Positions 1-64,000 of a DNA stretch of 64,000 nt are shown here, one piece after another. Under the pieces are notes generated by a model, which worked only from the letters and a program-made list of their open reading frames with translations, did no database searches and was not told the DNA's origin. Positions within the stretch are counted from its first letter, which is position 1, and each line of letters opens with the position of its first letter. The stretch is from Vicinamibacterales bacterium (lineage in GTDB: Bacteria; Acidobacteriota; Vicinamibacteria; Vicinamibacterales; 2-12-FULL-66-21). Both the position numbers and the translations under genes were made by a program. The stretch spans positions 1 through 64,000 of the forward strand of contig DASSPH010000099.1 in assembly GCA_035699745.1 (NCBI GenBank). The letters run 5' to 3'.

Positions 1-974
<974 letters not shown>

Positions 975-1031
975 TTGCCGACCGGCGATTGGCGATTGCC
1001 GATCGACGGATTGGCGATTGGCGATTGGCGA
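975..1031. repeat. Heptanucleotide tandem array after groEL
   Basis: About eight degenerate units of the 7-mer TTGGCGA. Units run 975-981, 982-988, 989-995, 996-1002, then an 8-nt unit, then three perfect units at 1011-1031. The array starts at the base after the groEL stop codon and ends just before the terminator hairpin. It is one of a family of 7-nt-period arrays in this window, each with its own unit sequence. Confidence 0.85.
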
Positions 1032-1034
1032 TTG

Positions 1035-1066
1035 GGCCCGCTGGAGAAATCCAGCGGGCCTTTTTC
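1035..1066 (+). terminator. Intrinsic terminator of groEL
   Basis: A 10-bp perfect stem (GGCCCGCTGG at 1035-1044 with CCAGCGGGCC at 1051-1060) closes a 6-nt loop and is followed by TTTTTC. It ends groEL transcription and touches the stop end of the convergent gene at 1065. Confidence 0.92.
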
Positions 1067-1445
1067 ATTTGCGCGGCCTGTTGAACAGGGCACGCGCGGC
1101 GAGGAACGCCGAAAAAGTCCCCGTGACGCCGAATGTGAGCAGCGTCGATACCCAGAGGAAAGCATCGCTCGTCTGTCCGATGCGGCCGCCGGCCAGGCCT
1201 GCGCCGCGCATGTGGAGGATCGAGACGCCCGCCGCCGCGATGCCGCCGAGCAGCATGATGATCAGTCCCGACCGGCCGCTGGCGAGCGGCAGCGCTCCGA
1301 ACATCCAGGCCGCCAGAATCAGCACGCCGACATAGGTCGAGACGTTTCCCGGCTCGACGCCGTGGACGATCTCGATGGTCAGGTGCAGGACCAGCATGAG
1401 GATGGTGACCAGCGACGTGATGGTCAGCGTCACGGTGTCCTTCAT
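1065..1445 (-). CDS. Small four-helix membrane protein
   Basis: 126-residue hydrophobic protein of unknown function, last gene of a three-gene minus-strand operon. Hydrophobic stretches near residues 7-28, 38-55, 61-78 and 95-118 predict three or four membrane helices; the C-terminus is basic (FNRPRK). The ATG at 1443-1445 overlaps the stop of the upstream XRE-type regulator by 4 nt (ATGA), which fixes the start and implies translational coupling. A much longer frame covers this region and the two upstream genes, but only its last 126 codons read like protein. The pairing with a DUF2975 protein and a YozG-like regulator suggests a membrane stress or transport role, but the function is unknown. 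Confidence 0.75.
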   Translation of the reverse strand: MKDTVTLTITSLVTILMLVLHLTIEIVHGVEPGNVSTYVGVLILAAWMFGALPLASGRSGLIIMLLGGIAAAGVSILHMRGAGLAGGRIGQTSDAFLWVSTLLTFGVTGTFSAFLAARALFNRPRK

Positions 1446-1672
1446 GTGAAGCTCTCCTTCTCCACGCGTTCGGGCTCGAACCTCAGGATGTCGCCCGGCT
1501 GGCACGCCAGCGCCTCGCAGATCGCTTCCAGCGTCGAGAAGCGGATCGCGCGGGCCTTGCCGGTCTTGAGAATCGACAGGTTCGCCAGCGTCATGCCGAT
1601 GCGGCCCGCGAGCTCGGTCAGGGTCATGCGCCGCTCGTGCAGCAGATCGTCGAGCTTGACGACGATGGCCAT
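1442..1672 (-). CDS. XRE-family HTH regulator (YozG-like)
   Basis: 76-residue Cro/C1-type DNA-binding protein consisting of one helix-turn-helix domain (about residues 8-65). The typical XRE core is visible: LTELAGRIGMTLANLSILKTG, then the scaffold helix FSTLEAICEALACQPGDIL. No ligand-binding domain is present, as in small YozG-like regulators often paired with DUF2975 membrane proteins. It abuts the DUF2975 stop codon upstream and overlaps the next gene by 4 nt. It is the obvious candidate to bind the inverted repeat at 2222-2284 and autoregulate the operon; that link is inference. Confidence 0.9.
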   Translation of the reverse strand: MAIVVKLDDLLHERRMTLTELAGRIGMTLANLSILKTGKARAIRFSTLEAICEALACQPGDILRFEPERVEKESFT

Positions 1673-2206
1673 CTACACCGTCCCTTCGAGGTCCTCGCGC
1701 ATGTGCGCCCCTTCGGCGAAGACGCGGGCGAGCAGGAACGTGAGCAGCACGGCGAGCCAGCCGTTGATCGAAAACCCGGCGTCGATGTCGACCGGGTACG
1801 CGGGCGTGGAGACCGCCCTGGCGATCGCGCCGATCACGATGCCGAGCAGCTGCAGCCCGAGCAGCGCCCAGCCCATCGTCTTGAGGCGCTGCGCGTTCGC
1901 GGCGACGAACGGATCGCCGGCGCGGACCGTCTCCACGATCGCCAGCAGCCGCTGGAGGAAGACGTAGTTCAGCGGGATCACGGCAAGGCCGAGCACCGCG
2001 ATCGCGCGCAGGGCCATGATCACGCGATCCGCATCCGGAGACGGGGAGAGCTTGAACGCGCGCATGATCCATTGCTCGTGCGGCAGCGCGACCAGCAGCA
2101 CGACAATCGCCGCCCCCCACAGCCAGTTCAGGGCAATGAGGATCCGAAGCAGGAGCCGCGCAACCGGCAGCGCCGGCGACGACGAGGACGGGACGGGCCG
2201 GGTCAT
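1673..2206 (-). CDS. DUF2975 family membrane protein
   Basis: 177-residue integral membrane protein of the DUF2975 type, first gene of an operon with an XRE regulator and a small membrane protein. Four hydrophobic segments are visible, including ILIALNWLWGAAIVVLLVAL, an IAVLGLAVIPLNYVFL segment, GWALLGLQLLGIVIGAIA and a C-terminal WLAVLLTFLLARVFAEG. I chose the ATG at 2204-2206 because a GGAGG lies 7 nt upstream. An earlier in-frame ATG (2231-2233) lies inside the operator half-site and has no ribosome site. The biochemical function of DUF2975 proteins is unknown. Confidence 0.85.
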   Translation of the reverse strand: MTRPVPSSSSPALPVARLLLRILIALNWLWGAAIVVLLVALPHEQWIMRAFKLSPSPDADRVIMALRAIAVLGLAVIPLNYVFLQRLLAIVETVRAGDPFVAANAQRLKTMGWALLGLQLLGIVIGAIARAVSTPAYPVDIDAGFSINGWLAVLLTFLLARVFAEGAHMREDLEGTV

Positions 2207-2221
2207 GGTCCAACCTCCAGG

Positions 2222-2284
2222 TTTATCGAACATCAATACACTATTTATCGATTTACGACAAGTTGTGTATCGATGTTCGATAAA
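2222..2284. promoter_or_regulatory. Palindromic operator of DUF2975/XRE operon
   Basis: Two 20-nt arms, 2222-2241 and 2265-2284, are inverted copies differing at one position (arm TTTATCGAACATCAATACAC). They flank 23 nt of AT-rich sequence that includes TTATCGATTTACGACAA. This is the most AT-rich stretch of its neighbourhood and lies directly upstream of the DUF2975 start, so it should hold the promoter and an operator, most likely for the XRE protein encoded in the same operon. Confidence 0.75.
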
Positions 2285-2333
2285 TCAGGCTGTCCAAACC
2301 CGCCGCCGTCCCTCGCCCCTCGAACCTCGCCCG

Positions 2334-2933
2334 TCAGCGGTAACTGCATCCGTGCAGGTGATCGTTCACGAGTCCCATCGCCTGCATGAACGCATACATC
2401 GTCGTCGGGCCGACGAACGTCCAGCCGCGGCGGCGCAGGTCCTTCGACAGCGCGATCGACTCGGCGCTCGTGGACATCGTTCTGAGCAGGTCCCAGGTGA
2501 GCCTCTTCGGCCGGGAACGGCGCGGCGGCTCGAACCGCCACACGTAGTTCGACAGCGAGCCGAACTCCTCGACCAGCTCCTCACAGCGCCGGGCGTTGTT
2601 GATCGTGCTCTCGATCTTGCCGCGGTGGCGGACGATGCCGGCGTCCTTCAGCAGGCGGGACACGTCGCGGGCGCCGAAGCGGGCGACCCGCTCGATCTCG
2701 AAGTTGGCGAACGCGGCGCGGAAGTTCTCCCGCTTGCGCAGGATCGTGAGCCAGCTCAGGCCGCTCTGAAATCCTTCGAGACAGATCTTCTCGAAGAGCC
2801 GGCGATCGTCATGATGGACCGGCACGCCCCACTCGGTGTCGTGGTACGCGACGTATTCGGGGGACGCGCTGCACCAGGCGCAGCGCAGCCGTCGATCGGG
2901 CCCCTTCCAGAGGCCCGCCGCCACAGAGCTCAT
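2334..2933 (-). CDS. tag: DNA-3-methyladenine glycosylase I
   Basis: Base-excision repair enzyme that removes 3-methyladenine from alkylated DNA. The 199-residue protein aligns along the whole length of E. coli Tag: RCAWC, YHDTEWGVPVHHDDRRLFE, ICLEGFQSGLSWLTIL, AGIVRHRGKIESTINNAR and FMQAMGLVNDHLHGC. The zinc ligands are expected at Cys18, His31, His192 and Cys196, and the active-site Glu is Glu53; all are present. The ATG at 2931-2933 has no Shine-Dalgarno but is preceded, 7 nt upstream, by the -10-like TATAGT (2946-2941), so the mRNA may be leaderless. It is a single-gene unit. Confidence 0.96.
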   Translation of the reverse strand: MSSVAAGLWKGPDRRLRCAWCSASPEYVAYHDTEWGVPVHHDDRRLFEKICLEGFQSGLSWLTILRKRENFRAAFANFEIERVARFGARDVSRLLKDAGIVRHRGKIESTINNARRCEELVEEFGSLSNYVWRFEPPRRSRPKRLTWDLLRTMSTSAESIALSKDLRRRGWTFVGPTTMYAFMQAMGLVNDHLHGCSYR

Positions 2934-3043
2934 ACGTTGAACTATAGCGGCGGGAGGCCGACACGGAAAGCCGAGACCGGGACGGCCGACGGCAGCGGCC
3001 GCATGGCCGCTGCCGTGGGTACGCCTCAGTCTCGTGTTGCTAC

Positions 3044-3343
3044 CTACCTGGTACTGACCGGGTGCCGTCCTGTGACGCGATCCCAGGCATCGCGGACGGC
3101 GGCCTTCATCTGCTCCCACGTCGAGGTGCCGCGATGTTCGTACGAGTTCCACCCTCTCGAGAGATCGGACTCGACGTCGTTCCAGTCGCGCCCGTTGTAG
3201 CGGTTGGCCGACTCGTACCCGTAACGGTACGCGCCGCGCCACTGGTCGTAATTCGACGAGCCGGACGCATACGGCCGTGACGCGTAATTGCTGCGCCAGT
3301 ACGTATCTTCGTCGTCCCAGCTGTGCGGTCTGCCTTCGTGCAT
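3044..3343 (-). CDS. Small hydrophilic hypothetical protein
   Basis: 99-residue soluble protein rich in Tyr, Trp, Arg and Asp, with no signal peptide or membrane segment. A conserved-looking block near residues 35-95 contains YRYGYESANRY, DWNDVESDLSRGW and a terminal TWEQMKAAVRDAWDRVTGR. Similar Trp/Tyr blocks occur in small uncharacterised, possibly stress-related bacterial proteins, but I cannot assign a family. The start at 3341-3343 is supported by AGGAGG about 10 nt upstream; the frame extends further upstream into the terminator of the next gene, which is not credible coding sequence. Confidence 0.7.
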   Translation of the reverse strand: MHEGRPHSWDDEDTYWRSNYASRPYASGSSNYDQWRGAYRYGYESANRYNGRDWNDVESDLSRGWNSYEHRGTSTWEQMKAAVRDAWDRVTGRHPVSTR

Positions 3344-3411
3344 GTTCAACGACCTCCTGGGGGATCCGGATGCAACCCGCGATCTCCCAGCCGTTCCCCG
3401 CCTCAGCCTGC

Positions 3412-3446
3412 AAAAGAAAACGGCCGTGGCGGATGCCACGGCCGTT
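3412..3446 (-). terminator. Intrinsic terminator after Gfo/Idh/MocA gene
   Basis: 12-bp perfect stem (AACGGCCGTGGC at 3419-3430 with its complement at 3435-3446), 4-nt loop, followed on the minus strand by TTTTCTTTT (3420-3412). It lies 25 nt beyond the oxidoreductase stop codon and separates it from the small gene at 3044-3343. Confidence 0.92.
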
Positions 3447-3470
3447 CTGTGAGGTGACGCGATTGCGATC

Positions 3471-4982
3471 TTACGAGCGGGATGCCGTTTCCTTGACCGC
3501 GAACGACTTCGGAATCTCGAAGCCCTTGCGGTAGCCCGTCTCGCGCGTGAGCAGCTCGTTGGCCTTCTTGTTGTCCTTCACGGTTTCGGTCTTGCCGTCG
3601 AAGGTGATCTGGTCGCCGACGCGGTACGCGACGTTCGCCAGGTGCGGCAGCGTCGACGAGAGGTGGCCTTCGAGGATGTCGCAGGTGAGGATCTTCGGAT
3701 CGTTCGCGACGATCGCGTCGATGAAGTTCCGGTAATGCGGCCCCTCCTCGGTGGTGAGTCCCGTCGGCTGGGCGTTCGGATCCTTCGTCTCGGAGCCCGG
3801 TCCCTTCTCGTTCTTGTCGCCGACGGCCCCCATGTAGGACTGCCAGCGGCGGCCGGTCTCGTCGATCCAGAGCCAGCCCTTCGAGCCGAAGAAGATGTTG
3901 CCGATGCGCACGCCCCCCTCGTCGGGGGTGTGCTCGCCGCGGGTGCCGAACTCCAGGATCGCGCCGTCGGCGTACTCGAAGAGCGCCGTCTGCATGTCGG
4001 GCGTTTCCTGCGAGGTCGGCTGCTCGCCGAAGTAGCCGCCCATCGAGCTGATCTTCACCGGGTGTTCGTTCTTGCCGAGCCCCCAGCGCGCGATGTCGAA
4101 CTGGTGGGGTCCCTGGTTGCCGGTGTCGCCGTTGCCGTAGGCCCAGTGCCAGTGCCAGTTGTAGTGGAAGTGGTTGCGGTTGAACGGGCGCGACGGCGCC
4201 GGGCCCAGCCACAGGTTGTAGTCGACCTTTTCGAGATACTGCGCCGTGTAGGGACCGGCGCCGCCGCCGCCCTGCGCGAGGAACGAGTGTGCCTTCTCGC
4301 CGGGCGCCTGCGGGCCGTCCGGGTACTTGCCGATGTTCAGCCGCGGCTTGAAGCACAGGCCGCGCGCCATGTAGACCTTGCCGATGCCGCCGTCCTGCAT
4401 GAACTTGATCGCCGCGCGCACCGCGGGGCGGCTGCGGTTCATCGTGCCGACCTGCACGATCTTGCTGTAGGCGCGCGCCGCGTTGGTCATCAGCCGGCCT
4501 TCGAGGACGGTGTGCGACGCCGGCTTCTCGACGTAGACGTGCTTGCCGGCCTGCAGCGCCCAGATCGTCGCCAGCGCATGCCAGTGGTTCGGCGTGGCGA
4601 TGATCACCGCGTCGATGTCCTTGTCGTCGAACACGCGCCGCATGTCCTGGACGAAGTTCGGCTTGAACGCCGCGATGTCCTTCAGCTGCGGGTCGTTGAT
4701 CCGCTCCGGCGCGAGATTCGCGTCGATGTCGCAGAGCGTCTTGATCTCGACCCCTTTCAGCTTGGCGAAGCCGCGCTTCAGGGAATTGCCCTGACCGCGG
4801 ATGCCGATGCTGGCGCAGACGACGCGATCGTTGGCGCCCTGGACGCGGCTGCCGAACGGCGCCGCGCCGACGCGCGTTCCGAACAGGTCGGCACCGACGA
4901 CCACGCCGGCCGCCGCGAGACCGAGCTGCGAAGTGAAATCACGCCGTGAAATGCCGTTGCCGTCCTTCGGTTCGCTGGCCAC
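3471..4982 (-). CDS. Tat-exported Gfo/Idh/MocA family oxidoreductase
   Basis: 503-residue NAD(P)-dependent dehydrogenase-like protein. The N-terminus carries a twin-arginine signal (SRRDFTSQLGLAAAGVVVG at residues 13-31). A Rossmann region follows (RVVCASIGIRGQG) with the family signature DAVIIATPNHWHALATIWAL and HVYVEKPASHTVLEG, where the Lys of EKP is the usual catalytic lysine. A C-terminal alpha/beta domain has repeated WHWHW and NQGPHQFDIARWGLG motifs. Such exported members usually act on sugars or sugar derivatives in the periplasm; the substrate is unknown. The GTG start at 4982 has GGGAGG 7 nt upstream. It is monocistronic, with a terminator after it and a palindrome 59 nt before the start. 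TatA is encoded 3 kb away. Confidence 0.93.
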   Translation of the reverse strand: MASEPKDGNGISRRDFTSQLGLAAAGVVVGADLFGTRVGAAPFGSRVQGANDRVVCASIGIRGQGNSLKRGFAKLKGVEIKTLCDIDANLAPERINDPQLKDIAAFKPNFVQDMRRVFDDKDIDAVIIATPNHWHALATIWALQAGKHVYVEKPASHTVLEGRLMTNAARAYSKIVQVGTMNRSRPAVRAAIKFMQDGGIGKVYMARGLCFKPRLNIGKYPDGPQAPGEKAHSFLAQGGGGAGPYTAQYLEKVDYNLWLGPAPSRPFNRNHFHYNWHWHWAYGNGDTGNQGPHQFDIARWGLGKNEHPVKISSMGGYFGEQPTSQETPDMQTALFEYADGAILEFGTRGEHTPDEGGVRIGNIFFGSKGWLWIDETGRRWQSYMGAVGDKNEKGPGSETKDPNAQPTGLTTEEGPHYRNFIDAIVANDPKILTCDILEGHLSSTLPHLANVAYRVGDQITFDGKTETVKDNKKANELLTRETGYRKGFEIPKSFAVKETASRS

Positions 4983-5000
4983 CGGAAACCTCCCTCTCTC

Positions 5001-5027
5001 GCGTCCGGACAGAAGACGCCCGGACGC
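5001..5027 (-). other. Hairpin in leader of Gfo/Idh/MocA gene
   Basis: 8-bp inverted repeat (GCGTCCGG at 5001-5008 with CCGGACGC at 5020-5027), 11-nt loop, placed just before the Shine-Dalgarno of the oxidoreductase. There is no U-tract. It could influence translation or be chance in GC-rich DNA. Confidence 0.3.
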
Positions 5028-5041
5028 GCGATGGTAGCACG

Positions 5042-5051
5042 TTAGCGCTAA
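5042..5051. promoter_or_regulatory. TTAGCGCTAA palindrome, possible LacI-type operator
   Basis: Perfect 10-bp palindrome with a central CG, the layout of many LacI/GalR-family operators, 59 nt upstream of the sugar-oxidoreductase start. No LacI-family gene is in the window. The assignment rests on shape and context only. Confidence 0.35.
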
Positions 5052-5167
5052 AGCTGCCCAGTTTCGCGGCCGCTTCTGCTCGAGCGAACCCGTCCGGGAG
5101 GATCAGGATGAGAGACAGCGTCGGCGCAGCTCTGCCGTTGTGCGGCGGCATCCGCGCTGCGCGCCGG

Positions 5168-6037
5168 TCAGCGCAGCGTGAACGTCAATTCGACGCTGAC
5201 GATGACGGGGACGGGCTGACCGAATGGCGTCCCTGAACAGCCCTCGCGGCGGGCGCACGTGCCGGGACGGAAGCGCCACTGCTTCACCGCGATGATCGCC
5301 TGCTGATCGAGACCGAAGGTGGAATCGAGCGAGCGGGTGATGCGGATGCGGTTCGGATCGACGGTGCCGTCGGGCATCACGATCGCCGTCATTTCGACCA
5401 CGCCCTGCAGTTTCGCGCGCATGGCGTCGCCGGTGTAATTCGGCTTCACCTCACGCACCAGCACGGGGTTGGTGATGCCGCTGCCGGGCTCGAAGGCGCC
5501 GCCGCCGAAACCGCCGCCGGTGCCCGGACCCACGCCGGAACCGGTGCCCGTGCCGATGCCGGTGCCGCGCCCGCCGCCGCCCGCGCCGACGCCGGACGCG
5601 TCGACCGGGCTCAGCGTGCCAGGCAGCGTCTCGACCGCCGCCTGTGTCTGCACCGGCACGGTGATCTGCGGCGTCGGGATGTCGACGGGCTTCGGCGTCG
5701 GAATGGGTTCCGGCGCCTTGGCGGCCTTGATCTCCGCCTTCCTCGGCGGCTCCGGATCTTTCGGACGTCCGCCACCGCCGCCGCCAGGGCCGGGCTTCGG
5801 CGGATCGAGGAAGATGAAGTCCAGCTTCTCGCTGTTGGTCACCACCTGCACGATCTGGTCGCGATGGGTGTAGGCGTAGATCAGCGCGCCGAGGATCAGC
5901 GCGTGAACGACAATGGAGACGCCAGAGCTCTGCCACCAGCTCCGTTTGAACTGAGCTGGCGCCGGCATCTCCCCCGCCAGAAAGTGCGCGTTGGGACTGA
6001 ACTCTGGGTCGTCCGCCATGCCTGGAACTGCTGTCAT
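5168..6037 (-). CDS. TonB-like energy transducer
   Basis: About 289 residues with the three-part layout of TonB. An N-terminal membrane anchor (WWQSSGVSIVVHALILGALIYAY) is followed by a long Pro/Gly-rich linker with PPKPGPGGGGGG, PEPIPTPKPVDIPTP and a run of GTGIGTGTGSGVGPGTGGG. The C-terminal TonB domain contains KPNYTGDAMRAKLQGVVEM and AVKQWRFRPG. The protein should couple inner-membrane energy to outer-membrane receptors. ExbB/ExbD are not nearby, so it is probably one of several paralogues. Two starts are possible, ATG at 6037 or ATG at 6019; neither has a strong ribosome site. It diverges from the flavoprotein gene at 6122. Confidence 0.85.
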   Translation of the reverse strand: MTAVPGMADDPEFSPNAHFLAGEMPAPAQFKRSWWQSSGVSIVVHALILGALIYAYTHRDQIVQVVTNSEKLDFIFLDPPKPGPGGGGGGRPKDPEPPRKAEIKAAKAPEPIPTPKPVDIPTPQITVPVQTQAAVETLPGTLSPVDASGVGAGGGGRGTGIGTGTGSGVGPGTGGGFGGGAFEPGSGITNPVLVREVKPNYTGDAMRAKLQGVVEMTAIVMPDGTVDPNRIRITRSLDSTFGLDQQAIIAVKQWRFRPGTCARREGCSGTPFGQPVPVIVSVELTFTLR

Positions 6038-6121
6038 TGTGGCCGAGCCGATGAGGAACCGCAACTGCAATAAGGGTGCTAGGTTTTCCCGTCCATATTT
6101 TAGGACGCTCGAATCGACCAG

Positions 6122-7300
6122 TTGGTCGCGGAGTGCATCACGGTGTGTGAGGTACGTAAGTCCGATGTCGCAATCGTCGGGGCCGGGCCGGCCGGATCCA
6201 TGGCCGCGCGCGAGCTCGCCCGCGCCGGCGTCCGCGTCGCGCTGATTGACGGCAGCTATCCTCGCGAGAAGCCGTGCGGCGGCGGCGTGACCGGCAGAGC
6301 GCTCGAGCTTGCCCGCCTGGCCGCTCCCGCTGCCGCGCCCGCACGCGCCATCGACCGGGTGACGTTCGAGGCTTCGAATCGCCGGGCCGCCGTGGAACTC
6401 ACGTCGCAGCACGACCTCCGGGTGTTCAGCCGCGACGGTTTCGACACTGCGCTGCTGTCGGAGGCGGCGAATGCGGGCGCCGCACTCACGCGCGCCCGCG
6501 TCAACGCGATCGCGCGTCACCACGGAGCGTGGACCATTACCGCCGGCTCGACGATCGTCCGCGCGCCATGGCTGCTCGGCGCGGACGGCGCGGGCGGCGT
6601 CGTCCGCAAGCGCGTCTTCCGGCCGTTCGCGCGCGCCCAACTGTCGGTGGCCGCCGGATCGTACGTGGACGGCGTCGAGACCAGCGAGATCGTGATCGCC
6701 TTCGTCGATCGGCCGAGTGGATACCTGTGGTCGTTCCCGCGTCCCGGGCATCTGGCGGTCGGCGCCTGCGCACAGGCGGATGAAACCACGCCCGCCGCAA
6801 TGCACGCGGTCACCGATGCGTGGCTCGATCGATACGCCCCGGCCGCCGGCCGGCCGCGCCGGCGCTACGCGTGGCCGATTCCGTCGCTTCGCGCGGCGGA
6901 CATCGACGCCGAACGCCCGTCGGGGGACGGCTGGATGCTGCTCGGCGACGCCGCCGGGTTGGTGGACCCGATCACCCGGGAGGGCATCTTCTTCGCGCTG
7001 CGATCGGGGCTGCTCGCGGCGCGTGCGCTGCAGTCGTCGCGCCCGGCCGGCGCGTACGCATCCGCGGTGCGCGACGAGCTGCACGGCGAACTTCGCCGCG
7101 CCGCGCGGCTCAAGGCCGGCTTTTACCGGCCGCGCTTCACGCGCCTGCTGGTGGACGCGCTCGGCGAGAGCCGCGCGGTCCGCGGGGTGATGGTCGACCT
7201 GATCGCCGGCCGCCAGCCGTACGCGGGTTTGAAGCGCCGGCTGCTCGGTACGCTGGAGATCGGACTGATGGTCAGGCTGGTGCGGGCAGGCTCGACCTGA
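6122..7300 (+). CDS. FAD-dependent oxidoreductase, geranylgeranyl reductase family
   Basis: 392-residue flavoprotein. An N-terminal dinucleotide-binding fold (SDVAIVGAGPAGSMAARELA), the motif YPREKPCGGGVTGRAL and the C-terminal FAD motif WMLLGDAAGLVDPITREGI with a following FFALRSG are the hallmarks of the geranylgeranyl reductase/digeranylglycerophospholipid reductase family. Related enzymes reduce isoprenoid chains or hydroxylate aromatics; the substrate here is unknown. Isoprenoid supply is also represented by ispH at 30997. The start is uncertain: TTG at 6122, or GTG at 6143 preceded by a GGAG. It converges with the VWFA gene with a 19-nt gap. Confidence 0.88.
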   Translation: MVAECITVCEVRKSDVAIVGAGPAGSMAARELARAGVRVALIDGSYPREKPCGGGVTGRALELARLAAPAAAPARAIDRVTFEASNRRAAVELTSQHDLRVFSRDGFDTALLSEAANAGAALTRARVNAIARHHGAWTITAGSTIVRAPWLLGADGAGGVVRKRVFRPFARAQLSVAAGSYVDGVETSEIVIAFVDRPSGYLWSFPRPGHLAVGACAQADETTPAAMHAVTDAWLDRYAPAAGRPRRRYAWPIPSLRAADIDAERPSGDGWMLLGDAAGLVDPITREGIFFALRSGLLAARALQSSRPAGAYASAVRDELHGELRRAARLKAGFYRPRFTRLLVDALGESRAVRGVMVDLIAGRQPYAGLKRRLLGTLEIGLMVRLVRAGST

Positions 7301-7319
7301 AGGTGCGGCTGCTGGTGGA

Positions 7320-8216
7320 TCACCTGGCCAGGTACCCGTCCCGCGCCCGCACCGTGACGCCCGGCCGATCCACGCGGACCGTGATCGTGCGCCACTGCTC
7401 CTCTCCGCTGACAATCGGCCGCGACGGCGTGTAGCCGATGAGGTACTGATGCCGCAGCTCGCTGGCGATCGTCTTCATCGTCGCATTGAGCTGCGCCGCA
7501 TCCCGCGGCTGAAACGAGCGGCCGCCGGTCAGCGAGGCCAGCTCCGCGAACAGCGCCGGCCGCTCGCGTCCGAAGGCGACGGGGTAGACCATCACGTCGG
7601 AGCGACGCGCGCGATCGAGCGCCGCGCCCGCGGACGCCTTGCTGTAGCGGTCGCTGCCGTCGGACAACAGAACCAGCGCCCGCCGCCCCTTCGAGGTCTG
7701 GATCGCGTCGATCGATTCGATGATGGCGTCGTGCAGGCCGGTCGTGCCCCACGGCTTCACCGACGACAGGATCCGCTGCTGCTCCGCGCGATCGGAGGAG
7801 AGCGGCGCGAGCACTTCGATCTCGCTCCCGATTCCGACGATCATCGACTGGTCCTGCGGCCGCAGCTCGCCGAGAAACGTACGGGCGGCGCTGACGGCCA
7901 CGGGCAGCTGCCTGGCGCCCATGCTGAAGCTGCGGTCGAGCGCGAGCGCGACCGACAGCGGAAAGTCCCCTTCGGCGAACGCCGTCACCGACTGGGGACG
8001 GCCGTCCTCCAGAACCGTGAAGTCCCCCTGGCGAAGCCCCGTGACCGGGTTGCCTTGCGCGTCCGTCGCCGCGGCATACACCTCGACGATGTTGACCCCG
8101 GACGTGAATTGCGGCGCCGCGGCGGGGGCGCCGGCCAGCATGCCGGCCAGAAAGACGGCCAGCGCGACGGGAGTGCTACAATCAGCCCATCTCGGAAACA
8201 GGAAAGGCTGCACCAT
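7320..8216 (-). CDS. Secreted VWFA-related protein, acidobacterial type
   Basis: 298 residues with a signal-like hydrophobic N-terminus ([19 protein letters not shown]). A short barrel-like region follows ([38 protein letters not shown]), then a von Willebrand A domain with MIDAS-like DRSFSMG and [11 protein letters not shown]. This is the arrangement of the VWFA-related family expanded in Acidobacteriota (TIGR03436-like). It probably acts outside the cytoplasm in protein-protein or metal-dependent binding; the partner is unknown. The most likely ATG (8214-8216) overlaps the tatA start codon on the other strand by 2 nt, so its promoter would have to lie inside tatA. The start may need revision. 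Confidence 0.85.
8177..8182 (+). promoter_or_regulatory. -10-like TACAAT upstream of tatA
   Basis: TACAAT at 8177-8182, 32 nt before the tatA ATG, in the extended context TGCTACAAT. No convincing -35 was seen. The site lies inside the 5' end of the antisense VWFA gene. Confidence 0.45.
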
Positions 8217-8376
8217 GTTTGGCCGTCTCGGCATCCCGGAACTCATCATTATCCTCGCGATCATCATCCTGATCTTCGGGGCAAACCGCTTGCCGGAGAT
8301 CGGGCGCGGGATCGGCAAGGGGATCAAGAACTTCAAGGATTCGACCCGCGAGGGTCAGAACGACGGGAAGGCCTAG
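8215..8376 (+). CDS. tatA: Twin-arginine translocase subunit TatA/E
   Basis: 53-residue protein forming the pore-like subunit of the Sec-independent Tat export system. It starts [20 protein letters not shown] (one membrane helix), continues with [21 protein letters not shown], the characteristic hinge and amphipathic helix, and ends in a short charged tail. At 53 residues it is at the short end for the family. A GGAAAGG lies 7 nt upstream of the ATG. tatB and tatC are not adjacent. A Tat substrate, the Gfo/Idh/MocA protein, is encoded nearby. Its stop overlaps the 3' end of selB by 4 nt. Confidence 0.95.
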
Positions 8377-10295
8377 AGCACGATCCGCGCGTCTCCCGTC
8401 CGCCGGGTGACGCGCTCCCGGTCCAGCCACTCCAGCAGCGGGATCGCATACTTCCGCGAGATCCCGTAGCGCTCCTTGAAGCCGGCTACGTCCACCTTCG
8501 CCGGCGCCCCCTGCGTCTTCAGCGCCCGCACGTCCTGCTTCAGCCGATCGAGCGATTCGGCATGAAACAACAGCGTATCGAGTTTCACCAGCGTCTTCTG
8601 CCGCACGAGCAGCTTCGCCATCCGATCCGCGACCGCGGCTGAGACACCGGCCGCGGCGGCCGCGCCGGCCAGGTCCGGCGGGGCCATGCCCGCTTCGCGG
8701 AACACGCGATCGAGCGCATCGCGCGCGCGCGTCTCCTCGTCGTTCAGCGACACGCCGCGCCCAGGCAGCGCCAGCCGCTCGCGTCCCGTCAGCCGGCCGC
8801 CGGCCGACAGCTCCTTGACCACGCTGTCGAACAGCGCCGCCGGAGCGAGGCCGAACACTCGCTCGCGTGCCTCCTCCCGCGGCAGTCCTTCCGACAGCGG
8901 CTGCGCCTGGTGGTGGGCCGCCACCGCCGCGACCAGACGCTCCTCGAGCGACGACACGAACGCGGCGTCGAAGACCTCGCCGCCCACGATCCGCACCTTG
9001 CCGGCCGCGGAGAGCGCGTCGGTCAGCGACCGCACTTGGGACACCGTATGGCCAAGCCGGCGCGCCAGTTCGTCCAGCGCAAGTCCGGACGCGCGCCGCT
9101 CCTCGATGAACGCCAGCGCCGCGGCAGACCCGTCGCCGGCGAGGCGGGCGAACCGCCGCGCCGCCGACTCGCTCCGTATCGGCGTCCGTGCCGGGAGCGG
9201 ATCCACGACCCACCCGCCGCCGATCGTGATCGGCGGCGAGTACTGCCGCAGGATGAAGCGGTCGCCGCGGGTCAGCACCGCCGGCCCCTCGAGCCGAATG
9301 CGCGCGAACGCGCGCTGCCCCGGCCGCAGCTCCGTCAATCCCCGGGCGTCGCCCGCGGGCTGCGCGTCGGCGGAGACGGCCAGCGCCACGCGGCCGAGGC
9401 GTTCCAGCGTTCCCTGGTGAAAGCGGATCCGCGCGCCGTGACGCAGCGGCTTCGCGTCGGGCAGCAGGTCCACCAGCGCGTCGAATCGCCGCGTCACGTC
9501 GAAGGCGCCGGCGCGGGTCAGCGTCTCCCCGCGGGTCACATCCGCCGCGTCGACGCCGCCGAGATTCACCGCGACGCGCCGTCCGGCGGACGCGATCGGC
9601 TGGACCGCGCCGTGGACCTGCACGCCGCGGACCTTCACGCGCCGGTCGGCCGGCAGGAGCAGCAGCTCGTCGTCCAGCGCCAGCGACCCGCTGGTCAGCG
9701 TGCCGGTCACCACGGTGCCGAAGCCGCGCATCGAGAACACGCGATCGACGGGCAGGCGCGTCAGGCCCGTCGACGCGCGCTCGGGCACGGCGGATGCGAG
9801 GCGCTCCAGCGCGCGGCGCAGCTCGTCGAGCCCTTCGCCGGTCTTCGCCGACACCGTCAGAATCGGCGCCGACTCGAGCCGCGAGCCGGCCACCAGCTCG
9901 CGGGCGTCCAGGCGGACGATCTCGAGCGTCTCGGCATCGACGAGGTCGGCCTTCGTGAGGACGATGAGGCCGGCGGGGATCTGCAGCAGCCGGCAGATGG
10001 CAAAGTGCTCCCGCGTCTGCGGCATCACCGATTCGTCGGCCGCGATCACCAGCATGACGGCGTCGATGCCGCCGACGCCCGCCAGCATGTTCTTGACGAA
10101 GCGCTCGTGTCCCGGCACGTCGACGAACGCAAGATCGGCGTCCCCGACCCGGGCATGCGCGAACCCGAGATCGATGGTGATGCCGCGCGCCTTCTCCTCT
10201 TTCAGCCGATCCGGATCGGTCCCGGTCAGCGCCAGCACGAGCGCGCTCTTTCCGTGATCGATGTGGCCGGCGGTGCCGACGACGATGGACCGCAT
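8373..10295 (-). CDS. selB: Selenocysteine-specific elongation factor SelB
   Basis: 640-residue translation GTPase that delivers selenocysteyl-tRNA to UGA codons marked by a SECIS element. The start is [19 protein letters not shown] (P-loop), then GITIDLGF, the G3 motif [13 protein letters not shown] and G4 TKADLVD. Domain II/III segments ([37 protein letters not shown]) are followed by about 270 residues of winged-helix repeats that bind SECIS RNA, ending [20 protein letters not shown]. The length fits the family. selA, selC and selD are not in the window, and I could not identify a selenoprotein gene here. The start at 10295 has only a weak AGGA. Confidence 0.96.
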
Positions 10296-10340
10296 CGACC
10301 GATCCTGCCACGCCGCACCGCCGGGGCCAACCTCGCGCCG

Positions 10341-11516
10341 CTACTGCGGCGTCCGGTACTGCACGGAGACGTTCCCGCCGGCGGGCGGTTGTGCGCACAG
10401 CGCGGACACCGCGATGCCGGCGGCGAGCCGTGTTCCAGGCGCGAACGAGGCGGCAATCGGGCCGCTGTCGGCGCCGGCGCCGCTCAGCGGCAGCGCAATG
10501 GTGCCTGCCGCAGTCCCGTCCGTGACCACCAGTACCGCGCTCCGCAGACACGCCGCGGGGGCGGTCGCAAAGCGTGCTTCGATGCGCGTCACGAGGACGG
10601 CGTGATCCGGCGTGAACGTCGACAACAGCGATGCGGATGTCGTCGACGGCACGAACAGGTTCCACAACTGGCTGCCCGCTGGACCGGCGAGCCCGGGCGG
10701 CCCCGGCACCCCCTGCGGCCCCTGCGCTCCGGGCGGTCCTTGCGGACCTTGGGGCCCGGGCGGTCCCTGCGCCCCCGGGGGTCCGGCGGGCCCTTCACCT
10801 CCGTCGCAGCCGGTGCGCGCGAGGAGATGGATCTCCGCGGCGGGCGCCGCATCGCCGCGGACGACGACCTCGTCGATCGCGCCGCTGAAGAATTGATTCA
10901 GCCCGCCGGCGTTGAAGACGGTCGCGCCGATCAGGAGCGGGTTCACTGTTGTGGTGTCCGGCATGCCGCTGCCGTCGGCCTCCGCCTTCAAGACGCCGTT
11001 GACGTACAGCCGCAGCGCCGGATACGTCCAGGTCACGGCCACGTGCGTCCACGCGTGCAACGGAAATGGATCGGGATCGCTCGCCAGCGCGGCGGCCAGG
11101 CCGGGCGCGGAGTAGTACGCCTCGGCGTGACCTGTGGCGGAGAGCCAGATCCGCGGATTGAAGCTGAAGGCCGTTTCCGCCTGCGCGACAATCACGGCGT
11201 CCGCAGCGGGAACACTCGTGACGCGCACCCACGCCGTGATCGTCGAAGGGGCATTGCGCGAGAAGGTCAGCGGAGCCGCCGTCATCGCGTAGCTGTCCAC
11301 CCCATTGAACGACAGCGCCGCGCCGCACCGGCCGGCCACCCAGACGCCGCCGGCGATCGCGGCGTCGTTGCCGCTCCCCGACGTGTCATGGACGATCGTT
11401 CCCTGCCCCTCGTTGAACGTGAATCGGGCCACTGTCTGGGCACTTGCGTGGCGCCCCCCTGCCGCACTCAATGCCGCGGCGAACGCGGCGGCGCGCCACC
11501 AGATCGATCGAGTCAT
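10341..11516 (-). CDS. Secreted LamG-like protein with collagen-like repeats
   Basis: 391-residue exported protein. A signal peptide (residues 1-27, ending near GGRHASAQT) is followed by a concanavalin/LamG-like jelly roll with [55 protein letters not shown] and [14 protein letters not shown] stretch of about 15 Gly-X-Y triplets follows ([19 protein letters not shown] and on), then a C-terminal beta domain of about 95 residues. LamG folds usually bind sugars or proteins, and the collagen-like segment probably trimerises. The start at 11516 is favoured by GAGGTG 6 nt upstream. It is divergent from the HTH gene at 11621. Confidence 0.88.
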
Positions 11517-11607
11517 AGGCATCACCTCGTGCGGCATCGTCAGGAGGAGGGTGAGGCCCGGCAAGCGACAAGAGGCGACACCGGTCGCGTGTCGGTCTTT
11601 GTCGCGC

Positions 11608-11613
11608 TACAAT
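11608..11613 (+). promoter_or_regulatory. -10-like TACAAT 7 nt before a GTG start
   Basis: TACAAT at 11608-11613 ends 7 nt before the GTG at 11621 and there is no Shine-Dalgarno between them, so transcription would begin at or next to the start codon. No good -35 was seen. Confidence 0.5.
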
Positions 11614-11620
11614 CCGCGCC

Positions 11621-12862
11621 GTGCCGCGCGATCGGCTGGATACCTGGAAGGCGATCGCGGCCCACGTCGGCCGCGATGTGCGCACCGTGCTGCGGTGGCA
11701 CAAGGACCGGGGCCTTCCCGTCCACCGGGTGCCCGGCGGCAAGGGGCGCAGCGTCTTCGCCTACGCCGACGAGCTCGACGCGTGGATGGCGGGCGAAGCG
11801 CGGACCGGCGGGGACCGGGAATCGGGAAACGGGCAGCGTGAACCCGGCCGCGCGCGGCAGAGGGCCCCATTCGTCGTGCCCGCGTCCGCCGCATTGCTGA
11901 CGGTGCTCATCGTCACTGCCGCGGCCCTTGTCGCCCGTGGCGCGGCAACCGGGGAGCCCGTCGAGGTGGCCGTCGTCGGCAAGTCGCTGATCGCGTTCGA
12001 CGCCGCGCGTCGGGAGGTCTGGCGAGTCCCTCTGCCGCATTCCGCCTCGCTGACCGCGCGGGGCCCCTCGTTCGTCGATCTCGACGCCGATGGGCGGCGT
12101 GAGATCCTGGTTCCGCTGACCTTGAGCGAGCCGTCGGGGACGGTGGGCGGCGTGCTGTATTGCTTCGAAGCAAAGGGACGCCTGCGCTGGTCCCGCGCGA
12201 TCGCCGACACGATCCGGTTCGGCGCCGGGGAGTTCGGGCCCCCCTGGTCGAGTGCCGACATCGCCGTGATCCGGCGGGGCTCGTCCGTGGCGATCGCCTA
12301 CGCGGTCACGCACAGCGTCTGGTGGCCGTCGATCGTCGCGCTGCTCGACGCTCGCGGCGAAATCACCGGCCGCTTCATCCACGCCGGCTGGATCACGCGG
12401 CTCGCAGCCGGCGCGGATGGCACGGTGCTGCTTGCCGGCGGCGTGAGCAACGCCCGCGACGCGTCGATCCTGGCGGTGCTCGAGGGGGACGGCGCGTTTA
12501 CCGGCGCGTGGGGGGAAACCGCCGCGGAATACCGCTGCGATTGTCCGTCCGTCCGCGTGGCGAAGTACTTCGTCTTTCCCCGATCGGAGGCGAACCGCTC
12601 GGCCGGACAGCTGGCGCTGCGCCAGTCAATCGAGGTTCAGGCCGACGGCTCGCTGCTCGTACGGGTGCCGCAGCGCGGCGATCTTCCCGCGGACGCGCTG
12701 TACGAGTTCAGCCCCTCGTTCGATCTGCGGCGCGCCGCCTTCGCGGATCTTTACTGGGACTGGCACCGGCAGCTCGAAGCCGCCGGCGTGCTGGATCATA
12801 CGCGGCGCGACTGCCCTGCGCGGACGCCGTCGTTCACCGCCGCCGCTTCCCCGCTTTCTTGA
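11621..12862 (+). CDS. Membrane-anchored excisionase-type HTH protein with VCBS-like exterior
   Basis: 413 residues in an unusual order. Residues 1-58 form a MerR/excisionase-like DNA-binding domain (DTWKAIAAHVGRDVRTVLRW, HKDRGLPVHRVPGGKGRSV). A polar linker with a decayed heptamer repeat follows. One membrane helix lies at about residues 87-107 (ASAALLTVLIVTAAALVA). The remaining ~300 residues should be extracytoplasmic and include FVDLDADGRREILVPL, an FG-GAP/VCBS-like repeat signature. The layout parallels CadC/ToxR-type one-component sensors with a different DNA-binding module. Target and signal are unknown. The GTG start is supported by the -10-like hexamer only 7 nt upstream. The 3' end overlaps rnr by 29 nt. 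Confidence 0.8.
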   Translation: MPRDRLDTWKAIAAHVGRDVRTVLRWHKDRGLPVHRVPGGKGRSVFAYADELDAWMAGEARTGGDRESGNGQREPGRARQRAPFVVPASAALLTVLIVTAAALVARGAATGEPVEVAVVGKSLIAFDAARREVWRVPLPHSASLTARGPSFVDLDADGRREILVPLTLSEPSGTVGGVLYCFEAKGRLRWSRAIADTIRFGAGEFGPPWSSADIAVIRRGSSVAIAYAVTHSVWWPSIVALLDARGEITGRFIHAGWITRLAAGADGTVLLAGGVSNARDASILAVLEGDGAFTGAWGETAAEYRCDCPSVRVAKYFVFPRSEANRSAGQLALRQSIEVQADGSLLVRVPQRGDLPADALYEFSPSFDLRRAAFADLYWDWHRQLEAAGVLDHTRRDCPARTPSFTAAASPLS

Positions 12863-15119
12863 ACGCGCGCTCGGCCTTGCCGGGACGCTGCTTCCGCTTG
12901 CCCGCCTTCAGATGGCGCTCGGACTTGGGCTCGGCTTTGCTGCGGCGCGGACCGCGGCTGGCTTCCGCCCCGCGCACGCGATCGAGAATCTCGCTGATCC
13001 CGAGATCGATCATGCGGCGCTCCATGTCCACCTTGATCACCTGCACCGTCACGTGATCGCCAAGGCGGTAGACCCGGCCGGTATTCTCGCCGCGGAGGAT
13101 GTGCTGGCGCTCGACGAAGCGGTAGTAGTCGTCGGCCATGGTCGACACGTGCACCATGCCTTCGACGAAGTGCTGGACCAGCTCGACGAACAGGCCGAAG
13201 GCGGTCACGCCGGTGACGTAGCCGTCGAACTCGTCGCCGACCTTGTCGGCCATGAAGCGGACCTTCTTCCACTGCACCAGCTCGCGCTCGGCGTCGTTGG
13301 CGCGGCGCTCCCGCTCGGACGTGTGCCGCGCGATCTCGGGCAGGTCCTCCGTCAGCTCCTCGACCCGGTCGCTCGACATCCCCTGGCGCGACTCGCGGAG
13401 CGTGCGATGGACGATCAGATCGGGGTAGCGGCGGATCGGCGAGGTGAAGTGCGTGTAGCTGCCGGCGGCGAGGCCGAAGTGCCCCATGTTCGACGGGTCG
13501 TAGCGCGCCTTCTGCATGGTGCGCAGCATCAGAAACGCGATCGGCTTCTCCTCCGGCTCGCCGGCGATCCGCTCGACCAGCTTCTGGAAGTGCCGCGGCC
13601 GCACCGCGTTGGGCGGGGCGCCGAGACTGTAGCCCATCGTCGTGACGAAGTCCTCGAATTCCTGCACCTTCAGCGGGTCCGGCTGCTCGTGGATCCGATA
13701 CAGCGTCGGGACGTCGTTCTCGTCGAGATGCTCGGCGACGGTCTCGTTGGCGACGAGCATGAACTCCTCGATGATGCGGTGGGCGACGTTCCGCTCGAGC
13801 GCGATGATCTGCTCGACCAGCCCCTCGTCGTCGAGAATGAGCTCCGGCTCCTTCAGGTCGAAGTCGATCGAGCCGCGGCGCCGGCGCCGGCCGTTCAGGA
13901 TCCTGAACAGCTCCTGCATGGTCTCGAACATGCCGACGAGCGGCCCGTACTTCTTCATCAGCGCCGGGTCGCGATCCGTCAGGATCGCGTTGACGTCCGT
14001 GTACGTCATCCGCGCATCGCTGTGGATCACGCCGTCGTGAATCTCGTAGCGCACCACCGTGCCGGTGCGATCGATTTCCATCAGGCAGCTCTGCACGAGA
14101 CGGTCGACGTCCGGGTTCAGGCTGCACAATCCGGTCGACAGCTCCGCCGGGAACATGTGGACGGCGCGTTCCGGGAAGTACACCGAGGTCGATCGCTCGT
14201 ACGCCTCCTCGTCGAGAGCGCTGCCCTCGGGGACGTAGTGCGCGACGTCCGCGATGTGGACGCCGAGCCAGTAGTGGCCGTTCGGCAGCCGCTCGATCGT
14301 GATCGCATCGTCGAAGTCGCGGGCGTGCTCGCCGTCGATCGTCACCGTGGTGAGCGGCCGGAAATCGGTGCGATCGCGGAGGTCCCGCTCGCGGACGGAG
14401 CCGCCCAGGCGCCTGGCCTCCTCGATCGCCGCCTCGCCGTGCGCGTCGGAGATGCCGTACTTGCGGATGATGATCTCGGTGTCGACGCCGGGCTCCTCGA
14501 TGTCGCCGAGCACGTCGAGGACGCGGCCGAGCGCGCTGCGCGTCGCGGTCGGATACCGTGTAATCTCGACGACGACCATGTCCCCGGGCTGCGCGTCGGA
14601 GCGCTCCTCCCCCGGAATCATCACGTCCATGATCATCTTGCGGTCGAACGGCACCAGGAACCCCATCCCGGATTCGTCGATCTCGAAGCGTCCGACGATG
14701 CTGGCCGAGCCGCGCTCGAGGATGCGGAGGATCCGCCCTTCGGCCCGATCCTCGCGGGTGCGCTCGATCCGCGCGACGACGCGGTCGCCGTGCATCGCCT
14801 GGTTCAGGTTCGCGCCCGCGATATAGATGTCCCCCGCCACCCCTTCGATCGGGCGGTCGGGAACGACGAAACCGAAGCCGCGCGGATTGGTGCTGACGCG
14901 CCCGACCACCAGGTTCATGCGGTCGGGCAGCCCGAAACGGTTGCCGCGCGTCTGAATCAGGTGTCCGGCGTCGACGAGGCCGTTGAGGAGGCGCTTGAGG
15001 GTCGACCGCTGCTCGCGCGGGATCTTCAAGCGCTGCACCAGTTCGCGGGCGGTGGCAGGATGCTCCACGCGATCCCGGATGGCGGTCAGCAATTGCTCGG
15101 CATTCAACATTGAACTCAT
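12834..15119 (-). CDS. rnr: Ribonuclease R (RNase II/VacB family)
   Basis: 761-residue 3'-5' exoribonuclease for structured RNA. An N-terminal winged-helix region (TARELVQRLKIPREQRSTL), two cold-shock domains (GRVSTNPRGFGFVVP; GRFEIDESGMGFLVPFD), the RNB catalytic domain with the Asp cluster DGEHARDFDDAITIER, the motif AAGSYTHFTSPIRRYPDL and a C-terminal S1 domain (GVTAFGLFVELVQHFVEG) are all present. The basic tail (last ~60 residues, KAGKRKQRPGKAERAFKKAG) is typical. ATG 15119 is the longest start. An alternative ATG at 15110 sits 7 nt after TAGAAT, matching the leaderless pattern of neighbouring genes. It is divergent from an ECF sigma gene. Confidence 0.97.
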   Translation of the reverse strand: MSSMLNAEQLLTAIRDRVEHPATARELVQRLKIPREQRSTLKRLLNGLVDAGHLIQTRGNRFGLPDRMNLVVGRVSTNPRGFGFVVPDRPIEGVAGDIYIAGANLNQAMHGDRVVARIERTREDRAEGRILRILERGSASIVGRFEIDESGMGFLVPFDRKMIMDVMIPGEERSDAQPGDMVVVEITRYPTATRSALGRVLDVLGDIEEPGVDTEIIIRKYGISDAHGEAAIEEARRLGGSVRERDLRDRTDFRPLTTVTIDGEHARDFDDAITIERLPNGHYWLGVHIADVAHYVPEGSALDEEAYERSTSVYFPERAVHMFPAELSTGLCSLNPDVDRLVQSCLMEIDRTGTVVRYEIHDGVIHSDARMTYTDVNAILTDRDPALMKKYGPLVGMFETMQELFRILNGRRRRRGSIDFDLKEPELILDDEGLVEQIIALERNVAHRIIEEFMLVANETVAEHLDENDVPTLYRIHEQPDPLKVQEFEDFVTTMGYSLGAPPNAVRPRHFQKLVERIAGEPEEKPIAFLMLRTMQKARYDPSNMGHFGLAAGSYTHFTSPIRRYPDLIVHRTLRESRQGMSSDRVEELTEDLPEIARHTSERERRANDAERELVQWKKVRFMADKVGDEFDGYVTGVTAFGLFVELVQHFVEGMVHVSTMADDYYRFVERQHILRGENTGRVYRLGDHVTVQVIKVDMERRMIDLGISEILDRVRGAEASRGPRRSKAEPKSERHLKAGKRKQRPGKAERAFKKAGKRRR

Positions 15120-15165
15120 TCTACTTTTCCCAACCCGCGTGCCGGCTCAGCCCTCTATAGACCGT

Positions 15166-15795
15166 GTGACGGCCCTTCGACCGAGCACAGGGCAGGCCAC
15201 GGAGCTTGCCCTCGACCCGGATCTGGAACTGGTCCGCCGGGCCCAGGCGGGCGACGTGGACGCGTTCGGCGACCTCGTCGAACGCAACCGCCGCGCCGTG
15301 TTCCGGGCCGCGCTGGCCGCGGTCGGGTCGGCGGTCGAGGCGGATGACGTGGCCCAGGAGGCGTTCGTGACCGCCTTCCAGAAGCTGTCGGGGTTCCGCG
15401 GCGAGTCGTCGTTCAAGACCTGGCTGCTGTCGATCACCTGGCGGAAGGCGATCGACCGGCGCAAGAGCGTCACCCGCTGGATGCAGCGCCTGGTCGCGCC
15501 GCACGCGTCGGCCGAGGGCGAGGAGTGGGATCCGATGCAGAACCTGCCGTCCGGCGCGCAGTCGCAGGAAGACGACGCGATGACGGCGGATTTGCAGCGC
15601 CGCGTGCGGCCCTTGATCGCATCGCTGCCCAGGAAGCTGCGCGACGCGCTGCTGCTGGCAGGCTCGGGCGATCACAGCTACGACGAGATCGGGAAGATGC
15701 TCGGCATCCCGACCGGGACGGTGAAGTGGCGCGTCTCGGAAGCGCGCAAGGTGCTGAAGCAGAAGATGGCGGCGATGGGGTACACGGATGTCTGA
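15166..15795 (+). CDS. ECF RNA polymerase sigma factor (first module)
   Basis: About 209 residues. Sigma region 2 (ELVRRAQAGDVDAFGDLVER, DDVAQEAFVTAFQKLSGFRG, SFKTWLLSITWRKAIDRRK) and region 4 (LPRKLRDALLLAGSGDHSYD, EIGKMLGIPTGTVKWRVSEA) are intact, with a Glu/Asp-rich linker between. It should direct polymerase to an extracytoplasmic-stress regulon and be held by the next gene, with which it overlaps by 8 nt. The start is not certain. GTG at 15166 sits 4-5 nt behind a TATAGA/CTATAG box and has no Shine-Dalgarno; an earlier in-frame GTG at 15139 also lacks one. Confidence 0.9.
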   Translation: MTALRPSTGQATELALDPDLELVRRAQAGDVDAFGDLVERNRRAVFRAALAAVGSAVEADDVAQEAFVTAFQKLSGFRGESSFKTWLLSITWRKAIDRRKSVTRWMQRLVAPHASAEGEEWDPMQNLPSGAQSQEDDAMTADLQRRVRPLIASLPRKLRDALLLAGSGDHSYDEIGKMLGIPTGTVKWRVSEARKVLKQKMAAMGYTDV

Positions 15796-16432
15796 ACGCG
15801 GATCGCGGCTCGGGGATCGGGGATCGCGGCTCGGGGATCGGGGACCGGGGATCGGGGATCGGGGTGCGGCACTGGACCGCGCGATCGACGGCGCGGTGCG
15901 ACAAATGCTCGACGTCGAGCCGCCCGCCGGGTTCCGGACGCGCGTCCTGCGTCGCATCGACGCCGATCGGCGTGTGGCGTCCGGCCGGCACCCGCTCCTC
16001 TGGCTCGGCGCGCCGCTGGCGGCCGCGGCGGCAATCGCGATCGCCATCCTGCTGCCGACGGGTGTCGAACCGCCGCAGGCTCCCGTCGCGCGCGTCGAGA
16101 CGCCGCCGGTACACGTGCCGCTCCCCGCGCCGCAGCCGTCCGCCGCGCCGGCTGCACGGACCACGACGCCACCACGGACGAGGCCGGCGGTGCGCCGCGG
16201 CCAGCGGATTGTGACCGCGGCCAGCGTCGCCGATGGCAGCGCCGACGCGCCTCTGCCAGGGTTCCCGCAAGTCCCGTCGCTCAGCGTTCCGGAGCTGAGC
16301 GTCTCCGAGATCCGGAGGGTGGCGGCGGTGTCCGCGCCCACGCAGCTTGGTGTGCAGCCAATCGCGGCGCCGGCGCCGCTCGACCTCGAACCATTGCCGT
16401 TGTCGCCGCGCGACCGGCAGGAGCAGGAGTAG
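15788..16432 (+). CDS. Putative membrane anti-sigma factor with repeat-encoded N-terminus
   Basis: 214 residues, overlapping the sigma gene by 8 nt, so coupled to it and probably its anti-sigma factor. Residues 4-25 are three heptapeptide repeats (RGSRLGD, RGSRLGD, RGPGIGD) translated from a heptanucleotide array. A short helical segment follows (ALDRAIDGAVRQMLDVEPPAGFRTRVL), resembling the sigma-binding region of non-zinc anti-sigma factors. One membrane helix lies at about 72-92 and a Pro-rich exterior of about 120 residues completes it. There is no HxxxCxxC zinc motif. The start is ATG 15788; an array-free alternative start is not obvious, so the array is probably translated. Confidence 0.75.
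   Translation: MSERGSRLGDRGSRLGDRGPGIGDRGAALDRAIDGAVRQMLDVEPPAGFRTRVLRRIDADRRVASGRHPLLWLGAPLAAAAAIAIAILLPTGVEPPQAPVARVETPPVHVPLPAPQPSAAPAARTTTPPRTRPAVRRGQRIVTAASVADGSADAPLPGFPQVPSLSVPELSVSEIRRVAAVSAPTQLGVQPIAAPAPLDLEPLPLSPRDRQEQE
15798..15867. repeat. Heptanucleotide array inside anti-sigma gene
   Basis: Ten consecutive 7-nt units with consensus GGGGATC (variants GCGGCTC, GGGGACC, GGGGTGC) and no phase break. Three units make 21 nt, so the array is read as a 7-residue repeat. It starts 10 nt after the anti-sigma ATG and just beyond the sigma stop codon. Confidence 0.9.
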
Positions 16433-16434
16433 TC

Positions 16435-16995
16435 ATGCAGAGAATGAAACTCGTTGGAATTGCCGTCGTTGCTGCGCTCGCGCTTCCCGTCGCGCTCGCA
16501 GCGGCGCAGGAGAAGCCCGGCACGGCCAAACCGCCGGCGGAGACGGCGGCGCCGGCGCGAGCGGTGCCGACCGAAGGCCTGCCCGTCAACGTCCGGCTCG
16601 AGATCACGATCACCGATCAACGCGGCAACGCGGAGCCAATCGTGAAGACCGTCACCAAGACGGTCGCCGACCGCTCCTGGATCCGCATCCGCACCGGCGC
16701 GGACGTGCAGACGAGAATGGGCATGCGTCCGGTCGTCCTCAACATCGATTCGTACCCGCGCGTGATCCCGACGCCTGGCACGCAGAACCCGTCGAACAAG
16801 CTGAAGGTCGATCTCACGATCGACTACCGGCCGGTCGCCGCCGAGGCGGACTCGGAGAAGAGCACGACGCCGAGCATCAACGAATCGCTGACCATCATTC
16901 TCGAGGACGGCAAGTCGATGGTGATTTCACAGTCGGCCGATCCCGCCACCGACCGCAAGGTCAGGGTCGAAGCGAAAGCGACGATCCTGAAGTAA
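16435..16995 (+). CDS. Exported hypothetical protein of ECF module
   Basis: 186 residues with a clear signal peptide (MKLVGIAVVAALALPVALAAAQ from residue 4) and a soluble beta-rich body: VNVRLEITITDQRGN, IRTGADVQTRMGMRPVVLNID, LKVDLTIDYRPVA, LTIILEDGKSMVISQSADP. It resembles small periplasmic proteins in which an N-terminal Pro/Ala linker leads to one beta domain; no named family is recognised. It begins 2 nt after the putative anti-sigma gene, so it is probably part of the same operon and may be the envelope sensor or a target. Its last 35 nt overlap the convergent glycerate kinase gene. Confidence 0.75.
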   Translation: MQRMKLVGIAVVAALALPVALAAAQEKPGTAKPPAETAAPARAVPTEGLPVNVRLEITITDQRGNAEPIVKTVTKTVADRSWIRIRTGADVQTRMGMRPVVLNIDSYPRVIPTPGTQNPSNKLKVDLTIDYRPVAAEADSEKSTTPSINESLTIILEDGKSMVISQSADPATDRKVRVEAKATILK

Positions 16996-18124
16996 GGAAG
17001 ATCTGCAGGTCGCCGACGTTGGTGCCGGTCGGCCCGGTGCGAACCAGATCGTCGAGCGCCTCGAAGAAACGGTACGAATCGTGGGCCTGGAGTGCGCGCG
17101 CCGCGTCCAGGCCCTTCTCGCTGGCGCGGGCCAGCGTCCGGTGGTCGACGATCGCGCCGGCCGCGTCCGTCGGACCGTCGACTCCGTCCGTCCCGAAACT
17201 GCCGAAGGCGTACGCTCCGCCGTCGAATGCCCGCGCGAACGCCAGCGCGAACTCCTGATTCCTGCCGCCCGCGCCGGAGGCGGCGGGCTCGAGCTTCACC
17301 GTCGTTTCACCCGAGGCGATGACGCAGAGGCGCGAGGGGCGCTCGCGCACCAGCGGCGAAATGCGCGACGCCAGTGCGGCGGCAGCATCACGCGCTTCGC
17401 CCAGAACCGGCCGATCGATCACCACCACGTCGTAGCCGAGACGCGCCGCCTGCTGCCGCGCCCCGTCCATCGCATCCCGCCGCGATCCGGCAAGGACGAA
17501 CTGCGCGTCCGGCAGCGGCGGGTCCGCGACCGTCGGGCCGGACCCGATGACCGACGGATCGTCCTCGACCGGGGCGTGCACGTCCGAGAGCGCGAAGGTG
17601 ATCGATCGTCCGGCGCGCGCCGCCAGCTTCCCTCCCTTGATCGCGGACAGCCGCTTGCGCACGGCGTTGATCTCGGCGATCGGCAGTCCGCTGCGCAGCA
17701 GCTCGCGCGTCGTCGCGATCTTCTCGTCCATCGTGACGCCGGGCGCGGGTGCGGCGAGCATCGCCGAGGCGCCGCCCGAGAGCAGCACGACCAGGGTCTC
17801 GCCGCGCGCGCGGTTGGCGTCGGCGGCGCGCAGCGCCTCCGCCCCCGCGCGGAAGCTCTCCGCATCCGGCAGCGGATGGCCGCCGCGCGACAGCACGACC
17901 TCACCGACGCGCGATCGGTAGCGCGACATGAACGCGCCGGTCATCGCGGCCGCGGCCTTGCCGGCGGCGACGACGTTCAGCGGGATTGAGCTGGAATCGA
18001 GAACGGGATGCGAGTCGAGGGCGCGAACGAGTAGATCACCAGGGTGGCACGCGCGAAGGGCGGCGCCGAGGATGTCGCGGAGGTCGGAACGAACGCTCAG
18101 TGATAGTTCTTCGGGTCGGACCAA
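16961..18124 (-). CDS. Glycerate 2-kinase, MOFRL/GckA family
   Basis: About 387 residues. Phosphorylates glycerate with ATP in glyoxylate, serine or sugar-acid breakdown. An N-terminal DUF4147 domain carries VVAAGKAAAAMTGAF, LSRGGHPLPDAES, LVVLLSGGASAMLAAPAPGV and NAVRKRLSAIKGGKLA; the C-terminal MOFRL domain carries ASGETTVKL, GAGGRNQEFALA, FGSFGTDGVDGPTDAAGA and GPTGTNVGDL. These are diagnostic. The start is uncertain: the best in-frame codon is TTG at 18124, overlapping the upstream gene's end by 28 nt. No ATG or GTG lies close to the domain start. The extra C-terminal residues after DLQIF overlap the convergent gene. Confidence 0.92.
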   Translation of the reverse strand: MVRPEELSLSVRSDLRDILGAALRACHPGDLLVRALDSHPVLDSSSIPLNVVAAGKAAAAMTGAFMSRYRSRVGEVVLSRGGHPLPDAESFRAGAEALRAADANRARGETLVVLLSGGASAMLAAPAPGVTMDEKIATTRELLRSGLPIAEINAVRKRLSAIKGGKLAARAGRSITFALSDVHAPVEDDPSVIGSGPTVADPPLPDAQFVLAGSRRDAMDGARQQAARLGYDVVVIDRPVLGEARDAAAALASRISPLVRERPSRLCVIASGETTVKLEPAASGAGGRNQEFALAFARAFDGGAYAFGSFGTDGVDGPTDAAGAIVDHRTLARASEKGLDAARALQAHDSYRFFEALDDLVRTGPTGTNVGDLQIFLTSGSSLSLRP

Positions 18125-18378
18125 CCGGAGAGGCCGGTGACGACGTCGAACTTCCGCAGCAGCGTGGTCATCACCTTGTCGGCGTCTTCCTTCGCGCACA
18201 GGTGCTCGAGCTGGTTGAGCACGCGCGTGATGGCGCAGTCGGCGTCGGTGATGGCGCGCTCGGAGTAGTACTCGCGCTGCTGCGCGAGGCACTCGCGATG
18301 CCGGAGAAACTCTTCGCGATAGAAGTCGGCCAGGACCAGCGGGCTCGTAATCCCAATCGGACTGACGACTCGTGCCAT
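18097..18378 (-). CDS. Conserved-looking hypothetical protein
   Basis: 93-residue soluble, mostly helical protein with no signal peptide. Visible features are FYREEFLRHRECLAQQREYY, a TDADCAITRVLNQLEHLCAK segment with two Cys, and KVMTTLLRKFDVVTGLSGW. The start at 18378 is supported by GAGGA 6 nt upstream. It is probably the first gene of a two-gene unit with the glycerate kinase, which it overlaps. No family recognised. Confidence 0.7.
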   Translation of the reverse strand: MARVVSPIGITSPLVLADFYREEFLRHRECLAQQREYYSERAITDADCAITRVLNQLEHLCAKEDADKVMTTLLRKFDVVTGLSGWSDPKNYH

Positions 18379-18460
18379 GCGATTCCTCGCGTGGGGCATA
18401 TGGGGTTGGATAGATCGAGTCTAGACGGGGCCCGGTGAGCTTGTCAACGGGATGTAAAGC

Positions 18461-19351
18461 TCAGCGGACGCTGCGCGCCACCACGAACCCGCCGATGCAG
18501 CCAAGCGCCATGCCGCCGACGACGAGCAGCAGGAGGATCTCGGTTGGCACGAAGGCGACACCGGTGAGCCCGATCGCCTCGGTCATCATGGTGCCGAAGC
18601 GGGCGCGAATGCCCGCAAACGTCACGAGCAGCAGGACTATGGCGGCCAGCGCCCCGAGGCCGCCCTGAACCAACCCCTCCGCGATGAAGGGGCCCCGGAT
18701 GTAGGCGAACGGGGCACCGACGAGCTGCATGATCTCAATTTCGTTACGGCGCGCCATCGCCGTCAGGCGGACCACGTTCGCGACCGTTAGCGCGGCCGCG
18801 ATCGCGAGCAGGAAGATGATCGCGAGGCCGACGGCGCGGATCACGCGCACGGTGGAATTCAATCGCGCGATCCACGTGCGGTCGTATCGCACGTCCGCGA
18901 CGCCTCCCGCGGACGTCAGCGTCGTCGTCAGGTTCTCGATCGCCCCGGGCGCGGATTGCGCCGCCGGATTCAGCCGCACCGCGAACGACGCCGGAAACGG
19001 ATTGCGCTCGAGCGCGGCCGCCGCCGACGCCAGATCCGGGAAGTCGCGTGCGAACTCCTTCCTGGCGTCCTCCTTCGACACCAGCGTGACGCTGGCGGCC
19101 AGGCCGCTCTTCGTGAGCAGTTCGTTGATCGTCGCGATCTGCTGCGGCGGCGCGTCGTCGCGCAGATAGACCGACAGCTCCGCGGCATCGCTCCAGCCGC
19201 CGATGATCCGCTGCAGGTTGGCGTTGACCATCAGGAAGAAGCCGAGCACGAACAGGCCGGCGGCGATGGTGAGCATCGAGAGCAGCGCCGCGCGCTGGCT
19301 GCGCCACAGGCTCTCGAACGCCTCGCTGAAGAAGTACTGCAGGGCGCGCAT
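18461..19351 (-). CDS. ftsX: Cell-division ABC permease FtsX
   Basis: 296-residue permease partner of FtsE, which regulates septal peptidoglycan hydrolases. An N-terminal cytoplasmic segment (FSEAFESLWRSQRAALLS) precedes the first membrane helix (LTIAAGLFVLGFFLMVNA). A periplasmic domain of about 130 residues includes ELSVYLRDDAPPQQIA, and three C-terminal helices follow with RRNEIEIMQLVGAPFAYIRG, the FtsX signature. The length is normal. The ATG shares one base with the ftsE stop (TGATG). Confidence 0.96.
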   Translation of the reverse strand: MRALQYFFSEAFESLWRSQRAALLSMLTIAAGLFVLGFFLMVNANLQRIIGGWSDAAELSVYLRDDAPPQQIATINELLTKSGLAASVTLVSKEDARKEFARDFPDLASAAAALERNPFPASFAVRLNPAAQSAPGAIENLTTTLTSAGGVADVRYDRTWIARLNSTVRVIRAVGLAIIFLLAIAAALTVANVVRLTAMARRNEIEIMQLVGAPFAYIRGPFIAEGLVQGGLGALAAIVLLLVTFAGIRARFGTMMTEAIGLTGVAFVPTEILLLLVVGGMALGCIGGFVVARSVR

Positions 19352-20010
19352 CAGGTGACCTCGACGATGCTGCCGCGGTCCAGCGTCAGGGTGCGCCGCC
19401 CGACGCGGCGAATCAGCTCGCGGTCGTGCGTCGCGACCAGCACGGTGGTCCCGCGGGCGTTGATCTCGCGGAACAGGTTCATGATCTCGAGCGAGAGATC
19501 GGGATCGAGATTGCCGGTGGGCTCGTCGGCGAGAATGATCACCGGATCGTTGACGAGCGCGCGGGCGATGGCGATGCGCTGCTGCTCGCCGCCCGACAGC
19601 TCGAGCGGAAAGGCGTTCATGCGGTGCTGCAGGCCGACCCACTTCAACACCTGGAACGTCCGGCGCTGCTGCTGCGTGGACGGCATCCCGAGCACGCGCG
19701 GCACGAAGGCGACGTTGTCGAGCACGGTCTTGTTCGGCAGCAGCTTGAAGTCCTGGAAGACGAACCCCAGCGATCGGCGGTACGCCTGGACCTGATTGGG
19801 CGACAGCTGCGCCAGATCGCGTCCGCCGACCACGAGGCGCCCTTCGGTGGGCACGTCCTGCCGCAGCAGCAGCCGCAGCAGCGTGGACTTCCCCGCGCCG
19901 CTCGGGCCGGTGAGGAAGACGAACTCCCCTTTGTCGACGCGGAGCGACAGCTCGCGAAGCGCATACACGCCGCGGCTGTACAGCTTCGAGATCCTCTGCG
20001 CCTCGATCAT
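19351..20010 (-). CDS. ftsE: Cell-division ABC ATPase FtsE
   Basis: 219-residue ATPase. Walker A TGPSGAGKSTLL, Q-loop FVFQDFKLLPNKTV, signature [17 protein letters not shown], Walker [15 protein letters not shown] and H-loop ATHDREL are complete. It powers FtsX and links divisome state to cell-wall hydrolysis. It lies 13 nt downstream of gatB on the same strand, so gatB-ftsE-ftsX may be one transcript. Confidence 0.97.
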   Translation of the reverse strand: MIEAQRISKLYSRGVYALRELSLRVDKGEFVFLTGPSGAGKSTLLRLLLRQDVPTEGRLVVGGRDLAQLSPNQVQAYRRSLGFVFQDFKLLPNKTVLDNVAFVPRVLGMPSTQQQRRTFQVLKWVGLQHRMNAFPLELSGGEQQRIAIARALVNDPVIILADEPTGNLDPDLSLEIMNLFREINARGTTVLVATHDRELIRRVGRRTLTLDRGSIVEVT

Positions 20011-20023
20011 GGCTCCCGTTCGT

Positions 20024-21484
<1,461 letters not shown>

Positions 21485-21512
21485 GCGGACACGATTGTAT
21501 TTGGAAATCCGC

Positions 21513-22559
21513 TCATTGCGGCACGATTCGCTTGAACGCCTGCACCACCGCGGCGTCGAACTGCGTGCCGGCGCAGCGCTCGAGCTCGGCCAGCGCTTCA
21601 TGCTCGGTGACGGCGTCGCGGAACACCCGCGGGCGCGTCATGGTGTCGAACGCATCGGCCACGGCGATGATGCGCGCCCCCAGCGCGACGTCCGAGGCCG
21701 GGCTGCCGTTGGGATACCCCAGGCCGTCGACGCGCTCGTGCGCGTCGCGGACGAGCTCCGAGGCGGCGGCAAGATACGGCACCGGCGCGATCAGATCGGC
21801 GGCGATCTGCGGATGCTGCCGGATGACGTCCTGCTCCTCGACGCTGAGCGGCGCCGGCTTCCGCAGCACCGCTTCGGGCATCGCCAGCTTGCCGACGTCG
21901 TGCAGCAGCGCCGCCCGCTCGAGCGCCGCCAGGTCTTCCGGCGGCAGGTGCATCGCGCAGCCGACGCTCGCGGCGAGCGCCGCCACCCGATAGGCGTGCG
22001 CGTAGGCGTCGGGATCGGCCAGCGTCAAGGCAGACAGCAGCGCGTCGAGCGATGCGTCGGAATCGACGGTCAGCGACGCGAGCGCCGCCGACAGGCGCTG
22101 GCGCCTGGTCTCCACCTCGCCGTCGAGCGACGCGCGCCAGCGCCGCGATTCGCATGCCGCCCGGTGCCAGTCGAGACCGCGCAGCACCGACTCGCGCAGC
22201 CGGTCGCGGCCGAACGGCTTGGTCAGGTAATCGACGACCCCCTGGCGCAGACTGCTGACCGCGGAGCCGACGTCCTGCACGCCGGTCGCCATGATCACGG
22301 CCGTGTCGGGCGCGTCGTGGCGGATCTGCTGCGCCAGCCAGAGGCCGTCGCGTCCCGGCATGCGGATGTCGCAGAGCGCGACCGCGGGCGCACTGTCGTG
22401 CACGCGTTCGAGCGCTTCGCTGGCCGATGCCGCGGTGCGCACGACGTAGCCGCCGCTGGCGAGCCAGCGCGCGATCAACTCGCGGATGCCGGCCTCGTCG
22501 TCCACGACGAGAACCGACGGCGGCAGCGCCGGCGGCGGTGGCGCGGTGGCGTGTTCCAT
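21513..22559 (-). CDS. Response regulator with HD-GYP phosphodiesterase domain
   Basis: 348 residues. A receiver domain (SVLVVDDEAGIRELIARWL, phospho-Asp in LCDIRMPGRDG, Lys in YLTKPFG) is joined to an HD-GYP domain (ALLHDVGKLAMPEAVL, RQHPQIAADLI, AHERVDGLGYPNG, IIAVADAFDTMT). HD-GYP proteins hydrolyse cyclic di-GMP and control motility, adhesion or biofilm. The usual HHE before the GYP loop reads AHE here, a small deviation. The start at 22559 is chosen from domain position; no Shine-Dalgarno is evident. It stands 115 nt from a sigma-54 activator on the same strand and lies immediately upstream of gatB. Confidence 0.9.
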   Translation of the reverse strand: MEHATAPPPPALPPSVLVVDDEAGIRELIARWLASGGYVVRTAASASEALERVHDSAPAVALCDIRMPGRDGLWLAQQIRHDAPDTAVIMATGVQDVGSAVSSLRQGVVDYLTKPFGRDRLRESVLRGLDWHRAACESRRWRASLDGEVETRRQRLSAALASLTVDSDASLDALLSALTLADPDAYAHAYRVAALAASVGCAMHLPPEDLAALERAALLHDVGKLAMPEAVLRKPAPLSVEEQDVIRQHPQIAADLIAPVPYLAAASELVRDAHERVDGLGYPNGSPASDVALGARIIAVADAFDTMTRPRVFRDAVTEHEALAELERCAGTQFDAAVVQAFKRIVPQ

Positions 22560-22674
22560 ACTCGATCGCGCTGCAAGCCCTCCGCCATCGCGGCCCCTGC
22601 GAAAGCGGCGCGCGCCGGCGGGCGGCATCGCCGTGTGCGCCCGAAGCGCCCGCGCCGCGCACGCGTGTGCGGCG

Positions 22675-24101
<1,427 letters not shown>

Positions 24102-24105
<4 letters not shown>

Positions 24106-26471
24106 ACGCACTCCTTGGAGATTCCGCGCAGCGCCCCCCGGAGCGCCGCCAGTTCGAATGGAGGGGCCACCCCCTCGGTTCCCGAGGCTTCCGACATGAG
24201 GATCAGCGCCGCATGGCCGCCGCCGGCCGCGAACGCGTCGCGCCATCCCGCCGGATCGGCGGCGATGAAGGCGTGGTCCACCAGGGCGACGTCGCCGCTG
24301 CCCGACGCCAGCCGCCCGCGCGCGTCGTCGGCGCTCTCCGCCGTGGTCACGTCGTGCCCCCATCCGGCCAGCGCCGCGGCGACGTAATCGCGCTCCGTCG
24401 GATCGCGGTGCGCCACCAGCACACGCAGCCGATCCTCCTGGCTGCGCGCCGGCAGCAGCACCTTGAACGTCGTCCCCTGCCCGACGCGGCTCTCGACCGA
24501 GATCTGGCCGCCGTGGTCGCGGACGATGCCGTAGCAGATGCTGAGGCCGAGCCCGGTGCCCTCCCCGACCTCGCGCGTGGTGAAGAACGGATCGAAGATG
24601 CGCCGCAGGTTCTCTTCCGGAATCCCGTGGCCGGTGTCGGCAATGAAGATTTCGATCGCGTCCGCGTCGGGCACGCGGCGCGCGCCGACGCTGATGCGCC
24701 GCACCGTCCGGGCGCGCATCGCCTGCTCCGCGTTCAGCAGCAGGTTGAGCAGCGCCTGCTGCAGCTGGCCGCCGTCCCCCAGCACCGCCGGCAGGCCGCT
24801 CTCGAAGCGCGACTCGACTTCGATGGCGTTGAGGCGGAACTCGTACGCGCGCAGCGACAGCACGCGCGTCATCAGGTCGGCGACGTCCTGTTCCGAGCGC
24901 GCCGCCGACTGCCGGCGCGCGAAGGCGAGCAGGTTGCGGACGATCTTCGCGGCGCGTTCAGATTCCTCCGCGATGCGGCGGAGATCGTGGGCCAGCCCGC
25001 TCGGGGCCGGCGCCCCGGACTCGTCCGCCTCGCGCACCTCCTCCTGCAGGAGCTGCGCGTAGCCGATCACGCTGGTGAGCGGATTGTTGAGTTCGTGCGC
25101 GACGCCGGCGACGAGCTGGCCGATCGCCGAGAGCTTCTCCGCCTGCAGCAGCTGCGCCTGGGTGGCCTTCAACCGCTCGACCGTCGCGAGCAGCCGCCCG
25201 TTGGTGGCCGCCAGTTCGTCGCTCATCTGCCGCATGCGGCGCGCGGTCTGAATCTCGAGCGTGACGTCCTTCGCGATCTGCACGATCGCGGCGCCGCCCG
25301 GCGCTTCCGGCACCGGGCAGGTGGTCACGTTGTAGATCCGCTCGCCCGGACGGGTGACCTCGCCGTGCTCGCACACGCTGCCGGTCGCGTGCCCCACCGC
25401 GCAGTCGGGATACTTGCCGCCGCACAGGCCGACCGCGTCGCACGTGAGCCCGCGAAGCGCGGTGACGGGCAGCCCCAGCGCGGCGGCGAGCGCGGTATTC
25501 CCGCGCAGCAGCCGCCCCTGCTGGTTGAAGACGGCGATCGGATCGCTGATCGCGTCGAACGTCGCCTCCCACTCCTGCTTGGCCGCGCGGATGAAGGTGT
25601 GCAGCCGCGCGTTCTGGACGCCGACCGCCGCCTGGTTGGCAATGACGCAGACGACGCGCTCGTCGTCGGCGGTGAAGCGCCCCGGCTCGGGACTGGCGAT
25701 GGAGAGCACGCCGATGAGGTCCTCGCCCGCGAACATCGGCACGCTCAACGCCGAACACACCGGCAGGTCCGCCGCGGTCGCCGGGTCGAGGCCGTCGTGG
25801 AGATTGCTGATGCGGACCGGCGCGCGCGTCGCCAGGACGCGATCGCTCGGCCGGGGGTTCTGCGCGGTGAACGTCGACCACTGGCGCGATACCGCCTCCG
25901 GCGCGCTGACGACGCGCAGGTCGTAGTCGCCGGTCGCCGGGTTGAGCAGGCGCGCCGCGCCGCAATCGAGGCGCATCCCGCGCATCAGCCGGCGCAGCAC
26001 GCGGTGGAGCAGCTCCTCGGGTTCGAGCAGGTGGCGCAGCTCCTCGCCGACGTCGTTGATCAGTTGCTGTTCCCACAGCAGCCGCCGGTTCGACAGCACC
26101 ACGCTGCGGTGCTCGAGCGCCCGCTCCACCGTGGCGAAGAGCTGATCGACCTGGAACGGCTTGGGAACGAAGGCGAAGGCATCGAGGTCGTAGGCGTCCA
26201 GCGCGGACGCCAGCGACGCGGCCCCGGAGATGACGACGATCTCGGTCTCGAGCGACTGCGCGCGGATGGCGCGGATGGCGTCGAACCCCGATTCGCCGCC
26301 GAGCATCAAATCGATGACCGCGAGCTGGAAGATCTCGCGATCGATCAGCTGCCGGGCAGCGGCGAGCGTGGCGGCGCGGCTGACCGCGTAACCGCGCTGC
26401 TGCGCCTCGAGCGACAGCATTTCGAGCAAGGCGATGTCGTCCTCGACGATCAGAACGGTGGGCGTGTTCAC
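24102..26471 (-). CDS. Multidomain histidine kinase with receiver, GAF and Cys-rich PAS
   Basis: About 789 residues, cytoplasmic (no membrane helix). Order: receiver (TVLIVEDDIALLEMLSLEAQ, Asp54), GAF (about 135-290), PAS (about 300-405), HisKA with GQLVAGVAHELNNPLTSVIG (His459), HATPase (LLNLLLNAEQAM, DTGHGIPEE, GEGTGLGLSICYGIV) and a C-terminal degenerate receiver that keeps LVDH but lacks the conserved Lys-Pro. The PAS domain has five Cys between residues 344 and 385, suggesting a redox or metal signal. GTG 26471 is chosen from domain position; GTG 26513 is also possible. Its 3' end overlaps the NtrC-type partner by 4 nt. Confidence 0.92.
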
Positions 26472-26600
26472 GGTGCCCGACGGTTGAGCAAGAGATGGAC
26501 CGCAACCGCACACCGGCGGGACCGGTGGATTTGCCGGGAAATCGGCGCCGCGCCGGCCGGACGCCCGGGGGGATGTTTCAGCGCTGAAACGCGCGGTGTT

Positions 26601-27947
<1,347 letters not shown>

Positions 27948-27976
27948 GGGGGTAAGTGTATGACGAGAGGACTTGA

Positions 27977-27994
27977 CCCGATAAGGTGATCGGG
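27977..27994. promoter_or_regulatory. Inverted repeat over promoter of SpoIID-like gene
   Basis: CCCGAT at 27977-27982 and ATCGGG at 27989-27994 form a 6-6-6 inverted repeat covering TAAGGT (27982-27987), a -10-like element 8 nt before the GTG at 27996. It could be an operator; with 6-nt arms chance is not excluded. Confidence 0.3.
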
Positions 27995-27995
27995 G

Positions 27996-28958
27996 GTGCG
28001 CGGCGTGCTGACGGTGCGAAGAGTGCTGGTGCTCGGAGTGGTCGGAATGAGCGCCTGTGTGGCTCATCCGGGGCGGGTGATGCTTCCCGGATCGGTCGCG
28101 CGGGCGACCCCCGCGTCAGTGCGGGTGCAGGTGCGCGAAGGCAAGGCCCTCGTCGTCCGCGAGGTTCCGCTCGAGCGCTATGTGATCGCGGCGGCGTTGT
28201 CGGAGGTCCATCCCGCGCCGGGCGAGGATGCGCTGGCGGCCCGCATCTACGAGGTGCAGAGCGTCATCGCCCGCAGCTATGCGGCGGCGAATCGCGGGCG
28301 CCATGCCAGGGACGGATTCGATCTCTGTTCGACCACGCATTGTCAGGTGTACGAGCCGGCGCGTCTCACCACGTCGCGCTGGGCGTCGATCGCCCGCAGT
28401 GCGGCGCAGCGGACCGAAGGCGAAGTGCTCTGGTTCGCCGACGCGCCGGCGCGGGCGGTCTTTCATGCAGACTGCGGCGGCCACACCAGCGCCGCCGGCG
28501 CCGTGTGGGGCGGTGTGGCGCCGGCCTATCTCGCGGCGCGCCAGGACGCCGTGGATCCCGGCGCGCACGCGATGTGGACCTACGAGGCGGGCGCCGACGC
28601 GCTGCGCGCCGCGCTCAACGCGGACGTCCGGACGGCGGTCGGCGCCAGGCTCGACCGCATCGAGGTCGCCGGCCGGGACGGCGCCGGACGCGCCGAGCAG
28701 ATCGTGCTCCGCGGCAGCCGGACGTTCGTCGTCCGCGGCGAGGTCTTTCGGGACATCGTGACCCGCCGGCTCGGCGCGCGCTCGCTGCGCAGCACGCTGT
28801 TCTCCGTCAGCAGATCCGGCCGCACGTTCGTGTTCTCGGGCAAGGGATTCGGCCATGGCGTGGGCCTCTGCCAGGCCGGCGCGATCGCGCGTCTGCGCGC
28901 GGGCCAGAGTCCCGCCCAGGTCCTCGAGTTCTATTTCCCGGGCACGTCGCTGCATTAG
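27996..28958 (+). CDS. SpoIID/LytB-domain lipoprotein
   Basis: 320 residues. The N-terminus VLVLGVVGMSAC is a lipobox, so it is probably anchored in an envelope membrane. The SpoIID/LytB domain is recognised by VPLERYVIAAALSEVHP, YEVQSVIARSYAAANRGRH, FDLCSTTHCQVY, TEGEVLWFADAPARAVFHAD, CGGHTSAAGAVW and GKGFGHGVGLCQAGA. Relatives are lytic transglycosylases or amidase enhancers acting on denuded peptidoglycan. There is no sporulation context, as usual in diderm bacteria. The GTG at 27996 fits the signal sequence. It converges with the DUF4159 gene with only 5 nt between the ends. Confidence 0.9.
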   Translation: MRGVLTVRRVLVLGVVGMSACVAHPGRVMLPGSVARATPASVRVQVREGKALVVREVPLERYVIAAALSEVHPAPGEDALAARIYEVQSVIARSYAAANRGRHARDGFDLCSTTHCQVYEPARLTTSRWASIARSAAQRTEGEVLWFADAPARAVFHADCGGHTSAAGAVWGGVAPAYLAARQDAVDPGAHAMWTYEAGADALRAALNADVRTAVGARLDRIEVAGRDGAGRAEQIVLRGSRTFVVRGEVFRDIVTRRLGARSLRSTLFSVSRSGRTFVFSGKGFGHGVGLCQAGAIARLRAGQSPAQVLEFYFPGTSLH

Positions 28959-28963
28959 GGCAT

Positions 28964-29623
28964 CTACGCCGTCATCGCGTACACCACGATGTTCACCGCG
29001 AACTTCGTGTTGTCCTCTCGCTGGAAGCGCTTGTTGCGCCAGTCGTAGTCCCACTCGCAGCCGTAGTCCTTGTTCGAGTACAGCACGCCGATCCGACCGC
29101 GATGCTCGACGGCCCGGAGATAGTCGTGGACGATGTCGTCCCCCCAGCCGTTCAGCTCGTGGGAGGTGGTCGGCGGCCCGTCGGGAAACTGGAAGAAGCA
29201 GCGATAGAGCGCGTGCGTGCCGGGCAGCTTGGCCAGCGTTCCGGCGCCGGGAAAGATCGTGCGCATCTCCTGCTCGAAGCTCTTGGCGTAGAGCCCGTTG
29301 ATGTCATGGTTGCAGTCGTCGGAGAAGAGGAAGCCCCCCTGCTGCACGAACCGCTCGAGCTGCGCGCGCTCCTCGCGCGAGAAGCGAACGAGCTTGTGGC
29401 CGGTCATGAACAGGAACGGAAAGGCCAGCAGTTCTTTGGAATCCGCCGCGATCACCACTTCCTCGCCGAACACCGGGATGGTCGTGTACTCGACCAGGGA
29501 ATTGAGCACGTTCGCCGCAACCTTGGGGTTGTAGTCCCAGTCGCCCGAGTCGTAGCGGAGGCGCGCGAAGACGAACTCCGATGGCTTCGGCCGTCCCGCC
29601 TGGACGGCCGGAAACGATTCCAT
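28964..29623 (-). CDS. DUF4159 domain protein
   Basis: 219 residues forming a single DUF4159 domain, a glutamine-amidotransferase-like fold: FVFARLRYDSGDWDYNPKVA, LLAFPFLFMTGHKLVRFSRE, LERFVQQGGFLFSDDCNHDI, YRCFFQFPDGPPTTSHELNG and GVLYSNKDYGCEWDYDWR. Usually found next to MoxR/BatA-like or uncharacterised envelope genes; catalytic activity is unknown. No signal peptide is evident with this start, whereas many relatives are exported. The ATG at 29621-29623 lacks a Shine-Dalgarno and is preceded by TAAGAT (29635-29630) with a 6-nt spacer. Confidence 0.88.
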   Translation of the reverse strand: MESFPAVQAGRPKPSEFVFARLRYDSGDWDYNPKVAANVLNSLVEYTTIPVFGEEVVIAADSKELLAFPFLFMTGHKLVRFSREERAQLERFVQQGGFLFSDDCNHDINGLYAKSFEQEMRTIFPGAGTLAKLPGTHALYRCFFQFPDGPPTTSHELNGWGDDIVHDYLRAVEHRGRIGVLYSNKDYGCEWDYDWRNKRFQREDNTKFAVNIVVYAMTA

Positions 29624-29629
29624 CCGCGT

Positions 29630-29652
29630 ATCTTACCGCCCCGTCCTATAAT
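29630..29652. promoter_or_regulatory. Back-to-back -10 elements between DUF4159 and ECF sigma genes
   Basis: Minus strand TAAGAT (29635-29630), 6 nt from the DUF4159 ATG. Plus strand TATAAT (29647-29652), a perfect -10, about 60 nt before the ECF sigma start at 29713. The two divergent promoters share 11 nt of DNA between hexamers. No strong -35 was found for either. Confidence 0.55.
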
Positions 29653-29712
29653 GGGGCGACCGGGCCGGCACGGCTTTGGCGGTAAACGCCGGAGGCGCTG
29701 CGGCGTATTTTC

Positions 29713-30426
29713 ATGTCAGGAACGTCACCGGCCCTCGCCGCCGCGCGTGAAGCGGATGCCGCCGCTGCCTCTGCCGTCAAGGCCTCGCAGGCTGCGGGCG
29801 AGCTGGATCGCGCGCGCGAGCGGTACGCGGAGCTGGTCGCGCGGCACCAGCGCCGCGCCGCGCGGATCGCGTATCACTACCTGCGCGATTCCGCCGAGGC
29901 GGACGAGGCGGTGCAGGACGCGTTCGTGAAGGCGTACCAGCACCTCGCGTCGTTCCGCGAAGAGCTGCCGTTCGACGTGTGGTTCACGCGCATCCTGATC
30001 AACGGGTGTCTGGATCGCATCAAGGCGCGCACCCGCCGGGAACGGTGGCTGCTGCCGATGTCGGGCAGGCCCGGAACGCGATCGGGCCAGGGCGCGGCCG
30101 GCGACCACGCGCCGGCCGACCGGGATCTGACCGACCGGGTCGCCGCCGGCGGCCTGTCGCCGGAACAGGCGCTGCTCGGACGCGAGCGCCGGCGGGCGAT
30201 TGCCGCCGCGCTGTCGAGGCTGCCCGAGCGCCAGCGCTCGGTGTTCGTGCTGAGCCACGTGGAAGGTCGAACGTCGCGGGAAGTGAGCGCGCTGACGGGT
30301 CTGAACGAATCGACGGTCCGCGTGCACCTGTTTCGAGCGATTCGTAAGTTGAGGGCGCTGCTGGCGCATGACACCGCCGCCGGCGCCCCGGGGGAGCTGA
30401 AAGGAAAACGCCGTGTCACTTCTTGA
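29713..30426 (+). CDS. ECF RNA polymerase sigma factor (second module)
   Basis: 237 residues. Region 2: YAELVARHQRRAARIAYHYL, DEAVQDAFVKAYQHLASFRE and PFDVWFTRILINGCLDRIKA. Region 4: LSRLPERQRSVFVLSHVEG and EVSALTGLNESTVRVHLFRA. The linker is longer than usual and Gly/Arg-rich. An N-terminal Ala-rich extension of about 30 residues precedes region 2. It overlaps the anti-sigma gene by 14 nt, which is followed with a 4-nt overlap by ispH. Confidence 0.93.
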   Translation: MSGTSPALAAAREADAAAASAVKASQAAGELDRARERYAELVARHQRRAARIAYHYLRDSAEADEAVQDAFVKAYQHLASFREELPFDVWFTRILINGCLDRIKARTRRERWLLPMSGRPGTRSGQGAAGDHAPADRDLTDRVAAGGLSPEQALLGRERRRAIAAALSRLPERQRSVFVLSHVEGRTSREVSALTGLNESTVRVHLFRAIRKLRALLAHDTAAGAPGELKGKRRVTS

Positions 30427-31000
30427 CCGTCTGGGACGTGGTCGTCACCTGAACGACCAGCAGTTCGCGCGTCTGTGGACGACGGGAGGGGGCCATCCGC
30501 ACCTGGAGGGATGTGCGACCTGCCGCGCGCGGTTCGATGAATTCGACCGCTGGATCATGGGCGTCGGCGACGAGCTGCGCGCCGAGGCCGACGAGGCGTT
30601 CCCCGCCGACCGGCTGACCGCTCAGCAGGCGCAGATTGCGCGCCGGCTCGAGACGCTCGAGCGGCCGGCCCGCGTCATCGCGTTCCCGAAGGCGGCGCGC
30701 GCCGTCATCAGCGGGCATTCGCACGTCCGCCGCTGGGTCACGGTCGCGGCCGCCGCCAGCCTGATCATCACCGGCTTCGGGCTCGGCCAGATGGTGCCGC
30801 TCCGTCAGATCAACAAGGCCGTCACCACGGCTCCGCCCACGCTGACGCAGCCGAAGACGCAGAGCATCGCCAGCGAGTACACGCCGGCGGCGACCGCGCA
30901 TCCGGAAGACGAGCTGCTGTCGGACATCCTCGCGAAGCCGCGCGTCAGCACGCTCAGCGCGCTCGACGAGATGACGCCGCACGCGCGCGACATGAAGTGA
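30413..31000 (+). CDS. Zinc-finger anti-sigma factor
   Basis: 195 residues. A ZAS-type motif HPHLEGCATCRARFDEFDRW (His, then CxxC) lies in the N-terminal 45 residues and should bind the preceding sigma factor. One membrane helix at about residues 105-125 (VRRWVTVAAAASLIITGFGL) and a periplasmic tail of about 70 residues follow. The GTG start at 30413 overlaps the sigma stop by 14 nt; GGAAAACGCC nearby is a weak ribosome site. The stop overlaps the ispH start (GTGA). Confidence 0.88.
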   Translation: MSLLDRLGRGRHLNDQQFARLWTTGGGHPHLEGCATCRARFDEFDRWIMGVGDELRAEADEAFPADRLTAQQAQIARRLETLERPARVIAFPKAARAVISGHSHVRRWVTVAAAASLIITGFGLGQMVPLRQINKAVTTAPPTLTQPKTQSIASEYTPAATAHPEDELLSDILAKPRVSTLSALDEMTPHARDMK

Positions 31001-32199
31001 GCACGACCCAGCCGCTGATCTTCCGCAAGGGCCTCGACATGAAGCAGGCCGTTGCGGGCGAGCTCGCGGCCGCCTATCACAGCGCGCTCGTCGATCAGGT
31101 GCGCGCCGGCGGCTTCCGCCACGACTCGGGACGCCTGACGATCCACCTCGCCCGCGAGTTCGGCTTCTGCTACGGCGTCGATCGCGCCGTCGACTACGCG
31201 TATCAGGCCGTCGCCCGCTTTCCCGGACGGCAGGTCTTCCTCACCGGCGAGATCATCCACAACCCGCACGTCAACGATCGGCTGCGCGCCAACGGCATCC
31301 GCTTCCTCAGCGACCCCGGGGAACGATCGGTCGCCGACCTCGGCCCGGATGACGTCGTCATCCTGCCGGCCTTCGGCATCACCGTCGAGGAGATGCTGGC
31401 GTTCTCCGCGCGCGGCTGCACCCTCGTCGACACCACCTGCGGCTCGGTGCTGAACGTCTGGAAGAACGTCGTCCGCTACGCGCAGGACGGCTTCACGTCG
31501 ATCATCCACGGCAAGGTGAAGCACGAGGAGACGCGGGCGACCGCGTCCCAGGCGCTCAAGTATCCCAACGGCCGCTATCTGGTCGTGCTCGACCGCGACG
31601 AGGCGGCGATCGTCTGCAGCTACATCCGGAACGGCGGCGATCGCGAGGCGTTCCTCACCCGGTTCGCCGGCGCCGTGTCGCCCGGTTTCGATCCCGATCG
31701 CGATCTCGTGCGCGTCGGCTGCGCCAACCAGACCACGATGCTGATGTCGGAATCGCTGGAGATTGGCGAGATGATCGGGGCGGCGATGCGCGATCGCCAC
31801 GGCGAGGCGGCGCTGCCGCAGCACTTCCGCGCCTTCGACACGATCTGCAGCGCGACGCAGGAGCGGCAGGATGCCGTCGAAGCGCTGCTCGACCGCGAGC
31901 CGCTGGACCTGATGATCGTGGTCGGCGGGTACAACAGCAGCAACACCTGCAACCTGGCGCGCATCTGCGCGGCGCGGGTGCGCACGTATCACATCTCGGA
32001 TCCGGGCTGTCTGCTGTCTGCCGATCGCATCCGCCATCGTCCGGTGGGCGCCCCGTCCACGGCGGCGGCGGCGGAAGTCGTCAGCGAGGGCTGGCTCGCC
32101 CGCGAGGGGCGCATCGTGGCGGGACTGACCGCGGGCGCATCGACGCCCAACAACATCGTCGGGCAAGTGATCGAGACGCTCGAGCGGTTTGCTCTCTAG
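30997..32199 (+). CDS. ispH: 4-hydroxy-3-methylbut-2-enyl diphosphate reductase
   Basis: 400-residue [4Fe-4S] enzyme, last step of the MEP isoprenoid pathway, producing IPP and DMAPP. Cluster cysteines are expected at Cys58 (EFGFCYGVDRAV), Cys147 (DTTCGSVLNVW) and Cys283 (FDTICSATQERQ). GEIIHNPHVNDRL, IIHGKVKHEETRAT, VVGGYNSSNTCNLARI and GLTAGASTPNNIV are also conserved. At 400 residues with an N-terminal extension it is the longer, plant/cyanobacteria-like form rather than the ~316-residue E. coli form. The GTG start overlaps the anti-sigma stop, so it is probably co-transcribed with an ECF sigma module, which is unusual for a pathway enzyme. Confidence 0.97.
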   Translation: MSTTQPLIFRKGLDMKQAVAGELAAAYHSALVDQVRAGGFRHDSGRLTIHLAREFGFCYGVDRAVDYAYQAVARFPGRQVFLTGEIIHNPHVNDRLRANGIRFLSDPGERSVADLGPDDVVILPAFGITVEEMLAFSARGCTLVDTTCGSVLNVWKNVVRYAQDGFTSIIHGKVKHEETRATASQALKYPNGRYLVVLDRDEAAIVCSYIRNGGDREAFLTRFAGAVSPGFDPDRDLVRVGCANQTTMLMSESLEIGEMIGAAMRDRHGEAALPQHFRAFDTICSATQERQDAVEALLDREPLDLMIVVGGYNSSNTCNLARICAARVRTYHISDPGCLLSADRIRHRPVGAPSTAAAAEVVSEGWLAREGRIVAGLTAGASTPNNIVGQVIETLERFAL

Positions 32200-32233
32200 C
32201 GGCGCTCGCGGGAGCATCCGGGTGACTCGGTTT

Positions 32234-32408
32234 CGGGTTTTACGGGTTTTACGGGTTCTACGGGTTCTTCGGGTTCTCCGGGTTCTCCCGGTTCAGGTTC
32301 TCCAGGTTCGGCTGATGCGACGGTGAACCCCGTAGAACCGTGAACCCGTAGAACCTGAACCCGGAGAACCCGAGGAACCCGAAGAACCCGTAGAACCCGT
32401 AAAACCCG
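32234..32408. repeat. Long inverted repeat built of 9-nt units after ispH
   Basis: From 32234 the + strand carries units CGGGTTTTA, CGGGTTTTA, CGGGTTCTA, CGGGTTCTT, CGGGTTCTC, CGGGTTCTC and decayed copies. From about 32324 to 32408 the complementary units run in reverse. The best pairing is 32243-32309 with 32342-32408: 67-nt arms with about five mismatches, the first 34 pairs perfect, and a 32-nt loop. It begins 35 nt after the ispH stop, between convergent genes. As RNA it would be a very strong hairpin in either direction and could end or protect transcripts. Confidence 0.9.
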
Positions 32409-32453
32409 TTGTGGAAGTGCCCCGGCTGACGGATGAGCCCGTGCGCCGCTCGA

Positions 32454-32732
32454 TCAGCGGTCGATCCGCGAAAGCTGCCGCCCGTCCACCATCGTCATCG
32501 TGATCCGCACCTGGTGGCCGTTCTGGCGTGACAGGAAGCGGTGCAGCTCGGTGCCGGGCTTGGCGACCAGCGTCACGTCCTTGCCGAGGGCGAAGTAGCC
32601 CTCGTCCGTCTCGTGCTCCGCGGAGCTGACCTGGACGGTCATCGTGGTTTCATTGCCGTCGGCGGCCCGGCCCAGGCTCATGCCCAGCAGCAGCGCGGCG
32701 AGTACCATCCATCCGATCATCACGTTGCGCAC
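32454..32732 (-). CDS. Small exported hypothetical protein
   Basis: 92 residues: signal peptide (MIGWMVLAALLLGMSLGRAA from residue 5), then a small beta domain with TMTVQVSSAEHETDEGYFAL, DVTLVAKPGTELHRFL and VRITMTMVDGRQLSRIDR. The GTG at 32732 has AGGAGG 6 nt upstream, better than the ATG at 32720. The function is unknown; a metal-binding or OB-like fold is possible. It is convergent with ispH across the long inverted repeat and divergent from the Spy-like gene. Confidence 0.75.
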   Translation of the reverse strand: MRNVMIGWMVLAALLLGMSLGRAADGNETTMTVQVSSAEHETDEGYFALGKDVTLVAKPGTELHRFLSRQNGHQVRITMTMVDGRQLSRIDR

Positions 32733-32885
32733 CGTCCGCCTCCTGCCTTCGGCAAGGCAAGCGACGTGCCCGAAAACAACCCGTGGCGGCTCAATGATTT
32801 GCCGGAGGCCGTCGGGCGCAATGGGCAGCGGCTTACACAACGCCGGTAAACAACCCCCCGGGAGGGGTCGTAAATCACGGCAGCA

Positions 32886-33401
32886 ATGACCAGATCACTC
32901 GGTTTCCTGTGTGCAGCCCTGCTGTTCGCAAGCGCGCGGGCGCGCGCGGCGGTGAACTGCGGCGCGACTGAACAGCGGAGTGCCGTTCAGTCGTCTCAGA
33001 AGAACGACAACGCTCAGCCGGGCAAGCCTTCCGGTCGCGAGGGCCGGAAGAAGTTCTGGATGGATCCGGGACTCCGCGCCGAACTGGGCATAACCGATCA
33101 ACAATCGGCGGCGCTCGAGCAGGTGTGGCAGCGCACCTTCGCGCAGCGCATGGAACTGAACGAGCGGCTCGAGAAGGCCGACGCGATCCTGCAGAAGATG
33201 CTCCTCGACGGGGCGCCGGACGAAGCGGCGGTCGTCGCGCAGCTGGACAAGGTCGAGGCGGCCCGCAGCGAGGCCAACAAGGCGCGCGTGATCCTGCTCT
33301 ATCGCATGAACAAGCTGCTCACCCAGGAGCAGCGTGCCAAGCTCGACGCCATGAGGGCGATGCGCGAGCGTGACGGCCGCCGCGGCGGCGGTCCCAGGTA
33401 A
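32886..33401 (+). CDS. Spy/CpxP-like periplasmic protein
   Basis: 171 residues. A signal peptide (LGFLCAALLFASARARAAV) is followed by a charged linker and a helical region with LGITDQQSAALEQVWQRTFA, MELNERLEKADAILQKML and LLTQEQRAKLDAMRAMRERD, the paired LTxxQ-type motifs of Spy/CpxP chaperones and metal-sensing relatives. It lies 43 nt upstream of the TolC-like gene on the same strand, so it probably belongs to the export operon as an envelope-stress component. No Shine-Dalgarno is evident at the ATG. Confidence 0.82.
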   Translation: MTRSLGFLCAALLFASARARAAVNCGATEQRSAVQSSQKNDNAQPGKPSGREGRKKFWMDPGLRAELGITDQQSAALEQVWQRTFAQRMELNERLEKADAILQKMLLDGAPDEAAVVAQLDKVEAARSEANKARVILLYRMNKLLTQEQRAKLDAMRAMRERDGRRGGGPR

Positions 33402-33444
33402 CGTCGATCATTCGCAGTTCATTCCCAACGTGCTGGAGGGTTTC

Positions 33445-35103
33445 GTGAAGAAGAACGTTGTCATGACGGCGGCGGCCGTACTGACGCTCACCGTGTCCGC
33501 CGCGGCGGCACAGACGCCGGCGGCGCAGCCGCCCGCTCCGCAGACGCCGGCGCAGACGCCCGCGCCCGTCGTCACGACGACCCCGGCGCAGCCGACGGCC
33601 CCCTTCGTGACCGCCGGTCCGCGTGTCGATCTGACGATCGAAGACGCCGTCGCCCGCGCGCGCGAGCGCAACATCGACATCGGCGTGGCCCGCATCACGC
33701 CGAGGTTGACCGACTTCACCCTCGCCGGTCTGGAAGCGTTCTACCGGCCCAATCTCACCTCCACGGTCGGGAACCGGAGCGTCACCAACGCGGTCACCAA
33801 CCAGACACAGGGCGCGACGGGCAACAGCCTGAACACGTCGACGGTCTCGTGGCAGGGCGGCTTCGCGCAGAACATGAAATGGCACGGCGGGTCGTGGAAC
33901 GTCGGCTGGACCAACTCGCGCGTCAACAGCTCGAACCTGTTCGCGGTGCGCAATCCGACCTACAACTCCGGCTTGACGGCGAACATCACGCAGCCGCTCT
34001 GGCGCGGATGGCGCATCGACGCGACGCGCGCGGGGCTGCAGACCAACCGCATCAGCCAGCAGAACGACGAGATCGCGGTGCAGGCGACGACGGCGACGAC
34101 CGTCGCGAACACGCGCAATGCCTACTGGGATCTGGTGTTCGCGATTCAGGCGGTCGAAGCGGCGCAGAACTCGCTCGATATCTCCAACAAGCTGGTGCAG
34201 GACAACCAGGCGCGGGTCGAGATCGGCACGCTGGCGCCGATCGACATCACCTCGGCGCAGGCCGAGGCGGCGAACCGGCGGCTCACGCTGGTGCAGGCGC
34301 AGGCCACGGTCCGCACCGCGGAACTCGCGCTCAAGCGGCTGATCGTCAGCGGTACCGACGATCCGCTCTGGACCTCCTCGATCAATCCCGTCGACCGCCC
34401 GGCCGCGGCGCCCGAGGCGCTGAACGTCGACGCGGCAGTCGCCCGCGCCTTGAGAGAGCGGACCGACGTGCAGCAATCGATGAACAACCTGCGCATCAGC
34501 GACATCAACCTGCGTCAGCAGGTCGAGCTCACCAAACCGCAGCTCGATCTGGTCGCGCAGTACGGCCTGAGCGGCGTCGGCGGGACGCAGTTCGTGCGCG
34601 GCGGCCTCGGCGGCGCGGTGACCCAGACCATTCCGTCCGGATATGCCGATGCGCTGTCGACGCTGGGCAAGTTCGACCTGCCCACCTGGAACGTGCAGAT
34701 GAACTTCGCGGTGCCGCTCGGGCGAAGCACGCAGGAAGCCAACGTCGCCCGCTCGCGCCTGGCCCTCGAGCAGACCCAGGCCAACCTGAAGGCGCTGCAG
34801 CTGCAGATCGCCACCGACGTCGCCAACGCGGCGCTGACCGTGCAGAGCAGCCTGGAAGCCGTGCAGCAGTCGCGCACCGCGCGCGAGCTGGCGCAGCAGC
34901 GGCTCCAGGCGGCGCAGAGCAAGTTCGAGGTCGGCATGGCGATCAACTACGAGGTCGTCCAGGCTCAGCGCGATTTCCTCGACGCGCAGAACAACGAGTT
35001 GCGCGCCCTCCTCAACTACCGGAAGGCGCTCGTCAACTTCGAAACCGTGCAGACCGTCGGCACGCGCGGCGTCGCCGCCGTCGGCGGCGGCGGCGGACTC
35101 TAA
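33445..35103 (+). CDS. TolC-family outer-membrane efflux protein
   Basis: 552 residues. Signal peptide (KKNVVMTAAAVLTLTVSAAA), a Pro/Ala/Gln-rich linker of about 40 residues, then a TolC fold: LTIEDAVARARERNIDIGVA, WQGGFAQNMKWHGGSWNVGW (beta-barrel strand), two coiled-coil repeats (RNAYWDLVFAIQAVEAAQNS; LEQTQANLKALQLQIATDVA) and FEVGMAINYEVVQAQRDFLD. It forms the outer-membrane channel for the downstream MacAB-like pump. The GTG at 33445 has GGAGG 5 nt upstream; the frame extends upstream without credible coding. Confidence 0.95.
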   Translation: MKKNVVMTAAAVLTLTVSAAAAQTPAAQPPAPQTPAQTPAPVVTTTPAQPTAPFVTAGPRVDLTIEDAVARARERNIDIGVARITPRLTDFTLAGLEAFYRPNLTSTVGNRSVTNAVTNQTQGATGNSLNTSTVSWQGGFAQNMKWHGGSWNVGWTNSRVNSSNLFAVRNPTYNSGLTANITQPLWRGWRIDATRAGLQTNRISQQNDEIAVQATTATTVANTRNAYWDLVFAIQAVEAAQNSLDISNKLVQDNQARVEIGTLAPIDITSAQAEAANRRLTLVQAQATVRTAELALKRLIVSGTDDPLWTSSINPVDRPAAAPEALNVDAAVARALRERTDVQQSMNNLRISDINLRQQVELTKPQLDLVAQYGLSGVGGTQFVRGGLGGAVTQTIPSGYADALSTLGKFDLPTWNVQMNFAVPLGRSTQEANVARSRLALEQTQANLKALQLQIATDVANAALTVQSSLEAVQQSRTARELAQQRLQAAQSKFEVGMAINYEVVQAQRDFLDAQNNELRALLNYRKALVNFETVQTVGTRGVAAVGGGGGL

Positions 35104-35122
35104 GCGAGAGCCTTCCACAGTC

Positions 35123-37069
35123 ATGAAAAAGCTGCTTCCCGTCGTCATCATCCTCGCCGTGCTGGGCGCCGGCGGCGCCGTGTTCTACGCCAACCGGCCC
35201 GAGAAGGAACCCACCGTCACGACGCTCCAGGTGTCGCGCGGCGACATCGTGGACGGCGTCGGCGCCACCGGCACGCTGCAGGCGGTGACCACCGTCACCG
35301 TCGGCACCCAGGTGTCGGGCATCGTCCAGGAGCTCTACGCCGACTTCAACTCGATCGTGAAGAAGGGCCAAGTGGTCGCCCGGCTCGATCCGTCGATCCT
35401 CCAGACGCAGGTCGAGACCGCGAAGGCGAATCTGAACAACGCCATGGCGAACCTCGAGCGGCAGAAAGTGACGCTCGACGACGCGCGGCAGAAGCTGGCG
35501 CGGGCGCGCGAGCTCTCCGCCCGCCAGCTCGCGACCAAGGTCGATCTCGAGAACGCCGAGCTGAACGTCAAGACCGCGGAAGCGCAGCTCAAGTCCACCG
35601 AATCGTCGATCGTTCAGGCGAAGGCGGCGGTGAACAAGGCGGAAGTGGACCTCGATCACACCGTCATCACCGCGCCGATCGACGGCATCGTGATCAAGCG
35701 CAGCGTCGATCGCGGCCAGACGGTCGCGGCGAGCATGTCGGCGCCGGAGCTGTTCATCATCGCCGCGGACCTCACCGCGATGCAGGTGAACGCCAGCATC
35801 GACGAATCCGACGTCGGCCGCATGCGCCCCGGACAGGCAGTGTCGTTCCGGGTCGACGCCTATCCGAACGAGACCTTCCACGGCAGCGTGAAGCAGGTGC
35901 GGCTGAACCCCGTCACCGTGCAGAACGTCGTCACCTACTCCACCGTCATCGACGTGCCGAACCCGGAGCTGAAGCTGAAGCCGGGCATGACCGCGCAGGT
36001 GACGATCGAGATCGCGCGCCGGCAGAACGTCCTGCGCGTGCCGAACGCGGCGCTGCGCTTCCGGCCGACGACCGACATCTTCGCGGCGTTCAACCAGCCG
36101 GTGCCGCCGGAGCTGGAGCGCGGGTTCGGCCGCGGGCGCCGCGGCGACACTGCGGGCGGACCGGGCGGCGCGCCAACGGCGGGCGGTGCCCGCGGTGGGA
36201 CGCAGGGCACGCAGGGGACTGGCGGTACGGCGCCCGGAACGGCGGCGCCGGGTCAGGCGCCGCAGAATCAGCAGCGCGCACAGAACGCCCCCACGGGCGG
36301 TACCGGTCAGCGCCAGCGCCCTGAGGGTCAGCAGGCCGCCCCGGCCGACGGCCAGCGGGCGCGCGGCGAGGGGCAGGCCGCGCAGGGCGGCGCGCCGGGT
36401 CCGGGCGGCGGGCGCGGCGGCGGCTTCGCCAACATGACGCCGGAGGAGCGCGAGAAGCGCTGGCAGGAGCGTCTCGCGCAGATGTCGCCCGAGGAGCGCG
36501 CCCAGGCCGAGGAGCGCCGCCGCCAGCGCGAAGCGCAGGGCGGCCAGGGCGGCGGGCGCGGCGGTTTCGGCCCGCCCCAGGGCGGCGGTCCGGGAGAGGG
36601 CTTCGGCGGCGCCCGCAGCGGCAGCCAGACCGCCCAGGGCCCCGGCGGTCAGGGCCAGGGTGCCGGGCAGGGGCGGCGGGGGGATGCCAACGCGCCGCGA
36701 GGACAGGTGCAGGGACAGCAGGCGGCGAACTCGCGTTCGGCGGCGGTGACGTCGGCGACGACGATTGACGCGCTGTTCGGCCCGCTGGCGACGGTGGAGA
36801 CGCGCGGGCGCGCCTGGCTCTTCATCAACAAGCAGCTCAAGCCGGTCGACCTGCGGCTCGGCATCAGCGACGGCACGTTCACCGAGGTGATCAACGCCGA
36901 CGCGCTGCAGCCCGGCCAGGAAGTGGTAACGGCGGTCGTCACGCCGGAAATGGCGAGCCGTCCGGCCAACCAGCAGAACAACGCCAACAATCCGCTGATG
37001 CCGCAGCGCGGCCGCGGGCCCGGCGGGCCTGGCGGCGGTGGCGGCGGCCGCGGCGGCGGGCGGGGATAA
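35123..37069 (+). CDS. MacA-like periplasmic adaptor with long low-complexity insert
   Basis: 648 residues. Residues 1-325 are a membrane-fusion protein: N-terminal helix (LLPVVIILAVLGAGGAVFYA), lipoyl halves (VGTQVSGIVQELYADFNSIV; DHTVITAPIDGIVIKRSVDR), a coiled coil (95-175) and beta-barrel (VSFRVDAYPNETFHGSV). Residues ~332-540 are a Gly/Gln/Arg-rich insert with a charged helical island NMTPEEREKRWQERLAQMSP (437-456). Residues ~545-612 resume the membrane-proximal domain (GRAWLFINKQLKPVDLRLGI), and a Gly-rich tail ends the protein. Typical MacA is ~370 residues, so the insert is exceptional. It is followed after 9 nt by the ATPase gene. Confidence 0.92.
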   Translation: MKKLLPVVIILAVLGAGGAVFYANRPEKEPTVTTLQVSRGDIVDGVGATGTLQAVTTVTVGTQVSGIVQELYADFNSIVKKGQVVARLDPSILQTQVETAKANLNNAMANLERQKVTLDDARQKLARARELSARQLATKVDLENAELNVKTAEAQLKSTESSIVQAKAAVNKAEVDLDHTVITAPIDGIVIKRSVDRGQTVAASMSAPELFIIAADLTAMQVNASIDESDVGRMRPGQAVSFRVDAYPNETFHGSVKQVRLNPVTVQNVVTYSTVIDVPNPELKLKPGMTAQVTIEIARRQNVLRVPNAALRFRPTTDIFAAFNQPVPPELERGFGRGRRGDTAGGPGGAPTAGGARGGTQGTQGTGGTAPGTAAPGQAPQNQQRAQNAPTGGTGQRQRPEGQQAAPADGQRARGEGQAAQGGAPGPGGGRGGGFANMTPEEREKRWQERLAQMSPEERAQAEERRRQREAQGGQGGGRGGFGPPQGGGPGEGFGGARSGSQTAQGPGGQGQGAGQGRRGDANAPRGQVQGQQAANSRSAAVTSATTIDALFGPLATVETRGRAWLFINKQLKPVDLRLGISDGTFTEVINADALQPGQEVVTAVVTPEMASRPANQQNNANNPLMPQRGRGPGGPGGGGGGRGGGRG

Positions 37070-37078
37070 AACCAGCTG

Positions 37079-37885
<807 letters not shown>

Positions 37886-37919
37886 GCGAGCGAACCAGCC
37901 GGGCCCAGGTGAGGATGAC

Positions 37920-39137
37920 ATGTCGATACTAATGACCCTGCGGATCGCGCTGAAGGCGCTGAACCGCAACAAGATGCGCACCGTGCTGACGATGCTCGGG
38001 ATGATCATCGGCGTCGGCGCCGTCATCACCATGGTCGGGCTCGGCACCGGCGCGCGCACGACCATCGAAGAGCGCGTCAAGTCCGCGGGCACCAACATGA
38101 TCATGGTGAACGCCGGCAACTTCCAGACCGGCGGCGTGCGCATGGGCCAGGGGAACGCCACGACGATGACCCCGGAGGATGCCGCCGCGATCCGCGAGAT
38201 TCCCGGTGTGCAGTACGTCGCCGCCGGCGCCAACACGCGCGGCCAGGTCATCGCCGGCACCCAGAACTGGTCGACGCAGGTCCAGGGCACCGACACCGAC
38301 CTGCCGCTGATTCGCAGCTGGCCGACCAAGTACGGCGCGTTCTTCACCCAGCAGGACGTCACCGGCGCGCAGAAGGTCGCCGTGCTCGGCAGCGTCGTCT
38401 CCGACACGCTGTTCGGCCCGGAGGTCGATCCGACCGGTCAGATCATCCGCATCCGCAACCAGCCGTTCAAGGTGATCGGCGTGATGGCGTCCAAGGGACA
38501 GTCGGCGATGGGCCAGGATCAGGACGACACGATCTTCGTGCCCTACAGCACGGTGATGAAGAAGCTGCAGGGACAGCAGAACCTGAACAACATCACCGTC
38601 TCGGCGGCGACGCCGGAACAGATCCAGGACGTCGCCGAGGCGATCCGCGGCGTGCTCCGCGTCCGCCACAAGATCGTGTCCGGCGACGCCGATGACTTCA
38701 TGGTGCGCACGCTCGAGGAAATGGCCAGCGTGCAGACCGAGACCACCAAGACGATGACGACGCTGCTGGCGAGCATCGCCGGCGTGTCGCTGCTCGTCGG
38801 CGGCATCGGCATCATGAACATCATGCTGGTCTCGGTCACCGAGCGGACCAGAGAGATCGGACTGCGCATGGCGATCGGCGCCCGCGGCAAGGACGTGCTG
38901 CTGCAGTTCCTCGTCGAAGCGATCGTCATCAGCCTGATCGGCGGGCTGATCGGCATCGGGCTCGGCTTCGGGCTGAGCGCCGCGGTGCAGAAGTTCATGC
39001 AGTGGCCCGCCGACATCTCCGGGGACGCGATCGCGCTCGCCTTCGGGTTCGCCGCCCTGACGGGCGTATTCTTTGGCTTCTACCCGGCTCGCAAGGCGGC
39101 GAGCCTGGATCCGATTGAGGCGCTGCGCTTCGAGTAA
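37920..39137 (+). CDS. MacB-type ABC permease
   Basis: 405 residues with the MacB_PCD/FtsX layout. The N-terminal helix (MRTVLTMLGMIIGVGAVITM) is followed by a periplasmic domain of about 230 residues (GTNMIMVNAGNFQTGGV, VQYVAAGANTRGQVIAGTQN) and three C-terminal helices with ERTREIGLRMAIGARGKDVL and FFGFYPARKAASLDPIEALR, the FtsX signature. It is the membrane subunit of the tripartite mechanotransmission pump. The ATG at 37920 is spaced 34 nt from the ATPase gene and preceded by GAGGATGAC. Confidence 0.95.
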   Translation: MSILMTLRIALKALNRNKMRTVLTMLGMIIGVGAVITMVGLGTGARTTIEERVKSAGTNMIMVNAGNFQTGGVRMGQGNATTMTPEDAAAIREIPGVQYVAAGANTRGQVIAGTQNWSTQVQGTDTDLPLIRSWPTKYGAFFTQQDVTGAQKVAVLGSVVSDTLFGPEVDPTGQIIRIRNQPFKVIGVMASKGQSAMGQDQDDTIFVPYSTVMKKLQGQQNLNNITVSAATPEQIQDVAEAIRGVLRVRHKIVSGDADDFMVRTLEEMASVQTETTKTMTTLLASIAGVSLLVGGIGIMNIMLVSVTERTREIGLRMAIGARGKDVLLQFLVEAIVISLIGGLIGIGLGFGLSAAVQKFMQWPADISGDAIALAFGFAALTGVFFGFYPARKAASLDPIEALRFE

Positions 39138-39198
39138 GCTGGCGCTTCAATGCCCGTACGTCGTTCGTCATCGTTCGTCTAGCAAAAGGAGTCAGAGC

Positions 39199-39639
39199 AT
39201 GCAGCGGAAACTTGGATTGACGGCGGTCCTCGTCGTCGCGCTGGCCGTCGCCGGCTATGCGCAGAAACCGGATTTCTCGGGCACGTGGACGCCCGACGTC
39301 GACCCCGCGGCGGCAGCGCCGGCCGGCGGCGGCGGCGGACGCGGTATGGCGGGTCCGATGACCGTCAAGCAGACCGCGACCGAGCTGACCGTGGAGACCC
39401 AGGGCCGTCAGGGCCCGCAGACCCGCGTCTACAAGCTCGACGGGTCCGAGACGGAAATGACGATGGGCCAGATGACCGCGAAGGTCTCGGCCAAGTGGGA
39501 CGGCGCCAAGCTCGTCATCACCACCAAGACCGAGCAGGGCGAGAACACGCAGACCTGGTCGCTCGCCGACGGCAAGCTGAAGATCGATCGCACCGGCGGC
39601 CGCGGCCCGTCGTCCACGACCTACAAGAAGACGACGTAG
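39199..39639 (+). CDS. Exported hypothetical protein after export operon
   Basis: 146 residues. Signal peptide (LGLTAVLVVALAVAGYAQ), then KPDFSGTWTPDVDPAAA, a motif common in secreted acidobacterial proteins, a Gly-rich stretch and a beta-rich body (MTVKQTATELTVETQGRQG, GAKLVITTKTEQGENTQTWS). It has an AAAGGAG 8 nt before the ATG. It lies 61 nt after the permease and is followed by a repeat array and a strong terminator, so it is the last gene of the export operon or its own unit. Confidence 0.8.
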   Translation: MQRKLGLTAVLVVALAVAGYAQKPDFSGTWTPDVDPAAAAPAGGGGGRGMAGPMTVKQTATELTVETQGRQGPQTRVYKLDGSETEMTMGQMTAKVSAKWDGAKLVITTKTEQGENTQTWSLADGKLKIDRTGGRGPSSTTYKKTT

Positions 39640-39641
39640 TC

Positions 39642-39689
39642 AGCTGCCACACTGAGCTTTGAGCTGTCAGCTCTCAGCTCTCAGTCTGG
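39642..39689. repeat. Heptanucleotide array before terminator
   Basis: Units of the AGCTCTC type: AGCTGCC at 39642, then AGCTTTG 39655-39661, AGCTGTC 39662-39668, AGCTCTC 39669-39675, AGCTCTC 39676-39682 and AGTCTGG 39683-39689. It begins 2 nt after the stop codon of the exported protein and runs into the terminator stem. Confidence 0.75.
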
Positions 39690-39724
39690 AAGGGCCGGGG
39701 CATCACCCCGGCCCTTCCTTTTTT
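39689..39724 (+). terminator. Intrinsic terminator of export operon
   Basis: 12-bp perfect stem (GAAGGGCCGGGG at 39689-39700 with CCCCGGCCCTTC at 39706-39717), 5-nt loop and a CTTTTTT tract. The strongest + strand terminator in the window besides that of groEL. Confidence 0.94.
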
Positions 39725-39761
39725 ACCGGCAGCGGTGAGGGACACGCGGAGCGCGGGCAGC

Positions 39762-40217
39762 TTACAGCTTCCGCCGCAACTGCCGGATGGTGAGTCCCGT
39801 CACCGGGTCGACGAGATCGGGCGCAATCTCGCAGAGCGGGTCGAGCACGAAGAGGCGGTCGCGGAAGCGTGGATGCGGCACCTGCAAATCGGGGTCGTCG
39901 AGCACCTCGTCCCCCGCCAGGATCAGATCGAGATCGAGCGTGCGCGGCGCGCCGGGGTACGGGCGGGTACGACCGGTCTGCTGCTCGATGGTGCGCAAGG
40001 CATCGAAGATCTCGCGGACCGGCAGGTCCGACTCCCCCACACCCACGGCGTTGAGATAGGGCGGATCCTCTTCGAGGCCTGGGCCAACGGGCGCCGTTTC
40101 GATGATGGAGGAAATGCGGAAGTTGCGCAGAATGCGCGCGAGCGCGGCGGCAGCCATGCGGATGTTGCCATCCCGGGACCCCAGATTCGACCCGAGCGCG
40201 ACCGCTATCGCACGCAC
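39762..40217 (-). CDS. folK: 2-amino-4-hydroxy-6-hydroxymethyldihydropteridine pyrophosphokinase
   Basis: About 151 residues. Transfers pyrophosphate from ATP to the pterin precursor of folate. The family pattern is clear: VALGSNLGSRDGNIRMAAAA, ETAPVGPGLEEDPPYLNAVG, IEQQTGRTRPYPGAPRTLDL with DLDLILAG, and VPHPRFRDRLFVLDPLCEIA. The GTG start at 40217-40215 is directly preceded by a heptamer array, leaving no Shine-Dalgarno; a TTG three codons earlier would be inside the array. It is downstream of the ferritin-like and dksA genes on the same strand. Confidence 0.95.
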   Translation of the reverse strand: MRAIAVALGSNLGSRDGNIRMAAAALARILRNFRISSIIETAPVGPGLEEDPPYLNAVGVGESDLPVREIFDALRTIEQQTGRTRPYPGAPRTLDLDLILAGDEVLDDPDLQVPHPRFRDRLFVLDPLCEIAPDLVDPVTGLTIRQLRRKL

Positions 40218-40350
40218 AACTGGCAACCGCTAACTGGCTACTGGTAACTGGCTACCGGCAACCGACAACTGGCTACCGGCAACCGGCAACCGGCAACTGA
40301 CAACTGGCAACTGGCAACTGGCAACCGGCAACTGGCAACCGGCTATCGGC
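40218..40350. repeat. 19-unit heptanucleotide array between two genes
   Basis: Nineteen units in perfect 7-nt phase. The consensus is AACTGGC or AACCGGC with variants TACCGGC, AACCGAC, AACTGAC, AACCGCT and TACTGGT, and the last unit TATCGGC is at 40344-40350. The array begins at the base adjoining the folK GTG and contains, in its last unit, the stop codon of the upstream ferritin-like gene. It is therefore the entire intergenic region. Confidence 0.95.
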
Positions 40351-40831
40351 CCCCGACCCACCGGGTGGGCAACACCCTTCCCGGCGTTCCCATGCCGTCG
40401 GCGCGGCGGCCGAGGAGGTCCTGCCGCCCGGCGAGCGCCAGGTCGAAGAAGCGCTTGTGTTCCAGCACCTCCCCGAGCATCAGCCGCAGCATCGTCTTGT
40501 GGCGGGCGTTGACGATCGGCTCGATGCGATCGCGCCAGCGATCCACGAACGCCTGAGCCTGGCCGCTGTCTTCGCGGAAGATCGTCTGGGCCGCGTTCTT
40601 TCCCGAGGCCTGAATCGCCGGCTCCGGGGCATCTTCGGACGTGCCGCCGAGATCCGCGATCGCGTCGCGCAGCCACGCGAGATGCACGTCTTCGCGGTTG
40701 ATGATGTACTGGTAGGTGTTGTTGAAGTTGTAGTCGCCGATCAGGCGCGCACCGGCGACGTGGCGGGCGCGAAGCGCGGACTTCTCGCGGTGGAACTCGC
40801 GGAGCAACTCGAGCAGTTCGGCGGGTTTCAC
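40343..40831 (-). CDS. Ferritin-like-fold hypothetical protein
   Basis: 162-residue helical protein. Repeated Glu/His pairs (EFHREKSALRARHVAGARL, NREDVHLAWLRDAIADLG, LRLMLGEVLEHKRFFDLALA) suggest a four-helix ferritin-like bundle, possibly metal binding. No diagnostic diiron EXXH pair is certain. The GTG at 40831 overlaps the dksA stop (GTGA), so the genes are coupled. The stop codon (TAG at 40345-40343) lies inside the heptamer array, so the last residues may reflect repeat invasion. Confidence 0.72.
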   Translation of the reverse strand: MKPAELLELLREFHREKSALRARHVAGARLIGDYNFNNTYQYIINREDVHLAWLRDAIADLGGTSEDAPEPAIQASGKNAAQTIFREDSGQAQAFVDRWRDRIEPIVNARHKTMLRLMLGEVLEHKRFFDLALAGRQDLLGRRADGMGTPGRVLPTRWVGGR

Positions 40832-41169
40832 GAGCTCTGTTTTTCCTTGCAGGTGATGCAGACCCGCGTCCAGGGGATCGCGTTGAGCCGGGCCGGCGCG
40901 ATCTCCTCGCCGCAGTCGCGGCAGACGCCGTAGGTGCCTTTCTCGATGCGGCGCAGCGCCTCTTCGATGGCCTGGAGGATCTTGGCGTCGGTCTGTTTCA
41001 GCTTCAGCTGAATGTGGACTTCGTTGTTGCCGCTGGCCTGGTCCGCGAGATCCCCCTGGCGCGAGTTCACGTCGCTCATGGTCTCCTGCAGAGGCTTTAC
41101 ACCGCCGCCGGCGGCCAGGATCTCCGCACGCTTCTTGATCAGCGCTTCCTTGTAGGTCGACGTGTCCAT
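40828..41169 (-). CDS. dksA: DksA/TraR family zinc-finger transcription factor
   Basis: About 113 residues. Binds the RNA polymerase secondary channel and modulates stringent-response promoters. The coiled coil (ALIKKRAEILAAGGGVKPL, VHIQLKLKQTDAKILQAIEE) is followed by the four-Cys zinc finger RIEKGTYGVCRDCGEEI and WTRVCITCKEKQ. The two tip Asp residues of E. coli DksA are not clearly conserved, so paralogue behaviour is possible. The second Met (41169) is favoured by CGGAG 9 nt upstream; ATG 41178 abuts it. A TAAGAT (-10-like) lies about 30 nt upstream. Confidence 0.9.
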   Translation of the reverse strand: MDTSTYKEALIKKRAEILAAGGGVKPLQETMSDVNSRQGDLADQASGNNEVHIQLKLKQTDAKILQAIEEALRRIEKGTYGVCRDCGEEIAPARLNAIPWTRVCITCKEKQSS

Positions 41170-41247
41170 GCCGGTCATCTCCGGGGAGCCCTAAACTCCC
41201 ATCTTATCACTTGAGTGCGTGGGATTTTTCGAGCCGGGCGATCAACG

Positions 41248-43863
41248 CTACTCAGCCCTGAGCGTGCCCAGGGGCTTCTTGCGGAGGACGTCGTAACTGG
41301 ACGTCACGCCGACGACTCCGACCAGCGCGGTCGTGACCGCGGCGCCGAGCAGCGCCAGCCCGGGCGCCGGGCGCCACGGAATGTCGAGCACGTGCCGCGA
41401 CAGCGCCCACGTCAGCGCCAGCGCCGCGGCGCCGCCGACGCCGCCGGCGAGCAGTCCGAGGCCGCCGTACTCCAGCGCCAGCATCGCCGCCAGCATCCGC
41501 GTGCTGGCTCCCAGCGTCCGCAGGATCGCGGCCTCGTAGACGCGCTGGAACTTCGTCATCGCCACCGCGCCGGCGAGAATCAGCACGCCGCTCGCCAGCG
41601 CGATCCCGCCGACGATGCTGATGGCGAGCGTGACGTTGTCCACCACGGTCTTGACCGTGTTGAGGATCTCCCGGACGTCGATGGCCGACACGTTCGGGAA
41701 CTGGGCGACGAGATCGCGCTGAAACCGCCCGCGCGCGACCGCGTCGCCGGGCGCCTTGAGGATGCCGATCCAGGTCTGCGGCGCCTTGTCGAGCGGGCCC
41801 GGACGGAAGACGAACATGAACCCGCCGCTGCGGGCGTCCTCCCACTCCACGTCCCGCACGCTCGTCACCTTCGCCTCGAACACGCGGCCGACGATGTCGA
41901 ACCGCATCACGTCCCCGACGTTGATGCGCCAGCGCTCGTGCACGCTCTCTTCGATCGACACTTCGCCGACGGCGGTGTTCTCCGGCAGCGGCGGCTGTCC
42001 GCTCCAGAACGCGCCGTCGGTGACCGTCTCGTTCGGCTGCAGGTGATCGCGATAGGTGATCGTGTACTCGCGGCCGAGCGAGCCCTGGCGCCGGACCTCG
42101 GTGAACGATTCGAGGTTGGTGTCGCGTCCCCGCACGCCGGTGACCCGGGCGCGCATCACCGGAATCATCTGCGGCGGTCCGGCGTCCTCCGCCTTCCGCT
42201 GATCGAGGAACGCACGGACGCGATCCACCTGCGGCGGGAGGATCTCGATGAGGAACATGTCCGCGCCGCTGCTGCCCAGCTCCAGCGAGAACTGCTGCAG
42301 CAGGTTGGCCTGCAGCGAGCGGACGCCGATGACGAAGAAGCTGCCGATGCCGACCGCCAGCAGGATGACGCGGGTCTGGTTCCCGGGACGGCCGAGGCTG
42401 AGCACGGCATGCCGCAGCGGGAACCAGCGGGCGCGCGCCACCGGCCGCACGGCGCGGACGACGCCGGTGCCGACGAGATGGAGGACGAAGGCGACAACGG
42501 CGAACCCGGCGCAGACGATCGCGCCGACCTTCAGCGACGCCGCCTGCCAGCCGGCGACCGCGACCAGCGCCGCGCCGACGAGCAGCGCGGCCGCGACCTG
42601 CGCCCGATCGAGCGCCGCAATCCGCGCCCTGACGCCGGCGGGCGTCCACCACGCCGGGAACACCGGCGCGCCGCCGATGGCGCCGGCCGTCCCGCCGCGC
42701 AGCAGCAGGAGCGGCTTCACCCGCCGGACCTCGAGCAGCGGCACCAGCGAGAACAACAGGGACACGAGCATGCCGACGGCAATCCCCTGCCACACCGCCG
42801 ACAGTGTCAGGGAATACGTCGTCGCCGTGCCGAGGGCGGCGCCGATGTCTTCCGGGATCGCGCCGAGCGCCACCTGGGCGAGGCCGACGCCGAGCGCGCT
42901 GCCGGCCAGGCCGAGGAATACGACCTGCAGCACGTAGGCGCCGAGCACCTGCCGCGTCGTGGCGCCGACACACTTGAGGATCGCGACGCTGCGGATCTTC
43001 TGGCGGACGAAGACGCGGGTCACGCTCCAGACCCCGATGCCGCCGAGCACCAGGATGACGAAGCCGACCAGACTCAGGTAGTTCTCGGCGCGCGCCAGGT
43101 CGTCCCCGATGCGGTCTTCGGTCGCGCGGAACGAGCTGACGCCGACGAAGCGGTCGCGGAACTCGCGGCGGAGGTCGCGCTCGAGCGCGTTGACGCCCGG
43201 TTCATCGACCTTCAGCAGGATCCGGTAGTTCGCGCGGCTGCCGAGCGAGAGCAGCCCGAGCCCCTGCAGGTCGGCGAGATCGATCATGACGCGCGACCCG
43301 AAGCTGAACGCGCCGACGCGCCGACCGGGTTCCTGCGCGATCACGCCGCGAATGGTGAACGGCTGGCCGCCGATCAGCAGTCGATCGCCGACCTGCACGC
43401 CGAGCTGCGTGAGCAGCTCCGGCCGCACGAGCACGCCCCGGTTGGCGACGAGATCGTGCGAGTACGGGCGCCCGTCCTGCAGCGCGACCCTGCCGTACAG
43501 CGGGAATCCGCGCTGCACCGCGCGCAGCTCCACCATCCGCGCCGCGGCCGTGCCGCCGTCCTCCGCGGGGCGCACCATCGTCGCCACGTCGATCATCTCC
43601 TGGCGCTCGCGGACCGGCGCGCGCGCCAGGGCGCGATCGAGATCGGCGCGCACCTCCGGCGTCCAGGGACGATTGGTCATGACCGCGACGTCGGCGGCGA
43701 TCATCGCGCGCGACTCCGTTGCGAGCGTGCCGCGCACGGTCTGGATCACCGATCGCAGCAGCACGATAGCGCCGACGCCGATCGCCACGCAGACGAAGAA
43801 GAAGACCAGCCGCCGCCATGAGGCGCGGACCTCGCGGACGGCCATGAGGAGGACGAACCTCAT
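41248..43863 (-). CDS. FtsX-family ABC permease, YbbP-like
   Basis: 871-residue permease with two FtsX domains and about ten membrane helices. The N-terminal anchor WRRLVFFFVCVAIGVGAIVL and a periplasmic domain precede helices with FVRQKIRSVAILKCVGATTR. A central helical block and the second FtsX domain end with FQRVYEAAILRTLGASTRML and TSSYDVLRKKPLGTLRAE. With the ATPase and arylesterase genes upstream it reproduces the E. coli tesA-ybbA-ybbP neighbourhood. Probable role: lipoprotein, lipid or fatty-acid movement across the inner membrane; the substrate is unproven. It overlaps the ATPase gene by 4 nt. Confidence 0.92.
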   Translation of the reverse strand: MRFVLLMAVREVRASWRRLVFFFVCVAIGVGAIVLLRSVIQTVRGTLATESRAMIAADVAVMTNRPWTPEVRADLDRALARAPVRERQEMIDVATMVRPAEDGGTAAARMVELRAVQRGFPLYGRVALQDGRPYSHDLVANRGVLVRPELLTQLGVQVGDRLLIGGQPFTIRGVIAQEPGRRVGAFSFGSRVMIDLADLQGLGLLSLGSRANYRILLKVDEPGVNALERDLRREFRDRFVGVSSFRATEDRIGDDLARAENYLSLVGFVILVLGGIGVWSVTRVFVRQKIRSVAILKCVGATTRQVLGAYVLQVVFLGLAGSALGVGLAQVALGAIPEDIGAALGTATTYSLTLSAVWQGIAVGMLVSLLFSLVPLLEVRRVKPLLLLRGGTAGAIGGAPVFPAWWTPAGVRARIAALDRAQVAAALLVGAALVAVAGWQAASLKVGAIVCAGFAVVAFVLHLVGTGVVRAVRPVARARWFPLRHAVLSLGRPGNQTRVILLAVGIGSFFVIGVRSLQANLLQQFSLELGSSGADMFLIEILPPQVDRVRAFLDQRKAEDAGPPQMIPVMRARVTGVRGRDTNLESFTEVRRQGSLGREYTITYRDHLQPNETVTDGAFWSGQPPLPENTAVGEVSIEESVHERWRINVGDVMRFDIVGRVFEAKVTSVRDVEWEDARSGGFMFVFRPGPLDKAPQTWIGILKAPGDAVARGRFQRDLVAQFPNVSAIDVREILNTVKTVVDNVTLAISIVGGIALASGVLILAGAVAMTKFQRVYEAAILRTLGASTRMLAAMLALEYGGLGLLAGGVGGAAALALTWALSRHVLDIPWRPAPGLALLGAAVTTALVGVVGVTSSYDVLRKKPLGTLRAE

Positions 43864-44516
43864 ACCACGTACCCGTCGCGCAGGGCGATCGTCTGGTCGG
43901 CGCGCGCGGCGAGCTCCGGATCGTGCGTGACCAGCACGACGGTGGTCTTGCGCGTGCGGTTCACGTCGAGCAGCAGGTCGATGATGTGATGGCCCGTGCC
44001 GCTGTCCAGGTTGCCGGTGGGTTCGTCGGCGAGGAGGATGGCGGGATCGTTCGCCAGCGCGCGCGCGATCGCCACGCGCTGCTGCTCACCGCCGGACAGC
44101 TGCGACGGATAGTGATGGCGGCGCGGCGCCAGGCCGACTTCCGCGAGCAGCGCATCCGCCCGGCGCCCGGCATCGGGCTGGCCGGCGATCTCGAGCGGCA
44201 CCCGGACGTTCTCGAGCGCGGTCAGCGACGGCAGCAGATGAAAGAACTGGAACACGAACCCGATGCGCGTCCCGCGAAACCGCGCCAGGTCGTCCTCCGA
44301 CATCGCGGTGATGTCCTGGCCGTCGATCAGGATGCGGCCGGTGGACGGGTTGTCGAGACCGGCGAGGAGCCCGAGCAGCGTCGACTTGCCGCTGCCCGAC
44401 GGCCCGACGATCGCCGCGACGCGCCCCGCCTCGATGCGCAGATCCAGCGGGTGCAGGATCGTGAGCATCGACTCGCCGCTCGGAACTGTCTTGGAAACCC
44501 CGTGCAGCGCGATCAT
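43860..44516 (-). CDS. ABC transporter ATPase, YbbA/LolD-like
   Basis: 218 residues. Walker [21 protein letters not shown]-loop [20 protein letters not shown], signature [17 protein letters not shown], Walker [18 protein letters not shown]-loop [12 protein letters not shown]. The ATG at 44516 overlaps the arylesterase stop by 4 nt and the stop overlaps the permease start by 4 nt, so all three are translationally coupled. Confidence 0.95.
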
Positions 44517-45238
44517 GTGGCGGCGTCGACCAGCGGCCGGAGCGCCTGCCAGACGGTATCCGCGACGATCGCCGTCCCCTCGACGTTGGGATGGATGCCG
44601 TCTCCCTGATTCAGCGCGGGATTGCCCGCCACCTTGTCGAGCAGGAACGGCAGGAACGGCACCTTGTGCTCTCTCGCCAACTCGCGGTACGCCTGCCGGA
44701 ACGATACGGTGTACTCCGGACCGAAGTTCGGCGGCGCTTCCATGCCGACGAGCAGCACGGCGACGCCCTTCGCCTTCGCCGCCTCGATGATGCCGCCGAG
44801 GTTCTTCTTCATCTCGGCGACGGGCAGGCCGCGCAGGCCGTCGTTGGCGCCGAGCTCGAGGATCAGGATCCGGACGTCGTGCTGTCCGAGCGCCCAGTCG
44901 ATGCGCTGCAGTCCGGCGGCGGAGGTGTCGCCGGAAATGCCCGCGTTGACGACTTCCCACTTGTAGCCGTCGGCAGCGAGCTTCGACTGCAGGAGCGCCG
45001 GGAACGCCTGGCTCTCGAGCAGGCCGTAGCCCGCGGTGAGACTGTCGCCCAGGGCGACGATCTTGGGCAGGCCCGAATCATCGGGCGGCGGAGGGCCGGG
45101 CGCGGGCGGCGCCGCGGGCGCGGGCGCGGCGGCAGGGGCGGCCCCGTCGCCGCCCGGCGCGGCGCCGCGGTTGCACGCTGCGAGCAGCAGGCACACAACG
45201 AGGCACACGAACGCACGCGTGCGGAGCAGGGAGTGCAT
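44513..45238 (-). CDS. tesA: SGNH/GDSL arylesterase, TesA-like lipoprotein
   Basis: 241 residues. A lipoprotein signal (VCLVVCLLLAAC, Cys22) and a Pro/Ala-rich tether precede the SGNH hydrolase: block I VALGDSLTAGYG (nucleophile Ser), block II Gly in NAGISGDTSAAG, block III GANDGLRG and block V GDGIHPN (Asp, His). Hydrolyses acyl or aryl esters in the periplasm; E. coli TesA is thioesterase I/lysophospholipase L1. The ATG lies 8 nt after a perfect TATAAT on the minus strand (45252-45247). First gene of a three-gene operon. Confidence 0.95.
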   Translation of the reverse strand: MHSLLRTRAFVCLVVCLLLAACNRGAAPGGDGAAPAAAPAPAAPPAPGPPPPDDSGLPKIVALGDSLTAGYGLLESQAFPALLQSKLAADGYKWEVVNAGISGDTSAAGLQRIDWALGQHDVRILILELGANDGLRGLPVAEMKKNLGGIIEAAKAKGVAVLLVGMEAPPNFGPEYTVSFRQAYRELAREHKVPFLPFLLDKVAGNPALNQGDGIHPNVEGTAIVADTVWQALRPLVDAAT

Positions 45239-45245
45239 GTGCCTT

Positions 45246-45252
45246 TATTATA
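45246..45252. promoter_or_regulatory. Symmetric -10 element serving two divergent genes
   Basis: The 7-bp TATTATA reads TATTAT on the + strand (12 nt from the ATG at 45263, with a GAAGG between) and TATAAT on the minus strand (8 nt from the tesA ATG at 45238). The two genes are only 24 nt apart, so one AT-rich island must provide both promoters. No clear -35 on either side. Confidence 0.6.
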
Positions 45253-45262
45253 GAAGGCGGAT

Positions 45263-45499
45263 ATGGCGCGCGGGTTCGAGTCGAAGATGGTCGAGTTCCA
45301 GCAGGAGGAAGCCGCACGCCGGCCGAGCGCGGCGCCGGCGCTGACCGGCGACGAGAAGGCGCGGCGGGCGCGGCGCGAGGGGCTCGAGCTCGCCCGATCG
45401 CGCGCCGCCGCCGACCTGGCCCGCGCCACCGCCCCGGCTCACCGCCAGATGCTGGAGCAGGCGATTGCGGCGCTCGACGAACAGCTGAGGCGCGTGTAA
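45263..45499 (+). CDS. Small Arg/Ala-rich hypothetical protein
   Basis: 78 residues, soluble, helical, very rich in Ala and Arg: MARGFESKMVEFQQEEAARR, DEKARRARREGLELARSRAA, HRQMLEQAIAALDEQLRRV. It looks like a small coiled-coil or nucleic-acid-binding protein; no family recognised. A GAAGG lies upstream of the ATG. Divergent from tesA and 52 nt upstream of a phosphoesterase. Confidence 0.68.
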   Translation: MARGFESKMVEFQQEEAARRPSAAPALTGDEKARRARREGLELARSRAAADLARATAPAHRQMLEQAIAALDEQLRRV

Positions 45500-45551
45500 G
45501 CCCGGCCTTTCCGCCGACGCGCGGTATACGCTTTGCTCTCTCCCCTTCGGA

Positions 45552-46349
45552 ATGCCACCGAAGGACATCGTCCGAATCGCCGCCATTGGCGACCTGCACT
45601 TCGGCCGCGCCAGCCAGCCCGGCTCCCTGCAGCCGCTGTTCTCGCAGATCAATGACGCCGCCGACATCCTGCTGCTCTGCGGCGACCTGACCGACTACGG
45701 GCTGGCCGAGGAAGCCCGCGCGTTCGTGAAGGAGCTCACGCCGGCGATCAAGATTCCGGCGGTCGCCGTGCTCGGCAACCACGACTTCGAATCGAATCAG
45801 CAGGCGGAGATCGCACACATCCTCAAGGACGCGGGCGTCACCACGCTCGACGGCGAGACCTGCGAGGTGCACGGGATCGGGTTCGCGGGGATCAAGGGCT
45901 TTGCCGGCGGCTTCGGGCGGCGCGCCCTCGGCCCGTGGGGCGAGGAGATCATCAAGCGCTTCGTGCACGAAGCGGTGGACGAAGCGCTGAAGCTGGAGTC
46001 GGCGCTGGCCCGCCTGCGCAACGATCACCTCATCGTCCTGCTCCACTACGCGCCGGTCCAGTCGACCGTCGAAGGGGAGCCGTGCGACATCTATCCGTTC
46101 CTCGGCTGCAGCCGCCTCGAGGATCCGATCACGCGCTTCCCCGTCACCGCGGTGTTTCACGGGCACGCGCATCACGGCGCGCCGGAAGGGCGGACGCGCA
46201 CCAACGTCCCGGTCTACAACGTGTCGGCGTCGCTGATGCGCGAGGTGTTTCCCGATCGGCCGTTCCGCTTGATCGAGATTGGGCCGCAGCCATCGGCCGC
46301 GGCCGAACGGCGCGGCGGCGATCGGCGCGCGCCTGCGGAGGTCCATTGA
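45552..46349 (+). CDS. Calcineurin-like metallophosphoesterase
   Basis: 265 residues with all metal-binding motifs: IGDLHFG (residues 12-18), CGDLTDYG (43-50), LGNHD (74-78), LLHYAPV (163-169) and HGHAHHG (203-209). Soluble, probably a dinuclear-metal phosphodiesterase or phosphatase; relatives act on cyclic nucleotides or phospholipid headgroups, and the substrate cannot be read from sequence. Its stop shares one base with the next ATG (TGATG), coupling it to an L,D-transpeptidase. Confidence 0.9.
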   Translation: MPPKDIVRIAAIGDLHFGRASQPGSLQPLFSQINDAADILLLCGDLTDYGLAEEARAFVKELTPAIKIPAVAVLGNHDFESNQQAEIAHILKDAGVTTLDGETCEVHGIGFAGIKGFAGGFGRRALGPWGEEIIKRFVHEAVDEALKLESALARLRNDHLIVLLHYAPVQSTVEGEPCDIYPFLGCSRLEDPITRFPVTAVFHGHAHHGAPEGRTRTNVPVYNVSASLMREVFPDRPFRLIEIGPQPSAAAERRGGDRRAPAEVH

Positions 46350-47341
46350 TGAGAGTTCGAGGATCGAGGGTCGAGGATCGAGGGTCGATCCTGATCGCAT
46401 GGCTGGTCGTCGCGAGCCTCGGCGGGTTGGCCGCGCCGCTCGACGCGCAGAAACGCGGGGGGAAGGCGCCGGCGGCAGCGTCCGGGCTGAACATCACCGC
46501 CGTACAGACGCAGGTCATGCTGGATCGCGCGGGCTTCTCGCCGGGCGAGATCGACGGCGCGATCGGCACCAGCACGACGCGCGCGCTCGACGCGTTCACC
46601 AGGAACGGCGGCAAGGCGGACGCGCTGCCCGCCGACGCGGTGACCGCGTACCGCATCACCGACGAGGACGCCGCGGGGCCGTTCACCCCGGACATTCCCG
46701 AAGACATGGTGGCGAAGTCGAAGCTGCCGGCGCTTGGATACGCCAGCCTGCTGGAGGCGCTCGGCGAGCGGTTCCACGCCAGCCCGGCGCTCCTGCGCCG
46801 GATGAACCCGGGCGCGAAGTTCGCCGCGGGTGAAGAGATTCAGGTCCCCAACGTCGCTGCCGCGGTTCCCCCCGTCGGGCCGCCGCGCGGGCGTCAGTCC
46901 GATGCGGCCCCCGGCGCGGACAACCCGGCCGCCACGGTCGTCACCGTCAAGAAGAGCACGTCGGATCTCACCGTGGTGGACGGGACCGGCAAGATCCTGA
47001 TGTACGCCCCGGTGACTACCGGCAGCGAACACGATCCGCTGCCGATCGGCGAGTGGAAGGTCACGGGCGTGCAGCGCGATCCGAAGTTCCACTACAACCC
47101 GGACCTGTTCTGGGACGCCGATCCCGGCCACTCGAAGGCGACCATCCCGCCGGGACCGAACAATCCCGTGGGCGTCGTGTGGGTCGACATCTCGAAACCG
47201 CATTACGGCATGCACGGCACGCCGGAGCCGGCGACCGTCGGCAAGACGGCGTCGCACGGATGCGTGCGGCTGACCAACTGGGATGCGGCGAAGCTCGCGT
47301 CGCTCGTCCGCCCCGGCACCAGGGTGGTGTTCAGCGAATGA
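46349..47341 (+). CDS. L,D-transpeptidase with peptidoglycan-binding domain
   Basis: 330 residues. A signal segment (ILIAWLVVASLGGLAAPLDA) is preceded by a heptapeptide-like RGSRVED RGS translated from a repeat array. The peptidoglycan-binding domain (VQTQVMLDRAGFSPGEIDGA) is followed by a LysM-like region (LLEALGERFHASPALLRRMN) and the YkuD catalytic domain with His289 (YGMHGTPEPATVGKT) and SHGCVRLTN (Cys305). It forms or attaches 3-3 peptidoglycan cross-links in the periplasm. GGAGG lies 7 nt before the ATG. It overlaps the M23 peptidase gene by 4 nt. Confidence 0.94.
   Translation: MRVRGSRVEDRGSILIAWLVVASLGGLAAPLDAQKRGGKAPAAASGLNITAVQTQVMLDRAGFSPGEIDGAIGTSTTRALDAFTRNGGKADALPADAVTAYRITDEDAAGPFTPDIPEDMVAKSKLPALGYASLLEALGERFHASPALLRRMNPGAKFAAGEEIQVPNVAAAVPPVGPPRGRQSDAAPGADNPAATVVTVKKSTSDLTVVDGTGKILMYAPVTTGSEHDPLPIGEWKVTGVQRDPKFHYNPDLFWDADPGHSKATIPPGPNNPVGVVWVDISKPHYGMHGTPEPATVGKTASHGCVRLTNWDAAKLASLVRPGTRVVFSE
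46354..46388. repeat. Heptanucleotide array inside L,D-transpeptidase gene
   Basis: Five units, AGTTCGA, GGATCGA, GGGTCGA, GGATCGA, GGGTCGA, in perfect phase, starting 5 nt after the A of the ATG and translated as RVRGSRVEDRGS. Unit and encoded peptide resemble the array at 15798-15867. Confidence 0.85.
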
Positions 47342-48018
47342 ACGCGATGCCGCCCGACCTGCGCCGACCCGCGATGCGGCATCTCGTCGCCGCCGGTCTG
47401 CTCGGTTTCGTGCTCGGCGCGTTCGTCGTCGCGTCGCTCGGCTCGGCGCGGCCGCGGCCGGACGGCGCCGTCGCGATCGTCCAGCCGCGCGGGATGGACG
47501 ATACGCCGAGCGCGGTGGTCGAGGCGCCCGCGCCCACGTCGGGGCGCACCGGCGTGATCCCGGCGACCTCGCCGGAAGCCAAGGATCTCGAATCGCGCGA
47601 TCTGATGATCCCGGTGCAGGGAATCGAGGCCGGCAAACTGGTGCGATCGTTCCACGACCGGCGCGGCGGCTCCCGCGAGCACGAGGCGATCGACATCCTC
47701 GCCCCGTCGGGGACGCCCGTGGTCGCGGTCGAAGACGGCACGATCGCCAAGCTGTTCGTCAGCAAGGCGGGCGGCAACACGATCTATCAGTTCGATCCCG
47801 GCAGGGAGTACTCGTACTACTACGCCCATCTGGACCGCTACGCGGAAGGCCTCAAGGAAGGCGCGCGCGTCAGCCGCGGCCAGGTGATTGGCTACGTGGG
47901 CACCTCGGGCAATGCCCCGAAAGACACGCCGCATCTGCACTTTGCCGTCTTCCGGCTGACGCCGGAGCGCCAGTGGTGGACGGGAACCCCCATCGACCCG
48001 TACGACATTCTCCGCTAG
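47338..48018 (+). CDS. M23-family metallopeptidase, membrane-anchored
   Basis: 226 residues. One N-terminal membrane helix (HLVAAGLLGFVLGAFVVASL), a linker, then a LytM/M23 domain. Zinc ligands His115 and Asp119 lie in EHEAIDILAPSGTPV, and His199 and His201 in TPHLHFAVF; YYAHLDRY and GQVIGYVGTSGNA are conserved. It cleaves peptide cross-bridges of peptidoglycan. ATG at 47338 overlaps the L,D-transpeptidase stop (ATGA). Together with the upstream gene it makes a cell-wall remodelling pair. Confidence 0.94.
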   Translation: MNAMPPDLRRPAMRHLVAAGLLGFVLGAFVVASLGSARPRPDGAVAIVQPRGMDDTPSAVVEAPAPTSGRTGVIPATSPEAKDLESRDLMIPVQGIEAGKLVRSFHDRRGGSREHEAIDILAPSGTPVVAVEDGTIAKLFVSKAGGNTIYQFDPGREYSYYYAHLDRYAEGLKEGARVSRGQVIGYVGTSGNAPKDTPHLHFAVFRLTPERQWWTGTPIDPYDILR

Positions 48019-48048
48019 CGATTCCAACCTTCCAGTCCCGCCGATCCG

Positions 48049-48077
48049 TCCAAGCTCGTGTAAGGATGGAGCTTGGA
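48049..48077 (+). promoter_or_regulatory. Hairpin over start of third ECF sigma gene
   Basis: TCCAAGCTC (48049-48057) pairs with GAGCTTGGA (48069-48077), 9 bp around an 11-nt loop. The 3' arm covers the proposed TTG start (48073), so the structure would hide the initiation site. It could repress translation or act as a weak stop for the upstream operon; there is no U-tract. Confidence 0.45.
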
Positions 48078-48630
48078 GGCATTCGCGCTGCGGTCCCCGG
48101 CCGACTCCGTTCCGGCCGCTGAGCCGATTCCCGACGTGGCGCGCGCCGCGGCGGGAGACGTGCGCGCCTTCGAGGACCTCTACCGGACGCACCTGCCGCG
48201 GGTGCACGCGCTCGTCCGGCGGATGACCGGCGGACGCGAGGCGGACGAGATCACGCAGGACGTGTTCGTGCGCGCGTGGCAGAAGCTGGGCACGTTTCGC
48301 GGCGACGCCTCGTTCTCGACCTGGCTGCACCGCCTGGCGGTGAACGTCGTCATCGAGCGGTTCCGCACCGAGCAGGCGCGGCGGGCGCGGATGCACGACG
48401 GCGAGGAGATCTTCGAGACGCTGTCGGCGCCGCCGCAGACGCGCGACATCGGCATCGATTTCGAGGCGGCGCTCGAGAAGCTGCCCGACGGCGCGCGCGA
48501 GATCTTCGTGCTGCACGACGTCGAGGGCTACAAGCATCACGAGATCGCCTCGCTGCTGGAGATCTCGCCCGGCACGTCGAAAGCGCAGCTGCACCGCGCG
48601 CGGATGATGCTGCGGCGGCACCTGACGTAA
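48073..48630 (+). CDS. ECF RNA polymerase sigma factor (third module)
   Basis: About 185 residues. Region 2: ARAAAGDVRAFEDLYRTHLP, READEITQDVFVRAWQKLGT and DASFSTWLHRLAVNVVIERF. Region 4: LPDGAREIFVLHDVEGYKHH and EIASLLEISPGTSKAQLHRA. The TTG at 48073 follows an in-frame TAA at 48061-48063; no ATG or GTG lies near the domain start, so the true start could be any of several weak codons. The next gene, an anti-sigma factor, begins 9 nt after its stop. Confidence 0.9.
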   Translation: MEAFALRSPADSVPAAEPIPDVARAAAGDVRAFEDLYRTHLPRVHALVRRMTGGREADEITQDVFVRAWQKLGTFRGDASFSTWLHRLAVNVVIERFRTEQARRARMHDGEEIFETLSAPPQTRDIGIDFEAALEKLPDGAREIFVLHDVEGYKHHEIASLLEISPGTSKAQLHRARMMLRRHLT

Positions 48631-48639
48631 GGAACGGCA

Positions 48640-49326
48640 ATGGCTGATGTCTGGACCGATCGCCTGTCGGAATACCTGGACGACGAGTTGACGCCCGCCG
48701 CGCGGGCCGCGCTCGAATCGCATCTCGCGGCGTGCCCCGAGTGCGCGGCAACGCTGTCGGAGCTGCGGGCCGTGGTCGAGCGCGCCCGCCGTCTGCCCGG
48801 GCGGCCGCCGGCGGCGGACCTCTGGCCGGGCATCGAGACGCGGCTCGCGGGACCACGGCTGGCGCGAAGCGCCGGTCCCGCGCGGGACGTCAGGCCGGCA
48901 CGCCGCTTCGCGTTCACCGCGCCGCAGCTCGTGGCCGCCGGCCTCGCGTTGATGGTGATGTCGGGCGGCGGCACGTGGGTGCTGCTCCACGGAGGACGCG
49001 CCACCTCGATGCCGCCGGTCGCGGCCAGCGATCCAGCGCGCGAGCCGGCGCGGCTCGTCAACGCCGGCGTGGCCGATCAGCGCTACGACGAGGCGATCGC
49101 GGATCTGCAGCAGGCGCTCGAATCCGGGCGATCGCAGATGGATCCGACGACGATCGCCGTTCTCGAAGCGAATCTGAAAGCAATCGACGCCGCGATCGAA
49201 CAGTCGCAGCGCGCGCTCGCCCAGGATCAGGAGAACGTGTATCTCAACAATCATCTCGCCGATGCCCGCCAGCGGAAGCTCGCGCTGCTGCGCCGGGCGA
49301 CGGCGCTCGCCGGAGGCAAGACCTAG
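48640..49326 (+). CDS. Anti-sigma factor with zf-HC2 domain
   Basis: 228 residues. Zinc motif HLAACPECAATLSELRAVVE (HxxxCxxC) in the first 45 residues, a membrane helix at about 90-112 (QLVAAGLALMVMSGGGTWVL) and a C-terminal helical exterior (YDEAIADLQQALESGRSQMD, LEANLKAIDAAIEQSQRALA) with TPR- or coiled-coil-like spacing, longer than usual. It should hold the preceding sigma factor at the membrane. GGAACGGC precedes the ATG. The next gene starts at the base after its stop. Confidence 0.9.
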   Translation: MADVWTDRLSEYLDDELTPAARAALESHLAACPECAATLSELRAVVERARRLPGRPPAADLWPGIETRLAGPRLARSAGPARDVRPARRFAFTAPQLVAAGLALMVMSGGGTWVLLHGGRATSMPPVAASDPAREPARLVNAGVADQRYDEAIADLQQALESGRSQMDPTTIAVLEANLKAIDAAIEQSQRALAQDQENVYLNNHLADARQRKLALLRRATALAGGKT

Positions 49327-50238
49327 ATGGTGCTGACCGGAGTCATCCTCGCGCTCACGCTCACCGTGGGCCCCGTCGACGGGCTGGCGCAGCCCGCGCG
49401 GCAGCCGGCGCCGCAGACCGACGAGACGATCGCGGTCCAGCGGGGCGGGCGGCTGACGGTGAACAACTTCGCCGGCGAGGTGATCCTGCGGACGTGGGAT
49501 CGCGATTCGCTGCGCGTCGTCGCGCGGCACCAGCCGCGCACGCGCATCAACATCCGTCCGACCAGCGGCGGCGTGTCGATCACGGCCAGCAGCAGCCGCG
49601 GGCCGGCGTCAGTGGACTACGAGATCACCGCTCCCGCGTGGATGCCGCTCCGGATCGAAGGCACGTACAACTTCGTGACCATCGAGGGCGCGCAGGCGGA
49701 AGTGTTCGCCGACACCGTGCAGGGAGACGTCATCGTCAAGGGCGGCACCGGCGTCATCACCGCGAAATCGGTGCAGGGAGAAGTGCAGATCTCGAACGCG
49801 CGCGGCAAGATCACCGCGACGTCGGTCAACGAGAAGGTCACCATCCGCGACAGCAGCGGCGATCTGTCGGTCGACACGGTCAACGGCGGCATCACGATGA
49901 CCGGAATCGAGTCGAAGATCGTCGACGCCGCCACGGTGAACGGCACCATCGTCTACGAAGGCCGGCTGGCGGACGGCGGACACTACAGCTTCGGCACGCA
50001 CAACGGGGACATCCTGCTTGGGCTGCCCGAGGGGGGAAACGCGACCTTCACGTTCCGCACGTATCAAGGGAGCGTCAGCACCGAGTTCACGCTCGAGGGC
50101 TACAACGCCGGCGAGGCGCGGCGCGGCCGGCGCGTCGTGGCGACGCTCGGCAGCGGCAGCGCGGACGTCAATCTGGAGACGTTCGGCGGGTCGATCAGGC
50201 TGCGGAAGGGGTCCGCGGTGCGGCCGCGCGCACGGTAG
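49327..50238 (+). CDS. Exported DUF4097-type beta-helix protein
   Basis: 303 residues. Signal peptide (VLTGVILALTLTVGPVDGLA) and a repetitive beta structure typical of DUF4097: GRLTVNNFAGEVILRTWDRD, YNFVTIEGAQAEVFADTVQG, DVIVKGGTGVITAKSVQGEV, ITATSVNEKVTIRDSSGDLS, VDTVNGGITMTGIESKIVDA. Each 20-22 residue turn repeats a V-x-G/N-D pattern. Third gene of an ECF module, probably a target or signal input. Its last 44 nt overlap the convergent 80-residue gene. Confidence 0.88.
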   Translation: MVLTGVILALTLTVGPVDGLAQPARQPAPQTDETIAVQRGGRLTVNNFAGEVILRTWDRDSLRVVARHQPRTRINIRPTSGGVSITASSSRGPASVDYEITAPAWMPLRIEGTYNFVTIEGAQAEVFADTVQGDVIVKGGTGVITAKSVQGEVQISNARGKITATSVNEKVTIRDSSGDLSVDTVNGGITMTGIESKIVDAATVNGTIVYEGRLADGGHYSFGTHNGDILLGLPEGGNATFTFRTYQGSVSTEFTLEGYNAGEARRGRRVVATLGSGSADVNLETFGGSIRLRKGSAVRPRAR

Positions 50239-50437
50239 AGGGCGGCTGCCAGCCCTGGGCGCGGAGCGCATCCTGAAGGCGCTGCGACCGCTCGATCAGG
50301 GCGTGGGGATCGTCGAAATGCTCGACTTCCTGGCGGCCGTCGGGAAACGTGACGACAAGTTCGTAATCGTCACCATCCGCCTGCCGCCGGATCTCGTAGA
50401 GCAACCGCGAGTCGTGCCGTTCGAAAAACCAAATCAT
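50195..50437 (-). CDS. Small hypothetical protein
   Basis: 80 residues, soluble: MIWFFERHDSRLLYEIRRQA, DDYELVVTFPDGRQEVEHFD and ERSQRLQDALRAQGWQPP, then a low-complexity tail. The folded part appears to be residues 1-65. ATG at 50437 has no Shine-Dalgarno; GATAAA (50450-50445) lies 7 nt upstream. The 3' part overlaps the convergent DUF4097 gene by 44 nt, so the low-complexity tail is antisense to that gene. Confidence 0.7.
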   Translation of the reverse strand: MIWFFERHDSRLLYEIRRQADGDDYELVVTFPDGRQEVEHFDDPHALIERSQRLQDALRAQGWQPPSTVRAAAPRTPSAA

Positions 50438-50476
50438 TGTTGGCTTTATCGGCCGATCGCCGCCGCAGTTTAGGCA

Positions 50477-53023
50477 TCAGCGGCCCAGGGCGACCATCGG
50501 CTCGATCCTCGACGCACGGTACGCAGGCAAATATGCTGCCACGGCGGCCACGGCGACGAGAAGTACGGCCCCGATCCCGAACGACCACGGGTCCAACGCC
50601 TGGACGTTGAACAGCAGCGACCGCATGCTGCGTCCGGCCAGGAAGGCCAGCGGAAGGCCTATCGCGGCCCCCGCGAGCACCAGGGCCAGGGCCTCGCGGA
50701 GCACCATCCACAGCACCATGCCGCGGTCCGCACCGAGCGCCATCCTGAGCCCGAGCTCCGACACCCGGCGGCTGATCCCGTATGAAATCGTTCCATAGAG
50801 GCCCAGACTGGCAAGTAATAATGCCAGGGCGCCGAACATTGATGTCAGCCGCGCCACCATTCTGTCCTGCGACACGCCGCGCGCGATCCGGTCGTCGAGC
50901 GGCACGACCTCGACGATGGGCAGCCGCGGCTCCGCCGCCGTGAGCGTTTCCCGCACAGTGCGCGCGAGCGCTCCCGGCGCACCATCGGTGCGGACCTCGA
51001 GGTCGCTGAGCACGTCGTCGGGCGTCGCGTCGACGAGGTGATACACCATGTTGGGCGGCTGGGGGCGCACCTGCGCGTAGCGCGCGTCCTCGACGACGCC
51101 GATGATGACGAAGGCGTCCTTGTCGATGGCCTCGCCATAACCCCAGCGCTTCCCCACCGCGCTCTGCCCGGGGAAGAACCGGCGCGCCATCGTGGCGTTG
51201 ACGATCGTGTTCTTTCCTCCAGCCACCGCGTCCTGCGGCCCGAACAGGCGCCCCTCGATCAACCGCAGCCCGACGGTCTCGAAGTACTCCGTCGTGACGA
51301 TCTCCTCGTTGGTGCGCAGCCGATCCCCGCGGCCGACCGTCACGCCCTCGACGGAGAGACTGCTGATCCGCTGCGAGCCGCCGATCGGTCCGGTCAGCGA
51401 AAGGCTGGCGCCGCGGACGCCAGGCAGCGCGTTCACCATGTCCGTGAGGCGGCGATACAGCGCCAGCCGTTCCGGCGCCGAGTAGCCGGCGCCGCGCACG
51501 TCGAGCCGCGCGGTGAGCAGGCGATCGCGATCGAAGCCGACGTCGATCTGCGTCAGCTGGCGGAGGCTGCGGGCGAACAGGCCGGCGACGACCAGCAGCA
51601 GCAGGCAGAACGCCATCTGCGACGCGACGAGCACCTTGCCCATGAGCAGGCCGCGCCGTCCGCTGTGCGCGCCGACCGACGAGCGCGTCTGCTGCTTCAG
51701 CGATTCGGCGACCGGCAGGCTCGCCGCCCGCCACGCGGGCAGCACGCCGCAGGCGATACCGGTGAACGCCGACACGCCGAGGCAGAAGCCGAGGACGCGG
51801 AGGTCGAGCCCGGTGTCGAGATCGATCGGCGTCGTGCCGACGTTCACCATCAGCGCGAGCAGGCCGTCGCGCGCCCACACGGCAAAGGTGATTCCGAGCA
51901 GCGCCGCGCCGACGGCGAGCAGCAGGCTTTCGGCGACGAGCTGGCGGACGACGCGGCTGCGCCCCGCCCCCAGCGAGAGGCGGATCGCGATCTCGCGCTG
52001 CCGTCCGGCCGCGCGCGAGAGCAGCAGCCCGGCGACGTTGCCGCACGCGATCAACAGCAGCACGCCGACCATCGCGAGCAGGACGAACAGCGGCTGGGCC
52101 GCCGCGCGCCGCAGCGACGAGACGCCGGCGGAGGCGCTGCTGAGCGCCACGCGCCGCTGCTGCAGCGCGCTGCGATCGTCCGCCGAGGCGTTCGCCGCCA
52201 GGCGGCTGTCGCGTTCCTGCCGGTAGGCCGTGGTGAACGCATCGGACGCCAGCTTCACCGAGGTGCCGGACGGCACCCGCACGAACACGGAGAGCCATTC
52301 GATGTTGGGCTGCGGCGTCCACGGTTTGAGCAGGTCCGAGTCGTCGCTGTTGCTGGCGTTCTGCGAGTAGCGCACGTCTGCCTGCATCGCATAGGGAATC
52401 CAGGCGTCGGGCGCGCGGAGCGCGAGCGTCGTGCCGAAGAACCCCGGGCTCGCGACGCCGACGATCGTGAATGCCGCGCCGTTGATCGCGAGCTGCCGGC
52501 CGACGGCATCGGGCGCCGCGTTCAGGCGCCGCCGCCAGTAGCCGTCGCTGATGACGGCGACGGGATGACCGCCCGGATGCAGGTTGTCGGCGGCGCTCAG
52601 CAGGCGCCCGGCCTGCGGCAGCTGGCGGAGCACCGTGAAGTACTCGCCGGAGACGAGCTGCACGCTGCCGCGAACCGGATTGCCGTCGCCGGCGGGCTGA
52701 AGCTGCATGCCGGCGGGATTGGTGGCGGCAAACAGCTCGCCGGCGCCGCGCTGCGCCATCGCGTCGCGCACGGCCAGGAACGTCGGGCTCGACAGGATCT
52801 CGCCGTGGTCCTGGCCGGGCCGCTGCACCTCCGCGACGTAGAGCTGATCCGGCTCCGGCACCGGCAGCGGGCGCAGCACGATGGCGTTGACCAGCGAGAA
52901 CACGGCGGTCGCGCCGCCGATGCCGAGCGCCAGCGACACGAGCGCGGTGAAGGTGAAGCCGGGGCTGCGGCGCAGCAGGCGGGCGCCGAAGCGCAGGTCC
53001 CTGAGGAATTCGGTGAGCATCAT
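50477..53023 (-). CDS. ADOP-type ABC permease (acidobacterial duplicated orphan permease), copy 1
   Basis: 848 residues. N-terminal MacB-like domain (LRDLRFGARLLRRSPGFTFT, ALVSLALGIGGATAVFSLVN, RPLPVPEPDQLYVAEV), an FtsX domain with GRQREIAIRLSLGAGRSRVV, a second MacB-like periplasmic region and a second FtsX domain (GISRRVSELGLRMALGADRG) ending LPAYRASRIEPMVALGR. Eight helices are expected in two sets of four. The ADOP family (TIGR03434-like) lacks a dedicated ATPase nearby, as here. It overlaps the stop of a homologous permease by 4 nt. Substrate unknown. Confidence 0.93.
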   Translation of the reverse strand: MMLTEFLRDLRFGARLLRRSPGFTFTALVSLALGIGGATAVFSLVNAIVLRPLPVPEPDQLYVAEVQRPGQDHGEILSSPTFLAVRDAMAQRGAGELFAATNPAGMQLQPAGDGNPVRGSVQLVSGEYFTVLRQLPQAGRLLSAADNLHPGGHPVAVISDGYWRRRLNAAPDAVGRQLAINGAAFTIVGVASPGFFGTTLALRAPDAWIPYAMQADVRYSQNASNSDDSDLLKPWTPQPNIEWLSVFVRVPSGTSVKLASDAFTTAYRQERDSRLAANASADDRSALQQRRVALSSASAGVSSLRRAAAQPLFVLLAMVGVLLLIACGNVAGLLLSRAAGRQREIAIRLSLGAGRSRVVRQLVAESLLLAVGAALLGITFAVWARDGLLALMVNVGTTPIDLDTGLDLRVLGFCLGVSAFTGIACGVLPAWRAASLPVAESLKQQTRSSVGAHSGRRGLLMGKVLVASQMAFCLLLLVVAGLFARSLRQLTQIDVGFDRDRLLTARLDVRGAGYSAPERLALYRRLTDMVNALPGVRGASLSLTGPIGGSQRISSLSVEGVTVGRGDRLRTNEEIVTTEYFETVGLRLIEGRLFGPQDAVAGGKNTIVNATMARRFFPGQSAVGKRWGYGEAIDKDAFVIIGVVEDARYAQVRPQPPNMVYHLVDATPDDVLSDLEVRTDGAPGALARTVRETLTAAEPRLPIVEVVPLDDRIARGVSQDRMVARLTSMFGALALLLASLGLYGTISYGISRRVSELGLRMALGADRGMVLWMVLREALALVLAGAAIGLPLAFLAGRSMRSLLFNVQALDPWSFGIGAVLLVAVAAVAAYLPAYRASRIEPMVALGR

Positions 53024-55500
53024 TCGCTTCTCAACGCGGTGATTGGATCGACGGCGGCGGCACGCCGCGCCGGCCGCCAGACGGCGAACGCGGCGGTCGC
53101 GGCCAGCAGCATGGGGATCAGCGTATACGTCATCGGGTCGGTGGGGCGCACTTCGAACAGCAGGCCGGCGACGACCCGCGACAGCAGCGCCGCCGCGCCG
53201 AGCCCGGCCGCGAGCCCGACGCCGGTCAGCATCAACGCCTGTCCCAGCACCATGCGCACGACTGCGCCCGGTCTCGCGCCGAGCGCGATGCGGATGCCGA
53301 TCTCACGCGTGCGCTGCCCGACCACGAACGCCATCACACCATAGATCCCGATCGCCGCAAGCGTGAGCGCGAGGCCGGCGAACGCCGCGAGCAGCTGCGT
53401 CGAGAACCGGCGCGACGCGGTTGCCGCCGACACCATGTCGTCCATCGTGCGGACCGCGAAGGTCGGCAGATCCGGATCGACGGCTCGAACGGCCGCCGCG
53501 AGCGGCGCGCCCAGCCGTGACGGATCCGCCTGCGTCTTCAACGCCAGCGACAGCGCCAGGCCGCTGCGCTGCGTCAGCGGACGGTAGATCGTCGGCCGCG
53601 GCTCTTCCTCGATCCGGCGGGTGCGCATCTCGTCGACGACGCCGACGACGGTGAGCCAGGGGTTTCTGGCTTGCGGCCCGCCGAGATGCAGCCGCTTGCC
53701 GATCGGATCCTGTCCGGGCCAGCTGCGGCGCGCGATCGACTCGGTGACGATGACGACCGGCGCCGCCGCCGCGTCGTCCTGACCGGCGAACGCGCGGCCG
53801 CGGAGCAGGCGAATCCCCATGACCTCGAAGTAGCGCGGCGACGCCGACGTGTATTGGGCCGTGGGTACGCTCGACCGCTCGTCCGCTTCGGTGCCCTCGG
53901 CCGTGAAGACGACCGAGCTGCGCGTCCCGTCGAGCGGCAAGGTGTCGGCGGCCGCGGCCGCGGAGACGCCGGGCAGCGCCTCGGCCCGGCGCAGGATGTC
54001 CTGGTAGGTTGCGAGCCGCGCCTGATGACCGGTGGCGCGGTGTGAATAGCGCCCGAGGTCGGGATCGTTGGGCTGCGGCAGCCACAACTTCGCCGTCACG
54101 ACGTTCGCCGGATCGAATCCGAGTTCGACCTGCTGCAGGCGCCAGAAGCTGCGAACGAGCAGCGTGGCGCCGACGAGCAGCACCACCGCGAGCGCGACTT
54201 CGACGACCACCAGCGCGGAGCGCAGCACGCCGCGCGAGGCGGTCCCGCCGCGCGTCCCCTCCTTGAGCGCGTCGTTGACGTCGACGCGGGACGACTGCAG
54301 CGACGGCAGCGCGCCGAACAGCAGCGTGGTGAGGATCGAGACGCCGGCGGTGAAACCGAGGACGGAGGCGTCGACGTGAATCTCGGCAAGGCGCGGCAGC
54401 GCGCTGGGCACGATGGCGAGCAGCAGCGTCAGCAGCCAGGTGGTGGCCACGGCGCCGACCGCCCCGCCGAGGGCCGACAGCAGCAGGCTTTCGATCAGCA
54501 GGAGCCGGGCGAGGCGCCCCCTCGAGGCGCCGAGCGCGCGGCGCACCGCCAGCTCGCGCTGGCGCGAGCCGGCGCGGACCATCAGCAGATTGGCGATGTT
54601 CACGCAGGCGATCAGCAGGACGAGTCCGACCGCGCCGAACAGAATCAGCAGCGTGGGGCGGACGCTGCCGACGAGATCCTCCTGCAGCGGCACCAGCCGC
54701 GGCGTCCAGCTCGCGCGCGCCGGATAGACCGATGGATAGGCGTCGCGAAAGCTCTGCGCAATCGGCGCCAGCCGCTGGCGCGCCTCCTCCACGCCGATGC
54801 CCGGTTTCAGCCGGGCGATCGCCCCGGTGATGAAGTAGTTGGCGCGCTGCGGCGGATCGGGAAACGGTTTGCCGACGAACGTGGTCGGCGCCCACACGTC
54901 GACTTCGGTCAGCACCGATCGTCCGGGATGGCGGAACCCCGCCGGCAGCACGCCGATCACCGTGTACCAGTCCTGATCGATCTTCAGCTTGCGGCCGATC
55001 GCCGCCGGCGAGCCGGCGAAGCGGCGCCGCCACAACGCGTCGCTGATCACGAGGACCTCGGTGATCCCCGGACCTTCGTCCTCCGGCCGGAACAACCGTC
55101 CGAGCTGCGGACGGACGCCGAGGACGTCGAAGTACGACGGGCTCGCAAGCAGCACTTCCACGCGCTCGGGCACGTCCACTTCCGTGAGGTTGGCGTTGAT
55201 CGCCCAGACGCCGGCAACCGCCTCGAAGAGGCCGCTGCGATCGCGGTAGTCGAGGAACTCCGGCTGCGACAGGCCGATGTCGGTCCCCCCCAGGCCGGTG
55301 AAATCGGACGTGATCCGCACCAGCCGATCGGGCTGGGCGTAGGGCAGCGGCCGCAGCACGACCGCGTTGACGATCGTGAAGATCGCGCTGTTGGCGCCGA
55401 TGCCGAGCGCGAGGGTCGCGATGGCGATCGCGGCGAAGCCTGGCGCGCGCAGCAGGCCGCGCCAGGCGAAGCGCAGGTCGTGCAGCAGTCCGTCGGTCAT
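53020..55500 (-). CDS. ADOP-type ABC permease, copy 2
   Basis: 826 residues with the same double MacB_PCD/FtsX layout as its neighbour: LLHDLRFAWRGLLRAPGFAA, IAIATLALGIGANSAIFTIV, RPLPYAQPDRLVRITSDFTG, GSRQRELAVRRALGASRGRL, QRTREIGIRIALGARPGAVV and WRPARRAAAVDPITALRSE. Sequence differences from copy 1 show an old duplication, not a recent one. The ATG at 55500 starts the usual ADOP N-terminus; the frame extends upstream but loses protein character. No PadR-type regulator, often found upstream of ADOP genes, is present. Confidence 0.93.
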   Translation of the reverse strand: MTDGLLHDLRFAWRGLLRAPGFAAIAIATLALGIGANSAIFTIVNAVVLRPLPYAQPDRLVRITSDFTGLGGTDIGLSQPEFLDYRDRSGLFEAVAGVWAINANLTEVDVPERVEVLLASPSYFDVLGVRPQLGRLFRPEDEGPGITEVLVISDALWRRRFAGSPAAIGRKLKIDQDWYTVIGVLPAGFRHPGRSVLTEVDVWAPTTFVGKPFPDPPQRANYFITGAIARLKPGIGVEEARQRLAPIAQSFRDAYPSVYPARASWTPRLVPLQEDLVGSVRPTLLILFGAVGLVLLIACVNIANLLMVRAGSRQRELAVRRALGASRGRLARLLLIESLLLSALGGAVGAVATTWLLTLLLAIVPSALPRLAEIHVDASVLGFTAGVSILTTLLFGALPSLQSSRVDVNDALKEGTRGGTASRGVLRSALVVVEVALAVVLLVGATLLVRSFWRLQQVELGFDPANVVTAKLWLPQPNDPDLGRYSHRATGHQARLATYQDILRRAEALPGVSAAAAADTLPLDGTRSSVVFTAEGTEADERSSVPTAQYTSASPRYFEVMGIRLLRGRAFAGQDDAAAAPVVIVTESIARRSWPGQDPIGKRLHLGGPQARNPWLTVVGVVDEMRTRRIEEEPRPTIYRPLTQRSGLALSLALKTQADPSRLGAPLAAAVRAVDPDLPTFAVRTMDDMVSAATASRRFSTQLLAAFAGLALTLAAIGIYGVMAFVVGQRTREIGIRIALGARPGAVVRMVLGQALMLTGVGLAAGLGAAALLSRVVAGLLFEVRPTDPMTYTLIPMLLAATAAFAVWRPARRAAAVDPITALRSE

Positions 55501-55751
55501 GCCGCTCGGGAAGCGCAAACGCCGCGCCACGGACGCCTCCGCCGGATCGCTCGTTTTCAGGCCGGTTTCGCCAATGAAAGCCGCGGCGCACTCCGCTTCC
55601 GGGACGCGACTGTGCGGAAGCGGACACCTTCCCGTCCGCCGCGAATGCATTAGGCACGTTTCGCCGTGACATTCCGTCAAACACCCTGATGGCATGCGCT
55701 TTGGACCCCCGCCCCGCCGACCCGATGGCACCCATGACGGTAACGTGTGAC
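55501..55751. other. Divergent intergenic region, 251 bp, no gene seen
   Basis: Separates the ADOP permeases (minus) from the PP2C response regulator (plus). It should hold both promoters. I see no terminator, repeat array or confident -10/-35 pair; possible GTG/ATG codons at 55689 and 55734 extend the PP2C frame but add no recognisable domain. Confidence 0.5.
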
Positions 55752-56882
55752 ATGACGCCCCGGATTCTCATCGCCGACGATCAAGCGGACCTGCTCGACG
55801 CGCTCAAGCTGCTGCTCAAAGGCCAGGGGATCGAGTACGACGCCGTGACCTCGCCGGAAGCGGCGCTCAACGCGCTCGAGTCGCGCCCGTTCGATCTCGT
55901 CCTGATGGATCTGAACTACACCGGCGACACGACGTCGGGCCGCGAAGGGATCGATCTGCTGGCGCGGGTGCAGGCGCTCGATCGGCTGCTGCCGGTGATC
56001 GTCATGACGGGCTGGGGCAGCGTCGATCTCGCCGTCGAGGCGATGCGCCGCGGCGTACGCGACTTCGTGCAGAAGCCCTGGGACAACGCCCACCTGCTGG
56101 CGACGCTTCGGCAGGAGATCGAGAACGGCCGCGCCCGCCGGCGCGCGGAAGCGGCGGAACAGCGCGAGCTGGCCGAGGCGCTCAAGATCCAGAAGCGGCT
56201 GCTGCCGCAGCAGGTGCCGCAGATCGAGGGATGGGAGATTGCCGCGTCGTGGCAGCCGGCGTCGGGGGTGGGCGGCGACTGCTTCGACGCGATCCGGTTC
56301 GACGAGGCGCGGCTCGCCCTCACCATCGCCGACGTCGTCGGCAAGGGCATCCCGGCCGCGCTGCTGATGTCGAATCTGCAGGCGGCGGTGCGCGCCTTCG
56401 CCTCCGAGGCGGTCGAGCCCAACGCGCTGTGCCAGCAGGTGAACCGGATCCTGTGCGGCAACATCGCGGAAGGGCGCTTCATCAGCTTCTTCTACTGCGT
56501 GCTCGACGCCGCCGCCGGGGTGCTGAATTACACCAATGCGGGCCACTACCTGCCGATGCTCGTGCGCGCCAGCGGGTCGGTCGAGCGTCTCGGCGTCGGC
56601 GGTCCCGTGCTCGGCGTGCTCGCGGACGCGGACTACGAGCAGGCGCAGGTGGCCGCCGCGCCCGGCGATCGCGTCGTGCTCTTCACCGACGGTCTGACCG
56701 AGGCGCGCAACGGCGCCGACGAAGAGTTCGGCGAAGGCCGGCTGCTCGACGCGGCGATCGAACATCGCGCGTGCAGCGCGCCGGCGCTCCAGGCGCGGCT
56801 CGCCGAGGCCGTCGCCGCGTTCACCGGCGGCCGGCTGCAGGACGACGCGACGTTGATCGTGCTCGCGGCCGACCAGGGCTGA
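55752..56882 (+). CDS. Response regulator with PP2C/SpoIIE phosphatase (RsbU-type)
   Basis: 376 residues. Receiver (PRILIADDQADLLDALKLLL; phospho-Asp53 in LVLMDLNYTGD; Lys108), a helical linker (QRELAEALKIQKRLLPQQVP) and a SpoIIE/PP2C domain with GVGGDCFDAIRFDEARLALT, IADVVGKGIPAALLMSNLQA, NYTNAGHYLPML, VVLFTDGLTEARNGADEEFG and LQDDATLIVLAADQ. It dephosphorylates a Ser/Thr on a partner-switching protein on receiving a phosphosignal. Starts at 55689 or 55734 would add N-terminal residues; 55752 is the domain-based choice. Confidence 0.92.
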   Translation: MTPRILIADDQADLLDALKLLLKGQGIEYDAVTSPEAALNALESRPFDLVLMDLNYTGDTTSGREGIDLLARVQALDRLLPVIVMTGWGSVDLAVEAMRRGVRDFVQKPWDNAHLLATLRQEIENGRARRRAEAAEQRELAEALKIQKRLLPQQVPQIEGWEIAASWQPASGVGGDCFDAIRFDEARLALTIADVVGKGIPAALLMSNLQAAVRAFASEAVEPNALCQQVNRILCGNIAEGRFISFFYCVLDAAAGVLNYTNAGHYLPMLVRASGSVERLGVGGPVLGVLADADYEQAQVAAAPGDRVVLFTDGLTEARNGADEEFGEGRLLDAAIEHRACSAPALQARLAEAVAAFTGGRLQDDATLIVLAADQG

Positions 56883-56935
56883 AGCAACGGAAATCCGTGA
56901 CCAACCGCATCAGCGAGGGACGGACGAACGCCGGG

Positions 56936-56965
56936 TTGACGGACTTTTCGCCGCGTCCGGATACT
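56936..56965 (+). promoter_or_regulatory. Sigma-70-like promoter of LytS-type kinase
   Basis: TTGACG (56936-56941), 18-nt spacer, GATACT (56960-56965), then 6 nt to the ATG at 56972. This is the clearest -35/-10 pair in the window and places the transcription start on or next to the start codon. Confidence 0.65.
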
Positions 56966-56971
56966 GCTCGA

Positions 56972-58105
56972 ATGCGGAAAGTCTGGACGCCCCCCTGGGC
57001 CTGGGTCTGCGGCGCCGTGATGGTGCTCGGCCTGTTCTCGTTCCTGCAGGCGTATCGCCAGACCCAGATCAACGCGCGGCCCGGCATGACGATCATGGCG
57101 GGCAAGCTGCTGATCCTCAACCTGGCGTTGTGGAGCATCCCGGCGCTGCTGATGCCGGCCGTGGTGTGGGCGGCGCGGCGCTTTCCGTTCGACACCGGGC
57201 ACAAGCTGCGCGCCGTGCTGGCGCACGCGGTCGGCGCCCTCACCTTTGCGTCCACGCACATTCTCGGCCTGATCGCGGTGCGCTTCCTGCTGTACGAGGC
57301 GGGGGGCAAGTCGCCGGTCGTGCCGTGGACGCGGTACTTCCAGAACCGGATCTTCGAACAGCTCGACGCGAGCCTGATGATCTACGCGGTCATCGTCGGC
57401 GTCAGCCATGCGATCGCCTACTACCACGAGTCGCAGGAACGGAAGCTGCGGGCGGCGCAGCTCGAGACGCGGCTGGTGGAGGCGCGGCTGAAGACGCTCG
57501 AGGCGGAGCTGCACCCGCACTTCCTCTTCAACACCCTGCACGCCATCTCCACGCTCGTGCATCGCGACCCCGAGTCGGCCGACCGCATGATCAGCCGGCT
57601 CAGCGATCTGCTGCGGATCACGTTCGATCGCACCGGCGAGCCGAAGGTCTCGCTGAAGGAAGAGATCGATTTCCTGCAGAAGTACCTGGACATCGAACAG
57701 ACGCGCTTCCAGGATCGTCTCACCGTCAGCGTGACCGTCGATCCCGACGCGCTCGACGGCGAGGTGCCGCGGATGATCCTGCAGCCGATCGTCGAGAACG
57801 CGATCAAGCACGGCATCGCCGGCCGCAACGGCGGCGACAGCGTCCACATCACCGCCGGCTGCGAGAACGGGCGGCTGTGGATGCAGGTGCGCGACAACGG
57901 CGGCGGCCTGCAGGTGCGGACGCTGAAGGCGCTGCGCACCGGCGTCGGCCTGTCGAACACGCGCGCCCGGCTCGACTGCCTCTACGGCCGCCATTACCGG
58001 CTCGAGTTCACGGACAAACACGGCGGACTCTCGGTGCTGATCGAGATTCCTTTCCAGCGCGTCAACGTCGCCGGCCAGCCCGCCGCCGCGTTCCGCGTCG
58101 CATAG
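56972..58105 (+). CDS. LytS-type sensor histidine kinase
   Basis: 377 residues. Four membrane helices (about 11-29, 45-67, 82-106, 131-151), a coiled coil, then a His_kinase domain with ELHPHFLFNTLHAISTLVHR (phospho-His183) and HATPase ([41 protein letters not shown]). Unlike classical kinases it lacks a canonical HisKA, as in LytS/YehU. It should phosphorylate the LytTR regulator 7 nt downstream. No Shine-Dalgarno is visible; the start codon directly follows the promoter above. The ATG starts the first transmembrane segment properly. Confidence 0.94.
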   Translation: MRKVWTPPWAWVCGAVMVLGLFSFLQAYRQTQINARPGMTIMAGKLLILNLALWSIPALLMPAVVWAARRFPFDTGHKLRAVLAHAVGALTFASTHILGLIAVRFLLYEAGGKSPVVPWTRYFQNRIFEQLDASLMIYAVIVGVSHAIAYYHESQERKLRAAQLETRLVEARLKTLEAELHPHFLFNTLHAISTLVHRDPESADRMISRLSDLLRITFDRTGEPKVSLKEEIDFLQKYLDIEQTRFQDRLTVSVTVDPDALDGEVPRMILQPIVENAIKHGIAGRNGGDSVHITAGCENGRLWMQVRDNGGGLQVRTLKALRTGVGLSNTRARLDCLYGRHYRLEFTDKHGGLSVLIEIPFQRVNVAGQPAAAFRVA

Positions 58106-58112
58106 GACCAGC

Positions 58113-58892
58113 ATGACGACCACACCCCGCACCCGCGTTCTCATCGTCGACGACGAGCCGCTCGCGCGCGAGCGCATCCGCACCCTGCTGGAAGACGAGC
58201 CCGCGTTCGAGGTCGTCGGCGAGGCCGCCGACGGCACCACCGGCGCGGAATCGATTCTGGCGCTGCAGCCGGATCTGGTGTTCCTCGACGTGCAGATGCC
58301 CGGCGCGGACGGGTTCGACGTCATCGATGCGGTCGGCGCCGACAAGATGCCGTTCGTGGTGTTCGTCACCGCCTACGACCGCTACGCGCTGCGCGCCTTC
58401 GACGTCCACGCGCTCGACTACCTGCTGAAGCCGTTCGATCGCGAGCGCTTCCGCGAGGCCCTGGCCCGCGCCCGGGCGCAGATCAGCCGCAGCAACGGCG
58501 GCGACATCGAGCGCCGCCTCGCCGCCATCGTCCAGGACCTGAAGCCGGCGCGCGCCCGCACCGACCGTTTCGTGGTCAAGTCCGGCGGCCGCATCTTCTT
58601 CGTCCGCACCGCCGAGATCGACTGGATCGAGGCGGCGGGAAACTACGTCAAGCTCCACGTCGGCGCCGACTCGCATCTGATCCGCGAGACCATGAACGCC
58701 GTCGAGGCGAAGCTCTCGCCCGACATGTTCGTCCGCATCCACCGCTGCCACATCGTCAACATCGAGCAGGTGCGCGAGCTGCAGCCCTGGTTCAACGGCG
58801 AGTACGTCGTGTTCCTGAAAAACGGCACGCGCCTCACCTTGAGCCGCGGCTACCGCGAGCGGCTTCAGGAACGAGTCGGCCGCACGATCTGA
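58113..58892 (+). CDS. LytTR-family response regulator
   Basis: 259 residues. Receiver (RVLIVDDEPLARERIRTLLE; Asp59 in LVFLDVQMPGADGFDVIDAV; Lys106) and C-terminal LytTR DNA-binding domain (IDWIEAAGNYVKLHVGADSH, FVRIHRCHIVNIEQVRELQP, LKNGTRLTLSRGYRERLQER). Together with the LytS-type kinase it forms a two-component system. The stop codon (TGA 58890-58892) is followed without a gap by a heptamer array. Confidence 0.95.
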   Translation: MTTTPRTRVLIVDDEPLARERIRTLLEDEPAFEVVGEAADGTTGAESILALQPDLVFLDVQMPGADGFDVIDAVGADKMPFVVFVTAYDRYALRAFDVHALDYLLKPFDRERFREALARARAQISRSNGGDIERRLAAIVQDLKPARARTDRFVVKSGGRIFFVRTAEIDWIEAAGNYVKLHVGADSHLIRETMNAVEAKLSPDMFVRIHRCHIVNIEQVRELQPWFNGEYVVFLKNGTRLTLSRGYRERLQERVGRTI

Positions 58893-58962
<70 letters not shown>

Positions 58963-58981
58963 AGCTGAATGCGGGACGCTT

Positions 58982-58987
58982 TAAAAT
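58982..58987 (+). promoter_or_regulatory. -10-like TAAAAT 6 nt before a TTG start
   Basis: TAAAAT (extended CTTTAAAAT) at 58982-58987, spacer of 6 nt, TTG at 58994. No Shine-Dalgarno; the -35 region falls at the end of the heptamer array and shows no match. Confidence 0.5.
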
Positions 58988-58993
58988 GCCTCG

Positions 58994-60844
58994 TTGCCGC
59001 ACACGTCACACCGGTTCGGTCCGTTCACGGTCGATCGCGCCGCCTATCGGGTCACCCGCGATGGCGCCCCCGTCGATCTCACGCCGAAGCTGCTCGATCT
59101 GCTCATCCATCTCGTCGATCACGCCGGCGAGCTGGTCACCAAGGAAGACCTGCTCGACGCGCTGTGGCCCGACGCCAACGTCACTGACAATGCGCTGACG
59201 CAGGCGGTCTCCGAACTCCGGCAGGCGCTGGGAGACGACGCCGCGGCGCCGCGCTACATCAAGACCGTGGCGCGGCGCGGATACCGGTTCGTGGCGCCGG
59301 TCGCGCCTGCCGAGACGACGCCGGCTCCGCCCGGCGCCGCGGCCGCGGCGATCGACGATCGCGGCATCGCGGTCCTCGACTTCACCAACGTGACCGGCGA
59401 TGCCGATGCCGCGTGGCTGTCGGCGGGAATCGCCGAGACGGTGAGCGCGGATCTGCGCGCGCTCGGCACGTTCCGCGTGGTCGATCGCTGGCGCGTGCTC
59501 GAGGCGGTACGGACCGCCGGAGGATCGCTCCAGGCGGTCGCCGCGGCGCTGCAGGTGAGGCGCGCCGTCATCGGCAGCTTCCAGACCGCCGGCGATCGCA
59601 TCCGCATCACCGCTCGCGTCGTGGACGTCGTCAGCGGCGAAGCCGTCGCCGACGCCAAGGTCGACGGCCGGCTCGACGCGATCTTCGCGCTGCAGGACGA
59701 AGTCGCGTCGCAGTTCGCGTCCGAACTCGGGCTCGCGGCCCGAGGCGCGGCGGCGCCGGCGCGGCGCGAGACGCCGAGCCTCGAAGCCTATCGCGCGGTG
59801 ATGGAGGGCTGGCTGCGCGTCGAGACGCTCGACGTCCGCGAACTGCCGCGCGCGATCCGCGACTTCGAGCGCGCGGTGGCGATCGACCCGGGTTATGCGC
59901 TCGCCTACAACGGGCTCGCCAATGCGGAGTTCGCGTCCTACGAGGCGACGCGCGCCGACGCGGACCCGGCGCGCGACCTGCTCGATCGCGCGATCGCGCA
60001 CGGCCGGCGGGCGGTGCAGCTCGATGACGCGCTGGCCGAGGCGCACGGCACGCTCGCGCTGATCCTGGTGAGCGCCCACGACACCGCGGGCGCGATCAAG
60101 GCGGCCCGCCGCGCCGTTGCGCTCGAGCCCGGCAACTGGCGCCATCTGTTCCGTCTCGGGCACGCGTCCTGGGGGGAAGAGCGGCTGCGCGCCGGAGCCG
60201 CGACCCTGGCGCTCTACCCGGAGTTCGCCTTCGCCTACTTCCAGTCCGCGATGGTGCACGTGGCCCGCGGACAGCTCACCGAAGCCGAGCGGGTGCTGCG
60301 CCATGGCGCCGCGATTCAGGATCGGCAGATCGGGCGCGGCGAGCGCTACCCCGCGCTCGGCCTGCACTGGCTGCTCGGGCTCGTCCGCCTCGCGCAGGAC
60401 GACACGAGCGACGCCATCGTGGAGTTCGACCGTGAACGCGCCCTCGCCGCGCCGCACCGGCTGTACGGCCGCGAGTACACCATGCACGCGCACGTCGGAC
60501 AGGGGGCCGCGCTGCTGCGCCTCGGGCGATCCGCCGACGCGGCCCGTGCGTTCGAGGCGGCGCTCGCCCACTACCCGCACGAACCGCTCGCGGAAACCGG
60601 TCTGGCGGTGGCGGCCGGCAGACCGTTCGATCCGGCAGCGATCGCGCGGCCGCTCACGCGCGGCATCGCCCTCGCCGCGCTCGGCCGCGTCGACGAGGCG
60701 GCGTCTCTGCTCGACCGAACCGTCGACGCCGCGCCGCCGGGGTTCACCGGATGGTGGCTGCCGGCGGAGCCATTTCTAAGGCAACACACTGAACACAAGG
60801 CACTTAGCGCCGTCATGAAGCGCCTGGCCGACCGCGCCCGATAA
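58994..60844 (+). CDS. CadC-like winged-helix regulator with TPR domain
   Basis: 616 residues. OmpR/CadC-type winged helix (RFGPFTVDRAAYRVTRDGAP, LTPKLLDLLIHLVDHAGELV, DALWPDANVTDNALTQAVSE, YIKTVARRGYRFVAPV; residues 5-98). A TolB-N/adenylate-cyclase-associated-like domain follows (IAVLDFTNVTGDADAAWLSA, VDRWRVLEAVRTAGGSLQAV, RIRITARVVDVVSGEAVADA), then at least five TPR-like repeats up to the C-terminus. No membrane helix is seen, unlike CadC, so it is probably cytoplasmic. No in-frame ATG lies before the winged helix. TTG 58994 is the best start and lies 6 nt behind a -10-like hexamer. Confidence 0.9.
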   Translation: MPHTSHRFGPFTVDRAAYRVTRDGAPVDLTPKLLDLLIHLVDHAGELVTKEDLLDALWPDANVTDNALTQAVSELRQALGDDAAAPRYIKTVARRGYRFVAPVAPAETTPAPPGAAAAAIDDRGIAVLDFTNVTGDADAAWLSAGIAETVSADLRALGTFRVVDRWRVLEAVRTAGGSLQAVAAALQVRRAVIGSFQTAGDRIRITARVVDVVSGEAVADAKVDGRLDAIFALQDEVASQFASELGLAARGAAAPARRETPSLEAYRAVMEGWLRVETLDVRELPRAIRDFERAVAIDPGYALAYNGLANAEFASYEATRADADPARDLLDRAIAHGRRAVQLDDALAEAHGTLALILVSAHDTAGAIKAARRAVALEPGNWRHLFRLGHASWGEERLRAGAATLALYPEFAFAYFQSAMVHVARGQLTEAERVLRHGAAIQDRQIGRGERYPALGLHWLLGLVRLAQDDTSDAIVEFDRERALAAPHRLYGREYTMHAHVGQGAALLRLGRSADAARAFEAALAHYPHEPLAETGLAVAAGRPFDPAAIARPLTRGIALAALGRVDEAASLLDRTVDAAPPGFTGWWLPAEPFLRQHTEHKALSAVMKRLADRAR

Positions 60845-60949
60845 CTCCTCAGGGTTTCTCACGCTTCGCTCAGGACAGCGCGTACCGGAAGGCGGACGAT
60901 AAGCCAGTCTTGTTTCCGTCTTCCGACTTCGTCCTGGCAGGAGTGCTCA

Positions 60950-63900
60950 TGCACGGTTATCGACATACGCTCGGACGCCCGGGTCTGCAGCCGTTCCTGT
61001 GGACGCAGTTCCTCGGCGCGTTCAACGACAATCTGTTCAAGATCGTCGTGTCGATGCTCGCCGTCCACGCGGCCGGCGGGGCTCACGCCGGACGGCAGCT
61101 GTCGCTGGTCGGCGTGGTCTTCATCCTGCCCTTCCTGCTGTTCTCCGGTTATGCGGGGCAGCTCGCCGACGTCTACAGCAAGCGGCGCGTCCTCGTGGTG
61201 ACGAAGTCGCTCGAGGTGATGGCCGCCGGCCTCGGGCTGATCGCGTTCGTCAGCGGCCGGCTGGAGCTGACCTACGCCGTCCTGTTCCTCATCGCGGTGC
61301 AGGCGACGTTCTTCAGCCCGGCGAAGTACGGCATCCTGCCGGAGATCCTGCCGGACCGCGATCTGTCGCGCGCCAACGGCATCCTCGAGATGAGCACGTT
61401 CGTCGCCATCGTGGCCGGCACCGCGGCAGGCGGCTTCCTCTTCGACACGCTGCGCGATCGTCTGTGGGCGATCGGCGTCATCGTCGTCGTCGTGGCGATC
61501 GCCGGCACGGCGCTGAGCCTGCGCATTCCGCACGTCCCCGCCGCCGCTCCGGCGGCGCGGCTCGCGCGCAACCCGTTCGGCGAGATCGCCGCGGGCGTTT
61601 CACGCCTGAGGGAAAGCCGCGTGCTGTGGCTGACCGTGGCAGGCCTGTCGTACTTCTGGTTCCTCGGCGCGCTGCTCCAGCTCGTGATGATCCTTTTCGG
61701 GACCGAGGTCATGGGCCTGAGCGACACCTGGACCGGCATTCTGACGACGTTCGCCGCGATTGGGATTGCCGCGGGGAGCCTCGCCGCCGGGCGGCTGTCC
61801 GGCGACAAGGTCGAACTGGGACTCGCGCCGATCGGCTCGATCGGGATGGGGCTGTTCGCGATCCTGCTCGCGAAGTCCACGGCCTCGTTCGCGCTCGCTG
61901 CGTTCAACCTGACCATGGTCGGATTCTTCGGGGGCCTCTTCGCCGTGCCGCTGAACGCGCTGCTGCAGCAGAAGAGCGGCGCCACGGAGAAAGGCCGGCT
62001 GATGGCGACCAACAACTTCCTGAACATGGCGGCGATCGTCGGTGCCTCCGCCGCACTGTGGCTCGCGCGGGACATCGCCGGCCTCACGGCGGATCGCATC
62101 GTGCTGGTGTTCGGCGTGCTGACGCTGGCGGCCAGCGTCTACGTCCTCACCGTCGTCCCCGAGTTCCTCCTGCGCTTCTGCCTGTGGCTGCTGACGCACA
62201 CCATCTACCGCATCAGGATCGTCGGCCAGGAGCACGTCCCCTCGCGCGGACCGGCGCTGCTGGTCTGCAATCACCTGTCGCACGTGGATGGCGCGCTCGT
62301 CGGTGCGTGCATTCAGCGCTTCGTGCGGTTCCTCGTCTACAAGCCTTACTACGAGCATTGGGCGGTGAACCCGCTGCTGCGCATGCTGCACGCCATCCCG
62401 GTCGCGGGCGGACGCGACGCGGTCGGCGCGATCGAAGCGGCGCGGCGCGAACTCCGCAACGGGCACGTCGTCTGCATCTTCGCGGAGGGAGCGATCAGCC
62501 GCACCGGGAATCTGCTCCCCTTCAAGCGGGGCCTGGAGCGGATCGTCGACGGGCTCGACGTGCCGATCGTCCCGGTGTACCTGGATCGGGTCTGGGGCAG
62601 CGTCTTCAGCTTCAAGGGGGGACGATTCCTCTGGAAATGGCCCGCGCGCCTTCCCTATCCGGTGACGGTCGCATTCGGCCCGCCGCTGCCGCCGGCGACG
62701 CCTGCCGCCGAGGTGCGCGTGGCGCTGATGACGGTGGGGGCGCAGGCGACGTCGCTGCGGCGCCGATCGCGCGAGACCCTCGGCCGCGCGTTCATCGCGT
62801 CCGCGAAACGCCGCTGGGGCGCCTTCTGCATGGCCGACTCCGCCACGCGTGAGCTGACATACGGCCGCGCCCTGACGGCCGCGCTCCTGCTCTCGCGCTG
62901 GCTGCGGCGAACCAGGGAGGCGGAGCCCAACGTCGGCGTGCTGCTGCCTGCCTCGGTGGGCGGCGCGCTGACCAACATCGCGATCGCGATCGCCGGCAAG
63001 ACGTCGGTCAACCTGAACTTCACCGCCGGCCCTGCTGCGATGAGCGCGGCGATCGAACGCTGCGGCATCCGCACCATCGTGACCTCACGCACGTTCCTCG
63101 CCAGGGCGGATCTCGCGCCGATGGCCGGCATGGTCTTCCTCGAGGATGTGATCGCGGGCGTCCCGGCCTTCAGAAAAGCGGCGGTCTTCGCCGCCGCGCG
63201 CGTATTGCCCCCGGCGCTGCTCTCGCGCATCTACTCGCGCGACGGCGACTCCGGGGCGCTCGCCACGATCGTCTTTTCGAGCGGCAGCACCGGCATGCCG
63301 AAAGGGGTGATGCTGAGCCACGCCAACATCCTCGCCAACACCGACGCCGTCGCGCAGGTCTTCCAGTTGCGCGAGGACGACGTCATCGTGGGTGTGCTGC
63401 CCTTCTTTCATTCGTTCGGCTTTTCGATCACGCTGTGGCTGCCGATGGTCCAGGGGTTCGGCGCGGCGTATCACCCCAACCCGATGGACGGGAAGGCCGT
63501 CGGCGAGATCGCCGCGAAGCACCGCGGCACGATCCTCGTGAGCACGCCGACCTTCTACGCGTCCTACGTCCGCAAGTGCCGGCCGGAGCAGTTCGCCCAC
63601 GTGCGGTACGCGCTCGCCGGCGCCGAGAAGCTGCGTGAGCCGATCGCGGCCGCGTTCAAGGAGCGCTTCGGCATCACCCTGCTGGAAGGCTACGGCTGCA
63701 CGGAGATGTCGCCGGTCGTCGCCGTGAACGCGCCCGACGTGCACGACGACGGCCAGCACCAGCGCGCGACGCGCGCCGGGACCGTGGGGCATCCGCTGCC
63801 CGGCGTCGTCGCGAAGGTCGTCGACCTCGAGACCGGCGAAGGGCCGCTGATCGGGCGCGACGGTCTGCTGCTGGTCGCCGGCCCGAACCGGATGCAGGGC

Positions 63901-64000
63901 TACATCGGCGAGGCCGAGCGGACCGCGGAGGCGATCCGCGACGGATGGTATGCGACCGGGGACATCGCGTGCATGGACGAGGACGGGTTCATCCGCATCA
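60950..64000 (+). CDS. LplT-like transporter/acyltransferase/acyl-ACP synthetase fusion, 5' part
   Basis: Open from ATG 60950 to the window end (1017 codons, no stop); the gene continues beyond the window. Residues ~1-420 are a 12-helix MFS module (WTQFLGAFNDNLFKIVVSML, LPFLLFSGYAGQLADVYSKR) like lysophospholipid transporter LplT. Residues ~425-620 are a PlsC acyltransferase (CNHLSHVDG, FAEGAISRTG). From ~640 an AMP-binding acyl-ACP synthetase follows (IVFSSGSTGMPKGVMLSH, LLEGYGCTEMSPVVAVN, WYATGDIACMDEDGF). E. coli carries lplT and aas as adjacent genes; here they are one chain. Function: import and re-acylation of lysophospholipids. AGGAG lies 6 nt before the ATG. Confidence 0.95.

Follow-up and report, generated by a model that had tools for sequence, protein, structure and literature searches.

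The closest described systems are heptanucleotide repeats of other bacteria. The GGGNATC repeat of Xanthomonas and Nostoc is dispersed, mostly intergenic and forms quadruplexes in vitro (Rehm et al. 2015, PMC4692102). In neuO of Escherichia coli K1, the number of repeats ranges from 3 to 53 across genomes, and 65.6% of genomes are in the off state (PMC13001214). The TAACTGA direct repeats of Beggiatoaceae and cyanobacteria have one fixed sequence and occur mostly in short sets (PMC4679880). The array described here lies in a 64,000-nt stretch of DNA from a Vicinamibacterales bacterium, which is referred to below as the window. It occupies the 5' coding end of a gene that overlaps the end of a sigma factor gene (Table 1).

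The array and its presumed operon

Table 1. Features of the sigma factor locus in the window
Feature	Position	Strand	Basis or content
ECF sigma-70 family factor, 209 aa	15166..15795	+	Sigma70_r2, Sigma70_r4_2, TIGR02937, orthologues
Putative membrane anti-sigma factor, 214 aa	15788..16432	+	ORF, start overlapping sigma stop (ATGTCTGA)
Heptamer array	15797..15866	+	Ten imperfect units, consensus CGGGGAT = GGGGATC, translated RGSRLGD RGSRLGD RGPGIGD
Perfect period-21 tract	15800..15844	+	45 nt, 2.1 copies of 3-unit block
G-quadruplex motif, five GGGG tracts, 3-nt loops	15833..15864	+ (coding strand)	G4-N3 pattern
Presumed sigma-binding helix (LDRAIDGAVRQML), codons 29-41	15872..15910	+	Alignment, predicted helix 23-41
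Third gene of presumed operon	16435..16995	+	ORF, signal-peptide-like N-terminus, 2 nt past anti-sigma stop

The protein encoded upstream of the array gene matches Pfam Sigma70_r2 (E=3.4e-16) and Sigma70_r4_2 (E=7.6e-10) and NCBIfam TIGR02937 (8.7e-26), and has orthologues in six same-family genomes with 64-70% identity. Its GTG start is our choice of an in-frame codon near where the orthologue matches begin. The original prediction that the array gene comes after a sigma factor gene is confirmed by these matches to regions 2 and 4. The sigma gene ends in TGA (15793-15795), and its end overlaps the start of the array gene, an ATG, as ATGTCTGA; this adjacency and coupling of the two genes is conserved in relatives.

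The product of the array gene is probably an anti-sigma factor, as judged by gene position and architecture only. It has no match to a known anti-sigma family in Pfam or NCBIfam, a fold search of the PDB with its model gave no match, and Pfam searches with all 24 aligned proteins returned only scattered weak matches, each to a single member. These 24 proteins have a common architecture, consisting of a tail, a helix with the pattern xAIDxxxRxM, an LRARV helix, a membrane helix and a Pro-rich region. The AlphaFold model, which is of modest confidence (mean pLDDT 66, pTM 0.24), places helices at residues 23-41, 49-63 and 69-88, of which the last is probably the membrane helix, and leaves the remainder largely unstructured; residues 1-20 have a mean pLDDT of about 51. 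The helix LDRAIDGAVRQML is conserved in orthologues that lack an array. The array precedes it, in agreement with the proposed order of array and sigma-binding helix, the binding role itself being presumed. In one relative (L097, genome G008), the anti-sigma gene appears to continue into a fused domain that is similar to the third gene of the operon (LEITIT...), an indication that the anti-sigma factor and the third-gene product may work together.

The units of the array, read from 15797, are CGCGGAT CGCGGCT CGGGGAT CGGGGAT CGCGGCT CGGGGAT CGGGGAC CGGGGAT CGGGGAT CGGGGTG. The count of ten 7-nt units in codons 4-26 given in the original prediction therefore stands, with the proviso that they are not identical, and its heptapeptides are correct: the frame through the array is open and the ORF begins MSE RGSRLGD RGSRLGD RGPGIGD RGAALDRAID. 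TRF reports 15800-15864 both as 9.3 copies at period 7 (score 95) and as 3.1 copies at period 21 (93% match, score 109), making 21 nt the strongest periodicity. A long perfect run of identical units is absent, the longest perfect 7-nt tract being 19 nt (2.7 units). Dinucleotide shuffling of the window 30 times (1.92 Mb in total) produced no comparable array (at least 4 copies, TRF score of at least 50), and so the array is not due to chance.

Heptamer repeats in the genome and in relatives

Within a 1.2-Mb sample of the genome there are 49 period-7 arrays (about 41 per Mb), together with 27 of period 8, 16 of period 9 and no more than five of each other period. Twenty-eight of the 49 lie mostly in DNA called non-coding, which makes up approximately 10% of the total; this count pools all units, and the genes were called by a simple codon-usage finder that made at least one strand error (RNase R). 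The units are varied, and the commonest family, to which that of the anti-sigma array belongs, accounts for only 6 of the 49. When the entire genome was searched by pattern, many contigs proved to contain GGATCGG-type arrays; the sample consisted partly of contigs already known to contain them, which could inflate the share of that unit. Hundreds of such arrays, mostly intergenic and of many sequences, are to be expected genome-wide. Since the class is distributed in this way, the array is not specific to the ECF regulon. In loci around the sigma gene, arrays of period 7-9 reach a density of 138 per Mb in Acidobacteriota, as against 8 per Mb in other phyla.

A higher-order period of 21 nt was considered as a special property of coding arrays, but this was not borne out: intergenic arrays of the genome likewise have best periods of 14, 21 and 35. 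The 21-nt block by itself therefore argues only weakly for selection on reading frame.

Other arrays are present in the window. The space separating two called genes at 40217-40343 is filled exactly by 18 units of a CAACTGG-type heptamer. Two arrays with a 9-nt unit, at 32234-32294 and 32329-32409, face in opposite directions (CGGGTTCTA and CCCGTAGAA) and have their variants in mirrored order; they lie between genes called convergent and form a long imperfect hairpin from tandem repeats.

Orthologues of the sigma factor were found among a set of 60 relatives, none of the same genus, and in named genomes, most of which are metagenome assemblies of Acidobacteria. Many orthologous junctions have no array, for example those of the same-family genomes G006, G008, G009 and G011, in which the tail before the conserved xAIDxxxRxM helix is about 5-13 residues long. 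Elsewhere arrays of other sequence are found at the same place. L103 (G052) carries CGAAGTC x9 inside the anti-sigma gene, in frame, with a 44-nt perfect 7-nt tract. L116 has TACGAGT x5 and L024 has AGGGATT x3 between the genes, where arrays are also found in L104 and L107. L100 has GGATAGG x10, classed as between the genes but extending over the sigma stop. Degenerate arrays inside the gene, seen by eye and below TRF detection, occur in L108 (GGGATCA-like) and L098. All intragenic junction arrays, the two clear ones (window and L103) and the two degenerate ones (L098 and L108), are in frame, which may be taken as modest evidence.

Two further features were seen in these relatives. In L103, a second heptamer array, GTCCGAA x4, lies inside the same anti-sigma gene, at +173 to +202 from the sigma stop. 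In L100 (G047), the C-terminus of the sigma factor itself is read from the GGATAGG array that spans the stop codon.

Arrays are mildly enriched at the junction. Five were found at the strict threshold, where the remainder of the loci would give 1.1 (P about 0.006), and seven as against 2.45 at the loose threshold (P about 0.013), the baseline being all DNA of the loci and not gene borders alone, and the genomes being related and thus not independent. This enrichment may reflect only the position of the junction at a gene border.

Interpretation of the array

The array is quite likely to be a lineage-typical dispersed heptamer repeat that the gene tolerates in frame, the translated units forming a disordered tail ahead of the presumed sigma-binding helix. 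It is one copy of a dispersed heptanucleotide class that is abundant in this Vicinamibacteria-type Acidobacteriota genome, mostly at gene borders. Such a copy would have arisen or expanded immediately after the start codon in the post-sigma gene (we infer gain as the direction of change), at a site whose encoded N-terminal tail varies naturally in length and is predicted to be disordered. Translation would then yield a Gly/Arg/Asp/Ser-rich tail ahead of the helix. The array would have been kept in frame, its latest visible growth being by a three-unit (21-nt) block. The main effect is probably a near-neutral lengthening of the tail.

This depends on the array being translated. In L100, L104, L107 and L116, the array separates the sigma stop from the anti-sigma start, and in-frame starts are available past the array of the window, the nearest at codon 37 (GTG) and codon 40 (ATG), which could place the true start codon beyond an untranslated array. 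We regard this as highly improbable, as both codons fall within the conserved helix, whereas 11 of 26 orthologues, array-free ones included, start at -8 from the sigma stop, and a further five at -4. The conservation of a stop-overlapping start in array-free relatives supports translation from before the array, and the tail is very probably translated on this comparison of starts. A translated array could in turn act as a switch, slippage by one or two units causing a frameshift in the anti-sigma gene and releasing the sigma factor in a fraction of the cells. The unit length is not a multiple of three and the array sits at the 5' end of the coding region; AAGACTC heptanucleotide repeats switch neuO of E. 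coli K1 in this manner (PMC13001214), and L103 has its long perfect tract at the same place. In computed variants, the conserved helix is lost when one or two units are added or removed and is preserved when the change is by 21 nt, which bears out the claim that only multiples of three units hold the frame; with one unit more or two fewer, the frame would run on into the third gene. Against this, the 19-nt perfect 7-nt tract ranks 30th of the 49 sampled arrays, while the 21-nt tract is perfect over 45 nt. As perfect repetition extends furthest at 21 nt, copy number is most likely to change in frame-preserving steps. Moreover, the intragenic junction arrays are all in frame, as opposed to the predominance of the off state in neuO, the class is genome-wide and without a tie to regulators, and the authors of the GGGNATC study considered phase variation unlikely for that repeat (PMC4692102). 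The phase-variable ECF switch of the original prediction is thus not upheld: such a switch is possible but not favoured for this array, and we give it a low probability. L103 offers a better system for the idea than the array of the window.

A quadruplex in the mRNA or in the coding-strand DNA at the anti-sigma start might instead lower translation of the anti-sigma factor relative to the sigma factor. The G4-N3 pattern matches at 15833-15857 and 15840-15864 and was not found in 100 shuffles. The array gives the top two G4Hunter windows of the entire 64 kb (2.32), its ViennaRNA fold is much more stable with quadruplexes allowed (-53.2 kcal/mol, as against -27.9 without), and GGGNATC-type oligonucleotides form quadruplexes in vitro (PMC4692102). 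However, G-rich units are not found in every junction array of the other lineages (CGAAGTC, TACGAGT), and a quadruplex is therefore not a conserved property of the junction. In the genome sample only 19 of the 49 period-7 arrays contain a G-run of at least three, and no regulatory role was found in the published GGGNATC cases (PMC4692102). An effect of this kind, which is based on predicted folding, would appear rather unlikely. There is also a slim chance that the junction is a recurrent site of unrelated heptamer arrays, whose length tunes or switches anti-sigma output, giving a phase-variable ECF regulon in some lineages; L103, with its perfect tract in frame, would be the best candidate. 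The enrichment at the junction counts against simple tolerance of a dispersed repeat, in that the site may not be purely passive.

If it is no more than a tolerated dispersed repeat, the array illustrates clearly the conversion of dispersed heptamer repeats into protein sequence, and the conserved ECF locus offers array-free, intergenic and translated versions side by side. If length variation does occur, it would make a sigma-factor regulon subject to a heritable switch that operates at random; a literature search did not find such a repeat-length switch described.

Comparison with known heptamer repeats

The TAACTGA repeats (PMC4679880) resemble the arrays of this genome in being heptamer direct repeats that occur genome-wide, many of them near translation starts. 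They differ in their fixed sequence, as this genome contains many different units.

The closest likeness in sequence is to the GGGNATC repeats of Xanthomonas and Nostoc. Five of the ten units are GGGGATC in rotation and one is GGGGACC, and there are further matches to the pattern in the same genome. As in those repeats, a 7-nt GGGNATC-type unit forms heterogeneous arrays with at least four G tracts, and the arrays are scattered over the genome, for the most part between genes and close to gene borders (PMC4692102), all units being pooled in the present case. In contrast, the host here is a member of the Acidobacteriota, most arrays of its genome have other units, and the anti-sigma copy lies in a coding region on the coding strand, which is the rarer class among GGGNATC repeats.

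With neuO of E. coli K1, the anti-sigma gene shares a heptamer array in the 5' coding region and a full-length frame that exists only at certain unit numbers. Unlike that of neuO, the array in the anti-sigma gene is composed of heterogeneous units and has a dominant period of 21 nt.
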